Positions 1-64,000 of a stretch of 64,000 nucleotides of DNA are shown here, piece after piece (the stretch's first letter is position 1; every line of letters starts with the position of its first letter). The DNA is taken from positions 124,001-188,000 of the forward strand of contig JAIRYK010000022.1 in NCBI GenBank assembly GCA_031267795.1. Direction: 5' to 3'. This stretch comes from Candidatus Endomicrobiellum devescovinae. GTDB lineage: Bacteria > Elusimicrobiota > Endomicrobiia > Endomicrobiales > Endomicrobiaceae. The translations under genes were made by a program, and so were the position numbers. The notes beneath the pieces were generated by a model, which was not told where the DNA came from, did not search any database, and worked only from the letters and a program-made list of their open reading frames with translations.

Positions 1-35
1 GTAATGCCAAATCAAGTATAAGAAGTATATTAACT

Positions 36-63
36 TTGAAATATCTTGTCAATAAATTATAAA
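36..63 (+). promoter_or_regulatory. Candidate promoter for the 217-465 gene
   Basis: A TTGAAA -35-like box at 36-41 and a TATAAA -10-like box at 58-63 are separated by 16 bases. This leaves a leader of about 150 bases before the ATG at 217. The region is AT-rich, so chance matches are likely. Confidence 0.3.
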
Positions 64-216
64 ATCTCAATACATCAACCCTCTAGAAAAATATAAATCT
101 GCAAAATTTTGCAAAAAGCTTATAATTACTTACCTTTACAACTTAAACCTTAAAATGCTAAAAGCTGAACCAACGGAAGTTTTTGGTTTCTGTATTTAAA
201 TTAAGAAGGAAGTATT

Positions 217-465
217 ATGAAAAAGCTTATTTTGGCGTTTGCGATATGTTGTGCTTTTGCCGTATCAGGTAGCCATGCTTTTGATATGGAATGCGATAGG
301 CAATGTCATATCTGCGATGAGATGTACAAGCTAAGGGTACGTTTAGGAGGAGAGTATCTTAAAGAAGCTCTAGAGTATTGTCGTAATGCTCTTGATTATT
401 GCAAAAGCGTCGGGGAGGATTGTTGGCAAGCTACCGGACATCTTAAAGACCACAACGAACTTTAA
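217..465 (+). CDS. Small cysteine-rich exported protein, unknown function
   Basis: An 82-residue product. Residues 1-21 form a signal peptide (two lysines, a hydrophobic stretch, then an S-H-A cleavage site). The mature part is about 61 residues, mostly charged helix-forming sequence, with six cysteines at 26, 30, 33, 55, 62 and 69 (CX3CX2C, then CX6CX6C). Such spacing suggests two disulfide-stapled helices or metal binding in the periplasm; this is inference. The start is supported by an AAGAAGGA ribosome site at about 203-210. It stands alone on the plus strand. I do not recognise a family. Confidence 0.7.
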   Translation: MKKLILAFAICCAFAVSGSHAFDMECDRQCHICDEMYKLRVRLGGEYLKEALEYCRNALDYCKSVGEDCWQATGHLKDHNEL

Positions 466-532
466 ACCTTGAGATTTGATCTGAAAAAACAAATGCAATC
501 TGAAGATATTTTTTAGAGTAAAATTTCATGTT

Positions 533-1294
533 TTATTTATGCTCAAAGCTTAACATAAGTTTAGCTTCAGCTTTAACAGCTTTAGATTCTTCGTTGAGCG
601 CCGCTATTCGCACTTTGACAAATCTGTTGTTGGCTTCTCTACCTTCTTTAAGATAGTTTGAAAATTTCTCTTTAAAAGTTTCATCTTTAGGAATTCTAGG
701 TAACTCGTTATAAGCTTTGGAAATAATCTCTAGTTCAATATTTGCTCTAGCAGCCTCTGCATAAGCTTTGGCAGTTTGAGCATAAGCTTCTGCAGTCTTT
801 GAAGCTTCAGCAAAAGCCTTATTCCCAGTAATTTTAGTATCGTCTTTGAGATTTTTAGTATCTTTAATGTCAGCCACTATTGCATATAACTTAGCGGCTT
901 TTTCATAGGCTACTGCTGCTTCATCGTAAGCTTTAGCGACTTCATCGTTGGCTTTAATCACTTCAATATTGTCCCCAATAAGCCTCTTTATACGTTTTTT
1001 TCTTGCTTTTATTGACGTTGACGCATCTTTATTATATTTTTCATTATCTAGTTCCGAATGATTAAAAGCACCTTTTGGAAGAGTCTCTAAAAAAATTTTA
1101 TCAGCTTTAGACAAAACTATAGAGGCTTTGGCATCCTTGAGTTTTGCTTTAGCGTAAGCTACATCTGCTTCAGCACGAGCTTTATCGGCTTCGTTGCAGA
1201 GAAGATAATATTTAAGTTCTCTCGCAATAGCAACAGCTCCATTAACTGTGCAAAAAAAATAACACAACAAAACCGCTAAGATTAATCGCTTCAT
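533..1294 (-). CDS. Exported alanine-rich coiled-coil protein
   Basis: About 253 residues. The N-terminus MKRLILAVLL begins a signal peptide. The rest is rich in Ala, Lys and Glu, with repeated units of the form A-Y-x-x-A-A in the middle (A-Y-D-E-A-A, A-Y-E-K-A-A, A-Y-A-E-A-A), typical of a long surface or periplasmic coiled coil. An upstream in-frame ATG at 1306 exists, but the GAGG just after it sits 6 bases before the ATG at 1294, so 1294 is the better start. No enzymatic motif is visible and no function is assigned. It is isolated, with 149 bases to the end of recO. Confidence 0.65.
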   Translation of the reverse strand: MKRLILAVLLCYFFCTVNGAVAIARELKYYLLCNEADKARAEADVAYAKAKLKDAKASIVLSKADKIFLETLPKGAFNHSELDNEKYNKDASTSIKARKKRIKRLIGDNIEVIKANDEVAKAYDEAAVAYEKAAKLYAIVADIKDTKNLKDDTKITGNKAFAEASKTAEAYAQTAKAYAEAARANIELEIISKAYNELPRIPKDETFKEKFSNYLKEGREANNRFVKVRIAALNEESKAVKAEAKLMLSFEHK

Positions 1295-1455
1295 TTCAAT
1301 CCTCATTGCTTATACAAAAATCATACCTCAATTTTCTCAAAAATACAAATTTTATTGCGTTATTTTGGTTAAAAAAAACAACTTTTTTATCTAATTTCTC
1401 CTGAGTATATTTGCTATTGAATAAATGGCTTTTTCTTGGTGCTTGGTGGCTGGTT

Positions 1456-2112
1456 TTAATAAGATTTGGAATCCATTTTTTGTAAAAATATACTTATCGC
1501 AGGACGACAGATATAATTTGTTAGATAAGATTCAACATAATTCCAAACTTTCTCATCTTCTACGTCAATAAAATCCACGTTGTTTCCAGAACAGTTTGAA
1601 AGTTTTTTTATATTCATTGTCATACGTTCGTCAATAAAGGTATTGTTATTTCTTATATACTCTGAAAAAGAATACCCTGAGAGCTTTAAAAATCTTAAAA
1701 TAAATGAGATCAAGGCTCTTCTGGGCTGTTTGCAAACGCTGAGTATTTCCCAAATTCTTACTATCAAATCGTATTTTTCTGTATTTTCAAGATTGAAAGG
1801 CGCAAATTTATCGCTCACTTCAGCTGCATATAAAGCGCATAAATTTCGCATAAAATTGTTTTTTATTATTGTGTTATTGTTAATAATGCTTGCTCCTGTA
1901 ATTTTCGGTCTTATTGATGGGTGGCTGTTAAAAACATGAAACTCGCTTTCTGTAAGTGTTTCCGTAGCAGACGAAAGCTTTGCCGCTATCTTTTTGGCGC
2001 TTGGGACAATAGCTTGAATTTTCCCCCATTGATAAGAATAAACTGTGATAAGTTTGTCATATTCGCCGTGTATTTTGGAGTTAAGAACAAGACCGTTTAT
2101 TGTATAGTACAT
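1456..2112 (-). CDS. recO: RecO, recombination mediator protein
   Basis: A 218-residue RecO-like protein. The N-terminal OB-fold starts YTINGLVLNSKIHGEYDKL, followed by a helical C-terminal domain. RecO acts with RecR (and RecF) to load RecA on SSB-coated single-stranded DNA. The usual C-terminal zinc-binding C-x-x-C pair found in many RecO proteins is absent: the segment after L-K-L-S-G-Y is short and holds a single cysteine. This fits the slightly short length. The start overlaps the preceding CBS-protein gene by 16 bases, so the two are probably co-transcribed. recO next to ybeY, CorC-type and HD-protein genes is a common bacterial arrangement. Confidence 0.8.
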   Translation of the reverse strand: MYYTINGLVLNSKIHGEYDKLITVYSYQWGKIQAIVPSAKKIAAKLSSATETLTESEFHVFNSHPSIRPKITGASIINNNTIIKNNFMRNLCALYAAEVSDKFAPFNLENTEKYDLIVRIWEILSVCKQPRRALISFILRFLKLSGYSFSEYIRNNNTFIDERMTMNIKKLSNCSGNNVDFIDVEDEKVWNYVESYLTNYICRPAISIFLQKMDSKSY

Positions 2113-3362
2113 TTTTTTAAAATTATTCTCTTTACCTTCTTAGAGTCAGCGTCTTGAATTTTTATTAAATAGCCGTTCCAGTTAATTTTTTCACCATCTT
2201 TGGGTATTCTTCCAAACATTTCTAAAATCCACCCATTAACAGTTGAATAGTTTCCTTCTGGAATACCCAGATTGAGTTCATCATTAACATTTGTTATTGA
2301 CTCATATGCCTGTATAATATGTTTGTTACCTTTAGTTGATATTATAGTTTTTTCTCTAAAATCATGTTCGTCCCAAACATCTCCAACAATTTCTTCTAAT
2401 AAATCTTCTATTGAAGCAAGGCCTATTGTGTATCCAAACTCGTCAACTACCACAGCTATATGATGCCGTCCTGTTTTAAACTCTTTAAGAACTTTGCTGA
2501 TTTTTGCATTTTCAGGAGCAAAATAGGCTGGACGGATTAAATCTTCAATAATTATAATATCGGAATTACGCCAAGCGACAGCTAAATCTTTTGTATATAT
2601 TATCCCTATGACATTGCTGATATTTTTGCTGTACACTGGAACTCTTGAATACTTTGTGTTAATAATCTTTTTAATAATCTCATCTTTGGATAGATCTATG
2701 TCCACAGCAAAAATATCGGAAACAGGCACCATCACTTGAGAGACTTTCATATTTTTGAAATCCATTATATTGCTTACAAGTTCCCTAGAATCATCCGAAA
2801 GAGGAGAAGTGTTTTTATCTGACAACAAAAAATCTATTTCGTCGGCTTTGATATGCCTGCTTTCCTTGCGTCTTAAAAACAGCTTCATTATTTTGTTTGA
2901 AATTGTTAATAAAAAATCAATTAAAATTCTAAAAAACGACGCAAGTCTTATTATCGTGGGCAAAACAAATATGCCCCATTTTTCAGAGTTGTATCTTGCT
3001 ATGGTCTTAGGGAAAATACTTCCTATTGTTAAAGCCAAAACTATTGATAGAATCGGAAAAGAAAAATGCAGGATATTAATATTGATTTTGTAATACTCGG
3101 AAATATCCAAAGCAATGGATGATAAAATAATGCTCATTCCTACAACAGACAAATTCATTCCTATAATCATAACCGTTATAACTTCTTGAGAATGGTTTTC
3201 CCAAAAAGTTACTATCTTTGAATATTTTATTTCCTTTTCTCTTGCTCTTATCAAAAATGCGCCTGACAAGCTTGTAATAGCAGTCTCGGAACCGCTGAAA
3301 AAACCAAGCATTAGCAATAGAAAACAGAAAAAGATGATTTTAAATACAATTAAAAATATCAT
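2097..3362 (-). CDS. CNNM/CorC-family membrane protein with CBS pair
   Basis: A 421-residue protein of the TlyC/CorC/CNNM type. Residues 1 to about 170 form the DUF21 (CNNM) membrane domain, with G-F-F-S-G-S-E-T-A near residue 20 and several hydrophobic helices. Two CBS motifs follow (one ends V-I-G-I-I-Y-T-K-D-L, the next T-I-G-L-A-S-I-E-D-L-L-E-E-I-V-G-D), then a C-terminal CorC_HlyC domain (Y-S-T-V-N-G-W-I-L). The family is linked to Mg2+/Co2+ homeostasis; the old name hemolysin is not evidence of toxicity. It overlaps its upstream paralogue by 4 bases (ATGA), so the two are translationally coupled. Confidence 0.85.
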   Translation of the reverse strand: MIFLIVFKIIFFCFLLLMLGFFSGSETAITSLSGAFLIRAREKEIKYSKIVTFWENHSQEVITVMIIGMNLSVVGMSIILSSIALDISEYYKININILHFSFPILSIVLALTIGSIFPKTIARYNSEKWGIFVLPTIIRLASFFRILIDFLLTISNKIMKLFLRRKESRHIKADEIDFLLSDKNTSPLSDDSRELVSNIMDFKNMKVSQVMVPVSDIFAVDIDLSKDEIIKKIINTKYSRVPVYSKNISNVIGIIYTKDLAVAWRNSDIIIIEDLIRPAYFAPENAKISKVLKEFKTGRHHIAVVVDEFGYTIGLASIEDLLEEIVGDVWDEHDFREKTIISTKGNKHIIQAYESITNVNDELNLGIPEGNYSTVNGWILEMFGRIPKDGEKINWNGYLIKIQDADSKKVKRIILKKCTIQ

Positions 3363-4369
3363 GATTCGTAATCATAATCATCAAGAATTTCACCGACAAC
3401 TTCTTCTAATATGTCTTCAAGCGTAACCATACCTATTATGTTTTCGTTTTTATCCTTCACAAAAGCCATATGAGTTTTGCCACTTTGAAATTTTTTCAAC
3501 AGTTCATTTATTTTTTGGTCTTCGCTTATGTAATATGGCTCTTTAACAAGGGAACGTATAAAATGTCCTTTGTTTTCCTGCCATGATGTCAAAATATCTT
3601 TTATATGGATATAGCCGATAATATTATCTTTTGATTTAAGATAAACAGGTATTCTACTTCTTGATGTTTCAACAGCCATATCCAAAAATTCTTCATCTTC
3701 CAAAGACAAATTTACGGAATCTATATTTTCAAATGGAACCATTATCTTTTTTACTAACAACTCACCGAAACCCAAAGCTTTTTCTAGCATAATCCCAGTT
3801 TCTTTGTCTATTTCTCCGCTGTATCCGCCCTCATAAATAAGAGCTTTAATTTCTTCTTCACTTAAAGTATAAGAATTTCTACCGCCAACCTCTGAAGTTT
3901 TCGGAGACAAAAATTCTGCAAATTTAATAAGCAGATAAGTAAATGGTTTCAATACTTTTTCTACTTTGGAAAGGATAGGTACAGATAGTATAGTAACTTT
4001 CTCAGAATTTTCTCTCGCATAAAATTTAGGTACAAGTTCTCCAAATATCAAGATAACTGAAGATGTTAGAAGCCATGCTATAATATCAATAATATTTCTA
4101 TTGATCCCAGAAAGTAAAGTTGACATAAAATATGCCGATACAAAACTTGTAAGAATATCGGAAATAACATTTAACGTTAGAATAATTGTAAGAAGATAAT
4201 AAGGTTGTTCAAGCCATGACAGCAACATCTTGGAAAGTTTAGGAGTTTTGACAATAAGCTTTTTTATTCTGTACTTAGATAAACTTGTAATGCCTATCTC
4301 AGCTGCAGATACCCAAGCTGAGGCAATTAAAAGAAAAACTAGAGCAATTAGACTTGCGAAAATAAACAT
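3359..4369 (-). CDS. CNNM/CorC-family CBS protein lacking the C-terminal domain
   Basis: A 336-residue paralogue of the next gene downstream. It has a DUF21 membrane domain (W-V-S-A-A-E-I-G-I-T-S-L near residue 25, with helices to about 150) and a CBS pair (I-I-G-Y-I-H-I-K-D-I-L and I-I-G-M-V-T-L-E-D-I-L-E-E-V-V-G-E). It stops just after the second CBS domain and lacks the CorC_HlyC domain that its neighbour has. Since the stop and the next start overlap as ATGA, the short form looks natural rather than a recent truncation. The pair may form a heteromer; that is inference. It overlaps ybeY by 22 bases. Confidence 0.85.
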   Translation of the reverse strand: MFIFASLIALVFLLIASAWVSAAEIGITSLSKYRIKKLIVKTPKLSKMLLSWLEQPYYLLTIILTLNVISDILTSFVSAYFMSTLLSGINRNIIDIIAWLLTSSVILIFGELVPKFYARENSEKVTILSVPILSKVEKVLKPFTYLLIKFAEFLSPKTSEVGGRNSYTLSEEEIKALIYEGGYSGEIDKETGIMLEKALGFGELLVKKIMVPFENIDSVNLSLEDEEFLDMAVETSRSRIPVYLKSKDNIIGYIHIKDILTSWQENKGHFIRSLVKEPYYISEDQKINELLKKFQSGKTHMAFVKDKNENIIGMVTLEDILEEVVGEILDDYDYES

Positions 4370-4782
4370 TGAAATATTTTATCCTGTTTGGCAAACATTT
4401 TGGATTTATTTTCAACATCATAATCGGTATAGCCGCAAAGATGAAGTATCCCATGTATAACAAGATATGCCAATTCTTGCTGCCAAGAGTTGCCGTATCT
4501 TTTCGCTTGTTTTTGAGTGCGATTTTTTGATATATAAATATCTCCCGCAAAAATTTCAGGAACAATTAAAAAAGATATAACGTCAGTTATACGCTTTACT
4601 TTTCTATATTTTATATTCAATTTTTTTATTTCTTCATCGCTTAACATTATAAAATTTATTTGATACTTTCTCTTTTTTTCAGACTTTAAAGTAAGATTTG
4701 CAGCTTTTTTTAAAATATTAATATGTTCTTTGGGAAAGTCAACAAAGTTTATAAAATTTTTATTTGTATTCAATTCTTGCAT
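4348..4782 (-). CDS. ybeY: YbeY, endoribonuclease / rRNA maturation factor
   Basis: A 144-residue member of the UPF0054/YbeY metalloprotein family, involved in 16S rRNA 3' end maturation and ribosome quality control. It has the conserved mid-domain (V-I-S-F-L-I, G-D-I-Y-I-S) and the zinc site H-G-I-L-H-L-C-G-Y. In the usual H-x3-H-x5-H motif the third ligand is a His six residues after the second; here that position is Asp (G-Y-T-D). Asp can bind zinc, so activity is possible. The gene overlaps the HD-protein gene by 23 bases and the CBS gene by 22. Confidence 0.85.
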   Translation of the reverse strand: MQELNTNKNFINFVDFPKEHINILKKAANLTLKSEKKRKYQINFIMLSDEEIKKLNIKYRKVKRITDVISFLIVPEIFAGDIYISKNRTQKQAKRYGNSWQQELAYLVIHGILHLCGYTDYDVENKSKMFAKQDKIFQCLFSQV

Positions 4783-6217
4783 GATATATACCAGTAATAG
4801 TTGAAATAATACTGTCTCTCATTAGCTCCAAATCTTTTAATGTTATTGGACACACTGAAAACTGACCGTCTATAAACTTATTATTGATTATTTTTTCAAC
4901 CATGTCTTTTATCCTTGCCGTAGTAGGCTCTTCTATACTGCGACACGCAGCCTCGCAAGAGTCTGCCAACATTATTACTGCGCCGATTTTTGTGCTAGGT
5001 TTTGGTCCTGGATACCTGAAATGTTCCATATCCATATGTAATCCAGATTCCAAAGCTCTATGATAAAAAGCATGCATAACAGTTGTGCCATGATGTTGTT
5101 TTATAATGTTGATGATTTCATTATCAACATTATGTTTCTTAGCGAGAACAACGCCTTCTTTAACATGCGAAATTAAAATAAGCCGCGACATTTCAGGGTT
5201 TAAATTATCGTGAGGATTATATCCTGAAGTTTGATTTTCTATAAAATACATAGGGTTTTTAAGTTTGCCTATATCGTGGTAATAAGAGCCTACTCGCGCC
5301 AAAAGGGAATTTTCTCCAACAGCGTTTGCCGCCTGCTCTGCTATATCTGCAGTCATAATTGAGTGATGATATGTGCCGGGAGCTTCAAGCATAAGACACT
5401 TAAGCAGAGGATTATTGAAATCCGAAAGCTCAATCAATTTTATATTTGTGGTTCTTGAAAAAATCTTTTCAAACAAAGGCATTAAAACTAACAAAATTAT
5501 CACCGAAAAGATTCCGTTTAAAACTCCGTAAAAAAGATTGTATTTCAATTGAAAGCTGCTATAGATGCCTATAAGATAAAACATCGTAAGCAAAGCGGAG
5601 TTAGCAATAATAGTTTTGGCGCCTACATTTATAAAATCAGATCTTCTGCGTATTGTATGTACATTTGCAACAACAAATATCGCGCTGCCAAGCATTGTAA
5701 GAAAAATGTCAAAACGCATATCGTTTAAAAATGCCGTGTACAAACTTAGACATACGGCATATACTCCACCTAACCTTGACGATAATAGCATTGCCGCCAT
5801 AATTGAAAACGCAGAAACTGGAGAAGCAAAAGGCGATAAATATTCTTTTGAAATCTGAAAAGTTAAAATAGCAGTTATAAAGAGCAAACACATTAAAACA
5901 ACAGCGTCATTATCTTCCAAAATGGCTCTTTCTTTGTTTTGAATTTGAGATGCGAAGAAAATAACAACTGCAACCATAAATATTAAAGCTGCAAACATTA
6001 TTTTTGAGTCTATGCCCACACCCATAACAAGCATGCCATAAACTACTATTATCGTAAATATAAAGGAAATAAAAACCGGGATTTTTATTTCCTTTTGAAA
6101 TAAACTTTTTGATTCCCTTATAACGGGACCTTTTGATTCAGAAGCTTTGAGATCTTTGGCAAGTTTCAAGAGAAACCCTCTTGCCCAAGACCTTATTTTG
6201 TTAAATAAATTATTCAC
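4760..6217 (-). CDS. PgpH-like membrane HD-domain phosphohydrolase
   Basis: A 485-residue protein: a short cytoplasmic N-terminus, six to seven hydrophobic segments (about 50-260), then an HD domain. The HD signature is clear: G-T-Y-H-H-S, Y-Y-H-D-I-G-K-L-K, I-I-K-Q-H-H-G-T and a downstream A-D-S-C-E-A. Members of the 7TM-HD family (PgpH) hydrolyse cyclic di-AMP in Firmicutes; the ligand here is inference. Compared with typical PgpH (700 residues or more) it lacks the extracellular 7TMR-HDED sensor region. The common phoH neighbour is not in the window. It lies 29 bases after aspS and overlaps ybeY. Confidence 0.8.
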   Translation of the reverse strand: MNNLFNKIRSWARGFLLKLAKDLKASESKGPVIRESKSLFQKEIKIPVFISFIFTIIVVYGMLVMGVGIDSKIMFAALIFMVAVVIFFASQIQNKERAILEDNDAVVLMCLLFITAILTFQISKEYLSPFASPVSAFSIMAAMLLSSRLGGVYAVCLSLYTAFLNDMRFDIFLTMLGSAIFVVANVHTIRRRSDFINVGAKTIIANSALLTMFYLIGIYSSFQLKYNLFYGVLNGIFSVIILLVLMPLFEKIFSRTTNIKLIELSDFNNPLLKCLMLEAPGTYHHSIMTADIAEQAANAVGENSLLARVGSYYHDIGKLKNPMYFIENQTSGYNPHDNLNPEMSRLILISHVKEGVVLAKKHNVDNEIINIIKQHHGTTVMHAFYHRALESGLHMDMEHFRYPGPKPSTKIGAVIMLADSCEAACRSIEEPTTARIKDMVEKIINNKFIDGQFSVCPITLKDLELMRDSIISTITGIYHARIEYK

Positions 6218-6246
6218 CTATCCCTCTGCATCGTTGGCAAACAAGT

Positions 6247-8013
6247 CTAAACCTTTGCTTGCTTAACAACAATCCGCACACCCAATTCTTTAAGCTGTTT
6301 TTCGCTTACCGGAGCGGGAGCGTTAGAAAGAGGATCCGACGCTTTTTGCGTTTTAGGAAATGCTATTACTTCTCTTATAGAATCTTCCCCTGCCATTAGT
6401 GCGCACATTCTGTCAAAACCCAAAGCTAAACCGCCATGAGGAGGAGCGCCATAAGTCAATGCGTCAAGCAAAAATCCAAATTTTTCTTTTGCAGATTCAT
6501 CTGAAATGCTTAGAATATCAAAAATCTTCTTTTGAACATCGCTCCTATGTATTCTTATAGACCCCCCACCAAGCTCAATACCATTCAAAATGACATCGTA
6601 AGCTTTCGCTTTTGCAGTTCCAGCATTTTCTTTATTCAACGAAACTACATCTTGAGGTGAAGTAAATGGGTGGTGCAATGCCTGCCATCTCTGCTCTTCT
6701 TTATCCCATTCCATAAGTGGAAAATCCACAACCCACAAAAAATTAAACTTGGACTTGTCTATAAGACCAAGCTCTTTACCCATTTTAAGCCGTAATGCTC
6801 CAAGACCCTGAGCAACAATTTTCTCTTCATCTGCAAGAAAAACAATTAAATCACCCGATTTTGCTCCAAGTTTAGATATAATTACTTTTATTTTTTCGTC
6901 TTTAAAATATTTAACTATATTGGACTCGGCGCCGGATTCCGTAATTTTCATCCATGCTAAGCCCTTAGCCCCATATTCGCCGACAAAATTTGTAAGTCCG
7001 TCAATCTCCGAACGAGAAAAAGACGCACCTTTAGGAATACACAATCCTCTTACTATGCCGCCCTTAGATATAACAGATGAAAATACGCTAAAACCACTCT
7101 CTTTAAGTTCAGCTGAAAAATCTTTTATTTCCATTTCAAATCTTGTATCGGGTTTATCAGAACCATAATGAAGCAGAGCATCTGCATAAGACATTCTTTC
7201 AAAAGGAATTTTTATTTCAATATTCAATACATTTTTGAACACTCTTGAAAGCATTCTTTCAATAACGTCCATCACATCGTTTTCTTCAACAAAAGACATT
7301 TCAAGGTCTATTTGGGTAAATTCAAGCTGTCTGTCAGCACGCAAGTCTTCATCTCTAAAACATCTTGCTATCTGATAATATTTATCAAAGCCTGAAACCA
7401 TCAAAATCTGTTTAAAAAGCTGGGGAGATTGCGGCAACGCAAAAAAACTGCCATGATGCAACCTTGAGGGCACAAGAAAGTCCCTTGCGCCTTCAGGAGT
7501 AGATTTAGTTAAGAAAGGAGTCTCTATCTCCAAAAAACTTTCATCATTTAAAAAGTTCCTTATTTCATTTGCAACTTTATGGCGCATTATAAAATTTTTC
7601 TGAAAATTAGGACGGCGTAAGTCTAAATATCTGTATTTTAATCTCAATTCCTCTGAAGTTTCCCTATAATCCGATATTTCAAAAGGAAGTCCAGGACATG
7701 TATTTAAAATTTCAATTTTAGACACTACAAGCTCAATGGAACCTGTAGGCATATTAGGGTTTAACGTTCCTTCAGGTCTTTTTCTTACTAACCCTTTAAC
7801 GGATACTACGTATTCGCTTCTTAACCCTTCAGCTATTTTAAATATTTCTTTATTTTCAGGTTGGAAAACAATTTGCAATAACCCTTCTCTGTCTCTTAAA
7901 TCAATAAAAATCACACCGCCGTGATCTCTGCGAGAATGCACCCAACCGCAAACAACAATATCTTTGCCAATACTGTCTTCTCTAACATCTCCGCAATAAC
8001 TACTTCTCTTCAT
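6247..8013 (-). CDS. aspS: Aspartyl-tRNA synthetase
   Basis: A 588-residue bacterial-type class II synthetase that charges tRNA-Asp with aspartate. Domain order: N-terminal OB-fold anticodon-binding domain (V-C-G-W-V-H-S-R-R-D-H-G-G-V-I-F-I-D-L-R-D near residues 20-42), catalytic core with motif 2 (F-R-D-E-D-L-R-A-D-R), the bacterial GAD insertion in the middle, and motif 3 (G-L-A-L-G-F-D-R-M) near the C-terminus. Full length for the family. The ATG is preceded by AGAGG about 9 bases upstream. It is probably the first gene of the run aspS - HD protein - ybeY - CBS genes - recO. Confidence 0.95.
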   Translation of the reverse strand: MKRSSYCGDVREDSIGKDIVVCGWVHSRRDHGGVIFIDLRDREGLLQIVFQPENKEIFKIAEGLRSEYVVSVKGLVRKRPEGTLNPNMPTGSIELVVSKIEILNTCPGLPFEISDYRETSEELRLKYRYLDLRRPNFQKNFIMRHKVANEIRNFLNDESFLEIETPFLTKSTPEGARDFLVPSRLHHGSFFALPQSPQLFKQILMVSGFDKYYQIARCFRDEDLRADRQLEFTQIDLEMSFVEENDVMDVIERMLSRVFKNVLNIEIKIPFERMSYADALLHYGSDKPDTRFEMEIKDFSAELKESGFSVFSSVISKGGIVRGLCIPKGASFSRSEIDGLTNFVGEYGAKGLAWMKITESGAESNIVKYFKDEKIKVIISKLGAKSGDLIVFLADEEKIVAQGLGALRLKMGKELGLIDKSKFNFLWVVDFPLMEWDKEEQRWQALHHPFTSPQDVVSLNKENAGTAKAKAYDVILNGIELGGGSIRIHRSDVQKKIFDILSISDESAKEKFGFLLDALTYGAPPHGGLALGFDRMCALMAGEDSIREVIAFPKTQKASDPLSNAPAPVSEKQLKELGVRIVVKQAKV

Positions 8014-8126
8014 AGTAAAAGCCTCTTTTAAAACATCTTAATATAACAGTGCGCTTCTCTGGGAATACCTTCAATACAAGATTATAGAATTCTACATACA
8101 ACTTTCTTGTAGAGTAAAAATGCAAA

Positions 8127-8666
8127 TTATTTTGGTAAACTAGAAAAATACAGCAATGATATAATGGTTTTTGAATCCTTTATCTGCCCATCTTTTATCA
8201 TATCTAAAGCATTTTTAAAGTTTACTATTTCTTTCTCAACAAACTCATCTTCATCAGGATTAAAGTTGCCTTCTTCAAGATTAAAAGCCGAAAAAATATG
8301 CAATAGTTCGTTTGAAAGTGCTGAAGTAGGATAGAAAGACAATAAAAGCTCAAACTTTTTGGCTATATATCCTGTTTCTTCTTCCAGTTCCCTTGTTATG
8401 CATTCAATAGGAGTTTCTCCAGCATCAATTTTACCTGCTGGAATCTCATAAGTTACTTTACCTATAGCATACCTATATTGTTTAACTAAAACTATATTTT
8501 CTTTATCAATAAATGGAAGAACTGCTGCTGCTCCAGGGTGATTTATATATTCCCTTGTGGCAGAGTTACCGTTCGGAAGCTGTACTTCATCGCAAAAAAG
8601 CTCAGTAAACTTTCCCTTATATATCAATTTCTTATTCAAAGTCTTTTCAATAAGATCTTTACTCAT
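8127..8666 (-). CDS. Nudix hydrolase, ADP-ribose pyrophosphatase type
   Basis: A 179-residue Nudix protein. The Nudix box is intact: G-K-I-D-A-G-E-T-P-I-E-C-I-T followed by R-E-L-E-E-E-T-G-Y. The preceding V-L-V-K-Q-Y-R-Y-A and Y-E-I-P-A-G are typical of ADP-ribose pyrophosphatases (NudF/YqkG type), which split ADP-ribose into AMP and ribose 5-phosphate. The substrate is family inference. It stands between the small exported protein and aspS, with over 100 bases to aspS, so it may have its own promoter. Confidence 0.88.
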   Translation of the reverse strand: MSKDLIEKTLNKKLIYKGKFTELFCDEVQLPNGNSATREYINHPGAAAVLPFIDKENIVLVKQYRYAIGKVTYEIPAGKIDAGETPIECITRELEEETGYIAKKFELLLSFYPTSALSNELLHIFSAFNLEEGNFNPDEDEFVEKEIVNFKNALDMIKDGQIKDSKTIISLLYFSSLPK

Positions 8667-8734
8667 AGCACTATTTTATCATTTTTTATATCAAAACAAA
8701 AATAATTATGTGGTGCAGGGGTATAGGATAATAA

Positions 8735-8973
8735 TTAGTTTATATTCTCAACTCTCGGTCTTGGAGTAGTTGGAACGAGAGGCTTTTCTGAAAGATTTGG
8801 AATGCTTGCTGTTGAGAGGGAAATATAATAATCATAATATTCTTGAAAATAATCATATTCATTAAAATATTCAATATCATTAGTTACAGTATCAGTATTT
8901 ATGATTATATCTTGATCTTGTGCCATTGCTGGAAACAAAAAAAACAAGAAATATACAGTCTTAAATTCTTCAT
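8735..8973 (-). pseudogene. Small tyrosine-rich exported protein, frame broken at an A/T run
   Basis: An ATG at 8973 with GGAG upstream starts M-K-N-L-R-L-Y-I-S-C-F-F. Eight T's on the coding strand (8937-8944) then put the frame out, and it ends about ten codons later. The other frame continues L-F-P-A-M-A-Q and a 60-residue acidic, Tyr- and Pro-rich tail ending at 8735. One extra T in the run would give a perfect signal peptide with A-M-A cleavage followed by the tail. The downstream frame alone could only start at TTG 8947 with no ribosome site. So this is either a recent pseudogene or a gene read through by slippage. No family recognised. Confidence 0.5.
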
Positions 8974-9008
8974 AATAATCTCCATTTTAATCACTCTGTT
9001 ATAAGTTT

Positions 9009-10778
9009 TTACATTCCTAATTTTTCTTTAAGTTCTTTTAGATAGTCCTTCAAATCTTTAGGAATTTTATCGCCAAACTTGTTATAAAATTCCTCCATCA
9101 TTACAACCTCCTTCTTCCAGTCTTCTTTGTCCACGCTAAGAAGTTTGTCCATAGTTTCTTTCTTTATGTCCAAGCCGCTTAAATCCATTGCGTCTTCTTG
9201 AGGGAACAATCCTATCTCAGATTCTCTTGCACCAGTTTTTCCTTCAATTCTATCTATCATCCACTTTATAATTCTGGAATTTTCTCTATATCCAGGCCAC
9301 ATAAACTTACCATCGTCATCTTTTCTGAACCAGTTAACCATAAATATTTTAGGAAGCTTTTTTGCTTTCTTGCCGATATTTAACCAATGTTGAAAATAAT
9401 CGCCCATATTGTATCCGCAAAAAGGAAGCATAGCCATAGGATCTCTTCTGACTGTCCCAACTTGACCGCTTGCAGCAGCGGTAGTTTCAGAACCTATTAT
9501 TGACGCAGTAAATACTCCACTGCTCCAATCTTTTGCTTCATATACCAGCGGAATTGTGCTTTTTCTGCGACCTCCAAAAATAATTCCGGAAATCGGCACA
9601 CCTTTAGGGTTGTCGTATTCTGGTGAAAGCGTTGGACAATTATAAATTGAAACAGTAAACCTTGAATTTGGGTGGGCAGCTGGCTTGCCTAAATTTTTGT
9701 CATACTTTTGACCCTGCCAATCTGTCAAATCTAAAGGAACTTCGTCACTGACCCCTTCCCACCAAGGGGTATTATTGGAATTATCTACAGCCGTATTTGT
9801 AAAAAGCGTTGGGAAAAACTTATCATTTTTAAGAGTTTTCATCATGACTGGATTTGTCTTAAATCCTGTTCCTGGAGCAACACCAAAAAAGCCCGCTTCA
9901 GGATTAATAGCGTAAAGCTGACCATCTTCGCCTACGTTAATCCATGCTATATCGTCGCCCAAAGTCCAAACTTTATATCCTTTAAGTACAGGGTCTAACA
10001 TTGCAAGATTGGTCTTTCCGCAAGCCGACGGAAATGCGCCGAGAAAATATGTTATCTTGTGATCAGGCGCTTCCACACCTATGATAATCATATGTTCGGC
10101 AAGCCAGCCTTCTTGATAGCCCAAATATGAGCCTATTCTTAACGAATAGCACTTTTTACCAAGAAGAGCGTTTCCGCCATACCCTGAGCCGAAACTCATA
10201 ACGAGGTTGTCTTGAGGAAAATGCATTATAAATCTTCTATCTGGGTTAACATCTCCTATAGAGTGAATGCCCCTAAAAAAGTCAGAAGAATTTCCTATTC
10301 TTTCTACTGCTTGTTTACCTACTCTAGACATAATTCTCATGCTTAAAGCCACATATACAGAATCTGTTATTTGAACACAGTTTTTAGCGTATTTTGATTT
10401 TGGCGTACCCATGACAAAAGGAATAACGTACATCGTTCTTCCTTTCATTGCGCCTTTAAAAAGACCATTCATCTTTTCTTTAGCATCTTTAGGGTCTACC
10501 CAATTATTGTTAGGTCCTGCTTGGTCTTTTACTGGCGGACAAACAAAGGTTAAGTGTTCTGTACGAGCTACATCATTAGGGTTTGAGCGGTGGTAATAAG
10601 AATTAGGGTACTCTTGTCCGTTTAATTTCTTTAGGACGACTCTCCCGTCAACTTCAGATTTTTGAGCAATTTCTGTCAACTTTTCAGCTTCTTCTTGAGA
10701 CCCGTCCATAATATAAACTTCGTCAGGACAAAAAAGCTCCTGCATTTCTTTTACGAATATATCCATTGGCGTCGGCAT
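9009..10778 (-). CDS. pckG: Phosphoenolpyruvate carboxykinase (GTP)
   Basis: A 589-residue GTP-type PEP carboxykinase, interconverting oxaloacetate + GTP and PEP + CO2 + GDP. The kinase-1 loop F-P-S-A-C-G-K-T-N contains the hyper-reactive cysteine of the GTP enzymes. Other family landmarks include R-T-M-Y-V-I-P-F, G-S-G-Y-G-G-N-A-L-L-G-K-K-C and the nucleotide loop N-W-F-R. Full length. In fermentative anaerobes this enzyme often runs towards oxaloacetate to feed C4-acid formation; that direction is inference. AAGGAG lies upstream of the ATG. It has 125 bases to ndk and is probably its own unit. Confidence 0.95.
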   Translation of the reverse strand: MPTPMDIFVKEMQELFCPDEVYIMDGSQEEAEKLTEIAQKSEVDGRVVLKKLNGQEYPNSYYHRSNPNDVARTEHLTFVCPPVKDQAGPNNNWVDPKDAKEKMNGLFKGAMKGRTMYVIPFVMGTPKSKYAKNCVQITDSVYVALSMRIMSRVGKQAVERIGNSSDFFRGIHSIGDVNPDRRFIMHFPQDNLVMSFGSGYGGNALLGKKCYSLRIGSYLGYQEGWLAEHMIIIGVEAPDHKITYFLGAFPSACGKTNLAMLDPVLKGYKVWTLGDDIAWINVGEDGQLYAINPEAGFFGVAPGTGFKTNPVMMKTLKNDKFFPTLFTNTAVDNSNNTPWWEGVSDEVPLDLTDWQGQKYDKNLGKPAAHPNSRFTVSIYNCPTLSPEYDNPKGVPISGIIFGGRRKSTIPLVYEAKDWSSGVFTASIIGSETTAAASGQVGTVRRDPMAMLPFCGYNMGDYFQHWLNIGKKAKKLPKIFMVNWFRKDDDGKFMWPGYRENSRIIKWMIDRIEGKTGARESEIGLFPQEDAMDLSGLDIKKETMDKLLSVDKEDWKKEVVMMEEFYNKFGDKIPKDLKDYLKELKEKLGM

Positions 10779-10903
10779 TTCATTGCTCCTTATTGAAACT
10801 TAGAATCTTATTTTGCGCAGACAACATGCTAACAAGAGATGCAGAAAGACAGAATTTATCCACCTTGGCGATATTTCATATTAAATTGCTACCAGCTAAA
10901 ATA

Positions 10904-11416
10904 CTAAGCCCAAACTTCTTTTGCTTCTTTCTCTAAAACGACTTTCTTAGTTGGATATATAGGTTTAACTATTTCCTCTGGCTTAAACCACAATTTAATT
11001 TCTCTTTCAGCTTCTGAAGGATCTGAAGAACAGTGGACAACATTTTCATATACACCTTTTGTGGTTATTCTTCCGTAAGCACCTCGTATTGATACAGGAT
11101 CGGCTTCTTCAGGATTTGTTGCTCCAGCAATTTTCCTCATTCTTGCAATAGCGTCTTCACCTTGATATACAAAAGCCAAAACTCTATCCCAAGGCTCACC
11201 GTAAACTTTGCCCTGTATATAGTCAACTAATTCTCCAAAAAAAGGCTTGTCTTTAAGCTGATAATAATGCTGCTCAGCCAGTTCTTTACTCACCTTAACA
11301 GTTTTTGCACCTATTATAAGCATTCTGGCTTCGGATAGTTTAGTTAAAATATTTCCTGTTAAAGATTTTTTTACTCCATCTGGTTTAATCAAAATTAAAA
11401 GCTGTTCAATTGCCAT
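10904..11416 (-). CDS. ndk: Nucleoside diphosphate kinase
   Basis: A 170-residue Ndk, transferring the gamma phosphate between nucleoside tri- and diphosphates through a phosphohistidine. The active-site histidine is in N-V-V-H-C-S-S-D-P near residue 128, and the N-terminal L-I-L-I-K-P-D-G-V motif is intact. It is longer than the usual 140 or so residues: there is an insertion around G-K-V-Y-G-E-P-W and a charged C-terminal extension after W-F-K-P-E-E. It begins 9 bases after pssA ends, so it is probably co-transcribed with the phospholipid genes. Confidence 0.92.
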   Translation of the reverse strand: MAIEQLLILIKPDGVKKSLTGNILTKLSEARMLIIGAKTVKVSKELAEQHYYQLKDKPFFGELVDYIQGKVYGEPWDRVLAFVYQGEDAIARMRKIAGATNPEEADPVSIRGAYGRITTKGVYENVVHCSSDPSEAEREIKLWFKPEEIVKPIYPTKKVVLEKEAKEVWA

Positions 11417-11425
11417 TTCCCGCTC

Positions 11426-12205
11426 CTATATCCTTTTTTTATAAGCATTGTAATATCTTACTCCAATACCAACCAATCCTGAAAAAACGTATAAACTAAA
11501 CAATATAAAAATTATATTTTGTGGGAATGTAATCATTAAAAAGAAAAGCAACACAACTAAAACCAAAAGTCTGAAAGTTTTAGGTTTGGACAAATTCATC
11601 TTTTTGAAAGAATAATAAGGTATGCTTGAAACCATTAGCAAAGACAAAATCACCATTACAATAGGCATCGTCTTAAAGAAAAGAGGCATGCTTTTCATTA
11701 AAAGCGGAATTGTTTTAAAAGACAAAGACTGCCCAGGATCTGCAAAAAGTTCGTAGCTTAAAACAAAAGACAATAACAGTCCTGCAGATGCAGGCGTGGG
11801 AAGTCCCATAAAAGAGCTATGCACCACACCGTCTTGAGCATGAACATTAAATTTTGCAAGTCTTAATGCGCTACATAAAACAAACAGTATAGCTATAGCC
11901 ATACCGACTTTTCCCATTGAGCTTAAAACAAGTTGATACATCATAACAGACGGAGCAAGCCCGAATGAAACTAAATCGCTTAAAGAATCTAGCTGAATAC
12001 CAAACTCGCTTGTTGTTTTTGTAAGTCTCGCAACTCTTCCATCAGTCATGTCAAATGCTACTGCAAGCACAAGAAACCATGCCGATTTTGTAAAATCGCC
12101 GTCTATAGACGACAATATTGACAAATAACCACAACTCATATTTCCACATGTTAAAAGACTCGGCAGTATGTAGATGCCTTTCTTCATTTTTTCGCTCATT
12201 GTCAA
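11426..12205 (-). CDS. pssA: CDP-diacylglycerol-serine O-phosphatidyltransferase
   Basis: A 259-residue polytopic CDP-alcohol phosphatidyltransferase making phosphatidylserine from CDP-diacylglycerol and serine in the inner membrane. The CAP motif is complete: D-G-R-V-A-R-L-T, then G-x3-D-S-L-S-D-L-V-S-F-G-L-A-P. About seven hydrophobic segments follow the motif. The gene overlaps psd by 4 bases (ATGA), so the two steps of phosphatidylethanolamine synthesis are coupled. The long hydrophobic C-terminal half is typical of the Bacillus-type PssA rather than the E. coli type. Confidence 0.9.
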   Translation of the reverse strand: MTMSEKMKKGIYILPSLLTCGNMSCGYLSILSSIDGDFTKSAWFLVLAVAFDMTDGRVARLTKTTSEFGIQLDSLSDLVSFGLAPSVMMYQLVLSSMGKVGMAIAILFVLCSALRLAKFNVHAQDGVVHSSFMGLPTPASAGLLLSFVLSYELFADPGQSLSFKTIPLLMKSMPLFFKTMPIVMVILSLLMVSSIPYYSFKKMNLSKPKTFRLLVLVVLLFFLMITFPQNIIFILFSLYVFSGLVGIGVRYYNAYKKRI

Positions 12206-12828
12206 TTTCCTTTATTTATGCTTGCAAAAATAGTTACGCCTGACACAACTTTATTACCCTTCTTTACTTTAACTTCAACATTTTTTGGCATATGGAGATC
12301 AACCTGAGAACTAAATTTTATTACGCCGATCTTATCGCCTAGTTTCAAAATATCTCCAGACTTTACCCAAGAAACACAGCGCCTTGCAAGAATGCCGGCT
12401 ATCTGTTTAACCAAATATTTCCCATTTTCATTTTCTATTGTTATTACATTTTGTTCGTTTACTATATGAGATTCAGGCTCCATAGCTTTCAGAAACTTGC
12501 CGGGTTTATGTTCAACACTTAAAACTTTACCAGCAATAGGAGATCTTTGAAGATGAACATCTAATACAGATAAGAATACTCTGACAACTTTTTCTGTTTC
12601 ATTTTCGCTTACTTCTAAAACAGTGCCATTGCATGGAGAAAGGATAAGGTTTTCTCCTTGAGTTATCTCTATCTTTGGATCTCTAAAGAAGTAGAGGCAA
12701 AATAAAGAATCTAAAATACACAAAACACCTGCTAAAGATGCAAATTTACCGAAACCAGAAACAAGCAACACTATTCCTAAAATGAGAGGAATTAAAATAA
12801 ATGGATAACCTTCTTTCACAATTTGCAT
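12202..12828 (-). CDS. psd: Phosphatidylserine decarboxylase, short (archaeal-type) form
   Basis: A 208-residue Psd of the short class. It has two N-terminal membrane segments (about 8-50), then the conserved I-L-S-P-C-N-G-T-V, a histidine in V-L-D-V-H-L-Q-R-S-P, and the self-cleavage region near residue 175. The enzyme cleaves itself to form a pyruvoyl group and decarboxylates phosphatidylserine to phosphatidylethanolamine. In short Psds the cleavage pair is usually Gly-Ser (F-G-S-x-V-D); here it is F-S-S-Q-V-D, keeping the serine but not the glycine. It lies directly upstream of pssA with overlapping stop and start. Confidence 0.88.
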   Translation of the reverse strand: MQIVKEGYPFILIPLILGIVLLVSGFGKFASLAGVLCILDSLFCLYFFRDPKIEITQGENLILSPCNGTVLEVSENETEKVVRVFLSVLDVHLQRSPIAGKVLSVEHKPGKFLKAMEPESHIVNEQNVITIENENGKYLVKQIAGILARRCVSWVKSGDILKLGDKIGVIKFSSQVDLHMPKNVEVKVKKGNKVVSGVTIFASINKGN

Positions 12829-12936
12829 TATTATTCCTTTTAAGCATAAAATCTTTCAAATTTGCTTGGATTCTACTAAATACACCAAATTATGTCAAAA
12901 CCTTAAACACAAAAATCTATTGAAAAATGAATAATA

Positions 12937-14026
12937 TTATTTATTTTTACTCTCCAATTTCCAAGAGAGGTACGCACTAATGAAAGAGTCTATTTCACCG
13001 TCCATTACAGCATTGACTTGCGAGGACTCATAACCTGTCCTGTGGTCTTTGACAAGCTGATAAGGCATAAAGACATATGAACGTATCTGGCTGCCCCACT
13101 CTATAGAGCCTTTTTCATTATAATGTTTTTCATAAGAAGCTCTCTGTTTTTCTTGTTCAAGTTCGTAAAGCTTAGCTTTTAAGAGTTTCATAGCTGTAGC
13201 TCTATTTTTTATTTGCGAGCGATCGTTTTGCGATTGAACTATTATTCCCGTAGGCAAGTGGGTTATTCTTACGGCAGAGTCCGTTTTATTTATATGCTGT
13301 CCGCCTGCTCCTGAGGCTCTATATGTGTCTATTCTTATATCTTTATCTTCAATTATTATGTCTATATTATCTTCAATTTCAGGGATAACGTCAACAGAAC
13401 TGAAAGAGGTATGTCTTCTCTTATTTGAGTCAAACGGGGAAATTCTTACAAGTCTGTGGACTCCTATTTCAGACTGTAAAAAACCGTAGGCATATTCACC
13501 CTTTATTATCATGGTGATGCTTTTGATTCCCGCTTCATCGCCATCTAAACTATCCACTACTTCAACCTCAAAACCTTTGTCTTCAGCCCATCTTGAATAC
13601 ATTCTTACAAGCATTTGCGCCCAATCGCAAGATTCAGTACCGCCTGCCCCTGCATGTATAGACATTATGGCGTTATTCCTATCATGCTCACCGTCCAGCT
13701 TTGTCTTTGTTTCAAAAGAAGATAGAACTTTCTCTAATTTCTTGCTTCCATCTTCCACCTCTTTTAATGCAGCGTCATCATTTTCAGACTCAGCAAGATC
13801 TTTTAACTCAATTAAATCTTTAACCTGCAAATGCATATCTTGCCATAAATTACACAAATTCTTTAAATCGTCAAGCTCAGACATTACTCTTTTTGCATTG
13901 TTCTGATCGTTCCAGAAGTTTGGATTTGATATTTCTTTTTCAAGCTCTTTGATTCTTTTCAGTTTTGAATCTAAATCAAAGAGACCTCCTCAAAGCGTCT
14001 ATTCTTTCTTTTTGCTGTTGAAGCAT
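12937..14026 (-). CDS. prfB: Peptide chain release factor 2, read through a +1 frameshift
   Basis: RF2 recognises UGA and UAA stops. The gene starts at ATG 14026 (GAGG 7-8 bases upstream), reads 16 codons ending R-R-S-L, meets TGA at 13978-13976, and continues in the +1 frame (D-L-D-S-K-L) to the stop at 12937. The main frame has the GGQ catalytic motif (G-A-G-G-Q-H-I-N) and the SPF codon-recognition motif (R-I-S-P-F-D). Total about 363 residues, normal for RF2. The ATG at 13884 is internal. This is the classic RF2 autoregulation: low RF2 favours frameshifting and more RF2. Confidence 0.95.
13976..13990 (-). promoter_or_regulatory. RF2 programmed +1 frameshift site
   Basis: On the coding strand the site reads AGGAGG TCT CTT TGA T. 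The internal Shine-Dalgarno (13985-13990) lies three bases before the slippery CTT (13979-13981), followed directly by TGA (13976-13978). This matches the conserved architecture of the prfB recoding site. Slippage of the CTT-bound tRNA onto TTT restores the downstream frame. Confidence 0.95.
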
Positions 14027-14071
14027 TTTAGAACCTCTTTTATTTATAAACTTATACTCTCAAATAAAATC

Positions 14072-15598
14072 TTAATTTATCAATCGTCTTTTGAAACGCA
14101 AAAATACTAACAATACTAATAAGACAAGGCTACATATATTTACAAAAACATCGCCGAATTTAGTATAGAAAGTTTTAAAATCGTTTTGAAAAAATGTCCC
14201 GTTGAGCAATTCTTTTTTTGACACTTCAGTTTTATCAATAATTATTCCTGAAGATTCAATAATACCAGAAATGCCAGTATTTGCCGAAACTAAAACAAAT
14301 TTTCTATTTTCAACAGCTCTAAAAACATTCATCATAAAATGCTGGTATGGAGCTGCTGTATCAAAAAACCATGCGTCATTTGTGTGGTTTGTAAGAGTTT
14401 TCGCTCCGTTTAGAACAAATCTTCTTGCTATATCTGGAAAGAAATTTTCAGAACATATAGTAGCGCCAATAAACAGCTCGCCGCTGTTAAAGACATTTGC
14501 ATCGCTACCTTTGTCAACATCTCCCATTTTATTTAAAATGCCAAAAAATCTTGCAAGAAACTTTCTAAACGGAATAAACTCGCCGAAAGGCACTAAGTGA
14601 TTTTTCTTGTGTACAGGGTTATAACTATCTGCACCTTTAAAACCTAAAGCAACATTAAATATTCTTTCATTGTCTTCGTTGTAAAATGAACCGAATATAT
14701 TAAAGCCTCCGGCAGACACCGCTAATTCTTTTGCAAAACTATACAAATTATCATCTTCTGGAACTATGCCGGGCAAGACAGTTTCTGACCATAAAACTAA
14801 GTCAGCTTTAAATTCGCTAACTTCAAGAGCTGTTTTTTTAAGATTGGACAAAATCTCTTGTCTATAATCTTCATCCCATTTTTTATATTGGTCAATATTT
14901 GGCTGCAATATTGAAACGCTATATTCTTTATCGCCAAGCAATCTGAATTTATATATTTTATATGTTCCAAATAATGTAAACAAAATTATAAAAGTTAAAA
15001 CCAAATACAAATATCTCTTCTTATTTTTCCCTTCAATAAAAAAATAAAAGCATATGTTGCAAAACAGTATTAAGAAAGAAACGCCATATACTCCAGTAAA
15101 CTCCGCTATTTGTATAATTTCAGTAAATTCAAATTGCGAGTATCCTATCAACATCCATGGGAACCCGGTAAAAAAATATGTTTTTATATATTCAAGCAAA
15201 ACCCAAAGACAAGCACCAAAAATAACTACAAAGAAATTTGATAGTTTATTCTTTTTTTGAAAAGAAATATATTTTTGTAACGAAAAACTCCAAATTCCCC
15301 AATAAAGTGCAAGATAGATCCAAAGAGAACATGAAGCTATTATAGACTGAGTATAAGAACCTGTATTAAAATGCAACATCGGAACAAGCCAATAAAGTCC
15401 AATTGCATTAAATACAAATCCTGACAAGAACCCGCACAGAAAAGAACTAATAGCATTTGTTCTCATTATTACAAAAACAAGTGGAACAAACGCTATCCAC
15501 ATTAGGAAAAACAAGTTAAACTTAGGGAAGGCACATACAGATAATAGCCCAGAAGCCAAACATAATATAGTATTCTTGCTATTTAAACCTATTTTCAT
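14072..15598 (-). CDS. lnt: Apolipoprotein N-acyltransferase
   Basis: A 508-residue Lnt that adds the third acyl chain to lipoproteins at the periplasmic face of the inner membrane. About seven membrane segments occupy residues 1-210, followed by a nitrilase-fold domain and a C-terminal membrane segment. The catalytic triad is visible: Glu in L-W-S-E-T-V-L-P-G, Lys in K-K-N-H-L-V-P-F-G-E-F and Cys in I-C-S-E-N-F-F-P-D. Presence of Lnt supports an outer-membrane-bearing cell with triacylated lipoproteins. The start is ATG 15598. It lies 45 bases upstream of prfB. Confidence 0.92.
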   Translation of the reverse strand: MKIGLNSKNTILCLASGLLSVCAFPKFNLFFLMWIAFVPLVFVIMRTNAISSFLCGFLSGFVFNAIGLYWLVPMLHFNTGSYTQSIIASCSLWIYLALYWGIWSFSLQKYISFQKKNKLSNFFVVIFGACLWVLLEYIKTYFFTGFPWMLIGYSQFEFTEIIQIAEFTGVYGVSFLILFCNICFYFFIEGKNKKRYLYLVLTFIILFTLFGTYKIYKFRLLGDKEYSVSILQPNIDQYKKWDEDYRQEILSNLKKTALEVSEFKADLVLWSETVLPGIVPEDDNLYSFAKELAVSAGGFNIFGSFYNEDNERIFNVALGFKGADSYNPVHKKNHLVPFGEFIPFRKFLARFFGILNKMGDVDKGSDANVFNSGELFIGATICSENFFPDIARRFVLNGAKTLTNHTNDAWFFDTAAPYQHFMMNVFRAVENRKFVLVSANTGISGIIESSGIIIDKTEVSKKELLNGTFFQNDFKTFYTKFGDVFVNICSLVLLVLLVFLRFKRRLIN

Positions 15599-15631
15599 AC
15601 TCTAACAAAAGGAATTTTTTCCAGCAAATTT

Positions 15632-16881
15632 TTATGAAACATTTCTACCTCTATACTTTTGCAGTAACCTATCTACTATATTTTCTATACTTCTTGCCAC
15701 TTCCCCAAATATTCTCTTTTCTTCTTCTTTTAAACTTTTATTTAAATCTAAATATCCTTTTAATACATTTACGGGCTGCGCTATATCATGCGATACCCAT
15801 CTAGCTGTATTGTATAGTTCTTTTTGAACTTCTAACTCTTTTTTTAACTCCTCTTTTTTCTTCCTATCTGTTATATCTACTGAAATACCTAATAATCCGA
15901 CATTTTTACCAGCACTATTTGTTAAAGGAAGTTTATGTGACATATAAGTTCTAAATCCATTATACATTGAAGCTTTCTCTTCGCCTCTATATACTTTACA
16001 TTTCTCAATAACTAGTTTATTTATATTATTATGTTTTTTTGCCTCTGTCTCTGGTAACAAATCAAAAATAGTTTTACCCAAAATTTCATTCGGAGAACTT
16101 AATCCTAAATCTTTTGCCTGAATATCATTACACCCCATATATACGTACCTATTATTCAACCAATATATATGCCCTGGCATTTTAGCTATTATGTTAGTTA
16201 AGAGTTCCTTTTGCGAACGTTCATCAATTAGAAGCTTTAGCAAAGCTTCTCTTGACAGATTCTCTTTTTTTGACATATTCGCAATCACGTTTATTAAATC
16301 TTCGTCATCAATGAAATAGCCATAATTACGTTTATTTTCATACTCAGATTTAAAATCAGCTAAATTTGCAAATTTTTGTGTTGAAAAATACGGAAATAGC
16401 AATCTTACAGATTCCCTCAAATATCCAAAGACAGACCATAATATTGTGGTTGATTCTGTAACATTTCCAACATGAATAACATATATATGTTTGTTTGGGT
16501 ATAGATATGGAGAGGATTTTTTAATTTACTTACGCACTCTTGCCAATTTACTTGCGTAAATCTCTCTAAATTTGGCTTACATCGTTTAATCCACGAAACT
16601 TGCTCTTCTTCACCTTTAACTATAGCCTCTTCAAGTTCTTCTATTTTAGAATTTTCCTTTGGTTTTGGTAAATAATTGTACCGACTTAAGTATCCTGTAC
16701 GTACTTCATAACCTTCACAAGTCGCTAAATCAAATTTTTTAGGAATCAAATCTATTGTAGATTGAATCCTCATTTTGTCATTTGGATTTTTTGTGTGCGA
16801 TTCCCAAAATATAACAACAGAGTTTTTAATTGGCACCAAGGTAGGCAAATTACGAAAACTAGCAACTGTAGCTTCTATCAT
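15632..16881 (-). pseudogene. PAS-HisKA sensor-like gene broken by a single-base frameshift
   Basis: Two overlapping frames (16417-16881 and 15632-16420) become one reading frame of about 415 codons if one A is added to the A6 run at 16517-16522: the frame then reads S-K-L-K-K-S-S-P-Y-L-Y-P and stays open to 15632. The first ~180 residues are not recognised. A PAS domain follows (P-G-H-I-Y-W through I-S-V-D-I-T-D-R-K), then a HisKA dimerisation helix with W-V-S-H-D-I-A-Q-P-V. The gene stops before any HATPase domain, so even the repaired product could not phosphorylate by itself. The second frame alone could start at TTG 16420. No cognate response regulator is nearby. Confidence 0.6.
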
Positions 16882-16943
16882 AATACAAATATCCTAAACT
16901 AGCATAATATTTTCTCTAAACAATTGAAATCTTCGTCTAATAT

Positions 16944-19538
16944 TTATGCTCCACAGCACTTCTTATATTTTTTGCCACTACCACAAGGGCAAAGATCGTT
17001 TCTTCCTATATTACTTAAGTCCTGAGGTTTAACTTTTTTGTTATTAATCCTATTTTCAAGCTCTGGACTTACTGAAACAGACTCTTGATTTACATTATGC
17101 GTCTTTGCATTTATCTGAACTTTGAATACATATTCTATAGTATTTTCTCTTATTCTTCTCATCATAGATTCAAACAACGCAAAAGATTCCTTTTGGTATT
17201 CAATTTTTGGATCTTTCTGAGCGTAAGCTCTAAAACCTATACTGCGCCTCAACTGATCAAGTTCATACAAATGATCTTTCCATGAAGTATCTATCATTTG
17301 CAACAAAACCATTCTCTCTATGTGAGCAAACAATTCTGGCGTAAGCTCTTGTCTCCTCTTTTCATAACATTCAATGAGTTTGCCGTAAATATCCTCTTGA
17401 AGAGCCTCTTTAGTCAACAAATTGATTTCGTCTTTATTTTGTATTCCATATTTAATGCCAAATGTCCTAAACAACCACGCATCTATGCTTGTAAAATCCC
17501 ATTCTTCGGCATATTTGCCAATACACCAAGAATTAAGATTTTCTTCAACGGATTCTCTCAGCATATCTTTTATCTGCTCAGAAATATCTTCGCCTTCTAA
17601 TATCTCGTTTCTAAGTCTGTAAACAGCTTCTCTTTGTTTGTTCATAACATTATCAAAATCTATAAGCTGTTTTCTTATATCAAAGTTCATACCCTCAACT
17701 TTTCTCTGAGCATTTTCCACAGCTTTAGATATCCATGGGTGTTGTATATCTTCGCCCTCTTTAAGACCGAGCTTCTGCATAACCATAGACATTCTCTCCG
17801 AACCGAATAAACGCATAAGCTCATCTTCCATAGACAAGTAGAATCTTGTAGAGCCGGTATCTCCCTGTCTTCCTGAACGTCCTCTTAGCTGATTGTCTAT
17901 TCTTCTGGACTCATGTCTTTCCGTACCTATTATGTGAAGTCCGCCAAGATTTCTAATTTCTTCATTTTGTACAGGATCCCCTGCACCAAGAACAATATCC
18001 GTTCCTCTTCCTGCCATGTTTGTAGCTATTGTTACAGCTCCTTTGGTGCCGGCTCTAGCTATAATTTGTGCTTCCTGCTCGTGATATTTAGCATTTAAAA
18101 CATTGTGTGGAATGCCTTTTTTTCTAAGCATTGATGATATTTTTTCAGACTTTTCAATTGACCTTGTGCCGACAAGCACAGGCTGTCCCTTTTTCCACAA
18201 ATATTCAATTTCTTTTACTATTGCTTCATCTTTTTCTTTTTCAGTTCTATATATAACATCACCATGATCCTTTCTTATCATGGGGTTATTCGTAGGAACT
18301 TCCACAACGCCAAGCTTGTAAATTTCCCAAAATTCTTCTGTTTCCGTTGAGGCTGTACCGGTCATACCAGATATTTTCTTGTACATTCTAAAGAAGTTTT
18401 GGAAAGTTATGGTTGCAAGCGTTTGGTTTTCATCTGCTATTTTTAAATTCTCTTTTGCTTCTATTGCCTGATGAAGACCGTCAGACCATCTTCTGCCAGG
18501 CATAAGCCTTCCAGTAAACTCATCAACTATTATAACTTCTCCATCTTTTACTACATACTCCACATCTTTGCGGTACAAACTGTGCGCTCTTATAGCTTGT
18601 GTTATGTGATGCACCCACTCGGACTGTAAATCGTCGTATATATTCTTTACACCTAAAATTTTCTCAGCTTTTTGAACGCCTTGCTCTGTTAAAACTACTG
18701 AATGATTTTTCTCATCTACAAGATAGTCGTAGCCTTTTGATAAATCCACATTGTCATACTTTGCTTTTATCTCTTCATTTTCAGTAATTCTTCTACCTTT
18801 TAGCATAGGAACTATCTTATCTGAAACATAATATTTATCTGTAGATTGTTCTGCCGCACCAGAAATGATAAGAGGGGTTCTTGCTTCATCTATAAGAATA
18901 GAGTCCACTTCGTCTATGATGGCATAATTTAACGGACGCAGAACTCTGTCCTCTTTTGTAATTACCATGTTGTCTCTAAGATAATCAAAACCGAGTTCGT
19001 TGTTTGTAACATATGTTATATCACAGTTATACGCTACTCTTCTTTCTTCTTTACTTGTATCATGTCCTACGTTTCCTACTGTAAGACCTAGCTTTTCATA
19101 TACCACGCCCATCCATTCCCTGTCTCTTTTTGCAAGGTAATCATTTACTGTAACAACATGCACGCCTGTCTGAGGCAAAGCATTAAGATATGCTGCAAGC
19201 GTAGCAACCAAAGTTTTACCTTCTCCCGTCTTCATTTCGGCAATTTTCCCTGTGTGAAGAATATACCCGCCGATTATTTGCACGTCAAAATGTCTTAAAC
19301 CTATTGTTCTAACAGACGCTTCTCTTACGCATGCAAAAGCTTCAGGTAAAATGTCGTCTAAAGTTTCTCCTTTTGAAAGACGGTCTCTAAATTCCGCTGT
19401 CTTTGCTTTTAATTCATCATCGCTGAGATTTTTTATAGATGTTTCAAAAGAATTTACCTTTTCTACTATCGGTTTTATAGCTTTTATATCCCTTTCGTTT
19501 TGCGAACCAAAAATTTTACCCAAAATACTTTTTAACAT
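16944..19538 (-). CDS. secA: SecA, preprotein translocase ATPase
   Basis: An 864-residue motor of the Sec system that drives preproteins through SecYEG. It has Walker A ([12 protein letters not shown]), the D-E-V-D box ([17 protein letters not shown]), a preprotein cross-linking domain, the second helicase domain ([13 protein letters not shown]) and a C-terminal SEC-C zinc motif ([13 protein letters not shown]). Full length. It serves the many signal-peptide proteins in this window. A promoter candidate is 50-80 bases upstream. Confidence 0.97.
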
Positions 19539-19586
19539 ATCTATGAATACCTTCCTTTGACTTAAGAATTTCTACATGTTATTTTG

Positions 19587-19615
19587 ATTATATAATTTAT
19601 TTACCTGCATGTACA
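19587..19615 (-). promoter_or_regulatory. Candidate secA promoter
   Basis: On the minus strand TGTACA (19610-19615) and a perfect TATAAT (19587-19592) are separated by exactly 17 bases, 49 bases before the secA ATG. Confidence 0.5.
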
Positions 19616-19870
19616 CAAATACAAATATTTTAAAATGATTTGATAAAATTTTTGTAATTTCTAGGTAGTTATTTTAGTGGTTTTAGTAATATGAATTTAT
19701 ATAAAACGTAGTTTGTCATATATGTTATAGATTTATGCAAAGTTAGGTTCATATAACTATTTTCCTTTTTCTCGGAAAAACTCAAACGATAAACTTAGGA
19801 GAAATTCCAATAAGGGAACTTAGAATTACTATTGCCGACAGATTTAGTATATCAATCTATTCTTTGCTAT
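19616..19870 (-). other. Intergenic region between autotransporter gene and secA
   Basis: AT-rich, with no open reading frame I can support. It holds the 3' flank of the autotransporter gene and the upstream flank of secA. I see no convincing terminator hairpin or repeat here. Confidence 0.5.
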
Positions 19871-22367
19871 TTAACGAGGCTTTAAGTTTTTTAACCTGCT
19901 TTTTAATGACTTATATAAGTATTCGTTGGCTTTAACAGTATTTTTGTCTTTAGCAGGTTTTTGTATTTTAACTTTCTCTGAGCCAAATTTATAACTCACA
20001 CCTATATTACCTTGAACATTTTGATATTTAGCTGCAGTTAGAAAATTTATACCTGCAAAAACTAAAATATCTTCTGTTATCTTATAATTAGCTCCTAAGC
20101 CTATACCAAATTTACTTCCATATTCTTTAGCACCTACTGTATTAAATTGAGCTCCATTTATACCGTCTAAAAGTCTAATTCTGCTTTTTATTTCTGGCTG
20201 TTCTCCGCTTAACAAACTTCTATATTCTATCTTTGCATTCCAAGTAAATCTTCTTATTTCTTGTTCAATACGTAATCCTAATCTTTCTATGGCTCTGCTA
20301 TACATTCCATTTTCAACTTTTAAATCAAAGTATTCTGTTCCACTTTCTTTTATATCTTCATAACTATTTAAGTTTATTTCAAATCCTAAATATGGTATTA
20401 ATTTAAATGTATTGTTTAACTTTATTTCCATTGATCCTTCAACATCAAAACCAAAAAGCATTCCAGTAAAATCTGCTTTTGCTGTTGTTCCAATATTTTG
20501 TTTATCAGTTCTATCAGCGAATACAATGTCTATTGCTTCTTTCATGTTCCTTTCTGTATTATAAGTACCATAGTTCCCATTTATCAATCCCTTCACTTTA
20601 AATTTATCATTATTACTATAAATACCATATACCCCTAACCCTACATTTTTGATATTTCCACTATTATTTGATTGAGATAATGTATGCTCATTTACTTTAG
20701 CGTAAACTCCTGCTGATAATTTATTAATACTTTCATCACTTTCATCTCGTGGAATGTACATATCATATCCTACTAACCCACATATTTCAGTATCACTATA
20801 ATCAGATGGTGAGTTTTCATCTTCACCATATTTAGTATATTTCTCTTTTATTTGTCCCCATACTCCAGACTTTTGTTCCTTTAATCTATTATCTATCCTA
20901 GCGTATATTTCATTACTATCATTCTCACTTCCCCCACTTCTTATTACATTTGCTAAGAAATATCCGCTGTTTTGTGTAAGGAATGCTTTGGTTTTCGCAA
21001 CATCACTACTTATATCGCACATATAATCTATAAGACTATCAATCATACTACCTTCAGGCACTAAAATTGATATCCTATCATACATATCTGCCACTGAGTT
21101 CTGATTTTTCGTCAAATCTGGCATCATACCGAACATAGTTTTTGTCCTACCATAACCAGACAACTGCAATTTCATGCTTGTATCACTAATAGACTGAAAG
21201 CTGCTTTTTACTAATCTATAATCACATTCTGTTATTAAATTATTTAGTCCTGCTACTGCGCTGCTAGCTGTTAAGTTAAAAGTTAAACTATCAAACCCTC
21301 TAGGAGATAAATTTATTTTCAATTTGGCACCCTGATTTATGTTAGCTATAGCTGTATTGGTAGTAACTTGTATAGTATTTGACCCTTTCCTTATTTCTAG
21401 TGTTCCAGAAATATCCAAATTCCCTCCAACTACTTGTACATTATTATTACCCTTTAAACAGAATATTGTATCTTTATCAATTCCTATGCTATTTGAGAAT
21501 AAAGTCACATTATCATTTAAATTAAATTGTCCTCTAGCTTCTATTTTTATATTTGTTCCATTTATTTCGCTCGTTTCATTTAAATTGAACTTTCCTCTTC
21601 CCATTATGTGTAAATTACCATTTGTTCCTGCATTGTTGGTCAATGCGTCATTCATATCTACGATTGCACCTTCGCTAGTATTAAAGTAAACATCACTATT
21701 AGCCCCTATATACATAGCACTACTTGACCCATTTGCTTTATTTCCTTTGAATATTGGATACTTTAGTCGTATTAAATATTACTGTTGAATTTTCTATGTA
21801 AAATGCACCACCCTTTCCTACCACTGCTTCATTGTCAAATACATTTACATTATAAAAACTAACCTTTTCACTATTAACTATACTAAACGCTCCACCATTA
21901 TTGGCTGCTGAATTATTTTTAATTATAGTATCTTGGAGCTCATATAAATCAATTGACCATAATATATCTTTAATCTCTAATACTCCACCATTTAATCCAG
22001 TATAGCCGGATATTAGGTTATTCTTACATTTATTTAATATATAAGATTTAAGTTTATCCGCTTCTTCTCTTGAATTACCTCTCCTAAGTTCATTAGTTAC
22101 ATTAGTAAAACCTGTATCTGTCGTACTTGTTAATATCTCAAACCCGGCATTCGTTGTACTTGTCAAAACATCAAGCTTTGTACTTAATCCTACAAATCCT
22201 GTAGGAATTGTAGTTTGTCCTGTAATTAATTGTATTGTGGTAGTACTTAAAGCATTAACTGCGTCTGCTGTCAGTTGATCTGCTTCCACTCTTATTTTTC
22301 CTGTAAATATTAAAAAACCAGAAATAATAAAAATTAATAAGATTTTTGTTGGATTATAAATCCTCAC
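19871..22367 (-). pseudogene. Autotransporter adhesin-like protein, frameshifted
   Basis: A GTG start at 22367 with AAGGAG just upstream gives a signal peptide and about 200 residues with POMP-like repeats (N-N-G-G-A-F, K-G-G-A-F). The frame stops at 21738. A second frame continues N-K-A-N-G-S-S-S-A and runs 614 residues to 19871, through a beta-helical passenger to a C-terminal autotransporter barrel of about 300 residues starting near K-S-G-V-W-G-Q. Removing one A from the AAA at 21746-21748 joins the two as N-I-Q-G-N-K-A. After the last barrel strand (G-V-S-Y-K-F) there is an unusual basic tail of about 30 residues. Surface exposure is family inference. Broken, or phase-variable. Confidence 0.7.
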
Positions 22368-22903
22368 ACTTTCTCCTTAAAAAACTTTTCTGTTTCGTTA
22401 AGTTAAAGTTGACAGTCCAGTCAAATTCACATTATTTTTTCATTTTATTTTCACTATTTTCATATTATATTTACAAATTTTTCACATAAATACAAGTACC
22501 TACCATATTTAAAGAAAGAATTAATTAATAAAAAATGAAGTCTTTGATAGTGAAACCTGAATTTATCAAATAGATAAAAAAGATAGAATTTAAGAGAGAG
22601 AAAGCTCAAAAAAAGAACCTTTTTTTGAGCTTTCTTAGTAAAATTTAGACTAAAAAGAACACTTTTTTATGTAACTAAATTTAAGGCTGTCGTGTAAAAG
22701 GTTATTTAAAAAAAGTTACTCTTTGAAATACATACTAAGCAGGTATGTTATTTTTGTATTTTTTGGTAGGGAGGATTTATATAAAAATTATTTTGTTGTA
22801 GATTTTATAGCTCTATGATAAGTTGGAAATATCCAAATATTTTCATTTTTTCTCTGGGAGAAACTATTTTATAAGCTCAGGAAGATATCATTAAAAAACT
22901 AAA
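22368..22903. other. Intergenic region with hairpins between autotransporter gene and hemW
   Basis: About 530 bases without a supportable gene. It holds the strong hairpin at 22600-22634, a weaker plus-strand hairpin with a T-rich tail near 22727-22765, and a small palindrome TTGGAAATATCCAA near 22823. It probably contains the hemW transcript end and the autotransporter promoter. Confidence 0.45.
22600..22634 (-). terminator. 15-bp perfect hairpin, probable transcription terminator
   Basis: Arms 22600-22614 and 22620-22634 are exact inverse complements around a 5-base loop. The stem includes a GAAAGCTC segment and seven A:T pairs. It lies downstream of hemW on the minus strand. There is no long T-tract after the stem on that strand, but the stem itself ends the transcript in an A/T-rich block, and it is symmetrical enough to act both ways. 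Confidence 0.5.
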
Positions 22904-23986
22904 CTACATAAACTTTGAGGCGATTTGATTGAAAATAAAAACGTGTTCTTTGGCAAGTTTTACTCTATCTTCCTCTTGTATAAGAGTTCTTTCTTTTAAA
23001 CATTTTAACAGAGCAGATTTATTTTGTGGGGAATTGAAGCATTTTATAGATAAACCTTTATACAAAAGCCTTAGTCCTAACATTATTGTTTCAGCCGTAT
23101 AAAGTTTTTCGTCTATATATTCATTTTCTATCATACAATCTATGTCATTTTCAATAAAATTTATATATTTTTCAATATTTTCTATGTTTTTATATCTATT
23201 TTTCTCCAAATATCCGCAAGCACCTGCTCCAAGACCTATATATTCCAAGTTATGCCAATAATTTGTATTGTGTAAAGCTTCTTTGTTCTTTTTAGCCCAG
23301 TTTGAAATTTCATAATGAACGTATTCACTATGTTCCAAAATCTCTACGGTTTTTTCATATATTTCACGCTGCAATACGTCATCTGCAACAATGCCGTTTT
23401 TGTAAAAAGTCGTATTTTCTTCTATTGATAAGGGATACAACGATAAATGCTCACTGTTAAATATTAATGCTTTTTTCAAAATGCTTTCCCAGTCATTAAC
23501 AGTTTGATTTGGCAATCCGTATATTAAATCTATATTTATATTATCAAACCCTTCATGTTTTGCATTATCATAACAGGTACAAAAAGTTTTTAAATCATGT
23601 ATGCGCCCTAAATACTTTAAATATTTATCTTCAACAGATTGAAGTCCTATGCTTAGCCTATTGACGCCTAATTCTTTTAGAATAATTAGCTTTTCTTTTG
23701 AAGCCGATTCTGGATTAAGCTCAAAAGTAAATTCTTTTACTTTTGATAAATTGAAGGTATTGCTTAAAGATAGTAGAAGTTTTTGTATTTGTTTAGAAGA
23801 TAGAACAGATGGAGTACCGCCTCCAATATATATTGAATTTATCTTTTTGTTTTTAAACTTTTGGGAATGTTTTATCAAAGAATCAATATATTTATCGGCT
23901 AAATCAGTATCGTATTTTGTTGAGAAAAAGTCGCAATAAAAACACTTTTGCCTACAAAATGGAATGTGTATATATAAACCTATCAT
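22904..23986 (-). CDS. hemW: HemW-like radical SAM protein
   Basis: About 360 residues, of the oxygen-independent coproporphyrinogen III oxidase-like (HemW) family. The radical SAM cluster motif is C-R-Q-K-C-F-Y-C near residue 12, followed by I-Y-I-G-G-G-T-P-S and the family's N-I-D-L-I-Y-G-L-P. It lacks the extra N-terminal cysteine region of true HemN; HemW proteins act as haem chaperones rather than oxidases. The start at M-I-G-L-Y-I-H-I-P-F matches the family; an ATG two codons upstream (23992) is possible and neither has a clear ribosome site. It is probably last in the run starting at thrC or cinA. Confidence 0.88.
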   Translation of the reverse strand: MIGLYIHIPFCRQKCFYCDFFSTKYDTDLADKYIDSLIKHSQKFKNKKINSIYIGGGTPSVLSSKQIQKLLLSLSNTFNLSKVKEFTFELNPESASKEKLIILKELGVNRLSIGLQSVEDKYLKYLGRIHDLKTFCTCYDNAKHEGFDNINIDLIYGLPNQTVNDWESILKKALIFNSEHLSLYPLSIEENTTFYKNGIVADDVLQREIYEKTVEILEHSEYVHYEISNWAKKNKEALHNTNYWHNLEYIGLGAGACGYLEKNRYKNIENIEKYINFIENDIDCMIENEYIDEKLYTAETIMLGLRLLYKGLSIKCFNSPQNKSALLKCLKERTLIQEEDRVKLAKEHVFIFNQIASKFM

Positions 23987-24036
23987 ATGCATAAACCAAA
24001 ACGCTCATCTTTCAATAAGCATATAAAAAATTTTAA

Positions 24037-24990
24037 TTATTTTTTTACCTGCTTTGGCGTGCCCTTAAACAATTCCGCTATACCTCCAAGGGATGCCGTA
24101 ACTCCTGCAGTCTCTAAAGGTAAGAACACTTTTGTAGCTTGTCCATCAGCAACTTTACCCAAAGCCTCCAAATATTTTATGGCAATAAGATCGTTTGTAG
24201 GGTTGCCCTCATGTATAGCTTTATAAACCATTTCAATTTTATATTTCTCTGCTTCAGCAACTTTTCTTATAGCTTCAGCTTCACCAGTAGCTTCTAAGAC
24301 TTGTTTCTCTTTTACAGCTTCTGCGGCAAGAATAACAGCCTGTTTAGCGCCTTCAGCCTTAAGAATAGCAGCTTGTCTTAAGCCTTCAGCTTCCAAAATA
24401 TTTGCTCTCTTTTCTCTTTCAGCTTTCATCTGTTTAGACATAGCGTCTGTAATGTCTTTAGGAGGGTCAATTTTTTGTATTTCAACTCTTGTAACTTTTA
24501 CACCCCATTTGTCTGTAGCTTCATCCATTACAACTCTAAGCTGAGTGTTTATTTTTTCTCTTGACGTAAGAGTGCTATCCAATTCCATATCGCCTATTAC
24601 GTTTCTTAAGTTTGTCTGAGCAAGCTTTAAAGCTGCAAGTGCAAAATTCTCAATGTTATAAACTACTTTTACAGGATCTGTAACCTGAAAATAAATTATA
24701 GCGTCAACAACAACAGACACATTGTCTTTTGTTATAACGCTTTGCGGGGGAACATCAATAACGCGTTCTCTCATATCTACTCTGAGCATTCTTTGAAATA
24801 TAGGAATTATAATATTTGCTCCTGAGTCCCTTGTCCCTGTGTACTTACCCAAAGTTTCAATAAGTCCTTTTTCGTACTGTTTTATTATTTTTACGGAGTT
24901 AGCTATAAAAATCACAGCAAACGCCGCAATAATTCCTAAAAATATAGTCATCTTGTCCCCTATCCCTAAAATAGCATTTATATATTCCAT
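24037..24990 (-). CDS. SPFH/Band 7 (stomatin-like) membrane protein
   Basis: A 317-residue protein with one N-terminal membrane helix (about 15-32), a Band 7 domain (E-K-G-L-I-E-T-L-G-K-Y through V-T-R-V-E-I-Q-K-I-D-P-P) and a long Ala/Glu/Lys coiled coil (190-255). It is of the paraslipin/QmcA type, which forms oligomeric rings in membrane microdomains. It is immediately downstream of an NfeD-like gene (12 bases), the standard pairing for this family. The partner protease or substrate is unknown here. Confidence 0.88.
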   Translation of the reverse strand: MEYINAILGIGDKMTIFLGIIAAFAVIFIANSVKIIKQYEKGLIETLGKYTGTRDSGANIIIPIFQRMLRVDMRERVIDVPPQSVITKDNVSVVVDAIIYFQVTDPVKVVYNIENFALAALKLAQTNLRNVIGDMELDSTLTSREKINTQLRVVMDEATDKWGVKVTRVEIQKIDPPKDITDAMSKQMKAEREKRANILEAEGLRQAAILKAEGAKQAVILAAEAVKEKQVLEATGEAEAIRKVAEAEKYKIEMVYKAIHEGNPTNDLIAIKYLEALGKVADGQATKVFLPLETAGVTASLGGIAELFKGTPKQVKK

Positions 24991-25002
24991 TATTTTTTTC
25001 CT

Positions 25003-25422
25003 TTACTTTTCAACTGTCAAAGTGGTGCCATTTATCCTTTTAATTTTTACAGTCTCACCTTCTAAAATTTCAACGATAGATTCAGCTCTCCAAATTTCTC
25101 CAGAAACCTTCACAAAACCCGGACTGAAAGGAGTAATTTTACTAGTAACAATAGCTTCAGCCCCTATAAGAGCGTCAACATTTGATTCTACAGTTTTTGA
25201 CTTTTTTATCATTTTCTTAAAAAATGGTCTTACAAAATATAAAGATAAAGTTGAAACTATAATAAAAACCATAATTTCAATCCAATGTGAATTGAAAAGA
25301 TAAGACGCTCCTGCAGCAAAAAGCGAACCAATAGAAAGACACAAGCAAAAGAAAATAGACGAAGTTGCTATTTCGCAAATTACAAGAACAACCGCAATTG
25401 TAAGCCATGCAATCCATGTCAT
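25003..25422 (-). CDS. NfeD-like membrane protein
   Basis: About 139 residues: two to three N-terminal membrane helices (5-75) and a C-terminal OB-fold domain (A-L-I-G-A-E-A-I-V-T-S, V-S-G-E-I-W-R-A-E-S). This is the short NfeD class lacking the ClpP-like protease domain. The start at M-T-W-I-A-W is favoured because GGAAG lies 9 bases upstream and the ATG overlaps the lepB stop as ATGA; an ATG five codons upstream (25437) is also in frame. It works with the SPFH protein encoded next; role in membrane domain organisation is family inference. Confidence 0.82.
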   Translation of the reverse strand: MTWIAWLTIAVVLVICEIATSSIFFCLCLSIGSLFAAGASYLFNSHWIEIMVFIIVSTLSLYFVRPFFKKMIKKSKTVESNVDALIGAEAIVTSKITPFSPGFVKVSGEIWRAESIVEILEGETVKIKRINGTTLTVEK

Positions 25423-26195
25423 GATATAAACTTCCAACGCGTTACAGGCCAGTACAAGAACAAAGCCTTTCCTTTTACATACTCGTCAGGCAATGGTCCC
25501 CAGAAACGCGAGTCAAAAGAAAAATCTCTATTATCGCCCATCATCATATAACAGCCTTCAGGCACAATAACAGGACCAAAATTATCTCTTATAAAAACAG
25601 GCGAAATAGATGTAAAATTTCCTTTTTCCCAAGCTTTCTGATAATCTCCTTCATTTTCAAACAATTTAAAACTTTCAAAAATAGAATCGTCATTATAAGC
25701 TACATAACCTTCTTTTATTAAAACGTCGTTTAAGTAAAGTTTTTTATTTCTTATTTCAACCTTATCGCCAGCAACGCCAACGCACCTTTTTATGAAATCT
25801 TTCTTAACTCCATGTTCTCTTTCGGTAGTCGTCAAAGCCTCAGGAGGGCATTGAAAAACAACAATATCGCCTCTTTCTATCTTCTTTAAAGCTCCATAAC
25901 GCTTTCCAACGTATTTAAACGGTATTCTAAAACCATAAAAACACTTGTTAACAAATAGATGATCTCCTTCAAGAAGAGTGTTTCTCATACTTCCCGACGG
26001 GATTTTAAAAGCTTGAATAAAAAAGAACATAATAAACGACGCTATTATCAAAGAAGTCCAAATAGTATCAGCCCATGAATAAACGTTTTGAAACAATTTT
26101 TTAGAAGTCTGCGTTTTAAAACATTTTTTAAAAATCTGCATTGTCATTGCTATTGCAAAAACAATACCCCCTGCAATAAAAAGTTTCAATTCCAT
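25419..26195 (-). CDS. lepB: Signal peptidase I
   Basis: A 258-residue type I signal peptidase that removes signal peptides at the periplasmic side of the inner membrane. Two N-terminal membrane segments precede the catalytic serine (P-S-G-S-M-R-N-T-L near residue 73). The catalytic lysine is in D-F-I-K-R-C-V-G-V, and box E reads G-D-N-R-D-F-S-F-D-S-R-F-W-G. All boxes are intact. Stop overlaps the NfeD-like start. It follows lepA by about 38 bases, a common lepA-lepB arrangement. Confidence 0.95.
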   Translation of the reverse strand: MELKLFIAGGIVFAIAMTMQIFKKCFKTQTSKKLFQNVYSWADTIWTSLIIASFIMFFFIQAFKIPSGSMRNTLLEGDHLFVNKCFYGFRIPFKYVGKRYGALKKIERGDIVVFQCPPEALTTTEREHGVKKDFIKRCVGVAGDKVEIRNKKLYLNDVLIKEGYVAYNDDSIFESFKLFENEGDYQKAWEKGNFTSISPVFIRDNFGPVIVPEGCYMMMGDNRDFSFDSRFWGPLPDEYVKGKALFLYWPVTRWKFIS

Positions 26196-26233
26196 AATAT
26201 TTACCTCTTTTTCTATATTTAAATTAATTATAA

Positions 26234-28024
26234 TTATTCATCTATTTTAAGAACAGCTACAAAAGCTTCTGACGGAATTTCTACTCTCCCAAACTGTCTC
26301 ATTTTACGTTTACCTTCTTTTTGCTTTTCAAGCAGCTTACGCTTTCTGGTTATGTCACCGCCATAACATTTTGCAAGAACGTCTTTACGCATAGCCGATA
26401 TTGTTTCCCTGGCAATTACTTTATTGTTTACTTTTGCCTGTATAGGTATTTCAAACATATGCCTTGGGATAATATCTTTTAATTTCTCGGCAAGATAATG
26501 AGCGGAAGTTTGAGCTTTATCCTTATGCGTAATAACTGTAAAAGCATCTACAACTTCTGAATTTATCATAATCTCTAGTTTGACTAAATCCCCAAGTTGC
26601 GGTTCTATATGCTCATAATCAAAAGAAGCGTATCCTTTTGAAGATGATTTTAACGCATCGTAAAAACCAACTATTATTTCCGCAAGCGGCATATGATATT
26701 TCAAAAGAGCTATTTTAACATTCATATACTTCATTGAAGTCTGTTTTCCTCTTCTCTTTTGACAGAGGTCAAGCATAGCTCCTAAATACTCAACAGGACA
26801 AATAATGGTAGCTTCAACATACGGCTCCCAAATTTCTTCAATATCGGCATTATTTGGAAATTTGGAAGGATTGTCTATAGTAACATATTTACCTTTTGTT
26901 TTCACCTTATAAACAACATTTGGCGCCGTAACCAAAAGACTTAAATCAAACTCTCTTTCAAGTCTTTCTTTAATTATTTCCAAATGCAAAGAACCTAAAA
27001 ATCCACACCTAAAACCAAATCCTAAAGCCACAGACGTTTCAGGGAAATATACAAGCGAAGCGTCTGAAAGTTTGAGCTTTTCCAAAGCAGTCTTCAAACT
27101 GTCGTATTCGGAAGTGCTGTTTGGATAAAGACCCGCAAAAACAAACGGATTTATTTCTTTATATCCCTCGTGAGGATGTTTCGTTGGATTTGAGCTCTCA
27201 GTTATAGTGTCGCCAATTTTTATATCCCTAATATCTTTTATGCCAGCAACTACATACCCCACTTCACCTGAAGAAAGTTCTGACGCTTCTATCATCTTTA
27301 TTTTCATATACCCAACTTCAAGAACTTCATGTTCAGCTCCAGAAGCCATAAAACGAACCTTCATTCCTTTGCGTATTTTGCCGTCAAATACTCTTATTAT
27401 GACTATAACGCCTCTGTAAGATTCGTAAAAAGAATCAAAAATTAAAGCTGATAAAGGTTCATCATTTATAATTTTTGCTGGCGGAATATTTGCAATAACA
27501 GAATCAACTATTTCATTTACTCCTATGCCTTCCTTAGCGCTCGCAAGAATTGGTTCAGCATTTACACCAAGACCTTCTTTCATTTGCTCATATGCACTGT
27601 CAACATCGGCAGTAGGCAAATCTATTTTGTTTATAACAAGAACAATTTTTAAATTAGCATTCTTAGCAAGCATGGTATTTGCAAGCGTTTGAGCTTCAAC
27701 GCCTTGAGTAGCGTCTATCACTAAAATCGCACCTTCGCAAGCTGCTAATGCTCTTGAAACTTCGTATGTAAAATCAACATGACCTGGCGTGTCTATCAAA
27801 TTTAAAACATAAGTTTGACCGCTTTTATCTGTATAATTCATTCTTACAGCTTTAGCTTTTATTGTTATTCCTCTTTCCCTTTCAAGCTCCATACCATCAA
27901 GTATTTGGTCTTTCATTTCTCTTTTTGAAATTGTGCCAGTATATTCAAGAAGTCTGTCGGCAAGAGTGCTTTTTCCGTGATCAATATGAGCTATAATGCA
28001 AAAATTCCTTATGTTAGACATCAA
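26234..28024 (-). CDS. lepA: Elongation factor 4 (LepA)
   Basis: A 596-residue translational GTPase that can back-translocate stalled ribosomes. The G domain has G1 A-H-I-D-H-G-K-S-T, G3 D-T-P-G-H, G4 N-K-I-D, and is followed by EF-G-like domains and the LepA-specific C-terminal domain (Y-G-G-D-I-T-R-K-R-K-L-L-E-K-Q-K-E-G-K). Full length and intact. It lies 19 bases after the DUF3078-like gene, in the same orientation. Confidence 0.96.
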   Translation of the reverse strand: MMSNIRNFCIIAHIDHGKSTLADRLLEYTGTISKREMKDQILDGMELERERGITIKAKAVRMNYTDKSGQTYVLNLIDTPGHVDFTYEVSRALAACEGAILVIDATQGVEAQTLANTMLAKNANLKIVLVINKIDLPTADVDSAYEQMKEGLGVNAEPILASAKEGIGVNEIVDSVIANIPPAKIINDEPLSALIFDSFYESYRGVIVIIRVFDGKIRKGMKVRFMASGAEHEVLEVGYMKIKMIEASELSSGEVGYVVAGIKDIRDIKIGDTITESSNPTKHPHEGYKEINPFVFAGLYPNSTSEYDSLKTALEKLKLSDASLVYFPETSVALGFGFRCGFLGSLHLEIIKERLEREFDLSLLVTAPNVVYKVKTKGKYVTIDNPSKFPNNADIEEIWEPYVEATIICPVEYLGAMLDLCQKRRGKQTSMKYMNVKIALLKYHMPLAEIIVGFYDALKSSSKGYASFDYEHIEPQLGDLVKLEIMINSEVVDAFTVITHKDKAQTSAHYLAEKLKDIIPRHMFEIPIQAKVNNKVIARETISAMRKDVLAKCYGGDITRKRKLLEKQKEGKRKMRQFGRVEIPSEAFVAVLKIDE

Positions 28025-28043
28025 TATTTTCCCTTATAATCAT

Positions 28044-28847
28044 TTACTTTTGAAACATATTGAAAGAAAATCCTAAAGCTATGTAGAACATTCTTTCAAC
28101 ATCATTAGTCCAGCTATGAGATTCAATCCTTGAATGGTCAAAATAAACTATATACCCTATTTCCGTCGTAAGCCACGGACCTGTTTTTAGAAATAATCTG
28201 TTTTCCCAATAAATATCTTCGCACGTCGGTCTAAATGTTTCAAAAATTCTAAATTGCGAAGTAAATTTCGTGTTTTGACGAAACACGAAAATATAATCTA
28301 TAACCGATTCACCGCCAAAATCCCTTTCAACATCTTTCTTAGAATTAAAAATTTGTTTAAATGCAGCTCCAGCTCTGACTTTTAAAGTATTCATTGAGCT
28401 GTTTATAAGTGTAAAATTCAAACCAGCAGATTCTATGTACGTTACTGGATCCCAAAATTTATTATTCTGCGATAAAATATAAAAAGAACCATACGGCTGT
28501 AAATTTTTAAATATTTTATACGTATATACCGAATTAAATTCTATTGTGTCCAAACTTATGGAGCTTGAACCGTTAGAAACTGTTTCACCGTAATACTCTT
28601 TCAAAGTATTTAACCAGTTTGAAGACTGACTGTCTCTGACAGCAGATGTATCTAGTCTGCCCTGCCATGCTCTTGAATATGTTTCTTTGCCAGTCCAATT
28701 TTTGCTTATATCAGTCTGATTATACGACCACGTAAAAATACCTGAAAACTTCCAAGGTTTGGTCAAAGATTCTTGTTGTACAGCTTGTCCAAAAGAACAA
28801 TCTGCATAGAAAAACAAACAAAATAAAAAAGCCAATGCTTTTTTCAT
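28044..28847 (-). CDS. DUF3078-like outer-membrane beta-barrel protein
   Basis: A 267-residue exported protein with a signal peptide (MKKALAFLFCLFFYADCSFG, ending near residue 20). The mature part alternates polar and aromatic residues as in an outer-membrane barrel, with W-K-F-S-G-I-F-T-W-S-Y near the N-terminus and a terminal aromatic strand (Y-I-A-L-G-F-S-F-N-M-F). The pattern resembles DUF3078 proteins; the assignment is by pattern only. GGGGAG lies 6 bases before the ATG. It sits between cinA and lepA, probably co-transcribed. No function known to me. Confidence 0.65.
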   Translation of the reverse strand: MKKALAFLFCLFFYADCSFGQAVQQESLTKPWKFSGIFTWSYNQTDISKNWTGKETYSRAWQGRLDTSAVRDSQSSNWLNTLKEYYGETVSNGSSSISLDTIEFNSVYTYKIFKNLQPYGSFYILSQNNKFWDPVTYIESAGLNFTLINSSMNTLKVRAGAAFKQIFNSKKDVERDFGGESVIDYIFVFRQNTKFTSQFRIFETFRPTCEDIYWENRLFLKTGPWLTTEIGYIVYFDHSRIESHSWTNDVERMFYIALGFSFNMFQK

Positions 28848-28903
28848 CGTATCTCCCCTGTAACAATCGGATTATTTGTACAGGAATCAACTTTGAGATT
28901 ATT

Positions 28904-30190
28904 TCATTTTTTAGGCTGTTTTTCAATCAATTTTTTTCTCAAGCAATCCAAAACCGTATTGACTGTTTTGTCCCTTATATCTTTTCGTGTTCCGACAAAA
29001 TTGAATTTGAAACTTTCGGCTTTTTTATTGTTGGCAAAGCCAACGTAAACTAACCCAACTGGCTTGTCTTTTGAACCTCCGCCAGGACCCGCAATACCAG
29101 TAACAGAAAAAGCATAATCGCTTCCTGAAAGATTTAAAATACCTCTAGCCATTTCTTTTGCAGTCTCTTCGCTTACTGCTCCAAATTTCTTTAAAGTTTC
29201 TTCTTTTACACCGAGAATTTTAAGTTTGGACTCATTGGAATAAGTTACTACGGAACTTTTAAAGTACAAAGAACTGCCCGCAATATCTGTAATAGCCGAT
29301 GCTATTTTCCCTCCGGTACAAGACTCTGCGAAAGAAATAGTTTTTCTCTTTTGAATAAGAAGTTTTCCCACTACAGACGCAAGACTATCATCGTTATATC
29401 CAAAAATATTATCTTTTAAAACTTCGCCAAATCTTAAATTTAAATTCTTTATTGAACTATCTACAACAAACTCGTCACTACCTGAAACTGCAAATTTTAT
29501 ATCTACTATAGAGTCGCTTGCCAAAATACCAAATTCCACAGTTTGCGAATCTCCAAATTTAGCTTCCTCAATAACTGGTTTTATTGCTTCGGCAATTGCA
29601 GATTCTGATAAACCAAACACACGTAAGGAAACATTTTTCCTTATACCCGAAGAATAACTTTTTAAAAATGGTTCAACGTTTTCTTCAAACATCGGCTTCA
29701 TTTCTCTTGGAGGACCAGGAAGCAAAAACAAAGTTTTGCGACACTTTTTTCCATCACTCTTAAATTCAAAATGCAGCATTTGTCCCGGCGCTGTGCCTAA
29801 ACGATTTTCCAAAACTTTAGCGCCGCTAAGTATATTAGCCTGCCTTTCGTTGATTTTTGGTATTTTTGAAATTGATTTTTTAGCAAAGTATTCTTGTATA
29901 GACTTTAAAACTTTCTCGTCAGAATAAATTGGAAGCCTCAAGCATTCAGCTGCAGTTTCAACAGTTATGTCATCAAAAGTCGGACCAAGTCCTCCTGTTA
30001 CAACTATTATATTACTTCTTGAAAAAGCAATGTTAAAATGCTTTGCTAAATCTTGTTTTTTATCGCCTATGTCAGTAATACAAGATAACTCAAGACCTAT
30101 GTTAAATAACCTTGAGCCTATATAAGCTGCATTTGTATTAAGTTTTCCAGCAAGAAGTTCGCTTCCTGTGCAAATAAGTTCTATTTTCAC
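28904..30190 (-). CDS. cinA: CinA-like protein (NMN deamidase / competence-damage family)
   Basis: A 428-residue two-domain protein. The N-terminal MoCF_biosynth (MoaB-like) domain has T-G-S-E-L-L-A-G and V-V-T-G-G-L-G-P-T-F-D-D; such domains often act as ADP-ribose pyrophosphatases. The C-terminal CinA/PncC domain has A-E-S-C-T-G-G-K-I-A and F-S-V-T-G-I-A-G-P-G-G, which deamidates nicotinamide mononucleotide. It thus serves NAD salvage; the link to competence is only by history. It starts 5 bases after thrC ends. Confidence 0.9.
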   Translation of the reverse strand: MKIELICTGSELLAGKLNTNAAYIGSRLFNIGLELSCITDIGDKKQDLAKHFNIAFSRSNIIVVTGGLGPTFDDITVETAAECLRLPIYSDEKVLKSIQEYFAKKSISKIPKINERQANILSGAKVLENRLGTAPGQMLHFEFKSDGKKCRKTLFLLPGPPREMKPMFEENVEPFLKSYSSGIRKNVSLRVFGLSESAIAEAIKPVIEEAKFGDSQTVEFGILASDSIVDIKFAVSGSDEFVVDSSIKNLNLRFGEVLKDNIFGYNDDSLASVVGKLLIQKRKTISFAESCTGGKIASAITDIAGSSLYFKSSVVTYSNESKLKILGVKEETLKKFGAVSEETAKEMARGILNLSGSDYAFSVTGIAGPGGGSKDKPVGLVYVGFANNKKAESFKFNFVGTRKDIRDKTVNTVLDCLRKKLIEKQPKK

Positions 30191-30194
30191 AAAA

Positions 30195-31259
30195 TTAAAA
30201 TCCTATAGCATCTATTATATCTTTCATATTTGCTTTAACTTTTTTAGGTTTTACAGCACTAGAAACAGCAGTGTCTGGATCTTTTAGACCATGTCCTGTA
30301 AGTATGCACACAGCTTTTCCAAGCTTATTATTTTTGAAATAGCCCAGCTTAACGTATTTTATAAGCCCAGCAATAGACGATGCCGAGGCAGGCTCGCAAA
30401 AAACACCTTCTGTAGCGGCTACAATTCTATACGCTTCTAATATTTCTTCATCAGTTACTTTGTCTATAACTCCTTTTGATTCATCTCTTGCTTCTACTGC
30501 CGTTTTCCAAGAAGCAGGATTTCCTATTCTTATAGCAGTAGCTATTGTCTCAGGTTTTGCTATAGGATGCCCTTCAACTATAGGGGCAGCACCTGCTGCT
30601 TGGAAACCCATCATTTTTGGGAGAGCATATTTAGAAGGTTCCGATTTATTATAATCTTTATATCCTTTCCAATACGCCGTAATATTTCCAGCATTGCCGA
30701 CAGGCATAAATTGATAATTAGGAGCTTCGCCTAGACATTCGCATATTTCATATGCCGCTGTTTTTTGTCCCTCAATTCTGTATGGATTAACAGAATTTAC
30801 TAAAGTTATAGGATATTTTTCACTTAATTCTTTTGCAAAATTCAATGCATCGTCAAAGTTGCCGTTTATTTCCAAAACTTCAGCTCTGTGCATAACAGCT
30901 TGAGACAGTTTTCCCAAAGCTATTTTCCCCTCAGGTATAAGAACAACGCATTTTATACCTGCTCTTGCAGCGTACGCTGCTGCTGATGCGGACGTGTTTC
31001 CCGTTGAAGCACAAATAACTACTTTGCTTCCAACCTCAACAGCTTTTGAAACAGCCATTGTCATTCCTCTGTCTTTAAACGAACCTGTAGGATTCATACC
31101 TTCAAATTTAAAATATATTTCACCGTTAAAACCTATTTTTAGGGGAAGATTTCTAGCTTTTATAAGCGGTGTGTTTCCTTCATGAAGAGATATAACAGGA
31201 GTAGTATCGCTTACTGGCAAGAATTTTCTGTATTTTTCAATTAAACCTTTGTAAATCAT
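30195..31259 (-). CDS. thrC: Threonine synthase
   Basis: A 354-residue PLP-dependent fold-type II enzyme converting O-phosphohomoserine to threonine. The PLP lysine is in [11 protein letters not shown] near residue 63, and the phosphate-binding loop is [12 protein letters not shown]. This is the short bacterial/archaeal class without the long N-terminal extension. AAAAAGGATAA lies just before the ATG. Other threonine pathway genes are not in the window. It is the first gene of a long minus-strand run. Confidence 0.92.
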
Positions 31260-31596
31260 TTCATTTATCCTTTTTCAAAATGCAATATAATATAATGCAA
31301 TATTATAATATTAACGTATTGATTTTATTATTTTCAGACTATTAAAGCAATGAATAAAAATAAAAAGCTATTAAGTTTGCTGTGAAATAAATTTTATTTT
31401 TGTATTAATACATTAAAATTAGATTTCTCTATAAAATCAAATATAAATGGAATAAAATATTGCTGAGATAGATAAAAGATAGTCAATGTTGCTTACTAAG
31501 ATTTGATTTGGTAGAATTTAGGGCTGTTATTAGTTATCTAATCTATCAATATTATTGTTTAGTATAGATAAACGATTAAAATTAAAGGAGATGTTT
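31260..31596. other. Divergent intergenic region between thrC and secreted HAD-like gene
   Basis: About 340 AT-rich bases serving as the upstream region of both thrC (minus) and the exported HAD-like gene (plus). Near thrC a short direct repeat of ATGCAATAT occurs twice within 31279-31313, overlapping -10-like TATAAT sequences. The 16-base sequence at 31450-31465 recurs exactly at 33036-33051. No gene is supported. Confidence 0.45.
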
Positions 31597-32163
31597 ATGA
31601 AATTAGTTAAGTATTTATTTTTATGTTTTTTAATTCTGACTAGCTTATCAACTTATACGACGGCGAAACAATCACCGAAAATAGAAATAGTAAAAAGCTC
31701 GTCTTGGGAAAAAGCTATTAAAAGTATAACCTCTCGTGTATTGCAGTCTAATTCGCAAAAGAACATAATATGCATTACCGACGACGGCATTCTTTTGGAC
31801 AGCCAATTAAAAGCTATACCTAAGAGCTATAACCTTTTTTATTTTATGAAATATAGAAAAATTCCTATTTTTTGTTTAGCTACAATCGCAACGGCTGAAA
31901 AACTTAAAGAAGAAGGGTTTAGGTTTAATACCATTTCTGCTTCTGTGGAGGACAACTCAAAATTTTCAATAACTGACGGAGTTATTCGCGGACAGATTAA
32001 TGATAACAAAATACCAGGATTAGTCTTGTTTTTGGAAAAAACTAATTTTACTCCTGACCAAATTATTTTTATAGATGACTCTTATAAAAATATTGAAGAT
32101 ATGATTGATTTTTGCAAAAGTAGCGGAATTGATTGTTTTGCAATTAATTTAGTTTTAAAATAA
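31597..32163 (+). CDS. Exported HAD-like protein (DUF2608 type), probably catalytically altered
   Basis: A 188-residue protein with a signal peptide ending near T-T-A at residue 23. The start is ATG 31597, because AAAGGAG (31584-31590) is 6 bases upstream; the longer frame to 31555 has no ribosome site. The mature part looks like a HAD-fold domain of the DUF2608 kind: a first motif I-C-I-T-D-D-G-I-L-L, a middle P-I-F-C-L-A-T, and the acidic motif I-I-F-I-D-D-S-Y-K-N. The usual first-motif order is D-x-D-G; here the nucleophile position is Thr61, with Asp63 kept, so phosphatase activity is doubtful. It is the first of three exported enzyme-like genes in this region. Confidence 0.65.
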   Translation: MKLVKYLFLCFLILTSLSTYTTAKQSPKIEIVKSSSWEKAIKSITSRVLQSNSQKNIICITDDGILLDSQLKAIPKSYNLFYFMKYRKIPIFCLATIATAEKLKEEGFRFNTISASVEDNSKFSITDGVIRGQINDNKIPGLVLFLEKTNFTPDQIIFIDDSYKNIEDMIDFCKSSGIDCFAINLVLK

Positions 32164-32175
32164 AAAAACGACTGG

Positions 32176-32311
32176 CTGACAAATATTAGTGAGTGATAGT
32201 ATTTTAAAAGGTTTTTACAATTATTTTGCATTTAACCCTTTTGAACTGTTTAGGATAGAATAAAATACAGAAATATACCCTACATACTGCATTTTAGTTA
32301 ATATTTGTCAG
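32176..32311. repeat. 136-bp element bounded by 13-bp exact inverted repeats
   Basis: CTGACAAATATTA at 32176-32188 is exactly inverted at 32299-32311. The interior has no reading frame I can support. It could be a small non-autonomous element or just a chance long-range hairpin; no target duplication is visible at the edges. Confidence 0.4.
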
Positions 32312-32358
32312 AAGCATACAAATTTCTTCTTGTAATACCGATAAGATAGTAGGGTAAA

Positions 32359-32799
32359 AAATATTTATTTGAAGGACTTTACGCTTTTGTCGGCACAATC
32401 CGCAAACAAAATATATCAAAAGGTAGATTTAGGTTTGCGAGCTGTTTGTATTTGAAAGAAAGTCTTGAAAAAATTTAGCAAATGCTAGAAACTAACTTTG
32501 AAGAAATTATTGAAAAGTATGTTGAACTGAACATCGCTTACACTTTTATAGATGGAAGTGGCAGAATTTGGCTGGATTTGCTATTAAAAAAGTTTGTATT
32601 GATTGGCAAAGGTTGATAAAATTGCTTATTTGCAGGCAATGGAACGAAGCCCGATAAACGATTTAGAGATTAGAACTCTTTTTGAAAGAGGCTTTAACTG
32701 ATAAAATTGACGGACGTGAGCTATTTATCAAAGGTATTGAGCAATCATATTATTATGAAGAAGACGAAAACCATAAAGAGAATATAATTAAAACCTGAG
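32359..32799 (+). pseudogene. Fic-family gene remnant
   Basis: Conceptual translation gives [22 protein letters not shown], a TAG stop at 32476-32478, then [14 protein letters not shown] and a Fic-motif relic, then, after at least two frame changes, [13 protein letters not shown] and a Tyr-rich end at 32799. This matches Fic (AMP-transferase-fold) proteins. The catalytic H-P-F-x-x-G-N-G-R has become Y-T-F-I-D-G-S-G-R with the following residues deleted, so the gene is dead on several counts. The 5' part is missing. It is a different Fic subtype from the intact gene at 36.8 kb. Confidence 0.75.
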
Positions 32800-32938
32800 T
32801 TTAAATGCTATAAAAACATACCAGAGTTCTTTTGTCTGTAAATTCATAACACTAAAAAAGCTCTAATCTTAACAATCTACTTCAACTTTGTTTCCTTAAT
32901 ATCTCTTTTTCCAAAATCTTCCTCCGACGACAACCCTG

Positions 32939-33022
32939 CCTTTTTACTCTTCCCAATAAACTTAAGTATCAAAATTTGCAAATTTTTCACAATAAAATAG
33001 ATAATCTTTATTTATTAAGTTA
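32939..33022 (+). repeat. Dispersed upstream repeat, copy A
   Basis: Positions 32939-32967 match 35658-35686 at 24 of 29 bases, including CCTTTTTACTCT and ATAAACT. TTATTTATTAAGTTA at 33008-33022 recurs exactly at 35698-35712. Both copies lie just upstream of genes for signal-peptide enzymes. Confidence 0.55.
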
Positions 33023-33035
33023 TATCATATGCATA

Positions 33036-33051
33036 GAATAAAATATTGCTG
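33036..33051 (+). repeat. 16-base repeat shared with 31450-31465
   Basis: GAATAAAATATTGCTG occurs here and at 31450-31465. A shorter relative (TAGAATAAAATA) is at 32256-32267. Two of the three copies precede genes for exported enzymes on the same strand. Confidence 0.5.
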
Positions 33052-33068
33052 GTAATGGGATACTTGCA

Positions 33069-33427
33069 ATGAAAAAGGTAATAGGGACGTTGTTATGTAT
33101 TTGCTTGTTAGCTTGTTTTTCTTTTGCTGAAAAAATTAATGTTTTATTATGTTTTTCAGAAAATTACACTATTCAATCAGAAGTATTAATTACATCTATT
33201 CTTTCTTCTAAATCTCCAAATGCACATTTCAATATTTACTGCTTTAGTCCAGATTCTAACCTAAATACGTATCACTCGTTAAAGAAAATAGTTGTTTCCC
33301 TAGATAATAAATCCAAAATATCTTTCTATAAAACATCCTTGTTTAAAGATGTAAAAAGTATAGGAGCATCTTGAAGGCTAAGGCTTCTTGTACCTAATTT
33401 CTAAATAGCGTCAATAAAGTTATATAT
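33069..33427 (+). pseudogene. Glycosyltransferase family 8 fragment with signal peptide
   Basis: The first 101 codons encode a signal peptide (MKKVIGTLLCICLLACFSFA) followed by the N-terminal part of a GT-A glycosyltransferase of family 8 type (I-N-V-L-L-C-F-S-E-N-Y, V-L-I-T-S-I-L-S-S). A TGA at 33372-33374 is followed in frame by R-L-R-L-L-V-P-N-F, then a TAA; another frame continues L-N-S-V-N-K-V-I-Y, the usual approach to the D-x-D motif. Nothing recognisable remains after 33427, so the catalytic half is lost. A signal peptide on such an enzyme is unusual and matches the neighbouring exported enzymes. Confidence 0.65.
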
Positions 33428-33572
33428 TAAGAATAATAATATATTGTTTTATTTCTTGAAAAAAATTTAATCTAATAAGAGGTGTATATGAAAAAAAGAT
33501 TTTAATAAGATTGTATTAAAGAAAGAAGTTAGTTGCGAATAGGAAATTAAAAATTCAAAAGAGAGCAATTTT

Positions 33573-35429
33573 ATGAACGCATTAACATTGATATTTGCCA
33601 GTCTTTGTATTTTTGCTATAGGGTATCGGTTTTATGGTATTTTTTTATCTAGGAAACTTTTGCATATTAATTCTGGACGAATTACGCCTGCTCATAAATA
33701 TTACGACGGACGCGACTATGTGCCTACAAACAAGAACGTTCTTTTTGGACATCATTTTGCGGCAATTGCAGCGGCGGGACCTTTGGCAGGTCCTGTGTTA
33801 GCTGCTCAATTTGGATTTTTGCCCGGCGCTTTATGGATACTTATAGGCTGTGTGCTTGGCGGCGCTGTTCATGATTTGGTCGTGCTTTTTGCCTCGTTGC
33901 GCCATAAAGGGCAGAGTCTGGCTACGATTGCGACAAAAGAACTTAACGGAACTATTGGAATGGTAGCCGCATTTGCAATTTTATTTATTTTAGTTATGAC
34001 TCTTTCTGGGCTTTCACTAGTTTGCGTTGGAGCAATGAACAACGCACCATGGTCTCTTTTTGTTGTTTGTTCTACTATTCCTATAGCCATACTCATGGGA
34101 ATAATTATGAAGTATTGTCAAAAGTCAGGCATTGTTATTGCAAGCATTTTGGGATGCGTATTGTTGATGTTTGCAATTTTATTAGGGAAAAACGCCGTTG
34201 GCGTTGCGTCGCTACAAGCTTTGTTTACATGGAATGCAAAACCGCTTTCTATCGCAATTGCCGTGTATGGGTTTTTTGCATCGGTGCTCCCAGTGTGGTT
34301 TCTACTTGTTCCAAGGGACTACTTATCCTCCTATTTAAAAATAGGAACGATTGTTTCTTTAGCTTTAGGAATAATTTTTATTCATCCTGTTATACAAATG
34401 CCAGCATTTACTAGCTTTATTAAAGGAGGAGGATCAATTATTGGCGGTCCTGTGATCCCGTTCATTTTTATAATTATAGCTTGTGGAGCTATTTCTGGGT
34501 TTCACGCAATAATTGGAACAGGAACTACTCCCAAAATGCTAAATAATGAAAATGACCTTCTCTTTGTAGGATATGGGGCGATGCTTGTTGAAGGGTTTGT
34601 AGCCATAATGGCTTTAATAGCGGCGGTTACTCTTGCGCCGGGAGACTACTTTGCGATAAATACACCAAAGTCAGCTTATGACGCTTTCCTCGCGGCAAAT
34701 CCCGGATTAGCCGTTAAGGATCTCGCATTTTTTAGTGAGAAGATAGGAATAGATCTTGCGGGAAGAACTGGAGGAGCAGTGTCTCTTGCCGTCGGCATGG
34801 CGAATATATTTAGCAAAATTCCCTCTATGGATAAGTTAATGGCATATTGGTACAATTTTGCCGTTATGTTTGAAGCTGTATTTATTCTTACAGCTATTGA
34901 CGCTGGCACAAGAGTTGGAAGATTTTTCTTACAAGAATTGCTTGGTCGTGCGATTCCATACTTTAAAGATCAAAAGAGAAAAGAGGGAGTTTTAATAGCC
35001 GGGTTGCTGTTTACTCTTTCATGGGGTTATTTAGTCTATACTGGGGATATTGGTAGCATATGGCCACTATTTGGAATAAGCAATCAACTTCTTGCGTCTT
35101 GCGCTCTTATTGTATGCACTACAATGTTTATTAGAATGAATAGAGGTAAGCTTGCCTTGCTCACGGCAATACCGGGAATTTTTATGGCTGCCGTCACATT
35201 GTGGGCTGGATACATTCAAGTATTTGGAATGCAATTATCCAGTGGAATATTTTTAAAAGGATATTTCCACAAAAACCAATTTCTTTTAGGAATTTTAGCT
35301 ATAATAGTGATGATTTTTATGATAATTGTATTTGTTAGCTCTTTCAAAAAATGGTACGAATTAGCCAAAATTAAGTCTCTAACCACAGATAAATATGGCG
35401 AACTTGTAAAAGCGGTAGTTGAAGAATAG
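33573..35429 (+). CDS. cstA: Carbon starvation protein A (peptide / pyruvate transporter family)
   Basis: A 618-residue inner-membrane protein with about 16 hydrophobic segments. It has the CstA hallmarks: D-G-R-D-Y-V-P-T-N-K, F-G-H-H-F-A-A-I-A-A-A-G-P-L-A-G-P, and G-T-G-T-T-P-K-M-L. CstA/BtsT proteins import peptides or pyruvate; the substrate here is not decidable. It is noticeably more GC-rich and better conserved than the decayed genes around it. A weak AGAGAG ribosome site precedes the ATG. Two hairpins lie downstream. It is the only clear core-metabolism gene of this accessory stretch. Confidence 0.93.
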   Translation: MNALTLIFASLCIFAIGYRFYGIFLSRKLLHINSGRITPAHKYYDGRDYVPTNKNVLFGHHFAAIAAAGPLAGPVLAAQFGFLPGALWILIGCVLGGAVHDLVVLFASLRHKGQSLATIATKELNGTIGMVAAFAILFILVMTLSGLSLVCVGAMNNAPWSLFVVCSTIPIAILMGIIMKYCQKSGIVIASILGCVLLMFAILLGKNAVGVASLQALFTWNAKPLSIAIAVYGFFASVLPVWFLLVPRDYLSSYLKIGTIVSLALGIIFIHPVIQMPAFTSFIKGGGSIIGGPVIPFIFIIIACGAISGFHAIIGTGTTPKMLNNENDLLFVGYGAMLVEGFVAIMALIAAVTLAPGDYFAINTPKSAYDAFLAANPGLAVKDLAFFSEKIGIDLAGRTGGAVSLAVGMANIFSKIPSMDKLMAYWYNFAVMFEAVFILTAIDAGTRVGRFFLQELLGRAIPYFKDQKRKEGVLIAGLLFTLSWGYLVYTGDIGSIWPLFGISNQLLASCALIVCTTMFIRMNRGKLALLTAIPGIFMAAVTLWAGYIQVFGMQLSSGIFLKGYFHKNQFLLGILAIIVMIFMIIVFVSSFKKWYELAKIKSLTTDKYGELVKAVVEE

Positions 35430-35528
35430 GCTAATTAACTTCGCATAGAGTATAAGATTTGTAGTGTTATAGTAAAAATCTTAAAATCTATAAGAAATGA
35501 TTTGGACTTGAAGAAAGATGAAAGATCC

Positions 35529-35561
35529 CCTCTGAGTTTATTAGAATGGTAAACTCAGAGG
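35529..35561 (+). terminator. 12-bp hairpin downstream of cstA
   Basis: CCTCTGAGTTTA (35529-35540) and TAAACTCAGAGG (35550-35561) pair perfectly around a 9-base loop, 100 bases after the cstA stop. There is no T-tract, so it may stabilise the 3' end rather than terminate alone. Confidence 0.5.
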
Positions 35562-35608
35562 AGAGTTCAGATAAAAAGATTGTATATTGAAAAGTAATGT
35601 AAGCAAAT

Positions 35609-35641
35609 CTCAAAAAATTTGTCCCTCTTTTTGAGTTTTTT
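35609..35641 (+). terminator. Rho-independent terminator candidate
   Basis: CTCAAAAA (35609-35616) pairs with TTTTTGAG (35628-35635), followed directly by six T's. It lies downstream of cstA and of the first hairpin. Confidence 0.55.
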
Positions 35642-35657
35642 CACTCTCAAAATCCTT

Positions 35658-35712
35658 CCTTTTTACTCTATCCGATAAACTCAGGTTTTAATCAAGATTA
35701 TTTATTAAGTTA
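35658..35712 (+). repeat. Dispersed upstream repeat, copy B
   Basis: Matches copy A at 32939-33022: 24 of 29 bases identical at the 5' end, and a 15-base exact match (35698-35712) at the 3' end. It is shorter than copy A by an internal gap of about 29 bases. Confidence 0.55.
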
Positions 35713-35793
35713 AGGCAGTGATATTGGAAGAAGGGATAGGCAAGAGGTGGATACTTATGAACTACATAAATCTAAGATAAGCATATATGTATT

Positions 35794-35802
35794 TGATATA
35801 AT
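35794..35802 (+). promoter_or_regulatory. Extended -10 promoter for the PMM-like gene
   Basis: TGATATAAT: a TG one base before a perfect TATAAT (35797-35802). There is no good -35. It gives a transcript starting about 30 bases before the ATG at 35839, which has AAGGGAG 7 bases upstream. Confidence 0.55.
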
Positions 35803-35838
35803 AGTGAAACAATAATCACAAGTAAAGGGAGATATGCA

Positions 35839-36687
35839 ATGCTAAAAGGTAAGTTTTCTTTTTTAAAGTTTCTCATGACAGTAGTTATGGTCTTAGCAAT
35901 TGTCACAGAGATCTGCGAAATAAAAGCTTCGGCAGAGGATATTAAAAGTTCTGAAATAGAAATTATTTGTTTGTTTGATATGGACGGAACCTTAACCCCG
36001 TCAAGACAAGCGATGACAGAAAAATTCGCTAAATGGTTTTATGATTTTATAAACAAAAACGAGACCTATATAGTGACGGGATCTGATATTGGAAAAATCA
36101 AAGATCAAATACCAGAAAATATATATGAAAAGATTGGAGGAATTTACGCCTCAATGGGCAATGAGTTGTATAAGAAAGGGAAAATTGTTTATAGGCGAGA
36201 TTTTAAGCCTAAAAAATCTCTTTTGAAACGTTTAGAAGCTTATAGAAAAAACACAAAATACCCTGGACAGTTATATCCAAATTACATAGAGAAACGTTGT
36301 GGAATGATAAATTTTTGTGTTTTAGGCAGAGATTGCCCAAACGAAGCCAGAGTTGAATACGGGAAATGGGATGCCGTTAATGGAGAAAGGCTGGAAATAC
36401 AGAAAGAGCTGACGAAATTATTTAAGGAGTTAGATATTGTTATTGGGGGAGCTATCAGCATAGATATAGTTCCAAAAGGGTTTGGAAAAGAACAGGTTGC
36501 TGACCGCGTAAGAAAGACGTATCCGAAATCTCTAATAGTTTTTGTTGGAGATAGGACAGAAGAAGGTGGTAATGACTATTCTTTAGCGCAAAGACTATTG
36601 CAACTTGGCAACAGCGAAGTTATCGCCGTAAAAGATCCTGAAGATACGATAAAATGTTTGGAAAATTATATGACAAAGAGGAAGTAG
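35839..36687 (+). CDS. Exported eukaryotic-type phosphomannomutase (HAD family)
   Basis: A 282-residue protein. Residues 1-32 are a signal peptide with A-S-A cleavage. From residue 43 it aligns by eye with eukaryotic PMM1/PMM2-type phosphomannomutases: nucleophile loop F-D-M-D-G-T-L-T-P (Asp47, Asp49), T-G-S-D, the substrate-binding R-C-G-M-I-N and G-R-D-C (Arg153, Arg164), G-G-A-I-S-I-D-I-V-P (203-212) and the acidic loop V-G-D-R-T-E-E-G-G-N-D (236-246). All key residues are kept. The family interconverts mannose 6- and 1-phosphate in the cytosol, so export is unexpected. It is monocistronic, with its own promoter. A looser alternative is a HAD-IIB sugar phosphatase. Confidence 0.75.
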   Translation: MLKGKFSFLKFLMTVVMVLAIVTEICEIKASAEDIKSSEIEIICLFDMDGTLTPSRQAMTEKFAKWFYDFINKNETYIVTGSDIGKIKDQIPENIYEKIGGIYASMGNELYKKGKIVYRRDFKPKKSLLKRLEAYRKNTKYPGQLYPNYIEKRCGMINFCVLGRDCPNEARVEYGKWDAVNGERLEIQKELTKLFKELDIVIGGAISIDIVPKGFGKEQVADRVRKTYPKSLIVFVGDRTEEGGNDYSLAQRLLQLGNSEVIAVKDPEDTIKCLENYMTKRK

Positions 36688-36797
36688 CGTTTGGTTGAGA
36701 GAGAGGCGGTAAAATGCTTTTGAAGAGATGCTAAGATTGTCTCTTACAGCTCGTTTACCTATAGATTCTTAAGTGGCTAGATGTAAATATATTATAG

Positions 36798-37814
36798 TTA
36801 AATCTTGCAAAAAACGCCTTTGGTGTTGCCGCCCTGTTTTTTTATCCTGCCTTTTTCTATCAAACCTTTCAATAGCGTATTAACATGTTGTCTTGAAACT
36901 TTTAAGAATTTAACCACATCTCTTGCCGTAAATTCACCTATGGCAGTAAATTTCTCTAAAACTTGATTTTCTCGCGGGGTTAGTCTCATAGATACGGATA
37001 TTTGGGACAATGAATTTTCTGCCCGTTCTATCGCGCTGGCAAGGGAATACTTTAAGCCATCAGTAAAGTATTCAAGCCACTGTGTTAAATCCCCTTTATC
37101 TGCTGTTGAAAGCTTATCGGAATATAGTCTTCTGTCGGTATCATAGAAGTCGTCAAGGACAAAATACTTGTTTATCTGATAGCCGTTTTGAATTAAAAAT
37201 AAAGCCGTAAGCAATCTGCAAGTTCTGCCGTTTCCATCAACAAAAGGGTGCAGATATACATATTGGTGGTGAAATATGCCTGCTTTTAATATGGGTAAGG
37301 TTTGACCGTAGTTTTTAGACCAAGAAAATAACTCTTGCAAGTACTTTTCTATCTGCTCTTTCTTATGATACGGCGGATTATGCTTGACTATCAGTTCCAG
37401 CCCCTTTGGCGTTTGTATTCTGTTTCCTACCACTATAATACTGTTTCTTATTTTACCTGCTATTTTGTCTTTAACTCCTGTCAGAAGTTCTTTATGAATA
37501 GCCAACAGAGTATTCAAATCAAAGTCTTTTAACAGCGTTAGTTTTTTTAGAATAGCAAAGTAATTGGCTACTTCTTTTTCGTCCCTTGTAGCAGGAACTC
37601 TTCCGCCAAGCAAAAGGTTCGTTACTTCGGGCAAAGACAAGGAATTTCCCTCTATGCTGTTTGAAACATATGCCGACTGTATAAGGTTATTTCTCTCTAA
37701 ATTAAGCCAAAGGCTTTTAGGAAGACGCAGTTGCTCTATCTGTCCGTATAGTCTTTCTATGGCAGATATATTTTCAAGCAGTTTTCTTGTTAGTTGATAT
37801 TTAGGATTAAACAT
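36798..37814 (-). CDS. Fic-domain protein with autoinhibitory helix and C-terminal wHTH
   Basis: A 338-residue Fic protein, usually an AMP-transferase of target proteins. An N-terminal inhibitory motif S-x-S-I-E-G-N (residues 51-57) marks class II Fic proteins; the Fic motif H-P-F-V-D-G-N-G-R (189-197) is complete. The C-terminal ~60 residues form a winged helix-turn-helix (F-T-A-R-D-V-V-K-F-L-K-V-S-R-Q-H-V-N). The start is M-F-N-P-K-Y at 37814: the upstream in-frame part is repeat DNA of the promoter. The promoter places transcription start at or next to the ATG, so the mRNA may be leaderless. Targets unknown; not paired with a visible antitoxin gene. Confidence 0.88.
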   Translation of the reverse strand: MFNPKYQLTRKLLENISAIERLYGQIEQLRLPKSLWLNLERNNLIQSAYVSNSIEGNSLSLPEVTNLLLGGRVPATRDEKEVANYFAILKKLTLLKDFDLNTLLAIHKELLTGVKDKIAGKIRNSIIVVGNRIQTPKGLELIVKHNPPYHKKEQIEKYLQELFSWSKNYGQTLPILKAGIFHHQYVYLHPFVDGNGRTCRLLTALFLIQNGYQINKYFVLDDFYDTDRRLYSDKLSTADKGDLTQWLEYFTDGLKYSLASAIERAENSLSQISVSMRLTPRENQVLEKFTAIGEFTARDVVKFLKVSRQHVNTLLKGLIEKGRIKKQGGNTKGVFCKI

Positions 37815-37820
37815 AAAACC

Positions 37821-37862
37821 ATTATACTTTATTGTCAATGTTATTGTCAATATTATTGTCAA
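37821..37862 (-). promoter_or_regulatory. fic promoter with three phased TTGACA repeats
   Basis: On the minus strand TTGACAATAA occurs three times at 12-base steps (ending at 37838, 37850 and 37862 in plus coordinates). The middle copy is a perfect -35, 18 bases before a perfect TATAAT (37821-37826). The -10 is followed by 6 bases and the ATG. The extra copies look like binding sites, possibly for the protein's own winged helix. Confidence 0.65.
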
Positions 37863-37945
37863 GTATGGGTATTGGATAAGAGCCGCCGACCTAACGGTCT
37901 GGGGAGCCCATATATGGCTTAAAGAAACTTGGATTTTAAGGAAAG

Positions 37946-38906
37946 TTAGATTTAGACCCTTTTATTAGAAGCGGTAAAATTGAATTGCATTTTGTTTCGC
38001 AAAATTTAGTTATTCATAAAAATTCTACGCCATATGAATTTATGGTATGGGATATGATTGTACGGATTAAGAAACGGACTTAAAGGAAAGAAAGCGGGTT
38101 GCTATACCAAAGCGAGTATTCAAAGAATGTTATGCAATCCGTTTTATATTAGCAAGATTTTACGCAAAGGCGAATTATATCCTCACAAGTATCCGATTTT
38201 TATTGACCTTAAAACTTTTGAAAAGTGCCAAAATGTGCGAAACAAAAAAGATTAGACCATACAAAGAGCCATTCAAAATCTTTCATTTTCAAAAATTTAA
38301 TTCACTGCGGAGTTTGCGGTTGCTTAATCGGTTCAGCCCAAAAGAAAGGAAAATATGTTTATCTTAACTGCAACCATTACAAAGGCAACTGCAATCAAAA
38401 AGAAGTTAATGAAAATGTTGTTTTACCGCAGGTAGAAAAGGCTATAGAAGCAATTTCTATACCAGACGAGTATTCCCGCAATTTTGGATAATTTACAAAA
38501 ATATGAGCGTTTAGAAGGTTCAAGCAATGCTTATATTGCCGACAATGCAAACAAGGACATTGAAAAAATTGACAAGAAGTTAAAGGGCTTGCTTGATTTA
38601 AGGCTTGAAAATGAATTAACACAGTAAGAATACGCCCAAAAGAAAAATGAATTGTTAAACAAGAAGACAGGGCTTGAAGCGATTATTAAGGCTGACAACA
38701 AAAACCCCGAAGTTTTTAGGTTAAGTAGGGAAACAATAGTAAAGATATTCAAAAGTTCCGAAGTGGATACAAAAAACAAAATTTTGAATTTGATACTTCG
38801 GAACTTAACGCTTAAAGAAAAAGTGCTTGATTTTTCATACAAAAGTCCATTTGAGGCAGTGCCAAACTTTACAAATGGAACACTTGGGGTGGCTGACGGG
38901 ACTTGA
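37946..38906 (+). pseudogene. Large serine recombinase remnant
   Basis: Successive frames give I-E-L-H-F-V-S-Q-N-L-V-I-H-K-N-S (from 37946), a recombinase domain (38058-38255: T-K-A-S-I-Q-R-M-L-C-N-P-F-Y, then I-F-I-D-L-K-T-F-E-K-C-Q), a zinc ribbon (38225-38491: H-C-G-V-C-G-C-L-I, then C-N-H-Y-K-G-N-C), and a coiled-coil tail interrupted by TAA after E-N-E-L-T-Q (near 38625) and ending at 38906. The N-terminal resolvase catalytic domain with its serine is missing. At least three frameshifts and one nonsense codon make it non-functional. The 3' end overlaps the 3' end of tRNA-His by about 20 bases, as expected for an element that inserted at a tRNA. Confidence 0.8.
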
Positions 38907-38962
38907 ACCCGCAACCTTCGGCTCCACAAACCGACGCTCTAACCAATTGAGCTACAACCACC
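38885..38962 (-). tRNA. tRNA-His (GTG)
   Basis: Cloverleaf on the minus strand. The acceptor stem pairs from 38962 with 38888, including the extra G at -1 paired with C73, a tRNA-His identity feature. Anticodon loop TTGTGGA with GTG inside a perfect 5-bp stem, T-loop GGTTCAAGTCC. CCA is encoded (38885-38887). Confidence 0.95.
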
Positions 38963-38971
38963 AAAAATAAA

Positions 38972-39045
38972 CGTCTCCGGCGTGAGTTGAACACGCAACC
39001 TACTGCTTAGAAGGCAGTTGCTCTATCCAATTGAGCTACGGAGAC
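38972..39045 (-). tRNA. tRNA-Arg (TCT)
   Basis: Cloverleaf on the minus strand, 9 bases upstream of tRNA-His. Acceptor GTCTCCG / CGGAGAC, anticodon loop CTTCTAA with TCT in an ACTGC/GCAGT stem, T-loop TGTTCAACTCA. CCA is not encoded. The pair is probably one transcript. Confidence 0.95.
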
Positions 39046-39075
39046 ATCACTTAAGATATCTATTTAATGAGAGAT

Positions 39076-39105
39076 ACTATAGCAAAAACATTATCATTAC
39101 GTCAA
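39076..39105 (-). promoter_or_regulatory. Promoter of the tRNA-Arg/tRNA-His unit
   Basis: TTGACG (39100-39105) and TATAGT (39076-39081) with an 18-base spacer on the minus strand, 30 bases before tRNA-Arg. Confidence 0.65.
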
Positions 39106-39156
39106 TAATGACCTATATTTGAGCTTATAGGTTAGATAAAAAAGAAAGAGATAGTT

Positions 39157-40561
39157 TTATGCGTTGCGTATTAATAAGTATGCTAAATTTGCTGCTAAAA
39201 TTACTCCTAGAAAAATGAAGCGATTTTTACATTTAAGATTTATTGAACAAAACAAAAAAAGGAAGTAAAATAACAACTCAATTATTGTAGATTTTTCAAA
39301 GTTTATAACAGCATATTTTATATTAGCCATAATATTTGTTATAGATAAAACAAAATTCAAAATTATTGATAAAATTATAGAAACAAGCACAGCTAAATGC
39401 TTTAAAATAAAACTTAAAGCATAGAAAGAAATGCCTAAACATAAAATAACTCCTGTTAATGGCACAATTATAATATTTGTTATAAAAGAAATTATTGAAA
39501 CTTTGCCAAAATAATACATACAAATAGGAATTAAAACTATCTGCACAGCTAATGTAACGGATAAGACACCGCAGAAAAAACAAAGTAAGTAACTTTTCAC
39601 ATTTCTAAATATACCGTAAACATCTTTATAAAAACATACTATTCCTATTGTCGCACCATAAGACATTTGGAATGAAGCAGTAAATATCTGTTGAGGCTCA
39701 AAAATAAGTATAAACAAAGCAGATAACGCCAACGAGTTAAAAATCAGAGGTTCTCTATCCAAAGCTAATGCAATAAATATGCAGGAAAGCATTATTGCAG
39801 CTCTTAAGGCAGGCGGATTAGCGCCAGTCATTAGTGCATAGAAAAATATAATAGGAATACTTAAAAGAGAAGCTTTTTTTAAAGATAAACCTACTGCTTT
39901 CAAAATGAAAAGAACGATAAAACTTATAAAGCATACATGCAATCCACTTACTACTAAAATATGCATTATGCCAGAATTTGCAAAATCATTTTTTACGCCT
40001 TGCGTTAAAGAACTTTTATCGCCGAGTATCAATGACTTTAAAATATCTGAATGGGGTTTTTTAAAATAAGAGTCAAATTTACTTGATATATCTTTACGGG
40101 ATTCTATAGCAAACTTTTTAATTTTATTAGGATCTGACTTTATATATTCAAAATAATAAAGGTATAAAACAACATAAATGCCGTTTCTTGCAAGATATTT
40201 TTGATAGTCAAACCCCGAAAGATGATTCTGGTCTTTTTAGCTTGCCTTCTATGTTTAATATATCGCCGTAAGATATGGAATACCCTCCGGGTGAATTTAC
40301 AATAATTTTCTCACTAATAGCATTCCCATTTACATTATAAGTTTCCAATAGAAATCGTTTTCTATTTTTAAAGATGTAAGGCTCTGATAAGACCTTCCCC
40401 TCTATTGAAGCTATGTTGTTATTTTCGGCAAGCATATAAAGTTTGCTTTGATTTTCATATGAAAAATATCCGAAGAAATCTGCAGAGATTATTATTAAAG
40501 CATAGATTAAAAAAGCAGTTATAACTGGTCTTTTTCGCAGTAACTTAAGTATCCAATCCAT
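39157..40561 (-). pseudogene. comEC: ComEC-type DNA uptake channel, frameshifted
   Basis: The first frame (40208-40561, 117 residues) has the ComEC OB-like part ending R-P-E-S-S-F-G. The second is open from about 40215 to 39157: F-D-Y-Q-K-Y-L-A-R-N-G-I-Y, then L-I-L-G-D-K-S-S-L, then the competence domain with H-I-L-V-V-S-G-L-H and N-P-P-A-L-R-A-A-I-M, plus about nine membrane helices. Removing one G from the G4 run at 40213-40216 joins the two as S-S-F-G-F-D-Y-Q-K-Y-L. The protein would be about 468 residues and lacks the C-terminal metallo-beta-lactamase domain. ComEC moves single-stranded DNA across the inner membrane. TTG 40032 is the only usual internal start for the downstream part. Confidence 0.75.
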
Positions 40562-40584
40562 GGTGGTCTTAATTATACTAAAAT

Positions 40585-40593
40585 TGATATAAT
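40585..40593 (+). promoter_or_regulatory. Extended -10 promoter just before thiL
   Basis: TGATATAAT with TATAAT at 40588-40593, only 9 bases before the thiL ATG. The transcript would start within 2-3 bases of the ATG, and no ribosome site is visible, so translation may be leaderless. Confidence 0.5.
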
Positions 40594-40602
40594 TCCTTTG
40601 AT

Positions 40603-41592
40603 ATGAAAAATAAAACTGTTTCCTCTATCGGGGAATTTGGACTTATAGAAATAATAAAACACAAATTTGCCAAACTTAACTATAACAAAAACGTCGTTGC
40701 AGGAATCGGCGATGATTGTTTTTGCTTTAAGGCAGGCAAGAATACTATTTGTATTACAAAAGATATGCTAATAGAAAGCGTTCATTTTAAAAAAGATTGG
40801 ATAACTGCCAAAGATCTTGGACAAAAAGCAATTGAAGTAAATGTAAGCGATATTGCCGCTATGGGTAATGTAGCCCCAGCGTACGCATTTATAGGATTGG
40901 GCATTCCAGCTGATACTCCTAAAAAGTTTATTACAGATTTAGCCAATGGATTTAAGGCAGCTTGCAATAAATACAAAATGACAGTGGCGGGCGGCGATAC
41001 GGTAAAAGCTGACAAAATAACGATATCAGTTACTGTTGTTGGACTAACAAAAAACAAGATAGTAAAAAGAAGCGAAGCAAAACAAGGAGATTTAATAGGG
41101 GTAACAAATACTTTCGGAGACGCAGGAGCTGGAATTGCATTGCTTTATAAACATGGGATAAAATATAAATATTCACAAGAAGAACGTTCGCTAATAGCTA
41201 AACAAAATACTCCAAATGCAAGACTTAACGAAGCACATAAAATAGCGAAATATTTGACGTCTTTAACAGACGCTTCTGACGGACTATATATTTCAATCGG
41301 ACTTCTTACAAAAAATTCTAATATTGGAGCCGATATTTACACCGATAGAGTCCCACTATCCGAAGATATAAAAAAAGTCTTTAGAGAAGCAAATAGATGC
41401 TTAAACTTTGCCCTTTTTGGCGGCGAAGATTATGAGCTGGTATTTACCGTTCCAAAATCTAAAGCCAAAATAGTACAAAAACTTGTTCCGCAAGTTACAT
41501 ATATTGGCGAGATAAATTCGTCAAAAAAGGTAAGATATTTTCACAATGGCAAAGAGCAAAAAATTAAATATTTGGGATTTAAACATTTCTAA
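40603..41592 (+). CDS. thiL: Thiamine-monophosphate kinase
   Basis: A 329-residue ThiL, phosphorylating thiamine monophosphate to thiamine pyrophosphate. It has the family's G-I-G-D-D-C-F near residue 32, V-N-V-S-D-I-A-A-M-G and A-G-G-D-T-V, and D-A-S-D-G-L near residue 226. All are PurM-like ATP- and Mg-binding motifs. Its C-terminal frame ends inside tsaE, overlapping by 47 bases. No other thiamine gene is in the window. Confidence 0.93.
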   Translation: MKNKTVSSIGEFGLIEIIKHKFAKLNYNKNVVAGIGDDCFCFKAGKNTICITKDMLIESVHFKKDWITAKDLGQKAIEVNVSDIAAMGNVAPAYAFIGLGIPADTPKKFITDLANGFKAACNKYKMTVAGGDTVKADKITISVTVVGLTKNKIVKRSEAKQGDLIGVTNTFGDAGAGIALLYKHGIKYKYSQEERSLIAKQNTPNARLNEAHKIAKYLTSLTDASDGLYISIGLLTKNSNIGADIYTDRVPLSEDIKKVFREANRCLNFALFGGEDYELVFTVPKSKAKIVQKLVPQVTYIGEINSSKKVRYFHNGKEQKIKYLGFKHF

Positions 41593-42016
41593 AAAAAATG
41601 TTTTCATAACAAAAACCCCTCAAGAAACAAGAAATTTAGGTACGGCTTTTGCAGCATTATTAAAAGGTGGAGATATTATATTTTTAAAAGGGAATTTAGG
41701 CAGCGGCAAAACAACATTTACGCAAGGCGTTGTAAAAGCGTTTGGCAATAAAGACTTTGCCAGAAGCTCAAGTTTTATGCTTGTAAACGAATATAAAATT
41801 CCAAACAATCTAAAACTTTTCCATTTGGATCTGTACAGACTGGAGCCATCTAGTGTATGGGATATAGGTATAGAAGAATATATTTATAACAATAATATCT
41901 CGCTTATAGAATGGGCAGACAGACTCATTGGCGCTGAAAAAGACAATCACTGGAATGTTGAAATTGAAAATCTCGCCACTGGAAGAAGAATTACAATAGA
42001 AAATACTAAAAGATAA
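41546..42016 (+). CDS. tsaE: TsaE, tRNA t6A biosynthesis ATPase
   Basis: A 156-residue P-loop protein of the TsaE family: Walker A G-N-L-G-S-G-K-T-T-F near residue 48, F-H-L-D-L-Y-R-L and the terminal L-I-E-W-A-D-R. It powers the TsaB-TsaD complex that makes threonylcarbamoyladenosine on ANN-decoding tRNAs. The start overlaps the end of thiL; no strong ribosome site is visible, so coupling to thiL is likely. The first 25 or so residues precede the conserved region, and a later start cannot be excluded. Confidence 0.92.
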   Translation: MAKSKKLNIWDLNISKKNVFITKTPQETRNLGTAFAALLKGGDIIFLKGNLGSGKTTFTQGVVKAFGNKDFARSSSFMLVNEYKIPNNLKLFHLDLYRLEPSSVWDIGIEEYIYNNNISLIEWADRLIGAEKDNHWNVEIENLATGRRITIENTKR

Positions 42017-42028
42017 TAGAGATTATAG

Positions 42029-42682
42029 ATGAAAATTTTAGCTGTTGAAACTTCAGGCAAGACATTTAGCGCAGCGTTAAACGAAAACAACGTTACTATA
42101 GCATCATGTTATTATGAATATGGACACATACACTCCGAAATAATTATTCCCGCTGTAGAAAGACTATTGAAAGATACCAATATTTCCATTGAAAGCATAG
42201 ATAAATTTGCCGTATCTACAGGTCCCGGAAGTTTTACTGGAATAAGAGTCGGTATGACGGCAATCAAAACATTCGCACAAATACTGAATAAGCCCATAAC
42301 AGCCGTAGATTCTCTAACGATTTTGGAAAATTCTGTTGTTGAGCAAAAAGGCGTTAAAATAGTTGCGGCAATAGACGCCTTAAGAAGTGAAGTTTATGTT
42401 AAACAAAAAAATGAAATTATTATTAAAAGCATAGATTTATTTATAAGAGATTTAAAGAAGTGCAAAAATAAAATTCTTGTAGTAGGAAATGCATCAGAAA
42501 TATACAGAGAAAAATTTGTAAAGAGTTTTGGAGAATACAGTGTTTCTCTGCCACATATAATGAACATGCCTAAAGCCGAAGTTTTGGCTTATCTGGCATG
42601 CAATCTGCCGACTTCAAATTATACAGATATAAAACCTCTTTACATACGCCGTTCTTGGGCAGAAGAAATAAAGAAAAAGTAG
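42029..42682 (+). CDS. tsaB: TsaB, tRNA t6A biosynthesis scaffold protein
   Basis: A 217-residue TsaB: ASKHA-fold N-terminus M-K-I-L-A-V-E-T-S, then S-T-G-P-G-S-F-T-G-I-R-V-G near residue 65. It dimerises with TsaD and is needed for t6A synthesis. It follows tsaE by 12 bases, a standard pairing. A RimI domain is not fused and no tsaD or tsaC is in the window. Confidence 0.92.
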   Translation: MKILAVETSGKTFSAALNENNVTIASCYYEYGHIHSEIIIPAVERLLKDTNISIESIDKFAVSTGPGSFTGIRVGMTAIKTFAQILNKPITAVDSLTILENSVVEQKGVKIVAAIDALRSEVYVKQKNEIIIKSIDLFIRDLKKCKNKILVVGNASEIYREKFVKSFGEYSVSLPHIMNMPKAEVLAYLACNLPTSNYTDIKPLYIRRSWAEEIKKK

Positions 42683-42731
42683 AAGCCCTTATCTTCAAGC
42701 CGTTTACTTTAATTAAATTTTTACACTTATA

Positions 42732-43298
42732 CTATTTTTTCTTCCTTGAGATTTTTTTAGATGCCTTTATAACAGTCTTTTTAGACCCTGTTTTTTGAGC
42801 CTTTTTAGCAAGCTTTGATTTCACAATTTTCTTTACGCTTTTTTTTGCAGGCTTCTTAGTAACTTTTTTGGTTTTTTTACTGATCTTAACTTTAGCCTTA
42901 ATTGTTTTCTTTTTCTTTAGTTCAGGCTCTTTTATTTGCTCTTTCGCATTTATATTTATAATTTTAGCTTCACGCCATATGCTTTCAAGATTATAAGAAG
43001 CTCTTACTTGTGGAGACATAACGTGAACAACCAGTCCTCCGTAATCTATAACTCTCCAAGTAGAAGAAGATATGCCTTCTCTCCTAACTGGAATTACAGC
43101 ATCTTCAGATTTAAAAGTCTTTTCAATATCTCCCGAAATCGCATTTATTTGCGGGGCAGACTCTGCCGTCGTTACAACAAAATAATTGGCTATTGTTGTT
43201 AAATCTTTGACATCTAAAATAACTGTCTCTATAGCTTTCTTATCGTCTGCTATTTTAGCGGCTTTCACTGCCAATTTAAAAAAATCAATGTTTACCAT
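42732..43298 (-). CDS. rsfS: Ribosomal silencing factor RsfS with lysine-rich tail
   Basis: About 188 residues. Residues 1-105 are a complete RsfS/Iojap domain (V-I-L-D-V-K-D-L-T, then D-Y-G-G-L-V-V-H-V-M), which binds L14 and blocks 50S-30S joining in starvation. After about residue 120 comes a tail of some 65 residues made of Lys, Ala, Thr, Ser and Val, resembling histone-H1-like sequences. The start at 43298 has AAGGGG 6 bases upstream; the frame also extends to 43358 without a ribosome site. It overlaps the LytR_C gene by 14 bases and ends the nadD-yqeK cluster, its normal setting. Confidence 0.88.
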   Translation of the reverse strand: MVNIDFFKLAVKAAKIADDKKAIETVILDVKDLTTIANYFVVTTAESAPQINAISGDIEKTFKSEDAVIPVRREGISSSTWRVIDYGGLVVHVMSPQVRASYNLESIWREAKIININAKEQIKEPELKKKKTIKAKVKISKKTKKVTKKPAKKSVKKIVKSKLAKKAQKTGSKKTVIKASKKISRKKK

Positions 43299-44367
43299 TA
43301 GTATCCCCTTTTTTATCAAGAGTATCGTAAATCTTGCAATCTTTCCCGATAAACACATTTATGTCAGCATAAACACTTGAATTATAAGAAACTACTATTT
43401 TCCCTGTACCTAAAATCTTAGATATTTCTAATGCCTGTGTAAAATTTCCTTTATAATCCTTTATTAGAGTTGTATCGTACACAAGATGAAAACTACCCCA
43501 ATCCAAAACATCAAACTTATTTGCTCTTAAAAGCCATGTTATTTTTTCAGCCATACGAGGCTGTCTTGAAGCATTTTTTATATCAATTACAACATTCTTT
43601 TTATTTATATCTGCATCGTTATAATATATTTTATCTAAGAACTCTTCAATATCTTGTTTGTTTGGCTCAGTTCGCATTCTTACATGTTTTACAGGCATAT
43701 CACAAAACATAAGTATAGGTCTCTGCTTCTTTATTCTAAAAATCAGTGTAATTAACGATATTTTCGGAATATTCGTATTTATATATTTATAATTTTTTTG
43801 AATTTTAAAAAATCTATAAGGGAGTAAATATAAAACTCGCTCTATTGTTTCTAAACAATTCAACAACTCTAAATCTTTATTTTCAAACTCATTTACAGCT
43901 AATAGGGATTTAACATTTTTATCGCTACCAAACATATCGTTAAACGTTTTAAAGCTCATATTGATATAAAAATCTGATGAAGCAGCATTGCCGATAACTT
44001 CATGCAAATCTAAATAAAATTTATCTACGGCACTGCCTAAACCTTTTTTTGAATTTTCATAAAATAGAGTTTTTAAACTTCTCGCTCTTTCCTTTTTTTT
44101 AAAGACAACAGTTTCAGTATTTACTTTTAAAACTTTTAATAATTTGTTTTTACAGTCGTATATAATTTGATATGAATCAAAACGGTCTGCAAACGCACCG
44201 TCTGAATCGTACAACAAAACTGAAAAAGAGAATCTGCCATTGTCTTTAATTTTTCTAAATACCACATCGCGTTTGCATATGTAAATATATACCGCAACAA
44301 AGACAGCCAAAAATAGGCAAATACAAATAACTTTTATTTTACTAGTTCTTTTTAACGTTTGAAACAT
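43285..44367 (-). CDS. Membrane-anchored LytR C-terminal domain protein
   Basis: A 360-residue protein with one N-terminal membrane anchor (10-30). The middle (about 45-220) is in the place of an LCP (LytR-CpsA-Psr) domain but its usual Arg/Asp active-site pattern is not recognisable. The C-terminal 90 residues look like a LytR_C domain (I-D-I-K-N-A-S-R-Q-P-R-M-A-E through Y-N-S-S-V-Y-A-D-I-N-V-F-I-G-K-D). It lies between yqeK and rsfS with overlaps on both sides, as LCP/LytR_C genes do in many bacteria. A role in cell-wall glycopolymer ligation is not supported by visible catalytic residues. Confidence 0.6.
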   Translation of the reverse strand: MFQTLKRTSKIKVICICLFLAVFVAVYIYICKRDVVFRKIKDNGRFSFSVLLYDSDGAFADRFDSYQIIYDCKNKLLKVLKVNTETVVFKKKERARSLKTLFYENSKKGLGSAVDKFYLDLHEVIGNAASSDFYINMSFKTFNDMFGSDKNVKSLLAVNEFENKDLELLNCLETIERVLYLLPYRFFKIQKNYKYINTNIPKISLITLIFRIKKQRPILMFCDMPVKHVRMRTEPNKQDIEEFLDKIYYNDADINKKNVVIDIKNASRQPRMAEKITWLLRANKFDVLDWGSFHLVYDTTLIKDYKGNFTQALEISKILGTGKIVVSYNSSVYADINVFIGKDCKIYDTLDKKGDTNGKH

Positions 44368-44932
44368 ACCAATTCCAAGTGTCTATAGTTTGAGGACAAA
44401 GCCAACCACTATTGCGGATAACATAGGCTATTTTCTGCACAAGGACCTCAAAAAAAGCCTTGTTTAAATTTTCTTTTGCCATTTCTCTTAAAGCTCCAGC
44501 ATGCTTCCATTTTCTATCATGCGAAATAGAATCCGACACAAAAATTAAGCGTTCCAAAATGCTCATATTTTCCCTACCAAGCGTATGATATTTTATAGCT
44601 TTTAAAACAGACTCGTCTTTTATTTTAAAATACTCCCGTGCAATTATTTCTCCCGCAAATGAATGAAGAAGATGCGGAGAATTAGCAGATATTTCTTTAA
44701 AATATTTAAAATTTTTTTTACGATTTTTAAAGAATTTTACCAATTCTTTGTCTGTCATAGATTTTGCACAATCATGCAAAAGCCCTGCAAGCCATGCCTT
44801 TAAAGCATTCACGCCATTCTTTTCTGCAAGCAAAACTGCAAGATTTGCAACATTGTAAGAGTGTTCTAAGCGTTTGGGATTTAGATGCAAAGATAAATAT
44901 TCAAATATCTCTTCATCAATATCTGTGTTCAT
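44342..44932 (-). CDS. yqeK: YqeK, HD-domain dinucleoside tetraphosphatase
   Basis: A 196-residue HD hydrolase of the YqeK family, cutting Ap4A symmetrically to two ADP. Metal-binding HD signature: R-L-E-H-S-Y-N-V-A near residue 20, L-A-G-L-L-H-D-C-A-K near residue 52, and I-K-Y-H-T-L-G. The gene overlaps nadD by 4 bases (ATGA), the usual nadD-yqeK pair. Intact. Confidence 0.9.
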   Translation of the reverse strand: MNTDIDEEIFEYLSLHLNPKRLEHSYNVANLAVLLAEKNGVNALKAWLAGLLHDCAKSMTDKELVKFFKNRKKNFKYFKEISANSPHLLHSFAGEIIAREYFKIKDESVLKAIKYHTLGRENMSILERLIFVSDSISHDRKWKHAGALREMAKENLNKAFFEVLVQKIAYVIRNSGWLCPQTIDTWNWYVSNVKKN

Positions 44933-45507
44933 TTATACAGTCTCCGCTTAACAATATAACTATAAACCTTTTTATCTAGGAATATCTCAGATTTTTTAGA
45001 ATCTTCTTTTATCATTTGTCTTATTTCAGTAGATGAAATATCTTCAGTTTCATTTTGAGCGACTATACATCTATCCAAATATTTTGTGTCTTTTTCTATT
45101 TTTATGCATGGTCTTTTAACAACCATAAACTTATAACGGCTTGCTAAATAATCTATATTTTTCCATGTAGGCAGTTCTAAAAGAGAATCTGAACCTATAA
45201 TCATATATATTTCATCTTCTGGATACAAACTTTGAAAATAATCTAACGTTTGGTATGAATAAACTACTTTCTTTTTTAAAACTTCATACAAACTTATTTC
45301 AATTTGTGGTAAACCTTTGGTAGCAATCTTCAACATTGCAATTCTGTCATCAATATTTGCATACTGTTTACTTTTATGCGGAGGAGTATAGGCTATGACA
45401 AAAATAACTTTCTTGAAGTCGCATGATTCTAACGCAAATTTTACAAGCTGAATGTGCGATTTATGGACAGGATCAAAAGAACCGCCAAAAATGGCTATTT
45501 TACTCAT
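44929..45507 (-). CDS. nadD: Nicotinate-nucleotide adenylyltransferase
   Basis: A 192-residue NadD, adenylating nicotinate mononucleotide in NAD synthesis. N-terminal nucleotide-binding G-G-S-F-D-P-V-H-K-S-H and C-terminal I-S-S-T-E-I-R-Q-M are conserved. The start overlaps the end of the TPR-SH3 gene by 8 bases. It links to cinA (NMN recycling) only by pathway, not position. Confidence 0.93.
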   Translation of the reverse strand: MSKIAIFGGSFDPVHKSHIQLVKFALESCDFKKVIFVIAYTPPHKSKQYANIDDRIAMLKIATKGLPQIEISLYEVLKKKVVYSYQTLDYFQSLYPEDEIYMIIGSDSLLELPTWKNIDYLASRYKFMVVKRPCIKIEKDTKYLDRCIVAQNETEDISSTEIRQMIKEDSKKSEIFLDKKVYSYIVKRRLYK

Positions 45508-46240
45508 TTATACTTCCTATATTTTTTGCTTCTATCCAACCAGAGACGCTCTTACCTTTTGAATGCGCAGTTATATTTATCCAATTTTCACTTTCTGAAA
45601 TTATATCAACAACTTTTCCTTCGGCAAGTCTAAAAATTTCTGGGTTATTTTCTCCTGGACCACTCCTTATAATTGATGACGATAATACAACAGCTTTTTT
45701 AACCGAAAACTCATCGCAGCTTTTTAAAACAAAAAGTGGCAGACATATAATCAAAAAAAATATAAATAAAGTAACAATTCTTTTAACAGACAAATTTCTT
45801 TTTAAAAGAAATAAAGAAAAAGATAATAAAAACAAAATTATAAAAATTGATGAAGCTATTGTTATTTCATTTAAAGAAAAATGTTTCAAAAGAATGTCTT
45901 GAATATTTTGTTCTCTTTCTTCTCCTGCCTCAACGTACAAAAACTGCATATTTTCTTTTATGTCTTTATCTCTAGGAGCAAGCTTTGAAGCTTTTTCTAT
46001 GTTTAATATTGCTTTGCCAATATTGCCAGCTCTGAAATATGCGTTTGAGAGATTGTAATAAACATAAGGATCTTCTACTTCTTCTACTTGTATAAGGCTT
46101 TCGTATATTTCAATGGTCTTGAGAAAATTTCCTTTTTTAAAGCTGTTTTCAGCATTATCTATCTGAGTTTGATGTATATTTTTGGCAAAACAAATGCCAA
46201 AACTCAAATAAACAGTAAAAATCAATATAAATTTTCTCAT
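45500..46240 (-). CDS. Exported TPR and SH3-domain membrane protein (BatE-like)
   Basis: About 246 residues: a signal peptide (MRKFILIFTVYLSFGICFA), two TPR units (A-E-N-S-F-K-K-G-N-F and Y-Y-N-L-S-N-A-Y-F-R-A-G-N-I-G-K-A), two membrane segments (about 140-190), then a C-terminal bacterial SH3-like domain (S-I-I-R-S-G-P-G-E-N-N-P-E). The layout resembles BatE of aerotolerance operons, though no other bat gene is here. The start is M-R-K-F at 46240, with AGGA 8 bases upstream; the frame extends to 46288. It overlaps nadD. Confidence 0.7.
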   Translation of the reverse strand: MRKFILIFTVYLSFGICFAKNIHQTQIDNAENSFKKGNFLKTIEIYESLIQVEEVEDPYVYYNLSNAYFRAGNIGKAILNIEKASKLAPRDKDIKENMQFLYVEAGEEREQNIQDILLKHFSLNEITIASSIFIILFLLSFSLFLLKRNLSVKRIVTLFIFFLIICLPLFVLKSCDEFSVKKAVVLSSSIIRSGPGENNPEIFRLAEGKVVDIISESENWINITAHSKGKSVSGWIEAKNIGSINE

Positions 46241-46370
46241 ATTTAATTTCCTAAAAGATGTGTGCGAAACACGACAAATTTTTATCATTTTCCGTTCAAA
46301 ATAGCAATAAAAAGCGCAGGCAAAAAACTATGCCGACACTCTTTAAATTAATTTATATTATACTAAATCT

Positions 46371-47660
46371 TTACAGACCTTCCATACTTGAAAGTTCCAT
46401 TTGCTTCAAGAAATCTTTATTAGACTTTGAATTTAAAAGCCTTTTTCTTAACTCTTCCATAACTTCTATGGAATTCATTGAATTCATCCATTTTCTGAGT
46501 ATCCACATTTTATTTTTTTCGTCTTCATTTAAAAGAAGCTCTTCTTTTCTAGTCCCAGAACGCAAGAGATCTACAGCAGGAAACACTCTTCTATCGGCAA
46601 GCTTTCTGTCAAGATAAATTTCGCAATTGCCAGTACCTTTAAATTCTTCAAATATAACATCGTCCATTCGGCTGCCAGTTTCAACAAGAGCAGTGCCTAT
46701 TATCGTTAAGCTACCGCCTTCTTCAATGTTTCTTGCCGCACCAAAAAATCTTTTTGGTCTCTGTAAAGCATTTGAGTCTAATCCTCCTGAAAGAACTCTA
46801 CCGCTTGAAGGCATAGCCGTATTATAAGCTCTAGCAAGCCTAGTAATAGAATCCAAAAGAACCACAACATCTTTGCCGTTTTCAACCATTCTTTTAGCTT
46901 TTTCTATAACCATCTCAGAAACCTGTATGTGCCTGTCTGATGGCTCGTCAAAAGTTGAAGAAATAACCTCGCCCTTTACAGAACGTTGCATATCGGTAAC
47001 TTCTTCAGGTCTTTCGTCTATGAGCAACACCATAAGCACTATATCTGGATTATTTTCAGTAATTGCGTTAGCTATTTTCTGCAAGAGTACAGTTTTACCG
47101 CTTCTTGGAGCTGCATTAACAAGCACTCTCTGACCTTTTCCTATGGGTATCAGCATGTCAATAACTCTTGTGGACACTTCTTCTTTTTTTGTTTCAAGAA
47201 CAATCTTTTCATTAGGATATAAAGGCGTCAAATTATCAAATAAAGCTCTGTCTCTTATACCTTCTAAGTTCTCCTGTCCATTGATTGATTTAACTTGAAG
47301 CAAAGCGAAATATCTTTCAGATTGAGCTTGCGGAGGGCGAACATATCCAGCTACAGTATCGCCTTTTCTTAAAGCAAATTTCTTTATTTGAGATGGAGAA
47401 ATATAAATATCATCCGGACCTGGCAGATAGTTGTAATCAGGAGATCTCAAGAATCCAAACCCATCAGGTAAAATTTCTAAAACGCCTTCATCATAAACTA
47501 GTTTATTCTCTTTTGACTGTGCCTCAAAAATTCTAGCTATTAATTCCTGTTTTCTTAAACCTGCAACGCCGTCAAGTTTAAGATTTTTTGCTGTCTCTAT
47601 CAGCTCTGTCATTGTTAATTTAGACAAAACTGACATGTTCATAGATTTATCTTTTTCCAT
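46371..47660 (-). CDS. rho: Transcription termination factor Rho
   Basis: A 429-residue hexameric RNA helicase ending transcription. Domains: N-terminal Rho_N helix bundle, cold-shock RNA-binding fold ([17 protein letters not shown]), and the ATPase core with Walker A (P-R-S-G-K-T-V-L-L), Walker B ([10 protein letters not shown]) and Q-loop. The start at 47660 follows GAGGAGGGAG; an upstream in-frame codon at 47687 has no ribosome site. Full length. It is a single-gene unit, fitting the scarcity of clear T-tract terminators in the window. Confidence 0.95.
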
Positions 47661-47842
47661 TAACTCCCTCCTCGGAGTCCAAAACACTATACAACGAATT
47701 AATTAAAAGAGAATTGTAAAAAATTTTAAAGAATAGCGTAGCTTGAGTTCCATTAGCTACCACTGATTTGATTTATTTCACTTGTTATTTTTGGCTTGTG
47801 TAAAAGATATTAATACAATAACAACGTGATGGAATATTACCA

Positions 47843-48439
47843 TTATTTAAAATTAGATGTCAATAATCCGTATATATTTTCTATTTTTCTTTTCAGATCT
47901 TTTTTAGAACCTGAATTATCTACTACAAAATCTGAAAGTTTAACTTTTTCTTCCATAGGCATTTGTGAAGCTATTCTTTTTTTTATTTCATCATCATTTA
48001 AGCCGTCGCGAAGCGCCAAACGTTTAACTTGAATATCATAAGAAATTTTAATCGTAACAATTTTATCGCAAACTTTGTCTAAGCCCGTTTCAAAAAGAAG
48101 AGGAGCGTTGACAACTATAACTTCTTTTTCCGAAATTTCTTTTGAAATGGTTTCGTTTATACGAGAAATTATACGACTATGAAGAATTTCCTCAACTTTC
48201 AACTTGGAATTAACATCGGAAAAAATTATGTCAGCGAGCTTTTTCCTGTTTAAAGTCCCCTCTACAGATAAAATATCGTCTCCAAAAACCTTGGCAATCT
48301 CTTGCAAAGCCGGTTTGTCTTTGCAAGTAAGCTCTTTTGCAACAGAATCCGCATCTATACAAAATGTGCCTAACTCCTCAAAATATTTAGCACTTTCGCT
48401 TTTGCCGGAAGCAATGCCGCCTGTCAAACCTACTATCAT
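47843..48439 (-). CDS. coaE: Dephospho-CoA kinase
   Basis: About 198 residues. Last step of CoA synthesis. P-loop G-L-T-G-G-I-A-S-G-K-S at the N-terminus, D-A-D-S-V-A-K-E-L and V-V-N-A-P-L-L-F-E-T-G are conserved. The start M-I-V-G-L-T-G-G at 48439 overlaps the polA stop as ATGA, so translation is coupled; the frame also reaches 48460. Confidence 0.93.
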   Translation of the reverse strand: MIVGLTGGIASGKSESAKYFEELGTFCIDADSVAKELTCKDKPALQEIAKVFGDDILSVEGTLNRKKLADIIFSDVNSKLKVEEILHSRIISRINETISKEISEKEVIVVNAPLLFETGLDKVCDKIVTIKISYDIQVKRLALRDGLNDDEIKKRIASQMPMEEKVKLSDFVVDNSGSKKDLKRKIENIYGLLTSNFK

Positions 48440-51165
48440 ATATTTTTCATCTCTCCCCAATTATCTCCAATTTTAACATCAATAAGCAGGGGAACATCTA
48501 ATTTAACTGCATTTTCCATCTTATCTTTTACAACTGAGATTATAGCTTCCCTCTCCTCAAGAGGAACCTCAAGAAGAAGATCGTCGTGAACCTGCAAAAT
48601 CATTAAAGATTTATAGCCTTTAATTTTAAGTTCATTATATATACCTATCATTGCAATTTTTATTATATCTGCAGAACTGCCTTGAATGGGAGTATTTAAC
48701 GTCATTCTTTCGCCAGCATTTCTTACCTGAGCATTAGATGAACGAAGCTCCGGTATATATCTCACTCTCCCTGTAATAGTAGTGACATAACCGTCGTTTA
48801 AAGCCTGCTCTACTATAAGTTTCATCCAAGTTTTTACACCATTGTATTTTTCAAGGTATCCGTCAATATAGTCTTTGGCTTTAGCAACAGGTATATTTAA
48901 CTGTTTTGAAAGACCAAAAGGCGATATTCCGTAAACTATGCCAAAATTTATGGATTTCGCTGCGTTTCTCAAATTATTGGGCAAAGGTTCGGAGTTTTTT
49001 ATATTAAATATTTCTCTTGCCGTAGCGGCATGAATGTCTGCCCCTTCATTAAATGCGGCAATAAGTTTTTTATCTCTTGAAATATGAGCTAAGACCCTTA
49101 AGTCAATTTGAGAATAGTCAGCTGATATAAAAACTTTTCCCGATTCAGGAATAAATGCTTTTCTAAATTCTCTACCATAAGTAGATTTTATAGGAATATT
49201 CTGCAAATTAGGATCTGTTGAAGACAACCTTCCCGTAGCTGTTACAGCTTGGTTAAAAACTGTGTGTATTCTATCTCCATAATAAGCACAGTAATTATTT
49301 ATAGGATCTATGTATGTACTTTTTAATTTTTGAAGTTCTCTGTATTTTAAAACTTCTGAAGGAAATTCGTAAGATGAAAGTTCCAGCAAAACGCTTTCAT
49401 CCGTAGAATACCCCGTTTTCGTCTTTTTTATTATAGGAAGATTTAGTTTTTCAAACATTACGTGGGCAAGTTGCTTTGGCGAATTTATATTAAATTCTTT
49501 GTCTGATATCTTGTATATATTATTTTCAACTTGCTTTAATTCAGAGACAATTCTTTCATTAAACGTTCTCAAAAAAGAAGCGTCTATCTTTATGCCTACT
49601 ATTTCCATTTCTGAAAGAATTTCAATCAAAGGCATTTCCATATTAAAGAAAAGATTAGCAAGATTCTTTTCTTTTATTTGAGTTTCAAATATTTTGCAAA
49701 GAGCAAACTCTGCAGCCGAAAATGAGTTTGAATATTTAGCAACATGATCAATCGGCAAATCGGCAAAAGAAAATTTTTTTATGCCTTTTCCGTTAAAGTT
49801 TACACCGTCTAGTTCAAAATTTAGATATTCCTTTGATAAATTTTCAATTTTGTGGGATTTTGCTGGATCCAAACAATAAGACGCAAGCATAGTGTCAAAA
49901 TAAATATTATTTAGAACAATGTGTAGCATTTTATATATATTTCTTTCCTGCTTTAAATCATATCCGACTTTTTTTATTGTGTTAGAAGTAAAAACAGGAG
50001 AAAATACTTTCATAAATTCATCTAACGATATCTGTATAAAAGTTAAATCGTTATGCCCAATCGGAAAATAAAAAGATTTTTTATTGACGCACATAGACAC
50101 ACCGACAATTTTAGCTTTCAAAGAATCCTCATCAGACCCTATTGTCTTTAAAGAAAACTCACCCGCATCTTTTATGATACCCATAACTTCTAAAGCTCTT
50201 GCTGTAGAATTTACTATCTCAAATTTTAAACCATCTTGTGAAAAATCATTAAAGTTAAGTTCTTTATTTTCAAAGATTCTATTTGTTTTATATTCAATTT
50301 TTTGAGAATCTTTACTTTTGCCGGAATATTTGTCCACAAGGCTTTTAAATTCATACTTTTCAAAAAAAGAAACTGCTTCATCAATATCTAAATCTTTGTT
50401 TTCAAAATCATTTAATTTGTAATCTAAAGGAGCGTTAAAATTAAGCTCTATCAACTTTCTGCTAAGCTCAACATTATCTTTGCCCTGTTGCAATAATTTT
50501 CCAACCTTACCTTTTACTGAGTCTGCATTTTGCAATATATTTTTAATGGTTCCGTATTCTTTTAGAAGTTTTACAGCTGTTTTCTCGCCTATCCCTTTTA
50601 TGCCGGGCACATTATCGGTCGCATCGCCAGTCAAAGCAAAAATATCAAGCAGTTGATTTGGCTTAACACCATACTTTTCCTCAACTTTTTTTGCATCGTA
50701 CATTATGTCTTTGGAGTCATTCCAAACTAAAACATTTTCATCTTCAGTCAACTGCAATATGTCTTTGTCACCTGTTACAATTACACTTTGAACCGAGTTT
50801 TCTTTATTATGCTTTACTATTGTTGCTATTAAATCATCTGCTTCATAGCCTTGAATTTCCACTCTAGAAATATTCAATGCATCAACAGCTTCCCTTGCCA
50901 AAGGCATCTGACTGATAAGAGCTTCATCTAAAGGTTTTCTGTTAGCTTTGTATTCTTTAAATATTTCATGTCTAAAATTTTTTGAAGGATAATCAAAACA
51001 AACCGCAATATAGTCAGGAGTGAAAATGCTCTTGATTTTAAGCAACAATCTTATAAAGCCATAAACAGCGTTAACTTGTTGATTATTTGATGTGGATAAT
51101 GGAGGCAAAGCGTGATATGCTCTGTGAATGTACGCATTGCCGTCTAAAATAAAAAATTTTTTCAT
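48436..51165 (-). CDS. polA: DNA polymerase I, proofreading domain degenerate
   Basis: A 909-residue family A polymerase for gap filling and Okazaki-fragment processing. The 5'-3' exonuclease (1-290) is intact (F-F-I-L-D-G-N-A-Y, Q-G-Y-E-A-D-D, T-G-D-K-D, T-G-D-A-T-D-N-V-P). The polymerase domain has motif A A-D-Y-S-Q-I-D-L-R, motif B R-N-A-A-K-S-I-N-F-G-I-V-Y-G and motif C V-H-D-D-L-L. In the 3'-5' domain (about 320-490) the first metal motif D-x-E is replaced by L-K-T before I-G-S-D-E-D, and the later Y-x3-D position lacks the Asp, so it probably cannot proofread. It overlaps trxB and coaE by 4 bases each. Confidence 0.94.
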   Translation of the reverse strand: MKKFFILDGNAYIHRAYHALPPLSTSNNQQVNAVYGFIRLLLKIKSIFTPDYIAVCFDYPSKNFRHEIFKEYKANRKPLDEALISQMPLAREAVDALNISRVEIQGYEADDLIATIVKHNKENSVQSVIVTGDKDILQLTEDENVLVWNDSKDIMYDAKKVEEKYGVKPNQLLDIFALTGDATDNVPGIKGIGEKTAVKLLKEYGTIKNILQNADSVKGKVGKLLQQGKDNVELSRKLIELNFNAPLDYKLNDFENKDLDIDEAVSFFEKYEFKSLVDKYSGKSKDSQKIEYKTNRIFENKELNFNDFSQDGLKFEIVNSTARALEVMGIIKDAGEFSLKTIGSDEDSLKAKIVGVSMCVNKKSFYFPIGHNDLTFIQISLDEFMKVFSPVFTSNTIKKVGYDLKQERNIYKMLHIVLNNIYFDTMLASYCLDPAKSHKIENLSKEYLNFELDGVNFNGKGIKKFSFADLPIDHVAKYSNSFSAAEFALCKIFETQIKEKNLANLFFNMEMPLIEILSEMEIVGIKIDASFLRTFNERIVSELKQVENNIYKISDKEFNINSPKQLAHVMFEKLNLPIIKKTKTGYSTDESVLLELSSYEFPSEVLKYRELQKLKSTYIDPINNYCAYYGDRIHTVFNQAVTATGRLSSTDPNLQNIPIKSTYGREFRKAFIPESGKVFISADYSQIDLRVLAHISRDKKLIAAFNEGADIHAATAREIFNIKNSEPLPNNLRNAAKSINFGIVYGISPFGLSKQLNIPVAKAKDYIDGYLEKYNGVKTWMKLIVEQALNDGYVTTITGRVRYIPELRSSNAQVRNAGERMTLNTPIQGSSADIIKIAMIGIYNELKIKGYKSLMILQVHDDLLLEVPLEEREAIISVVKDKMENAVKLDVPLLIDVKIGDNWGEMKNI

Positions 51166-52070
51166 AGATTGTCTATGTAATGTCCGGCACTGACCGCCGC
51201 CTGAGCGCCATCTGAAGCCGCTGTAACAACTTGTCTAAGATGTTTTTGTCTTATATCTCCACACGCAAAAATTCCGTCAGCGGAAGCACGCATGTCTTCA
51301 TCAGTTATAATGTATCCTTGCTCATCAAAAGCTATCCCAGTAACAAGCAGAGTGTTTGGAACAAGCCCTATAAACACAAAAATCCCATCAACTTTTAAAT
51401 ATTTGTCCTGATTTGTTTCTAAATCTGTTACAGATATTTTTTCTATGCGATCTTCACCAATAATTTCCTTTGGAACCGTATTATACATAACAGATATATT
51501 CGGACAAGATAACATTCTTTCCTGCAAAATCTTTGTCGCTCTTAGCTCATTTCTTCTATGTAAAATAGTAACTTTCTTTGCAAATTTCGCTAAATATATA
51601 GACTCTTGTATTGCAGAGTCCCCTCCACCTACAACTAAAACTTCTTTCTCTCTGTAAAAAGGAGCGTCGCAGGTTGCACAAAAAGACACACCTCTGCCTA
51701 TAAATTTAGCTTCACCGGGAATGTTCATTTCTTTTACGTGGGTTCCTACAGCTATAATAACAGTTTTAGACTCGTAAACAGAATTTACAGTTACAACTTT
51801 TTTTACGGAGCCATTTTTAATTTCCGTAACTTCGTCATAAACTATTTCCGTACCAAAATCTCTTGCTTGGGTTTCAAGTTTAACAGCCAAGTCAAAACCA
51901 TTGACACCTCCGTTAAATCCAGGGTAATTTTCAAGCAAGTCAGTTACAGTCATTTGACCGCCGCAACCATTCTTCTCTATAAGCAATGTTTTAAGTCTGG
52001 CTCTTGACGAATAAATTGCAGCAGACAATCCTGCTGGACCTCCACCAACTATTATAACGTCATATACCAT
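51162..52070 (-). CDS. trxB: Thioredoxin reductase
   Basis: A 302-residue flavoprotein passing electrons from NAD(P)H to thioredoxin. FAD-binding G-G-G-P-A-G-L-S-A near residue 9, redox-active C-A-T-C near residue 133, NAD(P)-binding G-G-G-D-S-A near residue 150 and the C-terminal G-D-I-R-Q-K-H-L-R-Q. Standard low-molecular-weight type. Stop overlaps polA; it follows trxA by 21 bases, so the thioredoxin pair is one unit. Confidence 0.95.
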   Translation of the reverse strand: MVYDVIIVGGGPAGLSAAIYSSRARLKTLLIEKNGCGGQMTVTDLLENYPGFNGGVNGFDLAVKLETQARDFGTEIVYDEVTEIKNGSVKKVVTVNSVYESKTVIIAVGTHVKEMNIPGEAKFIGRGVSFCATCDAPFYREKEVLVVGGGDSAIQESIYLAKFAKKVTILHRRNELRATKILQERMLSCPNISVMYNTVPKEIIGEDRIEKISVTDLETNQDKYLKVDGIFVFIGLVPNTLLVTGIAFDEQGYIITDEDMRASADGIFACGDIRQKHLRQVVTAASDGAQAAVSAGHYIDNL

Positions 52071-52091
52071 ATTTTTTCCTTTTTTATTCCA

Positions 52092-52409
52092 TTAAAGAGC
52101 GGAATTTATAAGTTTCTCTATGTCGCCTTTAGGTCTAAATCCCACTATTTTGTTCAAAACTTCGCCGTTTTTAAATAATATTAGACACGGAATTGATGTT
52201 ATTTGAAATTTTGTGGACAAGGACATATTTTCATCAGTATTTACTTTGAATACTTTAGCTTTCCCGTTGTATTCAGAAGCAATCTCTTCAATAACAGGAG
52301 AAAGCATCTTGCAAGGACCGCACCACGGCGCCCAAAAATCAACAAGCACAGGTTTATCGGAGGATAATACTTCTTTCTCAAAATTAGTCTCGTTTATTTC
52401 AATTGCCAT
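52092..52409 (-). CDS. trxA: Thioredoxin
   Basis: A 105-residue thioredoxin with the active site W-A-P-W-C-G-P-C-K near residue 30 and the cis-proline I-T-S-I-P-C near residue 74. It reduces cytosolic disulfides and is recycled by the TrxB encoded next. AAGGAG precedes the ATG. Intact. Confidence 0.95.
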   Translation of the reverse strand: MAIEINETNFEKEVLSSDKPVLVDFWAPWCGPCKMLSPVIEEIASEYNGKAKVFKVNTDENMSLSTKFQITSIPCLILFKNGEVLNKIVGFRPKGDIEKLINSAL

Positions 52410-52430
52410 ATAAATCTCCTTATTGCAAAA

Positions 52431-53369
52431 TTAGAATTTGTCACCTATTGCCAACTGTCCGCCTTGAATAAACGACCAAGCAGACATTACAGGCTTGCTT
52501 TCAGGCTGTACTTTTGAAACTAAAATTTTACCTTTCAAACACGAAACAACAAATCCCCTGTCTTTTTCTATGGATGAAATTACTCCAAAATCTTTATTTT
52601 TAGAATCAGCGTCAAATATTTCAATGTCTATAAATTTAATTCTTTTGCCTTTAAGCACTCCTTTAGATACCACCGAATATATGCCAGGCCAAAGATACAA
52701 TCCTCTAAACTGATTATATATCTCGCCTGCCTTTTTGCTCCAGTCTAAATGCCCTTTTTCTTTTTTAAAAGATGGAGAAAAAGTTGGTTCGCCAACTTGG
52801 GGCTTGCCCGCTAGCTTGCCCGAACAAAATAATTCTAAAGTTTCGTCCATAGCTTCTATTCCCAAAGGAATAAGTTTATTAAATAAAGTTTCAGAATTAT
52901 CTTTTTCTTCTATAAAAAGTTTCTTTTGAATAAGAATATCGCCCGTATCAAGTCCTTTTTCAATATAAAAAGACGTTACTCCTGTTTCAGTCTCTCCGTT
53001 AAGCAACGCATATTGTACTGGTGCTGCCCCTCTGTACTTTGGAAGAAGGGAAAAATGAATATTGAAAGTTTTATATTTTGGCAGATTAAAAACTCTTTCA
53101 GGAATAAGCTTGCCATAAGCGACAGCTATACCAGCGTCAGCGTTAAAATTTCTTAACTCTTCAATAACTTCAGGCACAAAATTTTCAGGCTGAATAAATT
53201 TTATATTGTTTTCCAGAGAGTAAGTTTTTACCGCGGGCGGAGCAAGTTTTTGCCCTCTTAAAGAAGGCTTATCAGGCATAGTTACAACAAAAATTTCATT
53301 GGCACCAGTATGCAATGCTTCAAGATAAGTTTTAGAAATTTGAGCTGTGCCAAAAAATAAAATTTTCAC
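52431..53369 (-). CDS. fmt: Methionyl-tRNA formyltransferase
   Basis: A 312-residue enzyme that formylates initiator Met-tRNA. Catalytic N-I-H-F-S-L-L-P-K-Y-R-G-A-A-P near residue 110 and G-L-D-T-G-D-I-L near residue 145. The start is GTG 53369 (V-K-I-L-F-F-G-T), whose last bases form the TGA stop of def; AAAGG precedes it. The frame extends upstream to 53426 only through lysine-rich sequence overlapping def. The def-fmt pairing is standard. Confidence 0.94.
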   Translation of the reverse strand: MKILFFGTAQISKTYLEALHTGANEIFVVTMPDKPSLRGQKLAPPAVKTYSLENNIKFIQPENFVPEVIEELRNFNADAGIAVAYGKLIPERVFNLPKYKTFNIHFSLLPKYRGAAPVQYALLNGETETGVTSFYIEKGLDTGDILIQKKLFIEEKDNSETLFNKLIPLGIEAMDETLELFCSGKLAGKPQVGEPTFSPSFKKEKGHLDWSKKAGEIYNQFRGLYLWPGIYSVVSKGVLKGKRIKFIDIEIFDADSKNKDFGVISSIEKDRGFVVSCLKGKILVSKVQPESKPVMSAWSFIQGGQLAIGDKF

Positions 53370-53872
53370 CAGTCGCCTTTCTTTTTTCTTCTTTTTATTT
53401 CTTTTTCTATATTTTTTCTTTTCCAATCAGGGAGATAATCTATAAAAATTTTTGCGTCTAAATGGTCTATTTCGTGTTGAATCGCTCTTGCAAGAAGACC
53501 TTCAGCTTCAATTGTTTTATTTTTACCTTCTAAGTCCGTATATTCTGCCACAATATTAGAAAAACGTTTTACCTCGGCAAAAATCTCTGGAAGCGACAAA
53601 CATCCTTCTTGGTCTAATATTTTATTGCTACCAGAAGCTATTTTTGGATTTATCATAACCAGCGGCAATTTTTTATCAGGATCAACGTCAATAACACACA
53701 CCCTTAAAGAAACTCCTACTTGAGGAGCAGCCAAGCCCAAACCACGCGACGAATACATTGTTTCAAGCATATCTTCAGTAAGACGTTTTATATCTTTACT
53801 AATTTTTTGAACCAAATCTGACTTCTTTCTCAAAACAGAATCGCCGTACTTTTTTATCTCTAGCTTTGCCAT
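53366..53872 (-). CDS. def: Peptide deformylase
   Basis: A 168-residue metalloenzyme removing the N-formyl group. All three motifs are intact: G-L-G-L-A-A-P-Q-V-G, E-G-C-L-S-L-P-E and Q-H-E-I-D-H-L. The C-terminus ends in a basic stretch (R-K-N-I-E-K-E-I-K-R-R-K-K). No ribosome site is obvious before the ATG. It seems to head the def-fmt-trxA-trxB-polA-coaE run. Confidence 0.94.
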   Translation of the reverse strand: MAKLEIKKYGDSVLRKKSDLVQKISKDIKRLTEDMLETMYSSRGLGLAAPQVGVSLRVCVIDVDPDKKLPLVMINPKIASGSNKILDQEGCLSLPEIFAEVKRFSNIVAEYTDLEGKNKTIEAEGLLARAIQHEIDHLDAKIFIDYLPDWKRKNIEKEIKRRKKKGDW

Positions 53873-53891
53873 AGTGCAGCAATTTTATCAT

Positions 53892-53920
53892 TTTATCGGA
53901 AATGTTTTCAATTCTTGCAA
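53892..53920 (-). promoter_or_regulatory. Candidate def promoter
   Basis: TTGCAA (53915-53920) and GATAAA (53892-53897) with a 17-base spacer, 20 bases before the def ATG. The -10 is weak. Confidence 0.35.
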
Positions 53921-54111
53921 AGCGTGGCTTATATTTTGCCTAGTACCTGTGTTTTAGTTTAGGTTTCTCTCCCGAAAGAAAGCGTCAAGATATTTTTGAT
54001 TAACGATTGTAAGATTTACTGATTTTTGAGCAAAAACTAAAGGTAATATAAATATGCTAAAACAGACTTAAAATGCCATTTTTATATCATGTTGAGCAAT
54101 CTTTGTGTGTA

Positions 54112-54187
54112 TGGTGGGCAGTGCAGGACTTGAACCTGCGACCTCTTCCTTGTAAGGGAAATGCTCTTCCAGCTGAGCTAACTGCCC
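54112..54187 (-). tRNA. tRNA-Val (TAC)
   Basis: Cloverleaf on the minus strand. Acceptor GGGCAGT / ACTGCCC, D-arm AGCTCAGCTGGAAGAGC, anticodon loop CTTACAA (TAC), T-loop GGTTCAAGTCC, discriminator A. CCA is encoded (54112-54114). Confidence 0.96.
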
Positions 54188-54214
54188 GACGTAAATATCT
54201 AAGAGAATTTTCTT

Positions 54215-54244
54215 TAAATACCATATTTTCAGGCGCTATGTCAA
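54215..54244 (-). promoter_or_regulatory. Candidate tRNA-Val promoter
   Basis: TTGACA (54239-54244) and TATTTA (54215-54220) with an 18-base spacer, 27 bases before tRNA-Val. The -35 sits next to an inverted repeat GGCGCTA / TAGCGCC (54232-54238 and 54262-54268), which could be the obgE transcript end. Confidence 0.5.
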
Positions 54245-54291
54245 ATTTCAACGCTTTAACTTAGCGCCGTAGATAATTGCTAAAGTATATA

Positions 54292-55554
54292 TTATTTTTC
54301 AAAGATAAATTCAAAATTGCCAATTCGGACAGTATCTCCCGGTTTTGCGCCCATATTTTCAAGTTCTATTTCTAACCCCATTTTTTTGAGGATATTTTGG
54401 TAACGTCTCAAAGCTTCGTCCTCACTAAATTTTGTCATTTCTGTAAGAATTTCAACTTTTGCTCCTGTAACTACAAATACACCATCTTCATCAACATGGA
54501 TCTTAAACTCAGGTTCATAAATATATTTTTTCACAGGCACTGTTTCTATTTCTTCTTCAGGATTGAAAACGAGAGGTTTTTCAATCATTTTTACCATTTC
54601 TTTAACTAAAATTTGCACACCTTCCCCTGTCGCTGCGGAAATTTCAAATAATTTTTTGGTCTTTATATGTTTCTTAAACTTTTTAATATTTGAGGCGTCT
54701 CCAGGTAAATCAACTTTATTTAAAACTATCATGACATGCTTTTTTGCAAGATATTTGGAATATTGTTTTAATTCATTATTGATTATTTTATAGTTTTCGT
54801 AAGGATCTTTTCCATCAAAACCGCTTACGTCTATTATATGCAATAAAACTTTTGTGCGTCTTATATGTCTCAAAAACTCAAAGCCAAGACCTTTCCCCTC
54901 ATGAGCGCCTTCAATAAGACCCGGAATATCCGCTGCAACAAATGTCTTACCATTATAATCCACAACTCCAAGGTTTGGAGCTAACGTAGTAAAAGGGTAA
55001 TCTGCTATTTTAGGTCTGGCTGCAGAAATTTGCGACAATAATGTAGATTTTCCTGCATTTGGAAGACCAACAAAACCGACATCAGCTATCAAACGAAGTT
55101 CAAGATTGGCTTCGGCACATTCTCCAGGTTCGCCTTTCTCGGCAATTCTTGGAGCAGTGTGTTTGCCTGTCTTAAAAGAAGCATTCCCTCTACCGCCTCT
55201 ACCGCCTTTTACAATTAAAACCTTTTCACCGTCATTTTTTATATCAGCAAAAAGCTCGCCATTTTTAAATATTAAAGTTCCTAAAGGAACTTTAATTATT
55301 AAATCATCGCCATATTTGCCAAACTTATCGCTCGGCAATCCTTTATGTCCGTCTTCGGCTTTAAATTTAGGTCTGTAAGATAAATCTAAAAGAGTGGTTT
55401 TATGGGGATCTCCGTCAAAATAAATATCACCGCCCTTACCGCCGTTCCCACCATTGGGACCACCGTAAGGCACGTACTTCTCTCTTCTAAAAGAAATACA
55501 GCCGTCGCCACCGCGCCCGGCTGTAAGAAAAATATTAACTTTGTCTATAAACAT
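54292..55554 (-). CDS. obgE: Obg GTPase
   Basis: A 420-residue GTPase for 50S assembly and stress control. N-terminal glycine-rich Obg fold (G-G-R-G-G-D-G-C-I-S-F-R-R-E-K-Y), G domain with G-L-P-N-A-G-K-S-T near residue 165, D-I-P-G-L-I-E-G-A and N-K-V-D, then a C-terminal OCT domain (E-A-L-R-R-Y-Q-N-I-L). Complete three-domain form. It follows rpmA by 25 bases: rplU-rpmA-obgE is a classic operon. Confidence 0.95.
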   Translation of the reverse strand: MFIDKVNIFLTAGRGGDGCISFRREKYVPYGGPNGGNGGKGGDIYFDGDPHKTTLLDLSYRPKFKAEDGHKGLPSDKFGKYGDDLIIKVPLGTLIFKNGELFADIKNDGEKVLIVKGGRGGRGNASFKTGKHTAPRIAEKGEPGECAEANLELRLIADVGFVGLPNAGKSTLLSQISAARPKIADYPFTTLAPNLGVVDYNGKTFVAADIPGLIEGAHEGKGLGFEFLRHIRRTKVLLHIIDVSGFDGKDPYENYKIINNELKQYSKYLAKKHVMIVLNKVDLPGDASNIKKFKKHIKTKKLFEISAATGEGVQILVKEMVKMIEKPLVFNPEEEIETVPVKKYIYEPEFKIHVDEDGVFVVTGAKVEILTEMTKFSEDEALRRYQNILKKMGLEIELENMGAKPGDTVRIGNFEFIFEK

Positions 55555-55579
55555 TTAGGCAATAACCCCTAAATTTTTA

Positions 55580-55828
55580 CTATTCCACATTTACATAGCA
55601 TCTGTCACCTGATTTTCTAACAAACTTAACAGTTCCTGCAACTTTAGCAAAAATAGTGTTGTCTTTTCCCATACCTACATTTACTCCGGGATGGTACTTA
55701 GTCCCTCTCTGTCGTACTATTATCGCTCCAGCTTGAGCTTTTTGATCTCCGTATATCTTTACGCCTAACCTTTGACCATGCGAATCACGACCATTGGTGG
55801 ACGATCCTTGCGCTTTTACATGTGCCAT
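55580..55828 (-). CDS. rpmA: Ribosomal protein L27
   Basis: An 82-residue L27 of the 50S subunit. It starts [16 protein letters not shown] and keeps G-Q-R-L-G-V-K and [17 protein letters not shown]. The N-terminus is of the kind that begins directly near the peptidyl-transferase centre, without a cleaved extension. Confidence 0.95.
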
Positions 55829-55851
55829 TTTACTGTCTCCTAAAAATTTAC

Positions 55852-56166
55852 TTAAGCGTCAATCTTTGTAACTTTGATTTCAGTTACATACTGACGATGC
55901 CCCTGAAGCTTTTTATAACCTTTTTTTGGCTTTCTTTTGAATACCAACACTTTAGGTGCTCTCTTTTGAGCTACTACGGTAGCCACGACTTTAGCGCCTT
56001 CAACTATAGGTTTTCCAACCGTTGCTTTATCGCCATCAGCAAACAAAAGAACTTGGTCAAGAATTACTTCCTGACCTACTTCAGCTTCATTAAGCTTTTC
56101 TACTACTAAACTTAACCCTTCCTCTACTTTGTACTGCTTTCCACCTGTTTTAATTATTGCATACAT
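55852..56166 (-). CDS. rplU: Ribosomal protein L21
   Basis: A 104-residue L21 of the 50S subunit: [14 protein letters not shown] at the N-terminus and [16 protein letters not shown] near the end. AAAGGAG precedes the ATG. It is first in rplU-rpmA-obgE, with a clear promoter just upstream. Confidence 0.96.
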
Positions 56167-56167
56167 T

Positions 56168-56223
56168 TTGACTCACTCCTTTCTAGAGTGTATAATATAC
56201 AACAATTTATAAAAACTTGTCAA
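56168..56223. promoter_or_regulatory. Overlapping divergent promoters of rplU and aspC
   Basis: Plus strand (aspC): TTGACT 56168-56173, 17-base spacer, TATAAT 56191-56196. Minus strand (rplU): TTGACA 56218-56223, 18-base spacer, TATATT 56194-56199. The two -10 boxes overlap by three bases, so the polymerases would compete. The aspC -35 lies inside the rplU leader. Confidence 0.7.
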
Positions 56224-56256
56224 ACATGTATCTTTATCTTTTTAAAGGAGCATTTC

Positions 56257-57447
56257 GTGAACATTTCAAAAAGAGTGCAATCAATTAAACCGTCGCCAAC
56301 TCTTGCCATTGATGCAAAGGCAAAAGCCTTAAAGGAGCAAGGAGTAGATATTATCAATTTTGGTGTAGGTGAGCCAGATTTTGATACACCGCAAAGTATA
56401 AAAAATGCGGCAATCAATGCAATAAACTCAGGATTTACAAAATATTGTCATGTTCCAGGTACTCTTGAGATAAAAAATGCCATAATAGAAAAACTCAAAA
56501 GAGACAATGATCTTGTTTACACTCCTGAACAAATTATAGTATCAAGCGGAGCAAAACATTCTTTGTATAATCTTTTTCAATCTATAATTGATGATGGGGA
56601 CGAAGTTATAGTTCCAGCGCCTTATTGGGTGTCTTATCCAGATATGATTGCTCTTGCTGGTGGAAAACCAGTAATTATCCAAACAACAGATAAAACAAAT
56701 TTTAAAGCTACGCCTGAAACCATAGAAAAAGTTTTAACAAAAAAAACCAAAGCCATAGTAATCAATTCGCCTTCAAATCCTACAGGCGTCACATATTCAC
56801 AGGAAGAGCTTAAAACTATAGCAGATGTGTGTGTAAAACATAAAATTTTTATAATTTCAGATGATATATATGAAAAGTTGGTATATGACAATTTTAAATT
56901 TATTTCTATAGCTCAAGTTTCTCCTCAAGCAAAAGAACTTACAATAGTAATAAATGGTGTTTCTAAGGCTTATGCTATGACAGGTTGGAGAATAGGTTAT
57001 ACTGCAGGACCAAAAGATATAATTTCCGCAATGTCTAAAATACAAAGCCAGTCCACGTCAAATGCTTGCTCAATTTCAATCAAGGCTGCCGTTGAAGCTT
57101 TAAATGGTTCGCAAGAGTGTGTTGAAAATATGAGAAAAGAATTTGAAAAAAGAAGAGATTATATTGTAACTAGACTTAACTCTATCCATGGGATAACCTG
57201 TAGAAAGCCTGAAGGGGCTTTCTATGTTTTCCCAAATATTAAGGAATTCCTCGGAAAAACTTTTGATAGCAAAACTATAAATACAGATTTGGAATTTGCA
57301 GATTACTTGATTAACTATGCAAAAATTGCAGTTGTTCCTGGAACGGCTTTTGGAGCTGAGGGATACATAAGACTTTCTTATGCAACTTCTATTGAAAATA
57401 TAAAATCAGGTATGGATAGGTTGGAAACCGCATTGAAAAAAGTATAA
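56257..57447 (+). CDS. aspC: Aspartate aminotransferase, class I (PLP)
   Basis: A 396-residue fold-type I aminotransferase. G-V-G-E-P-D-F-D-T-P near residue 40, N-S-P-S-N-P-T-G near residue 170, the PLP lysine in N-G-V-S-K-A-Y-A-M-T-G-W-R-I-G-Y near residue 235, and a terminal R-L-S-Y-A. The pattern is that of thermophile-type aspartate (or prephenate) aminotransferases. The start is GTG 56257, with AAAGGAG 7 bases upstream; the frame runs to 56188 but without a ribosome site and into the promoter. Intact and monocistronic. Confidence 0.92.
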   Translation: MNISKRVQSIKPSPTLAIDAKAKALKEQGVDIINFGVGEPDFDTPQSIKNAAINAINSGFTKYCHVPGTLEIKNAIIEKLKRDNDLVYTPEQIIVSSGAKHSLYNLFQSIIDDGDEVIVPAPYWVSYPDMIALAGGKPVIIQTTDKTNFKATPETIEKVLTKKTKAIVINSPSNPTGVTYSQEELKTIADVCVKHKIFIISDDIYEKLVYDNFKFISIAQVSPQAKELTIVINGVSKAYAMTGWRIGYTAGPKDIISAMSKIQSQSTSNACSISIKAAVEALNGSQECVENMRKEFEKRRDYIVTRLNSIHGITCRKPEGAFYVFPNIKEFLGKTFDSKTINTDLEFADYLINYAKIAVVPGTAFGAEGYIRLSYATSIENIKSGMDRLETALKKV

Positions 57448-57449
57448 GT

Positions 57450-57490
57450 AGTAAGCTATATAGGCATTCTTATATGACTTTAGGCTTACT
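57450..57490 (+). terminator. Weak hairpin after aspC
   Basis: AGTAAGC (57450-57456) pairs with GCTTACT (57484-57490) across a 27-base loop, just after the aspC stop. There is no T-tract. Confidence 0.3.
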
Positions 57491-57578
57491 AGGTTCTATC
57501 CAATATTTCCTTTAAATATCCTCAACAAGAAATAGCCAAAGTTTATTGGAATTTTCACTATTTGGAATTCCTAGAACC

Positions 57579-59531
57579 TTATTTTTGAATTCCTATCTTT
57601 TTAACCTTTTTATCACCTAAAAGTGTCTTTACAACCACAAAATATACTCCCGGCGCTATACGGTTTCCATCTTGATTTCTTAAATCCCATTTTACCATTC
57701 TTCTTTTTTCCGCTGTATATATTTCTTCAATTAAATCGCTTGCATTGAAAGATTTTACAAACTCACCTGTTACCGTGTAAACGTTTATATCTATTACATC
57801 TGTATGAAAAGGGAGATTTGTTATCTTTATGTATCCTTTTTCGCTTATGCTTACAGGGTTTGGATAGCAAACAAAATCTTCAACGCTATTTGGCGGTACA
57901 AGACTTGTATCTAAAACTAGTTTGCCATAACCGTAAGTACAGTCGGGAGAAGATTGTATCTGTATTGCGTAACCAACAACTTGATCTTTTAAATCAGAAA
58001 TAGTTGTTCCTGTACTTAAACTTAATAATAAAGCAGCAGCACCTGCAACATGCGGTGCTGCTGCAGAAGTACCTGCAAAACTTTTATACCCAAGAGAGGC
58101 TGTTGTAACGCCTGTTGGAGCTACTAATTCAGGTTTCATGAGCCATGGGTTGCGCACTGGTCCTCTGGAACTGTAATATGCTATAGGACCTGAACCATAA
58201 TTTGAAACATTTACAGCGCCAACAGTTAAAGCATCTCATGCGTCTGCAGGCATACATAGAGACGATTCTGGATTTCTATCAATAGAATTTTCAACAACGT
58301 CTCCTGATGAGTTTCCCTTGGAAAACACTAACCTCATATATCTTCCGTTTGGTGAAGAAGTGTCCTGATCCTGAAAAATTTTTATTTTTAACTTATTAGG
58401 ACGGGTATAGTTACTAAATATAACCTTTTTCATGGGATCCTGTACGAAATTCGTATGACCTATTTCAGTGTTATATTGATCATATACATATATATTATAT
58501 ATGCTATTTCCGTTATAATCGTCCCACATTAAAGTAATATCAGCATCTGTTGGAACATTAACACTTAAAAAGTCGCTTCCATTAGGAAACCTTGTATATC
58601 TTGTTCCAGAATTCTGAAAACTTCCAAACCATGTATGGTCAGCTTCATTTCCAGCTGCAACAATAGACAAAAATTTATTGCCTGTAAAGCTTGTATCAAT
58701 ATAAGCATCTATCCCTCCTCCTCCTCCTGCCATAAAACTTTCAGGAACATCAAAACCTATAGAACAACTTACAATTTTTATACTATTTAGTGAACAATAA
58801 ACAAGTGCATTTGAAAAGCTCACCTGATTATCAACTTTAAGTAAATACATTTCAGCAGCTGGAGCTATATCGTAAATTATTTCCGCACATGCAGAGCCAT
58901 GAGTATCGCCAACAGATGGATTTACAGGTTGCTGACCATTCGTAAAATCAACAGTAGTAAGATTACGTGGAAGCTCACCACGGTTTTGTAAATCTAAATA
59001 ACCTTTAAAACCTTTATCTAAAACAGCAATTTTTACACCAGCACCGTCAACACCGTCTAAAATGAATTTAGTTGCATTGATCGCATCTCTGCCTTCGCTG
59101 ACAGTTTCCATAGGTTTTGCATGGTCGCTTACATCCGCATAGTATGCACCAGATACTTTTTCAAGCTCAGATATCAGACCTACAGGAACATACGCTATTA
59201 AGTAACTTTCCGATTTTATATATTCTATATTGTGCATAGTAAAAAAACTTGTATCCACATTATCTGACTTACCGTCAACTGGATAAAAAATAACTTCAAT
59301 TTTATCACTTAAATGAGAATAATCAGGGGTTTCAACAGATTGACCTTGTCCAGAAATACCTCTAAGATAAACTGGAACTTCATCTTTTGATGAAAAAGCG
59401 GAGGTTGTCGCTCTTTGTTCTTTTACAGAGGCATTTTTTAGACGCTCTGTGATAACAATACCTGATGCATAAGATAGGAAACCAGATAAAATAGATAAGA
59501 CAATAACTATTCTGAACGATATATTTTTCAT
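57579..59531 (-). pseudogene. Exported S8 (subtilisin) protease with T9SS-like C-terminal domain, in-frame TGA
   Basis: A single 651-codon frame with one TGA at 58236-58238 between P-A-D-A and D-A-L-T-V-G-A-V-N. It has a signal peptide (about 1-24), then the S8 domain: Asp in I-A-V-L-D-K-G-F, His in G-D-T-H-G-S-A-C, Asn in A-A-G-N-E-A-D, and, after the TGA, Ser in F-A-G-T-S-A-A-A-P-H-V-A-G. The last ~85 residues (C-Y-P-N-P-V to V-K-K-I-G-I-Q-K) look like a FlgD/T9SS type A sorting fold (V-Y-T-V-T-G-E, A-P-G-V-Y). The TGA removes the catalytic serine unless read through. It is coupled to the PorV-like gene (ATGA overlap). Confidence 0.8.
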
Positions 59532-60520
59532 TTAAATTCCACTTTAAGAGAAAATATGCTCATATTCCCAAGTTCACCAAATGGAAGCCATGCGTAATCT
59601 ATTGAAAATAGCTTTTTAATATTTATTCCAAACCCAAATGACAAATTTCTTTTATACCATTCTCCAAGAGAATTATTATTATTGACAGGACAACTATACC
59701 CACCTCTTAAAAAAAATACTTGGTCTCTGTTAATCTCAAATGCACCTTTAAGCTGTATTATTCCGTCAAAAAAAAGTTTCAGTTCAAAGCCAATATCAAA
59801 AGATTCTGATAAACTATTTTTGTAGGCAATATACGCATTACTAGGCAAATTGTATTTATCCACTTTAAATCCAACATTTTCCAATCCGCCTGCCAAAGAC
59901 CAGTATGCGTTTGATAAATACAAAGCCGCAAGATCAATAGCCATACCAGAAAGAGAACTACCGTCAATATCATTCTTAACATATTTTATACCGCTGCCGA
60001 CACAAACTTCTTTAGAAATTTGCTGTCCAGCATTTATCTGCACACATGAATCACCAGCACTAAAAAAACCGTCTTTTTTATAGTCTCCGTCATCAGCTTC
60101 TCTCACTCTATCCATCTTGCCATAATCCAAACCGTCATACATAACACTTAAAACAGCTTGTTTTATAGGAGTAGCAAAATAATCAGTTTTTCTTACTTTA
60201 CTCATCTTGCCATATTCTAAACTGTCAGGTATAATTCTTATGGGAACTGCAATATAAGCGGTATTATAGGATACATCTTGAATATGCGATGCGTGCGTTG
60301 CTTGAATGTTATATTTATCTACCAATCCCAAAACCGCAGGATTTGGCATAGACGTGTTCCTACCAAAAGAGGACATTGAAGCGAGGGCTGCTTGAGTCGC
60401 ATTTTTGGGAAGTTTTAAAAAATCAAAGACAGTCGTACCTGAAGCAACAGGAAACGCTTTACTTGAAAACAAAACAAGTATTGATAAAACAATAGGAAAT
60501 TTGTTCTTATTAATCTTCAT
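59528..60520 (-). CDS. PorV/PorQ-like outer-membrane beta-barrel protein
   Basis: A 330-residue protein with a signal peptide (to about residue 24) and the N-terminal pattern of the PorV/PorQ (UPF0164-like) family: S-G-T-T-V-F-D-F-L-K-L-P, A-T-Q-A-A-L-A-S-M, M-P-N-P-A-V-L-G. Later segments are alternating amphipathic strands ending in F-S-L-K-V-E-F-K. In Bacteroidota PorV shuttles T9SS cargo on the outer membrane; here the role is inference from the family and from the protease with a sorting-like domain encoded next. The permease stop is immediately before its ATG, so it belongs to the tolC operon. Confidence 0.7.
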   Translation of the reverse strand: MKINKNKFPIVLSILVLFSSKAFPVASGTTVFDFLKLPKNATQAALASMSSFGRNTSMPNPAVLGLVDKYNIQATHASHIQDVSYNTAYIAVPIRIIPDSLEYGKMSKVRKTDYFATPIKQAVLSVMYDGLDYGKMDRVREADDGDYKKDGFFSAGDSCVQINAGQQISKEVCVGSGIKYVKNDIDGSSLSGMAIDLAALYLSNAYWSLAGGLENVGFKVDKYNLPSNAYIAYKNSLSESFDIGFELKLFFDGIIQLKGAFEINRDQVFFLRGGYSCPVNNNNSLGEWYKRNLSFGFGINIKKLFSIDYAWLPFGELGNMSIFSLKVEFK

Positions 60521-61705
60521 TTAACCTGTAAATAAAATACCTTTAGATCCTTTTCTCAAAAAATATATTCTCATGGAAATAATACAATAAGAAAAATAAA
60601 AATATGTTATTCCTATACCTATTAACTGTATTAAGTAATAAAGCGTAAATTCTATGCCAAGATTTTGTTGATAAATCTTTCTAAAAACTTCAAGAAAAGG
60701 CGTAAGAGGTATTACTTGCACAACTGTCTTTATAACTTTCGGCATTTGATCTAAAGACCAAGTATATCCTGAAAGCAAAAAAGCTGGAGCAGAAATAAGC
60801 AAACAACCTTTTAATGTGTTCATTCTCGTTTTTAATAGAGAAGCTAAAAAAAAGCCTAAAGAAATTGAAGCAAAAGCAAAACATAAACTTAAACCCATAG
60901 CTGCAAGTTTTGAATATACTATATGTATGTGAAAAATAGGAAATATAATAAAATACAAAAACGCAAAATGCAAAAAAGCAAACAAGCAGTAAACAATCAT
61001 TTTACCAACCAAAGCTTTAAATAAACTCTTACGAGGTACTCTAAGCATTAACATTATTGTCCTTAAGTCAAACTCGGAAGATATTGCTAAAGCTCCGACA
61101 AGTATTAAAAGTTGATGAAGCACAGATAGCCAAATTCCCGGAGTTAAATAAAAATTATAATTTAACGAAGGGTTGAATAGCTTTGCTTGATTTATTTGTA
61201 CAGGCTGCACCAAATCAATGGCTTGTTTTGGATGCCCACCTTTTTTTGTAAGTGTCTTATATTTAACACCTGCACCAATTGTTGAAAGAATAGTTGTCGC
61301 ATCTAAATCCATCATATTTCCCATTATATAGTTTGACGAGTTTATAAAAACCGTTATGCTTGTAGGCTTTTGCCTTTTAATATTTTGTTGAGTATATTTA
61401 GGAATGTACAAACCCAAAACTGCTTTTTGATTGTTAAACAAATCATGCAATTCGTTTACATTTGAAAGCCTATAATTTAATTGCATGTCAGGAGATGCGT
61501 TAAAATATCTTACAATATTGCGCGATATTTTTGTGTTATCATTATCTATTACTGCAATTGGAAGTTTTGTCAGCGTCCCAGACATGTATATTCCGCCAAG
61601 AAGTAAAATATCTAATATAGGAAAAACAAGCAGAGCAAAAACCAAAAGCCTGCTCTTAGAAATATACTTCAATTCCCGCGTAATAATATGTAAAATTTTT
61701 TTCAT
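60521..61705 (-). CDS. ABC-2 type permease (YhhJ/YbhR-like)
   Basis: A 394-residue inner-membrane permease: one N-terminal helix, a periplasmic domain of about 150 residues (I-A-V-I-D-N-D-N-T, V-F-I-N-S-S-N-Y), then about five helices. It has the family's L-L-S-G-Y-T-W-S-L-D-Q-M-P near residue 315 and I-P-L-T-P-F-L-E. It belongs to drug/lipid-type ABC exporters that work with a HlyD protein and TolC. No ATP-binding subunit is encoded beside it. It overlaps hlyD by 4 bases and abuts the PorV-like gene. Confidence 0.85.
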   Translation of the reverse strand: MKKILHIITRELKYISKSRLLVFALLVFPILDILLLGGIYMSGTLTKLPIAVIDNDNTKISRNIVRYFNASPDMQLNYRLSNVNELHDLFNNQKAVLGLYIPKYTQQNIKRQKPTSITVFINSSNYIMGNMMDLDATTILSTIGAGVKYKTLTKKGGHPKQAIDLVQPVQINQAKLFNPSLNYNFYLTPGIWLSVLHQLLILVGALAISSEFDLRTIMLMLRVPRKSLFKALVGKMIVYCLFAFLHFAFLYFIIFPIFHIHIVYSKLAAMGLSLCFAFASISLGFFLASLLKTRMNTLKGCLLISAPAFLLSGYTWSLDQMPKVIKTVVQVIPLTPFLEVFRKIYQQNLGIEFTLYYLIQLIGIGITYFYFSYCIISMRIYFLRKGSKGILFTG

Positions 61706-62502
61706 TTTAAAACGGCGGTCATTCCAGGTCTTAAGTTTTCTATTGCATCCTTGCTTTTTAGTCTAACTTCAAAAGTTTTTAAATCATAATTACCTTGTTG
61801 AGCGGTAGGTTTCCAAGAAGCAAAAGTTCCTAATGCCGAGATATATGTTACTTCCATATCAGATGTTTTGTTTAACGCAGGAAAGAAAACTTTATAAAGA
61901 TTGCCTTTATGTATATTTTTTAAATCACCTTCGCGTATATTAAACACTGCCCAAATATCGTTTGGATTAAAAATCGTAAATATTGGATAGCCGGTTGACA
62001 CAAGCTCGCCTAAATTTGAAATGACTTGAACTATTTCTCCATCTATAGGGGAAGTAATGGTAAGTTCAGAATAGTACGCCATAACTTCGTCTCTTTGCCC
62101 TTTTACAGCTTGAAATTTTTGCTGGGCTGCTTTATATTTATATTCAATTTCGTCATACTGCTGCTTTGATATTACATTATTATTGTATAGATTTTTCATT
62201 CTACTGTAAGTATTCTTTGCCAATACAAATTGATCATTTGCTTCTTTCATAGCAGCATTTACTGTTTTAAGTTTAGCGTCAAGCTCTTTGCCTTCAAGCC
62301 TTCCAAGAACTTGCCCTTTTTTAACGGTTTCACCTTCGCTTACAAAAATCTCAGCAATTCTCCCGGGAACTTTTACACCTACATCTATCTCAGAAGCGTC
62401 TATTTCGCCGACTATAACTTTTTTATTTCCTGAACACGCAAATAATATTGTTGTTAACGCTATCCACAGCGTAACAATAAAAAACTTTTTGGTAAATATC
62501 AT
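61702..62502 (-). CDS. HlyD-family membrane fusion lipoprotein
   Basis: About 266 residues. The start is ATG 62502, overlapping the tolC stop as ATGA; the longer frame to 62535 lies inside tolC. A signal peptide ends with a lipobox (L-F-A-C), so the protein is probably a lipoprotein anchored at the inner membrane. It has the biotinyl-lipoyl-like halves (V-G-V-K-V-P-G-R-I-A-E-I-F-V-S-E-G and L-T-I-T-S-P-I-D-G-E-I-V-Q-V) around a coiled-coil hairpin of about 70 residues. It bridges the ABC permease to TolC. Confidence 0.88.
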   Translation of the reverse strand: MIFTKKFFIVTLWIALTTILFACSGNKKVIVGEIDASEIDVGVKVPGRIAEIFVSEGETVKKGQVLGRLEGKELDAKLKTVNAAMKEANDQFVLAKNTYSRMKNLYNNNVISKQQYDEIEYKYKAAQQKFQAVKGQRDEVMAYYSELTITSPIDGEIVQVISNLGELVSTGYPIFTIFNPNDIWAVFNIREGDLKNIHKGNLYKVFFPALNKTSDMEVTYISALGTFASWKPTAQQGNYDLKTFEVRLKSKDAIENLRPGMTAVLK

Positions 62503-63899
62503 TGCGAGAACTCCTCTTCTTGCAGAATTGAACAAATATTCAACAAATTAGCATAAGCGCTATTATAGTCAAAAATAGCTTTTGCTTGATCTACTTTTAT
62601 CTTTGTAAAAGCAAGTTCTGCATCTAAAACTTCTAAAGAAGTGGCAAGACCTTCCTTAAAAGATGTCTGATAAAGTTTTAAATTTTCTTTGGCAAGTTCT
62701 TCGCTACTTTGCAAAGCTTCATAATCATTCTTTGCAGCCTCGCATTTATGGTAAAAGTTTTTAATTCCTGTTCGGACAATATTTTTTACATCTAAGCTCT
62801 GAGAATCTATTGCATTGATTTGGGCTTTTACAGCTTTAATCTCGTTAATGTCAGAAGCTCCGCCAAAAATGTTCAAAGAAGCGGTAGCCCCAACAACCCA
62901 TTTGGGTTCAACAATAGATAAGTCATTCTGAAGTATTTGGTACTCTCCTGCTAAAGAAATATTTGGAAGAAGATTCCCGACTGATACTTTATGCTTTTGT
63001 TTTAACATTTGTTTTCTGCTGTCCAAAAGTTTAAGGGAACCGTTGTTTGCCTCCACCTTTGACTCGTAGTAATCTACACTTTTTAAAGTTTGAAGCATTG
63101 CCATATCGGAAGACAAAACCATATCTTTTATATCGCGTCCTATATTGTTGCTTAACAAAATTAAGATTAAATCTTTATCTGCCAAAGCTTGCTTGTAGTC
63201 TCTTTGAGCTTCAGAAAGAGCAATCTCTGCTCTCAAATAATTTGCTTTTGATATTACACCACTTGAGTAAAGTCTTTTTGCATTATCAACATGTTTTTCT
63301 ATATCTTCAAGGTAGTCTTTTCGTATTTGCACAACCTGCTCAATAAGCTTTACTCTATAGTAATCTTCTATTATAGAAGATATAACAGAATTCTTTGTCA
63401 ATTGAAGATTGATTTCGGCAACCTCTTTTTCCAGCTTTTTTACCGAAGCGTTTGCCGAAACTTTAAACCCTGTAAATACAGGCTGTATAAATGTAGCCAT
63501 TACCCTGACAAAAGTATCGTTTAAAACTTTTTTCTCAAAAGATGGTATGTTTTTATTAAGCGCTTGTTTCAGTGAATCAGGAGTTGTCCCACTCAAGAGT
63601 GTATAGGTGGCTACATCTGCAGAAATTATCGCCGTACGTATATCGTTGAAATTCAAACTAATCGGCTTATCTATTTTATTTGCTAATCCAACAACATCTA
63701 TCCTCGGCAAATATCTGCCCTTAGCTGCAGATGCATTATGAGAACAACTTTCAAGTACTTGGTTGGCAGCTTTTATGCCAGGGTTGTTATTTATACCTAT
63801 AGATATTGCTTCTTTCAAAGTTAAAGAATTGTTTTGAGCATGAACTACAACATTTATAGAAAATGAAACAAAAATAAATAAAACTATTTGTTTTTTCAT
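62499..63899 (-). CDS. TolC-family outer-membrane efflux protein
   Basis: A 466-residue TolC/OEP protein with a signal peptide (ending H-A near residue 21) and two repeats of the OEP fold: long helical stretches (V-S-N-L... R-L-Y-S-S-G-V-I-S-K-A-N-Y-L-R-A-E and Y-Q-T-S-F-K-E-G-L-A-T-S-L-E-V-L-D-A-E), each ending in the typical hairpin. It forms the trimeric exit duct for the exporter encoded next. First gene of the tolC-hlyD-permease-porV-protease unit. Confidence 0.9.
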   Translation of the reverse strand: MKKQIVLFIFVSFSINVVVHAQNNSLTLKEAISIGINNNPGIKAANQVLESCSHNASAAKGRYLPRIDVVGLANKIDKPISLNFNDIRTAIISADVATYTLLSGTTPDSLKQALNKNIPSFEKKVLNDTFVRVMATFIQPVFTGFKVSANASVKKLEKEVAEINLQLTKNSVISSIIEDYYRVKLIEQVVQIRKDYLEDIEKHVDNAKRLYSSGVISKANYLRAEIALSEAQRDYKQALADKDLILILLSNNIGRDIKDMVLSSDMAMLQTLKSVDYYESKVEANNGSLKLLDSRKQMLKQKHKVSVGNLLPNISLAGEYQILQNDLSIVEPKWVVGATASLNIFGGASDINEIKAVKAQINAIDSQSLDVKNIVRTGIKNFYHKCEAAKNDYEALQSSEELAKENLKLYQTSFKEGLATSLEVLDAELAFTKIKVDQAKAIFDYNSAYANLLNICSILQEEEFSQ

Positions 63900-63907
63900 C
63901 GTGATTT

Positions 63908-63937
63908 AAGGTACAAAATATTCAGAAAACTTGTCAA
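63908..63937 (-). promoter_or_regulatory. Candidate promoter of the tolC operon
   Basis: TTGACA at 63932-63937 on the minus strand, followed 18 bases later by TACCTT, a poor -10, just before the tolC ATG at 63899. The -35 is perfect but the -10 is weak. Confidence 0.3.
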
Positions 63938-64000
63938 CGAATATATTTACAGCAAACAAAGAAATATTGTCTAAGAATATTTAAGAAATTTATTGATATT

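What the first reader, a model, noticed from the sequence alone, without database searches (positions are those of the whole stretch)
35839..36687. Eukaryotic-type phosphomannomutase carrying a bacterial signal peptide
From residue 43 the protein shows all visible key residues of PMM1/PMM2-type enzymes (D47, D49, R153, R164, G-G-A-I-S-I-D, V-G-D-R-T-E-E-G-G-N-D), yet residues 1-32 are a clean signal peptide with A-S-A cleavage. This family normally works in the cytosol on mannose phosphates. An exported version in a likely protist symbiont suggests a host-directed or periplasmic role and possible gene transfer from a eukaryote.
Basis: partly seen in the sequence, partly recalled or inferred. 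Interest (0 to 1): 0.78.

Follow-up and report, generated by a model that had tools for sequence, protein, structure and literature searches.

The report
Exported sugar-phosphate mutase in a symbiont
A gut bacterium, probably living inside single-celled hosts, makes a sugar-phosphate-converting enzyme that normally stays inside cells but here carries an export tag, which may help the bacterium feed on its host's phosphorylated sugars.

Summary
Confirmed: the ORF at 35839-36687 is an intact phosphomannomutase (PMM) of the HAD type with a convincing Sec signal peptide cut at about residue 32, and it keeps the catalytic and phosphate-binding residues of PMMs. Not supported: transfer from a eukaryote. 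The protein falls in a bacterial clade (Elusimicrobiota plus gut Alphaproteobacteria), apart from seven eukaryotic PMMs. The export signal is the odd part: 0 of 48 relatives tested have one, yet the same genome holds a second, diverged PMM with its own signal peptide. Beside that copy lies a sugar kinase (ROK), also with a signal peptide. The window gene sits on a 7.5-kb island ending at a tRNA-His and almost wholly absent from one congener. The genome encodes two sugar-phosphate-type antiporters, one beside mannose-6-phosphate isomerase. Best reading: outside the cytoplasm the enzyme turns hexose-1-phosphates into importable hexose-6-phosphates. That is the job of the type III-secreted phosphoglucomutase of Chlamydia trachomatis, done here by another enzyme family and export route. 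Export and activity are untested. New variant of a known kind.

The parts
35839..36687 (+). exported HAD-type phosphomannomutase/phosphohexomutase, 282 aa
35839..35934 (+). signal peptide, residues 1-32 (...IKASA|ED)
   Evidence: low-confidence stretch 25-38 in the model
35824..35831 (+). Shine-Dalgarno-like AAAGGGAG
   Evidence: read from sequence
35977..35985 (+). D47-M48-D49 codons, catalytic DxD
   Evidence: alignment; role recalled for the HAD family
31365..38884 (.). island absent from congener G026 apart from a 49-nt DUF2608 remnant; right edge at the 3' end of tRNA-His
38885..38961 (-). tRNA-His (gtg), island edge
38225..38491 (+). fragment of a decayed serine recombinase (Zn ribbon), other frames broken nearby
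   Evidence: PF13408, 36.2 bits
36798..37862 (-). Fic-domain protein, neighbour on the island
   Evidence: PF02661, 66.4 bits
33573..35429 (+). CstA-family transporter, neighbour on the island
33069..33374 (+). truncated GT8 glycosyltransferase with signal peptide (21.5 bits, just under the cut-off of 24.3); a full-length copy with a near-identical N-terminus is elsewhere in the genome (L132 9383-10267)
31555..32163 (+). DUF2608 protein with signal peptide (ATG probably 31597)

Best explanation
A HAD-type phosphomannomutase that the bacterium exports through the Sec pathway. Outside the cytoplasm (periplasm, or beyond) it interconverts hexose 1- and 6-phosphates, mainly turning host-derived Man1P or Glc1P into Man6P or Glc6P. 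These would be taken up by the two organophosphate:phosphate-type antiporters the genome encodes, Man6P then entering glycolysis through mannose-6-phosphate isomerase. It belongs to a small set of sugar enzymes with signal peptides in this genome (second PMM copy, ROK sugar kinase, GT8 glycosyltransferase), at least partly carried on mobile islands. Shown here: family, kept residues, fold match, signal-peptide features, second copy, leader-bearing kinase, island, transporters. Inferred: export, mutase activity, substrate, link to uptake.
For: The recalled catalytic, phosphate- and sugar-binding residues are kept. Best structural matches are PMMs, Z 23.5-27.9, against 19.1 for the Lactococcus alpha-PGM and at most 18.0 for trehalose-phosphatases. 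0 of 48 homologues have a signal peptide, so it was most likely gained, and a second PMM copy in the genome also has one. A ROK sugar kinase with signal peptide stands beside that copy; open-framed kinases with signal-peptide-like N-termini occur in two further congeners. Own kinase against the G035 one: dN 0.31, dS 1.36, purifying selection, though the leaderless own copy gives the same (0.32, 1.41), so this does not speak to export. Two OPA-type antiporters, one beside ManA. Literature: endosymbiotic Endomicrobiaceae import sugar phosphates through OPAs (PMC11257099, passages); human PMM1/2 convert Glc1P to Glc6P with a KM of 7-8 uM (PMC5736207, passages); C. trachomatis, which can take up only Glc6P, has a secreted PGM (PMC9251005, abstract). 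Three classical phosphohexomutase matches could serve cytosolic needs. A bacterial relative is fused to a mannose-6-phosphate isomerase domain.
Against: No localisation or activity data. Only 1 of 41 genus genomes has the PMM family, so it is not a conserved trait. The second copy has lost the equivalents of R28, S54, N137, R143, R150 and D190 and is probably not a mutase. A mutase needs a bisphosphate activator, which outside the cytoplasm would have to come from the host. OPA substrates are unknown even in the literature; both OPAs score below curated cut-offs, and the family used to find them rings in 14 of 14 control genomes, over its cut-off in only 2. The kinase is below the glucokinase cut-off (226 of 260 bits). 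Nothing links the gene to the antiporters beyond a shared genome. In the termite hindgut Glc1P is ascribed to bacteria, not to the flagellates (PMC4100516, passages).
Confidence: 0.45

Rival explanations
1. A host-directed effector: secreted into the flagellate cytoplasm, it shifts host GDP-mannose, glycosylation or glycogen metabolism rather than feeding the bacterium.
For: Signal peptide; on an island with a Fic gene, a family that from recall is often used against hosts; microsporidia secrete hexokinases into their hosts (PMC6460350, abstract; PMC3976299, passages).
Against: A Sec signal alone leads only to the periplasm; I tested for no outer-membrane route. The host presumably has its own PMM (not checked).
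Confidence: 0.15
2. A periplasmic sugar phosphatase that scavenges phosphate or free sugar.
For: HAD-IIB relatives include phosphatases; PMM1 has some bisphosphatase activity (PMC5736207, passages); the second copy has lost phosphate-binding residues of mutases but keeps the catalytic aspartates.
Against: The window copy keeps the phosphate-binding residues of mutases, which a plain phosphatase should not need (inference).
Confidence: 0.17
3. A passenger on a decaying island: a cytosolic PMM that picked up a hydrophobic leader by chance and is on its way out.
For: Island has a truncated GT8 and a broken recombinase; gene in 1 of 41 genus genomes.
Against: Frame and active site intact; two copies each with a leader that passes the strict form of the rule.
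Confidence: 0.15
4. The leader is an uncleaved membrane anchor, the enzyme facing the periplasm.
For: By eye, a polar stretch (ICEIKASA) separates the hydrophobic core from the cut.
Against: ASA|ED fits signal peptidase I; no later hydrophobic segment.
Confidence: 0.08

Closest known systems
Eukaryotic phosphomannomutases PMM1/PMM2 (PF03332)
   Same: Fold, cap, catalytic DxD, phosphate-binding arginines, S and D of the sugar pocket; 31-34% identity to the four eukaryotic rows compared
   Different: Signal peptide; bacterial clade; the eukaryotic enzymes are cytosolic (recalled)
Chlamydia trachomatis CT295, secreted phosphoglucomutase (PMC9251005, abstract)
   Same: A housekeeping hexose-phosphate mutase that gained an export signal in an intracellular bacterium that takes up Glc6P
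   Different: CT295 is a type III secretion substrate; from recall it belongs to the alpha-D-phosphohexomutase superfamily, not HAD; here a Sec signal and a HAD fold, uptake link untested
Bacterial PMM-type HAD enzymes of gut Alphaproteobacteria and Elusimicrobiota
   Same: Nearest relatives, 48-60% identity in the nine leaderless rows of that clade compared; one fused to a PMI domain
   Different: None of 48 tested homologues has a signal peptide
Secreted hexokinases of microsporidia (PMC6460350, abstract; PMC3976299, passages)
   Same: Sugar-phosphorylating enzymes sent out by an intracellular lodger through a signal peptide
   Different: Eukaryotic parasites; the parallel applies to the ROK kinase beside copy 2, not to the PMM itself
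Lactococcus HAD-type alpha-phosphoglucomutase (4bnd)
   Same: Same fold (Z 19.1), same reaction class
   Different: 23.5% identity; K, Q, K, T, N where PMM1 has R28, R143, R150, S188, D190

Membership tests
PF03332 phosphomannomutase family | Score above the curated cut-off | tested here: met
   95.6 bits against 22.4
PF03332 phosphomannomutase family | Catalytic DxD and substrate-binding R, R, R, S, D | tested here: met
   D47, D49, R56, R164, R171, S207, D209; roles recalled from PMM1 work
PF03332 phosphomannomutase family | PMM fold with cap domain | tested here: met
   model pLDDT 87.2; 9hpb_D Z 27.9, rmsd 2.0 over 233 residues
PF03332 phosphomannomutase family | Mutase activity with bisphosphate activator | not testable with these tools
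   needs purified protein
PF03332 phosphomannomutase family | Cytosolic location (usual, not defining) | tested here: inconclusive
   signal-peptide rule passed; no SignalP, no localisation
Eukaryotic PMM subfamily (transfer from a eukaryote) | Nested among eukaryotic PMMs in a tree | tested here: not met
   outside the eukaryotic clade in both trees; but p-AU 0.0505 for forcing it in, and only 7 eukaryotic rows, none from the likely hosts
Alpha-D-phosphohexomutase superfamily (the one recalled for CT295) | PF02878 domain | tested here: not met
   no such match up to E 1
CT295-like secreted mutase (works like) | Export signal on a mutase of an intracellular Glc6P importer | tested here: inconclusive
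   signal peptide yes, OPA-type genes yes; substrate, export and intracellular life of this genome untested

The most novel reading that the evidence does not exclude
The bacterium has moved the entry steps of sugar metabolism outside its cytoplasm: an exported sugar kinase phosphorylates host sugar with host ATP, an exported mutase converts hexose-1-phosphates, and the resulting hexose-6-phosphates are imported by phosphate antiporters. The parts travel between flagellate symbionts on tRNA-targeting islands and plasmids.
Probability: 0.28. Interest if true: 0.85.

Novelty: new variant of a known kind. Interest (0 to 1): 0.6.

Why it matters
Endosymbiotic Endomicrobiaceae are thought to live on host sugar phosphates, and the exact substrates of their antiporters are unknown (PMC11257099, passages). 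Exported sugar-phosphate enzymes would make the supply side directly testable, and would be a case, independent of Chlamydia and microsporidia, of an intracellular lodger placing its own metabolic enzymes outside the cell. I found no report of it in these searches, of which I saw listings only: 'Endomicrobi' with 'phosphomannomutase' 0 papers; 'phosphomannomutase' with 'Elusimicrobi' 2, by title unrelated; four terms on secreted symbiont PMM 7, by title unrelated; terms on exported glucokinase 1 and 1, on diatoms and on CPR bacteria by title. 'Signal peptide', 'secretion', 'periplasm' and 'phosphomannomutase' have 0 occurrences in the main text of PMC11257099. The library holds open-licence papers only.

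Tried and rejected
Eukaryotic gene transfer: not supported by the trees, with the borderline AU value told above. Contamination or misassembly: unlikely, because both flanks of the island match congener G026 and the gene's GC of 35.2% lies within the range of the 11 genes measured (26.8-39.3%). Wrong start codon: ATGs at residues 13 and 17 lie inside the leader and would leave it without its charged start; a TTG at residue 45 would remove it; I saw no ribosome site before any of them by eye. Phage origin: 8 phage records match, five marine cyanophage records at about 34% and three others at 25-28% identity; the viral-contig scan gave no relative. Plasmids: 43 records, the 20 listed at 22.7-28.3%, mostly sphingomonads. 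Promoter and terminator scan gave nothing above chance. 'Dead cytosolic glucokinase' idea: the in-frame TAGs reported for L119 and L103 lie at the end of the frame and L106 aligns without a stop, so the idea was dropped. Whether the two window-genome PMM copies are sister genes is unresolved (p-AU 0.486). Whether the leader-bearing kinases share one gain is unresolved. dS between PMM copies is saturated. The island could be a gain here or a loss in G026; only that one congener shows the near-empty site.

Full report
Observation. The ORF 35839-36687 (+) encodes 282 aa. Pfam PMM 95.6 bits, cut-off 22.4; HAD-IIB 62.1, cut-off 41.8. In PDB sequences the best hits are PMM2 chains (E 3.9e-29 for mouse PMM2, named); the Lactococcus HAD-type alpha-PGM follows at 4.4e-6. 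A model from an alignment of seven sequences has mean pLDDT 87.2, pTM 0.72. Foldseek and VIA-align rank PMMs first (9hpb_D: TM-score 0.88 normalised by target length; Z 27.9, rmsd 2.0, 233 residues).

Signal peptide. Residues 1-32 have charge +3 before a core of mean hydropathy 3.0, and ASA|ED. My rule passes 13 of 54 window ORFs of 150 aa or more; nine of the 13 have at most one later hydrophobic segment, and six of those nine, this one included, pass the strict form. It passes 0 of 48 homologues (one of them a phage protein) at any start. L050, L055 and L069-L075 were not in that count (missed by my motif filter or excluded), and duplicate loci were dropped. In one search every one of the 48 except the fusion L004 has a start codon at most 19 residues before the DxDGT motif.

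Active site. Of 21 positions tabulated against human PMM1, 14 are identical, among them D19, D21, R28, R132, N137, R143, R150, S188, D190 and D226 in PMM1 numbering; seven differ (56, 140, 141, 186, 218, 227, 228). At 218 the window has D like PMM2, PMM1 has N; position 186 (M in PMM1, Q in PMM2, A here) varies widely among homologues (roles recalled).

Origin. 65-row tree (IQ-TREE, LG+C20): seven eukaryotic PMMs, all from PDB, form one clade (100/100); a 49-row bacterial clade (97/91) holds the window protein, with Elusimicrobiota and Alphaproteobacteria. Within it both window-genome copies lie in a six-row Elusimicrobiota group (91/92). Without four distant rows the 49 and the 7 separate at 100/100, five other rows not counted, and a six-row bacterial set with both copies gets 97/82. 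Forcing the window pair with the eukaryotes costs 13.1 log units, p-AU 0.0505. Family counts, own genome included: genus 1 of 41 genomes; phylum 10 of 340, two of them fragments inside giant frames. Without it: order of the Holosporales genome G340 5 of 35; order of G343 27 of 153; a sample of the class of G341 14 of 385, partly overlapping the former.

Second copy and leader-bearing kinase. The genome's other PMM (L088, start probably 7944) is 50.8% identical, has its own signal peptide, and has lost six of the compared residues while keeping the catalytic aspartates. 424 bp downstream is a ROK kinase, 362 aa, nearest to the glucokinase subfamily (226 bits, cut-off 260), with VLA|DI after its core, one later hydrophobic segment by my count, and the DNDAN, GExGH and CxCGxxGCxE motifs (meaning of motifs recalled). 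A search of 40 genus genomes, own included, found matches in 19, many of them fragments. I examined ten loci: seven N-termini printed, L102 and L119, L106 only where aligned. Three have signal-peptide-like starts: own, G035 and G027; the G035 start passes the rule but not its strict form. The G027 one stands near a ParA-like gene, which suggests a plasmid. The own genome also has a kinase without leader (L119). A full-length GT8 with a signal-peptide-like N-terminus lies at L132 9383-10267; the window GT8 is a fragment. Of the other GT8 matches in the genome (3, this full-length one among them), L129 starts without a leader and L131 is incomplete.

Island. Congener G026 has thrC, then tRNA-His, tRNA-Arg, a comEC remnant, thiL and tsaE. 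Window 31101-31364 matches L092 901-1148 and window 38886-39255 matches L092 1494-1886. Window 31365-38884 is missing there, apart from a 49-nt DUF2608 match. Of ten relatives fetched, thrC was found in all; G033 and G027 carry DUF2608 at 88-89% and their contigs end there, G029 has a broken copy, G026 the remnant; in the other six no DUF2608 match was found, though some contigs are short, and no G026-like gene order was seen in them either. The right edge is the 3' end of tRNA-His, and a broken serine recombinase lies beside it. The second copy also follows a tRNA (Gln, L088 6526-6601) with a Fic gene between.

Uptake. TIGR00881 finds two good matches and one weak one, none over its cut-off; the model matches in 14 of 14 control genomes, over its cut-off in 2. 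L056's best NCBIfam match is UhpC, 321 bits of 564; L057's is TIGR00881, 253 of 408. L056 is beside a ManA gene (165 bits, cut-off 116). Three PGM_PMM_I matches show classical phosphohexomutases.

Literature. PMC11257099 (passages): endosymbiotic Endomicrobiaceae lost the ABC glucose transporter, take up sugar phosphates by OPAs gained by horizontal transfer, and exchange genes with other flagellate symbionts including Alphaproteobacteria. PMC8809381 (passages): genes for glucose-6-phosphate use in some species. PMC9251005 (abstract): Chlamydia CT295. PMC5736207 (passages): PGM activity of PMM1 is 33.5% and of PMM2 5.8% of their PMM activity. PMC4100516 (passages): Glc1P in the termite hindgut follows cellulose breakdown and is ascribed to bacteria, so a Glc1P supply inside the flagellate is not shown.

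Conclusion. An ordinary bacterial PMM-type enzyme has been given an export signal, in two copies in one genome, one of them beside another leader-bearing sugar enzyme, in a family whose endosymbionts eat host sugar phosphates. The mechanism is an inference from anatomy; its precedent is Chlamydia. Identity of the genus (Endomicrobiellum or near it) rests on the same-family match to a GenBank MAG labelled Endomicrobium, not on a named record of this genome.

Noticed in passing
window 39157-40561 (-): comEC appears broken: a Competence domain ORF of 291 aa and a separate DUF4131 piece of 117 aa, though comEC is reported as usually conserved and expressed in related symbionts (PMC8809381, passages).
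   Followed up: partly
window 57579-59531 (-): A subtilase split into two ORFs, the second with weak Por_Secre/FlgD-like tail matches.
   Followed up: partly
window 19871-22367 (-): Autotransporter beta-domain ORF next to an ORF with signal peptide and GGAF-type repeats; perhaps one protein split in two.
   Followed up: no
L016, L017: PMM C-terminal fragments inside giant open frames (5862 and 2449 aa) of related same-family genomes; L017 also holds PGM_PMM domains.
   Followed up: no
L004 5563-6699: Mannose-6-phosphate isomerase domain fused to PMM in one ORF, followed by a cytidylyltransferase-like gene.
   Followed up: partly
L054 2989-3681: Cyanophage S-SSM7 encodes a PMM-type protein annotated as hypothetical.
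   Followed up: no
L088 4966-6045: A 359-aa protein with signal peptide and no Pfam or NCBIfam match up to E 0.01, near the second PMM copy.
   Followed up: no
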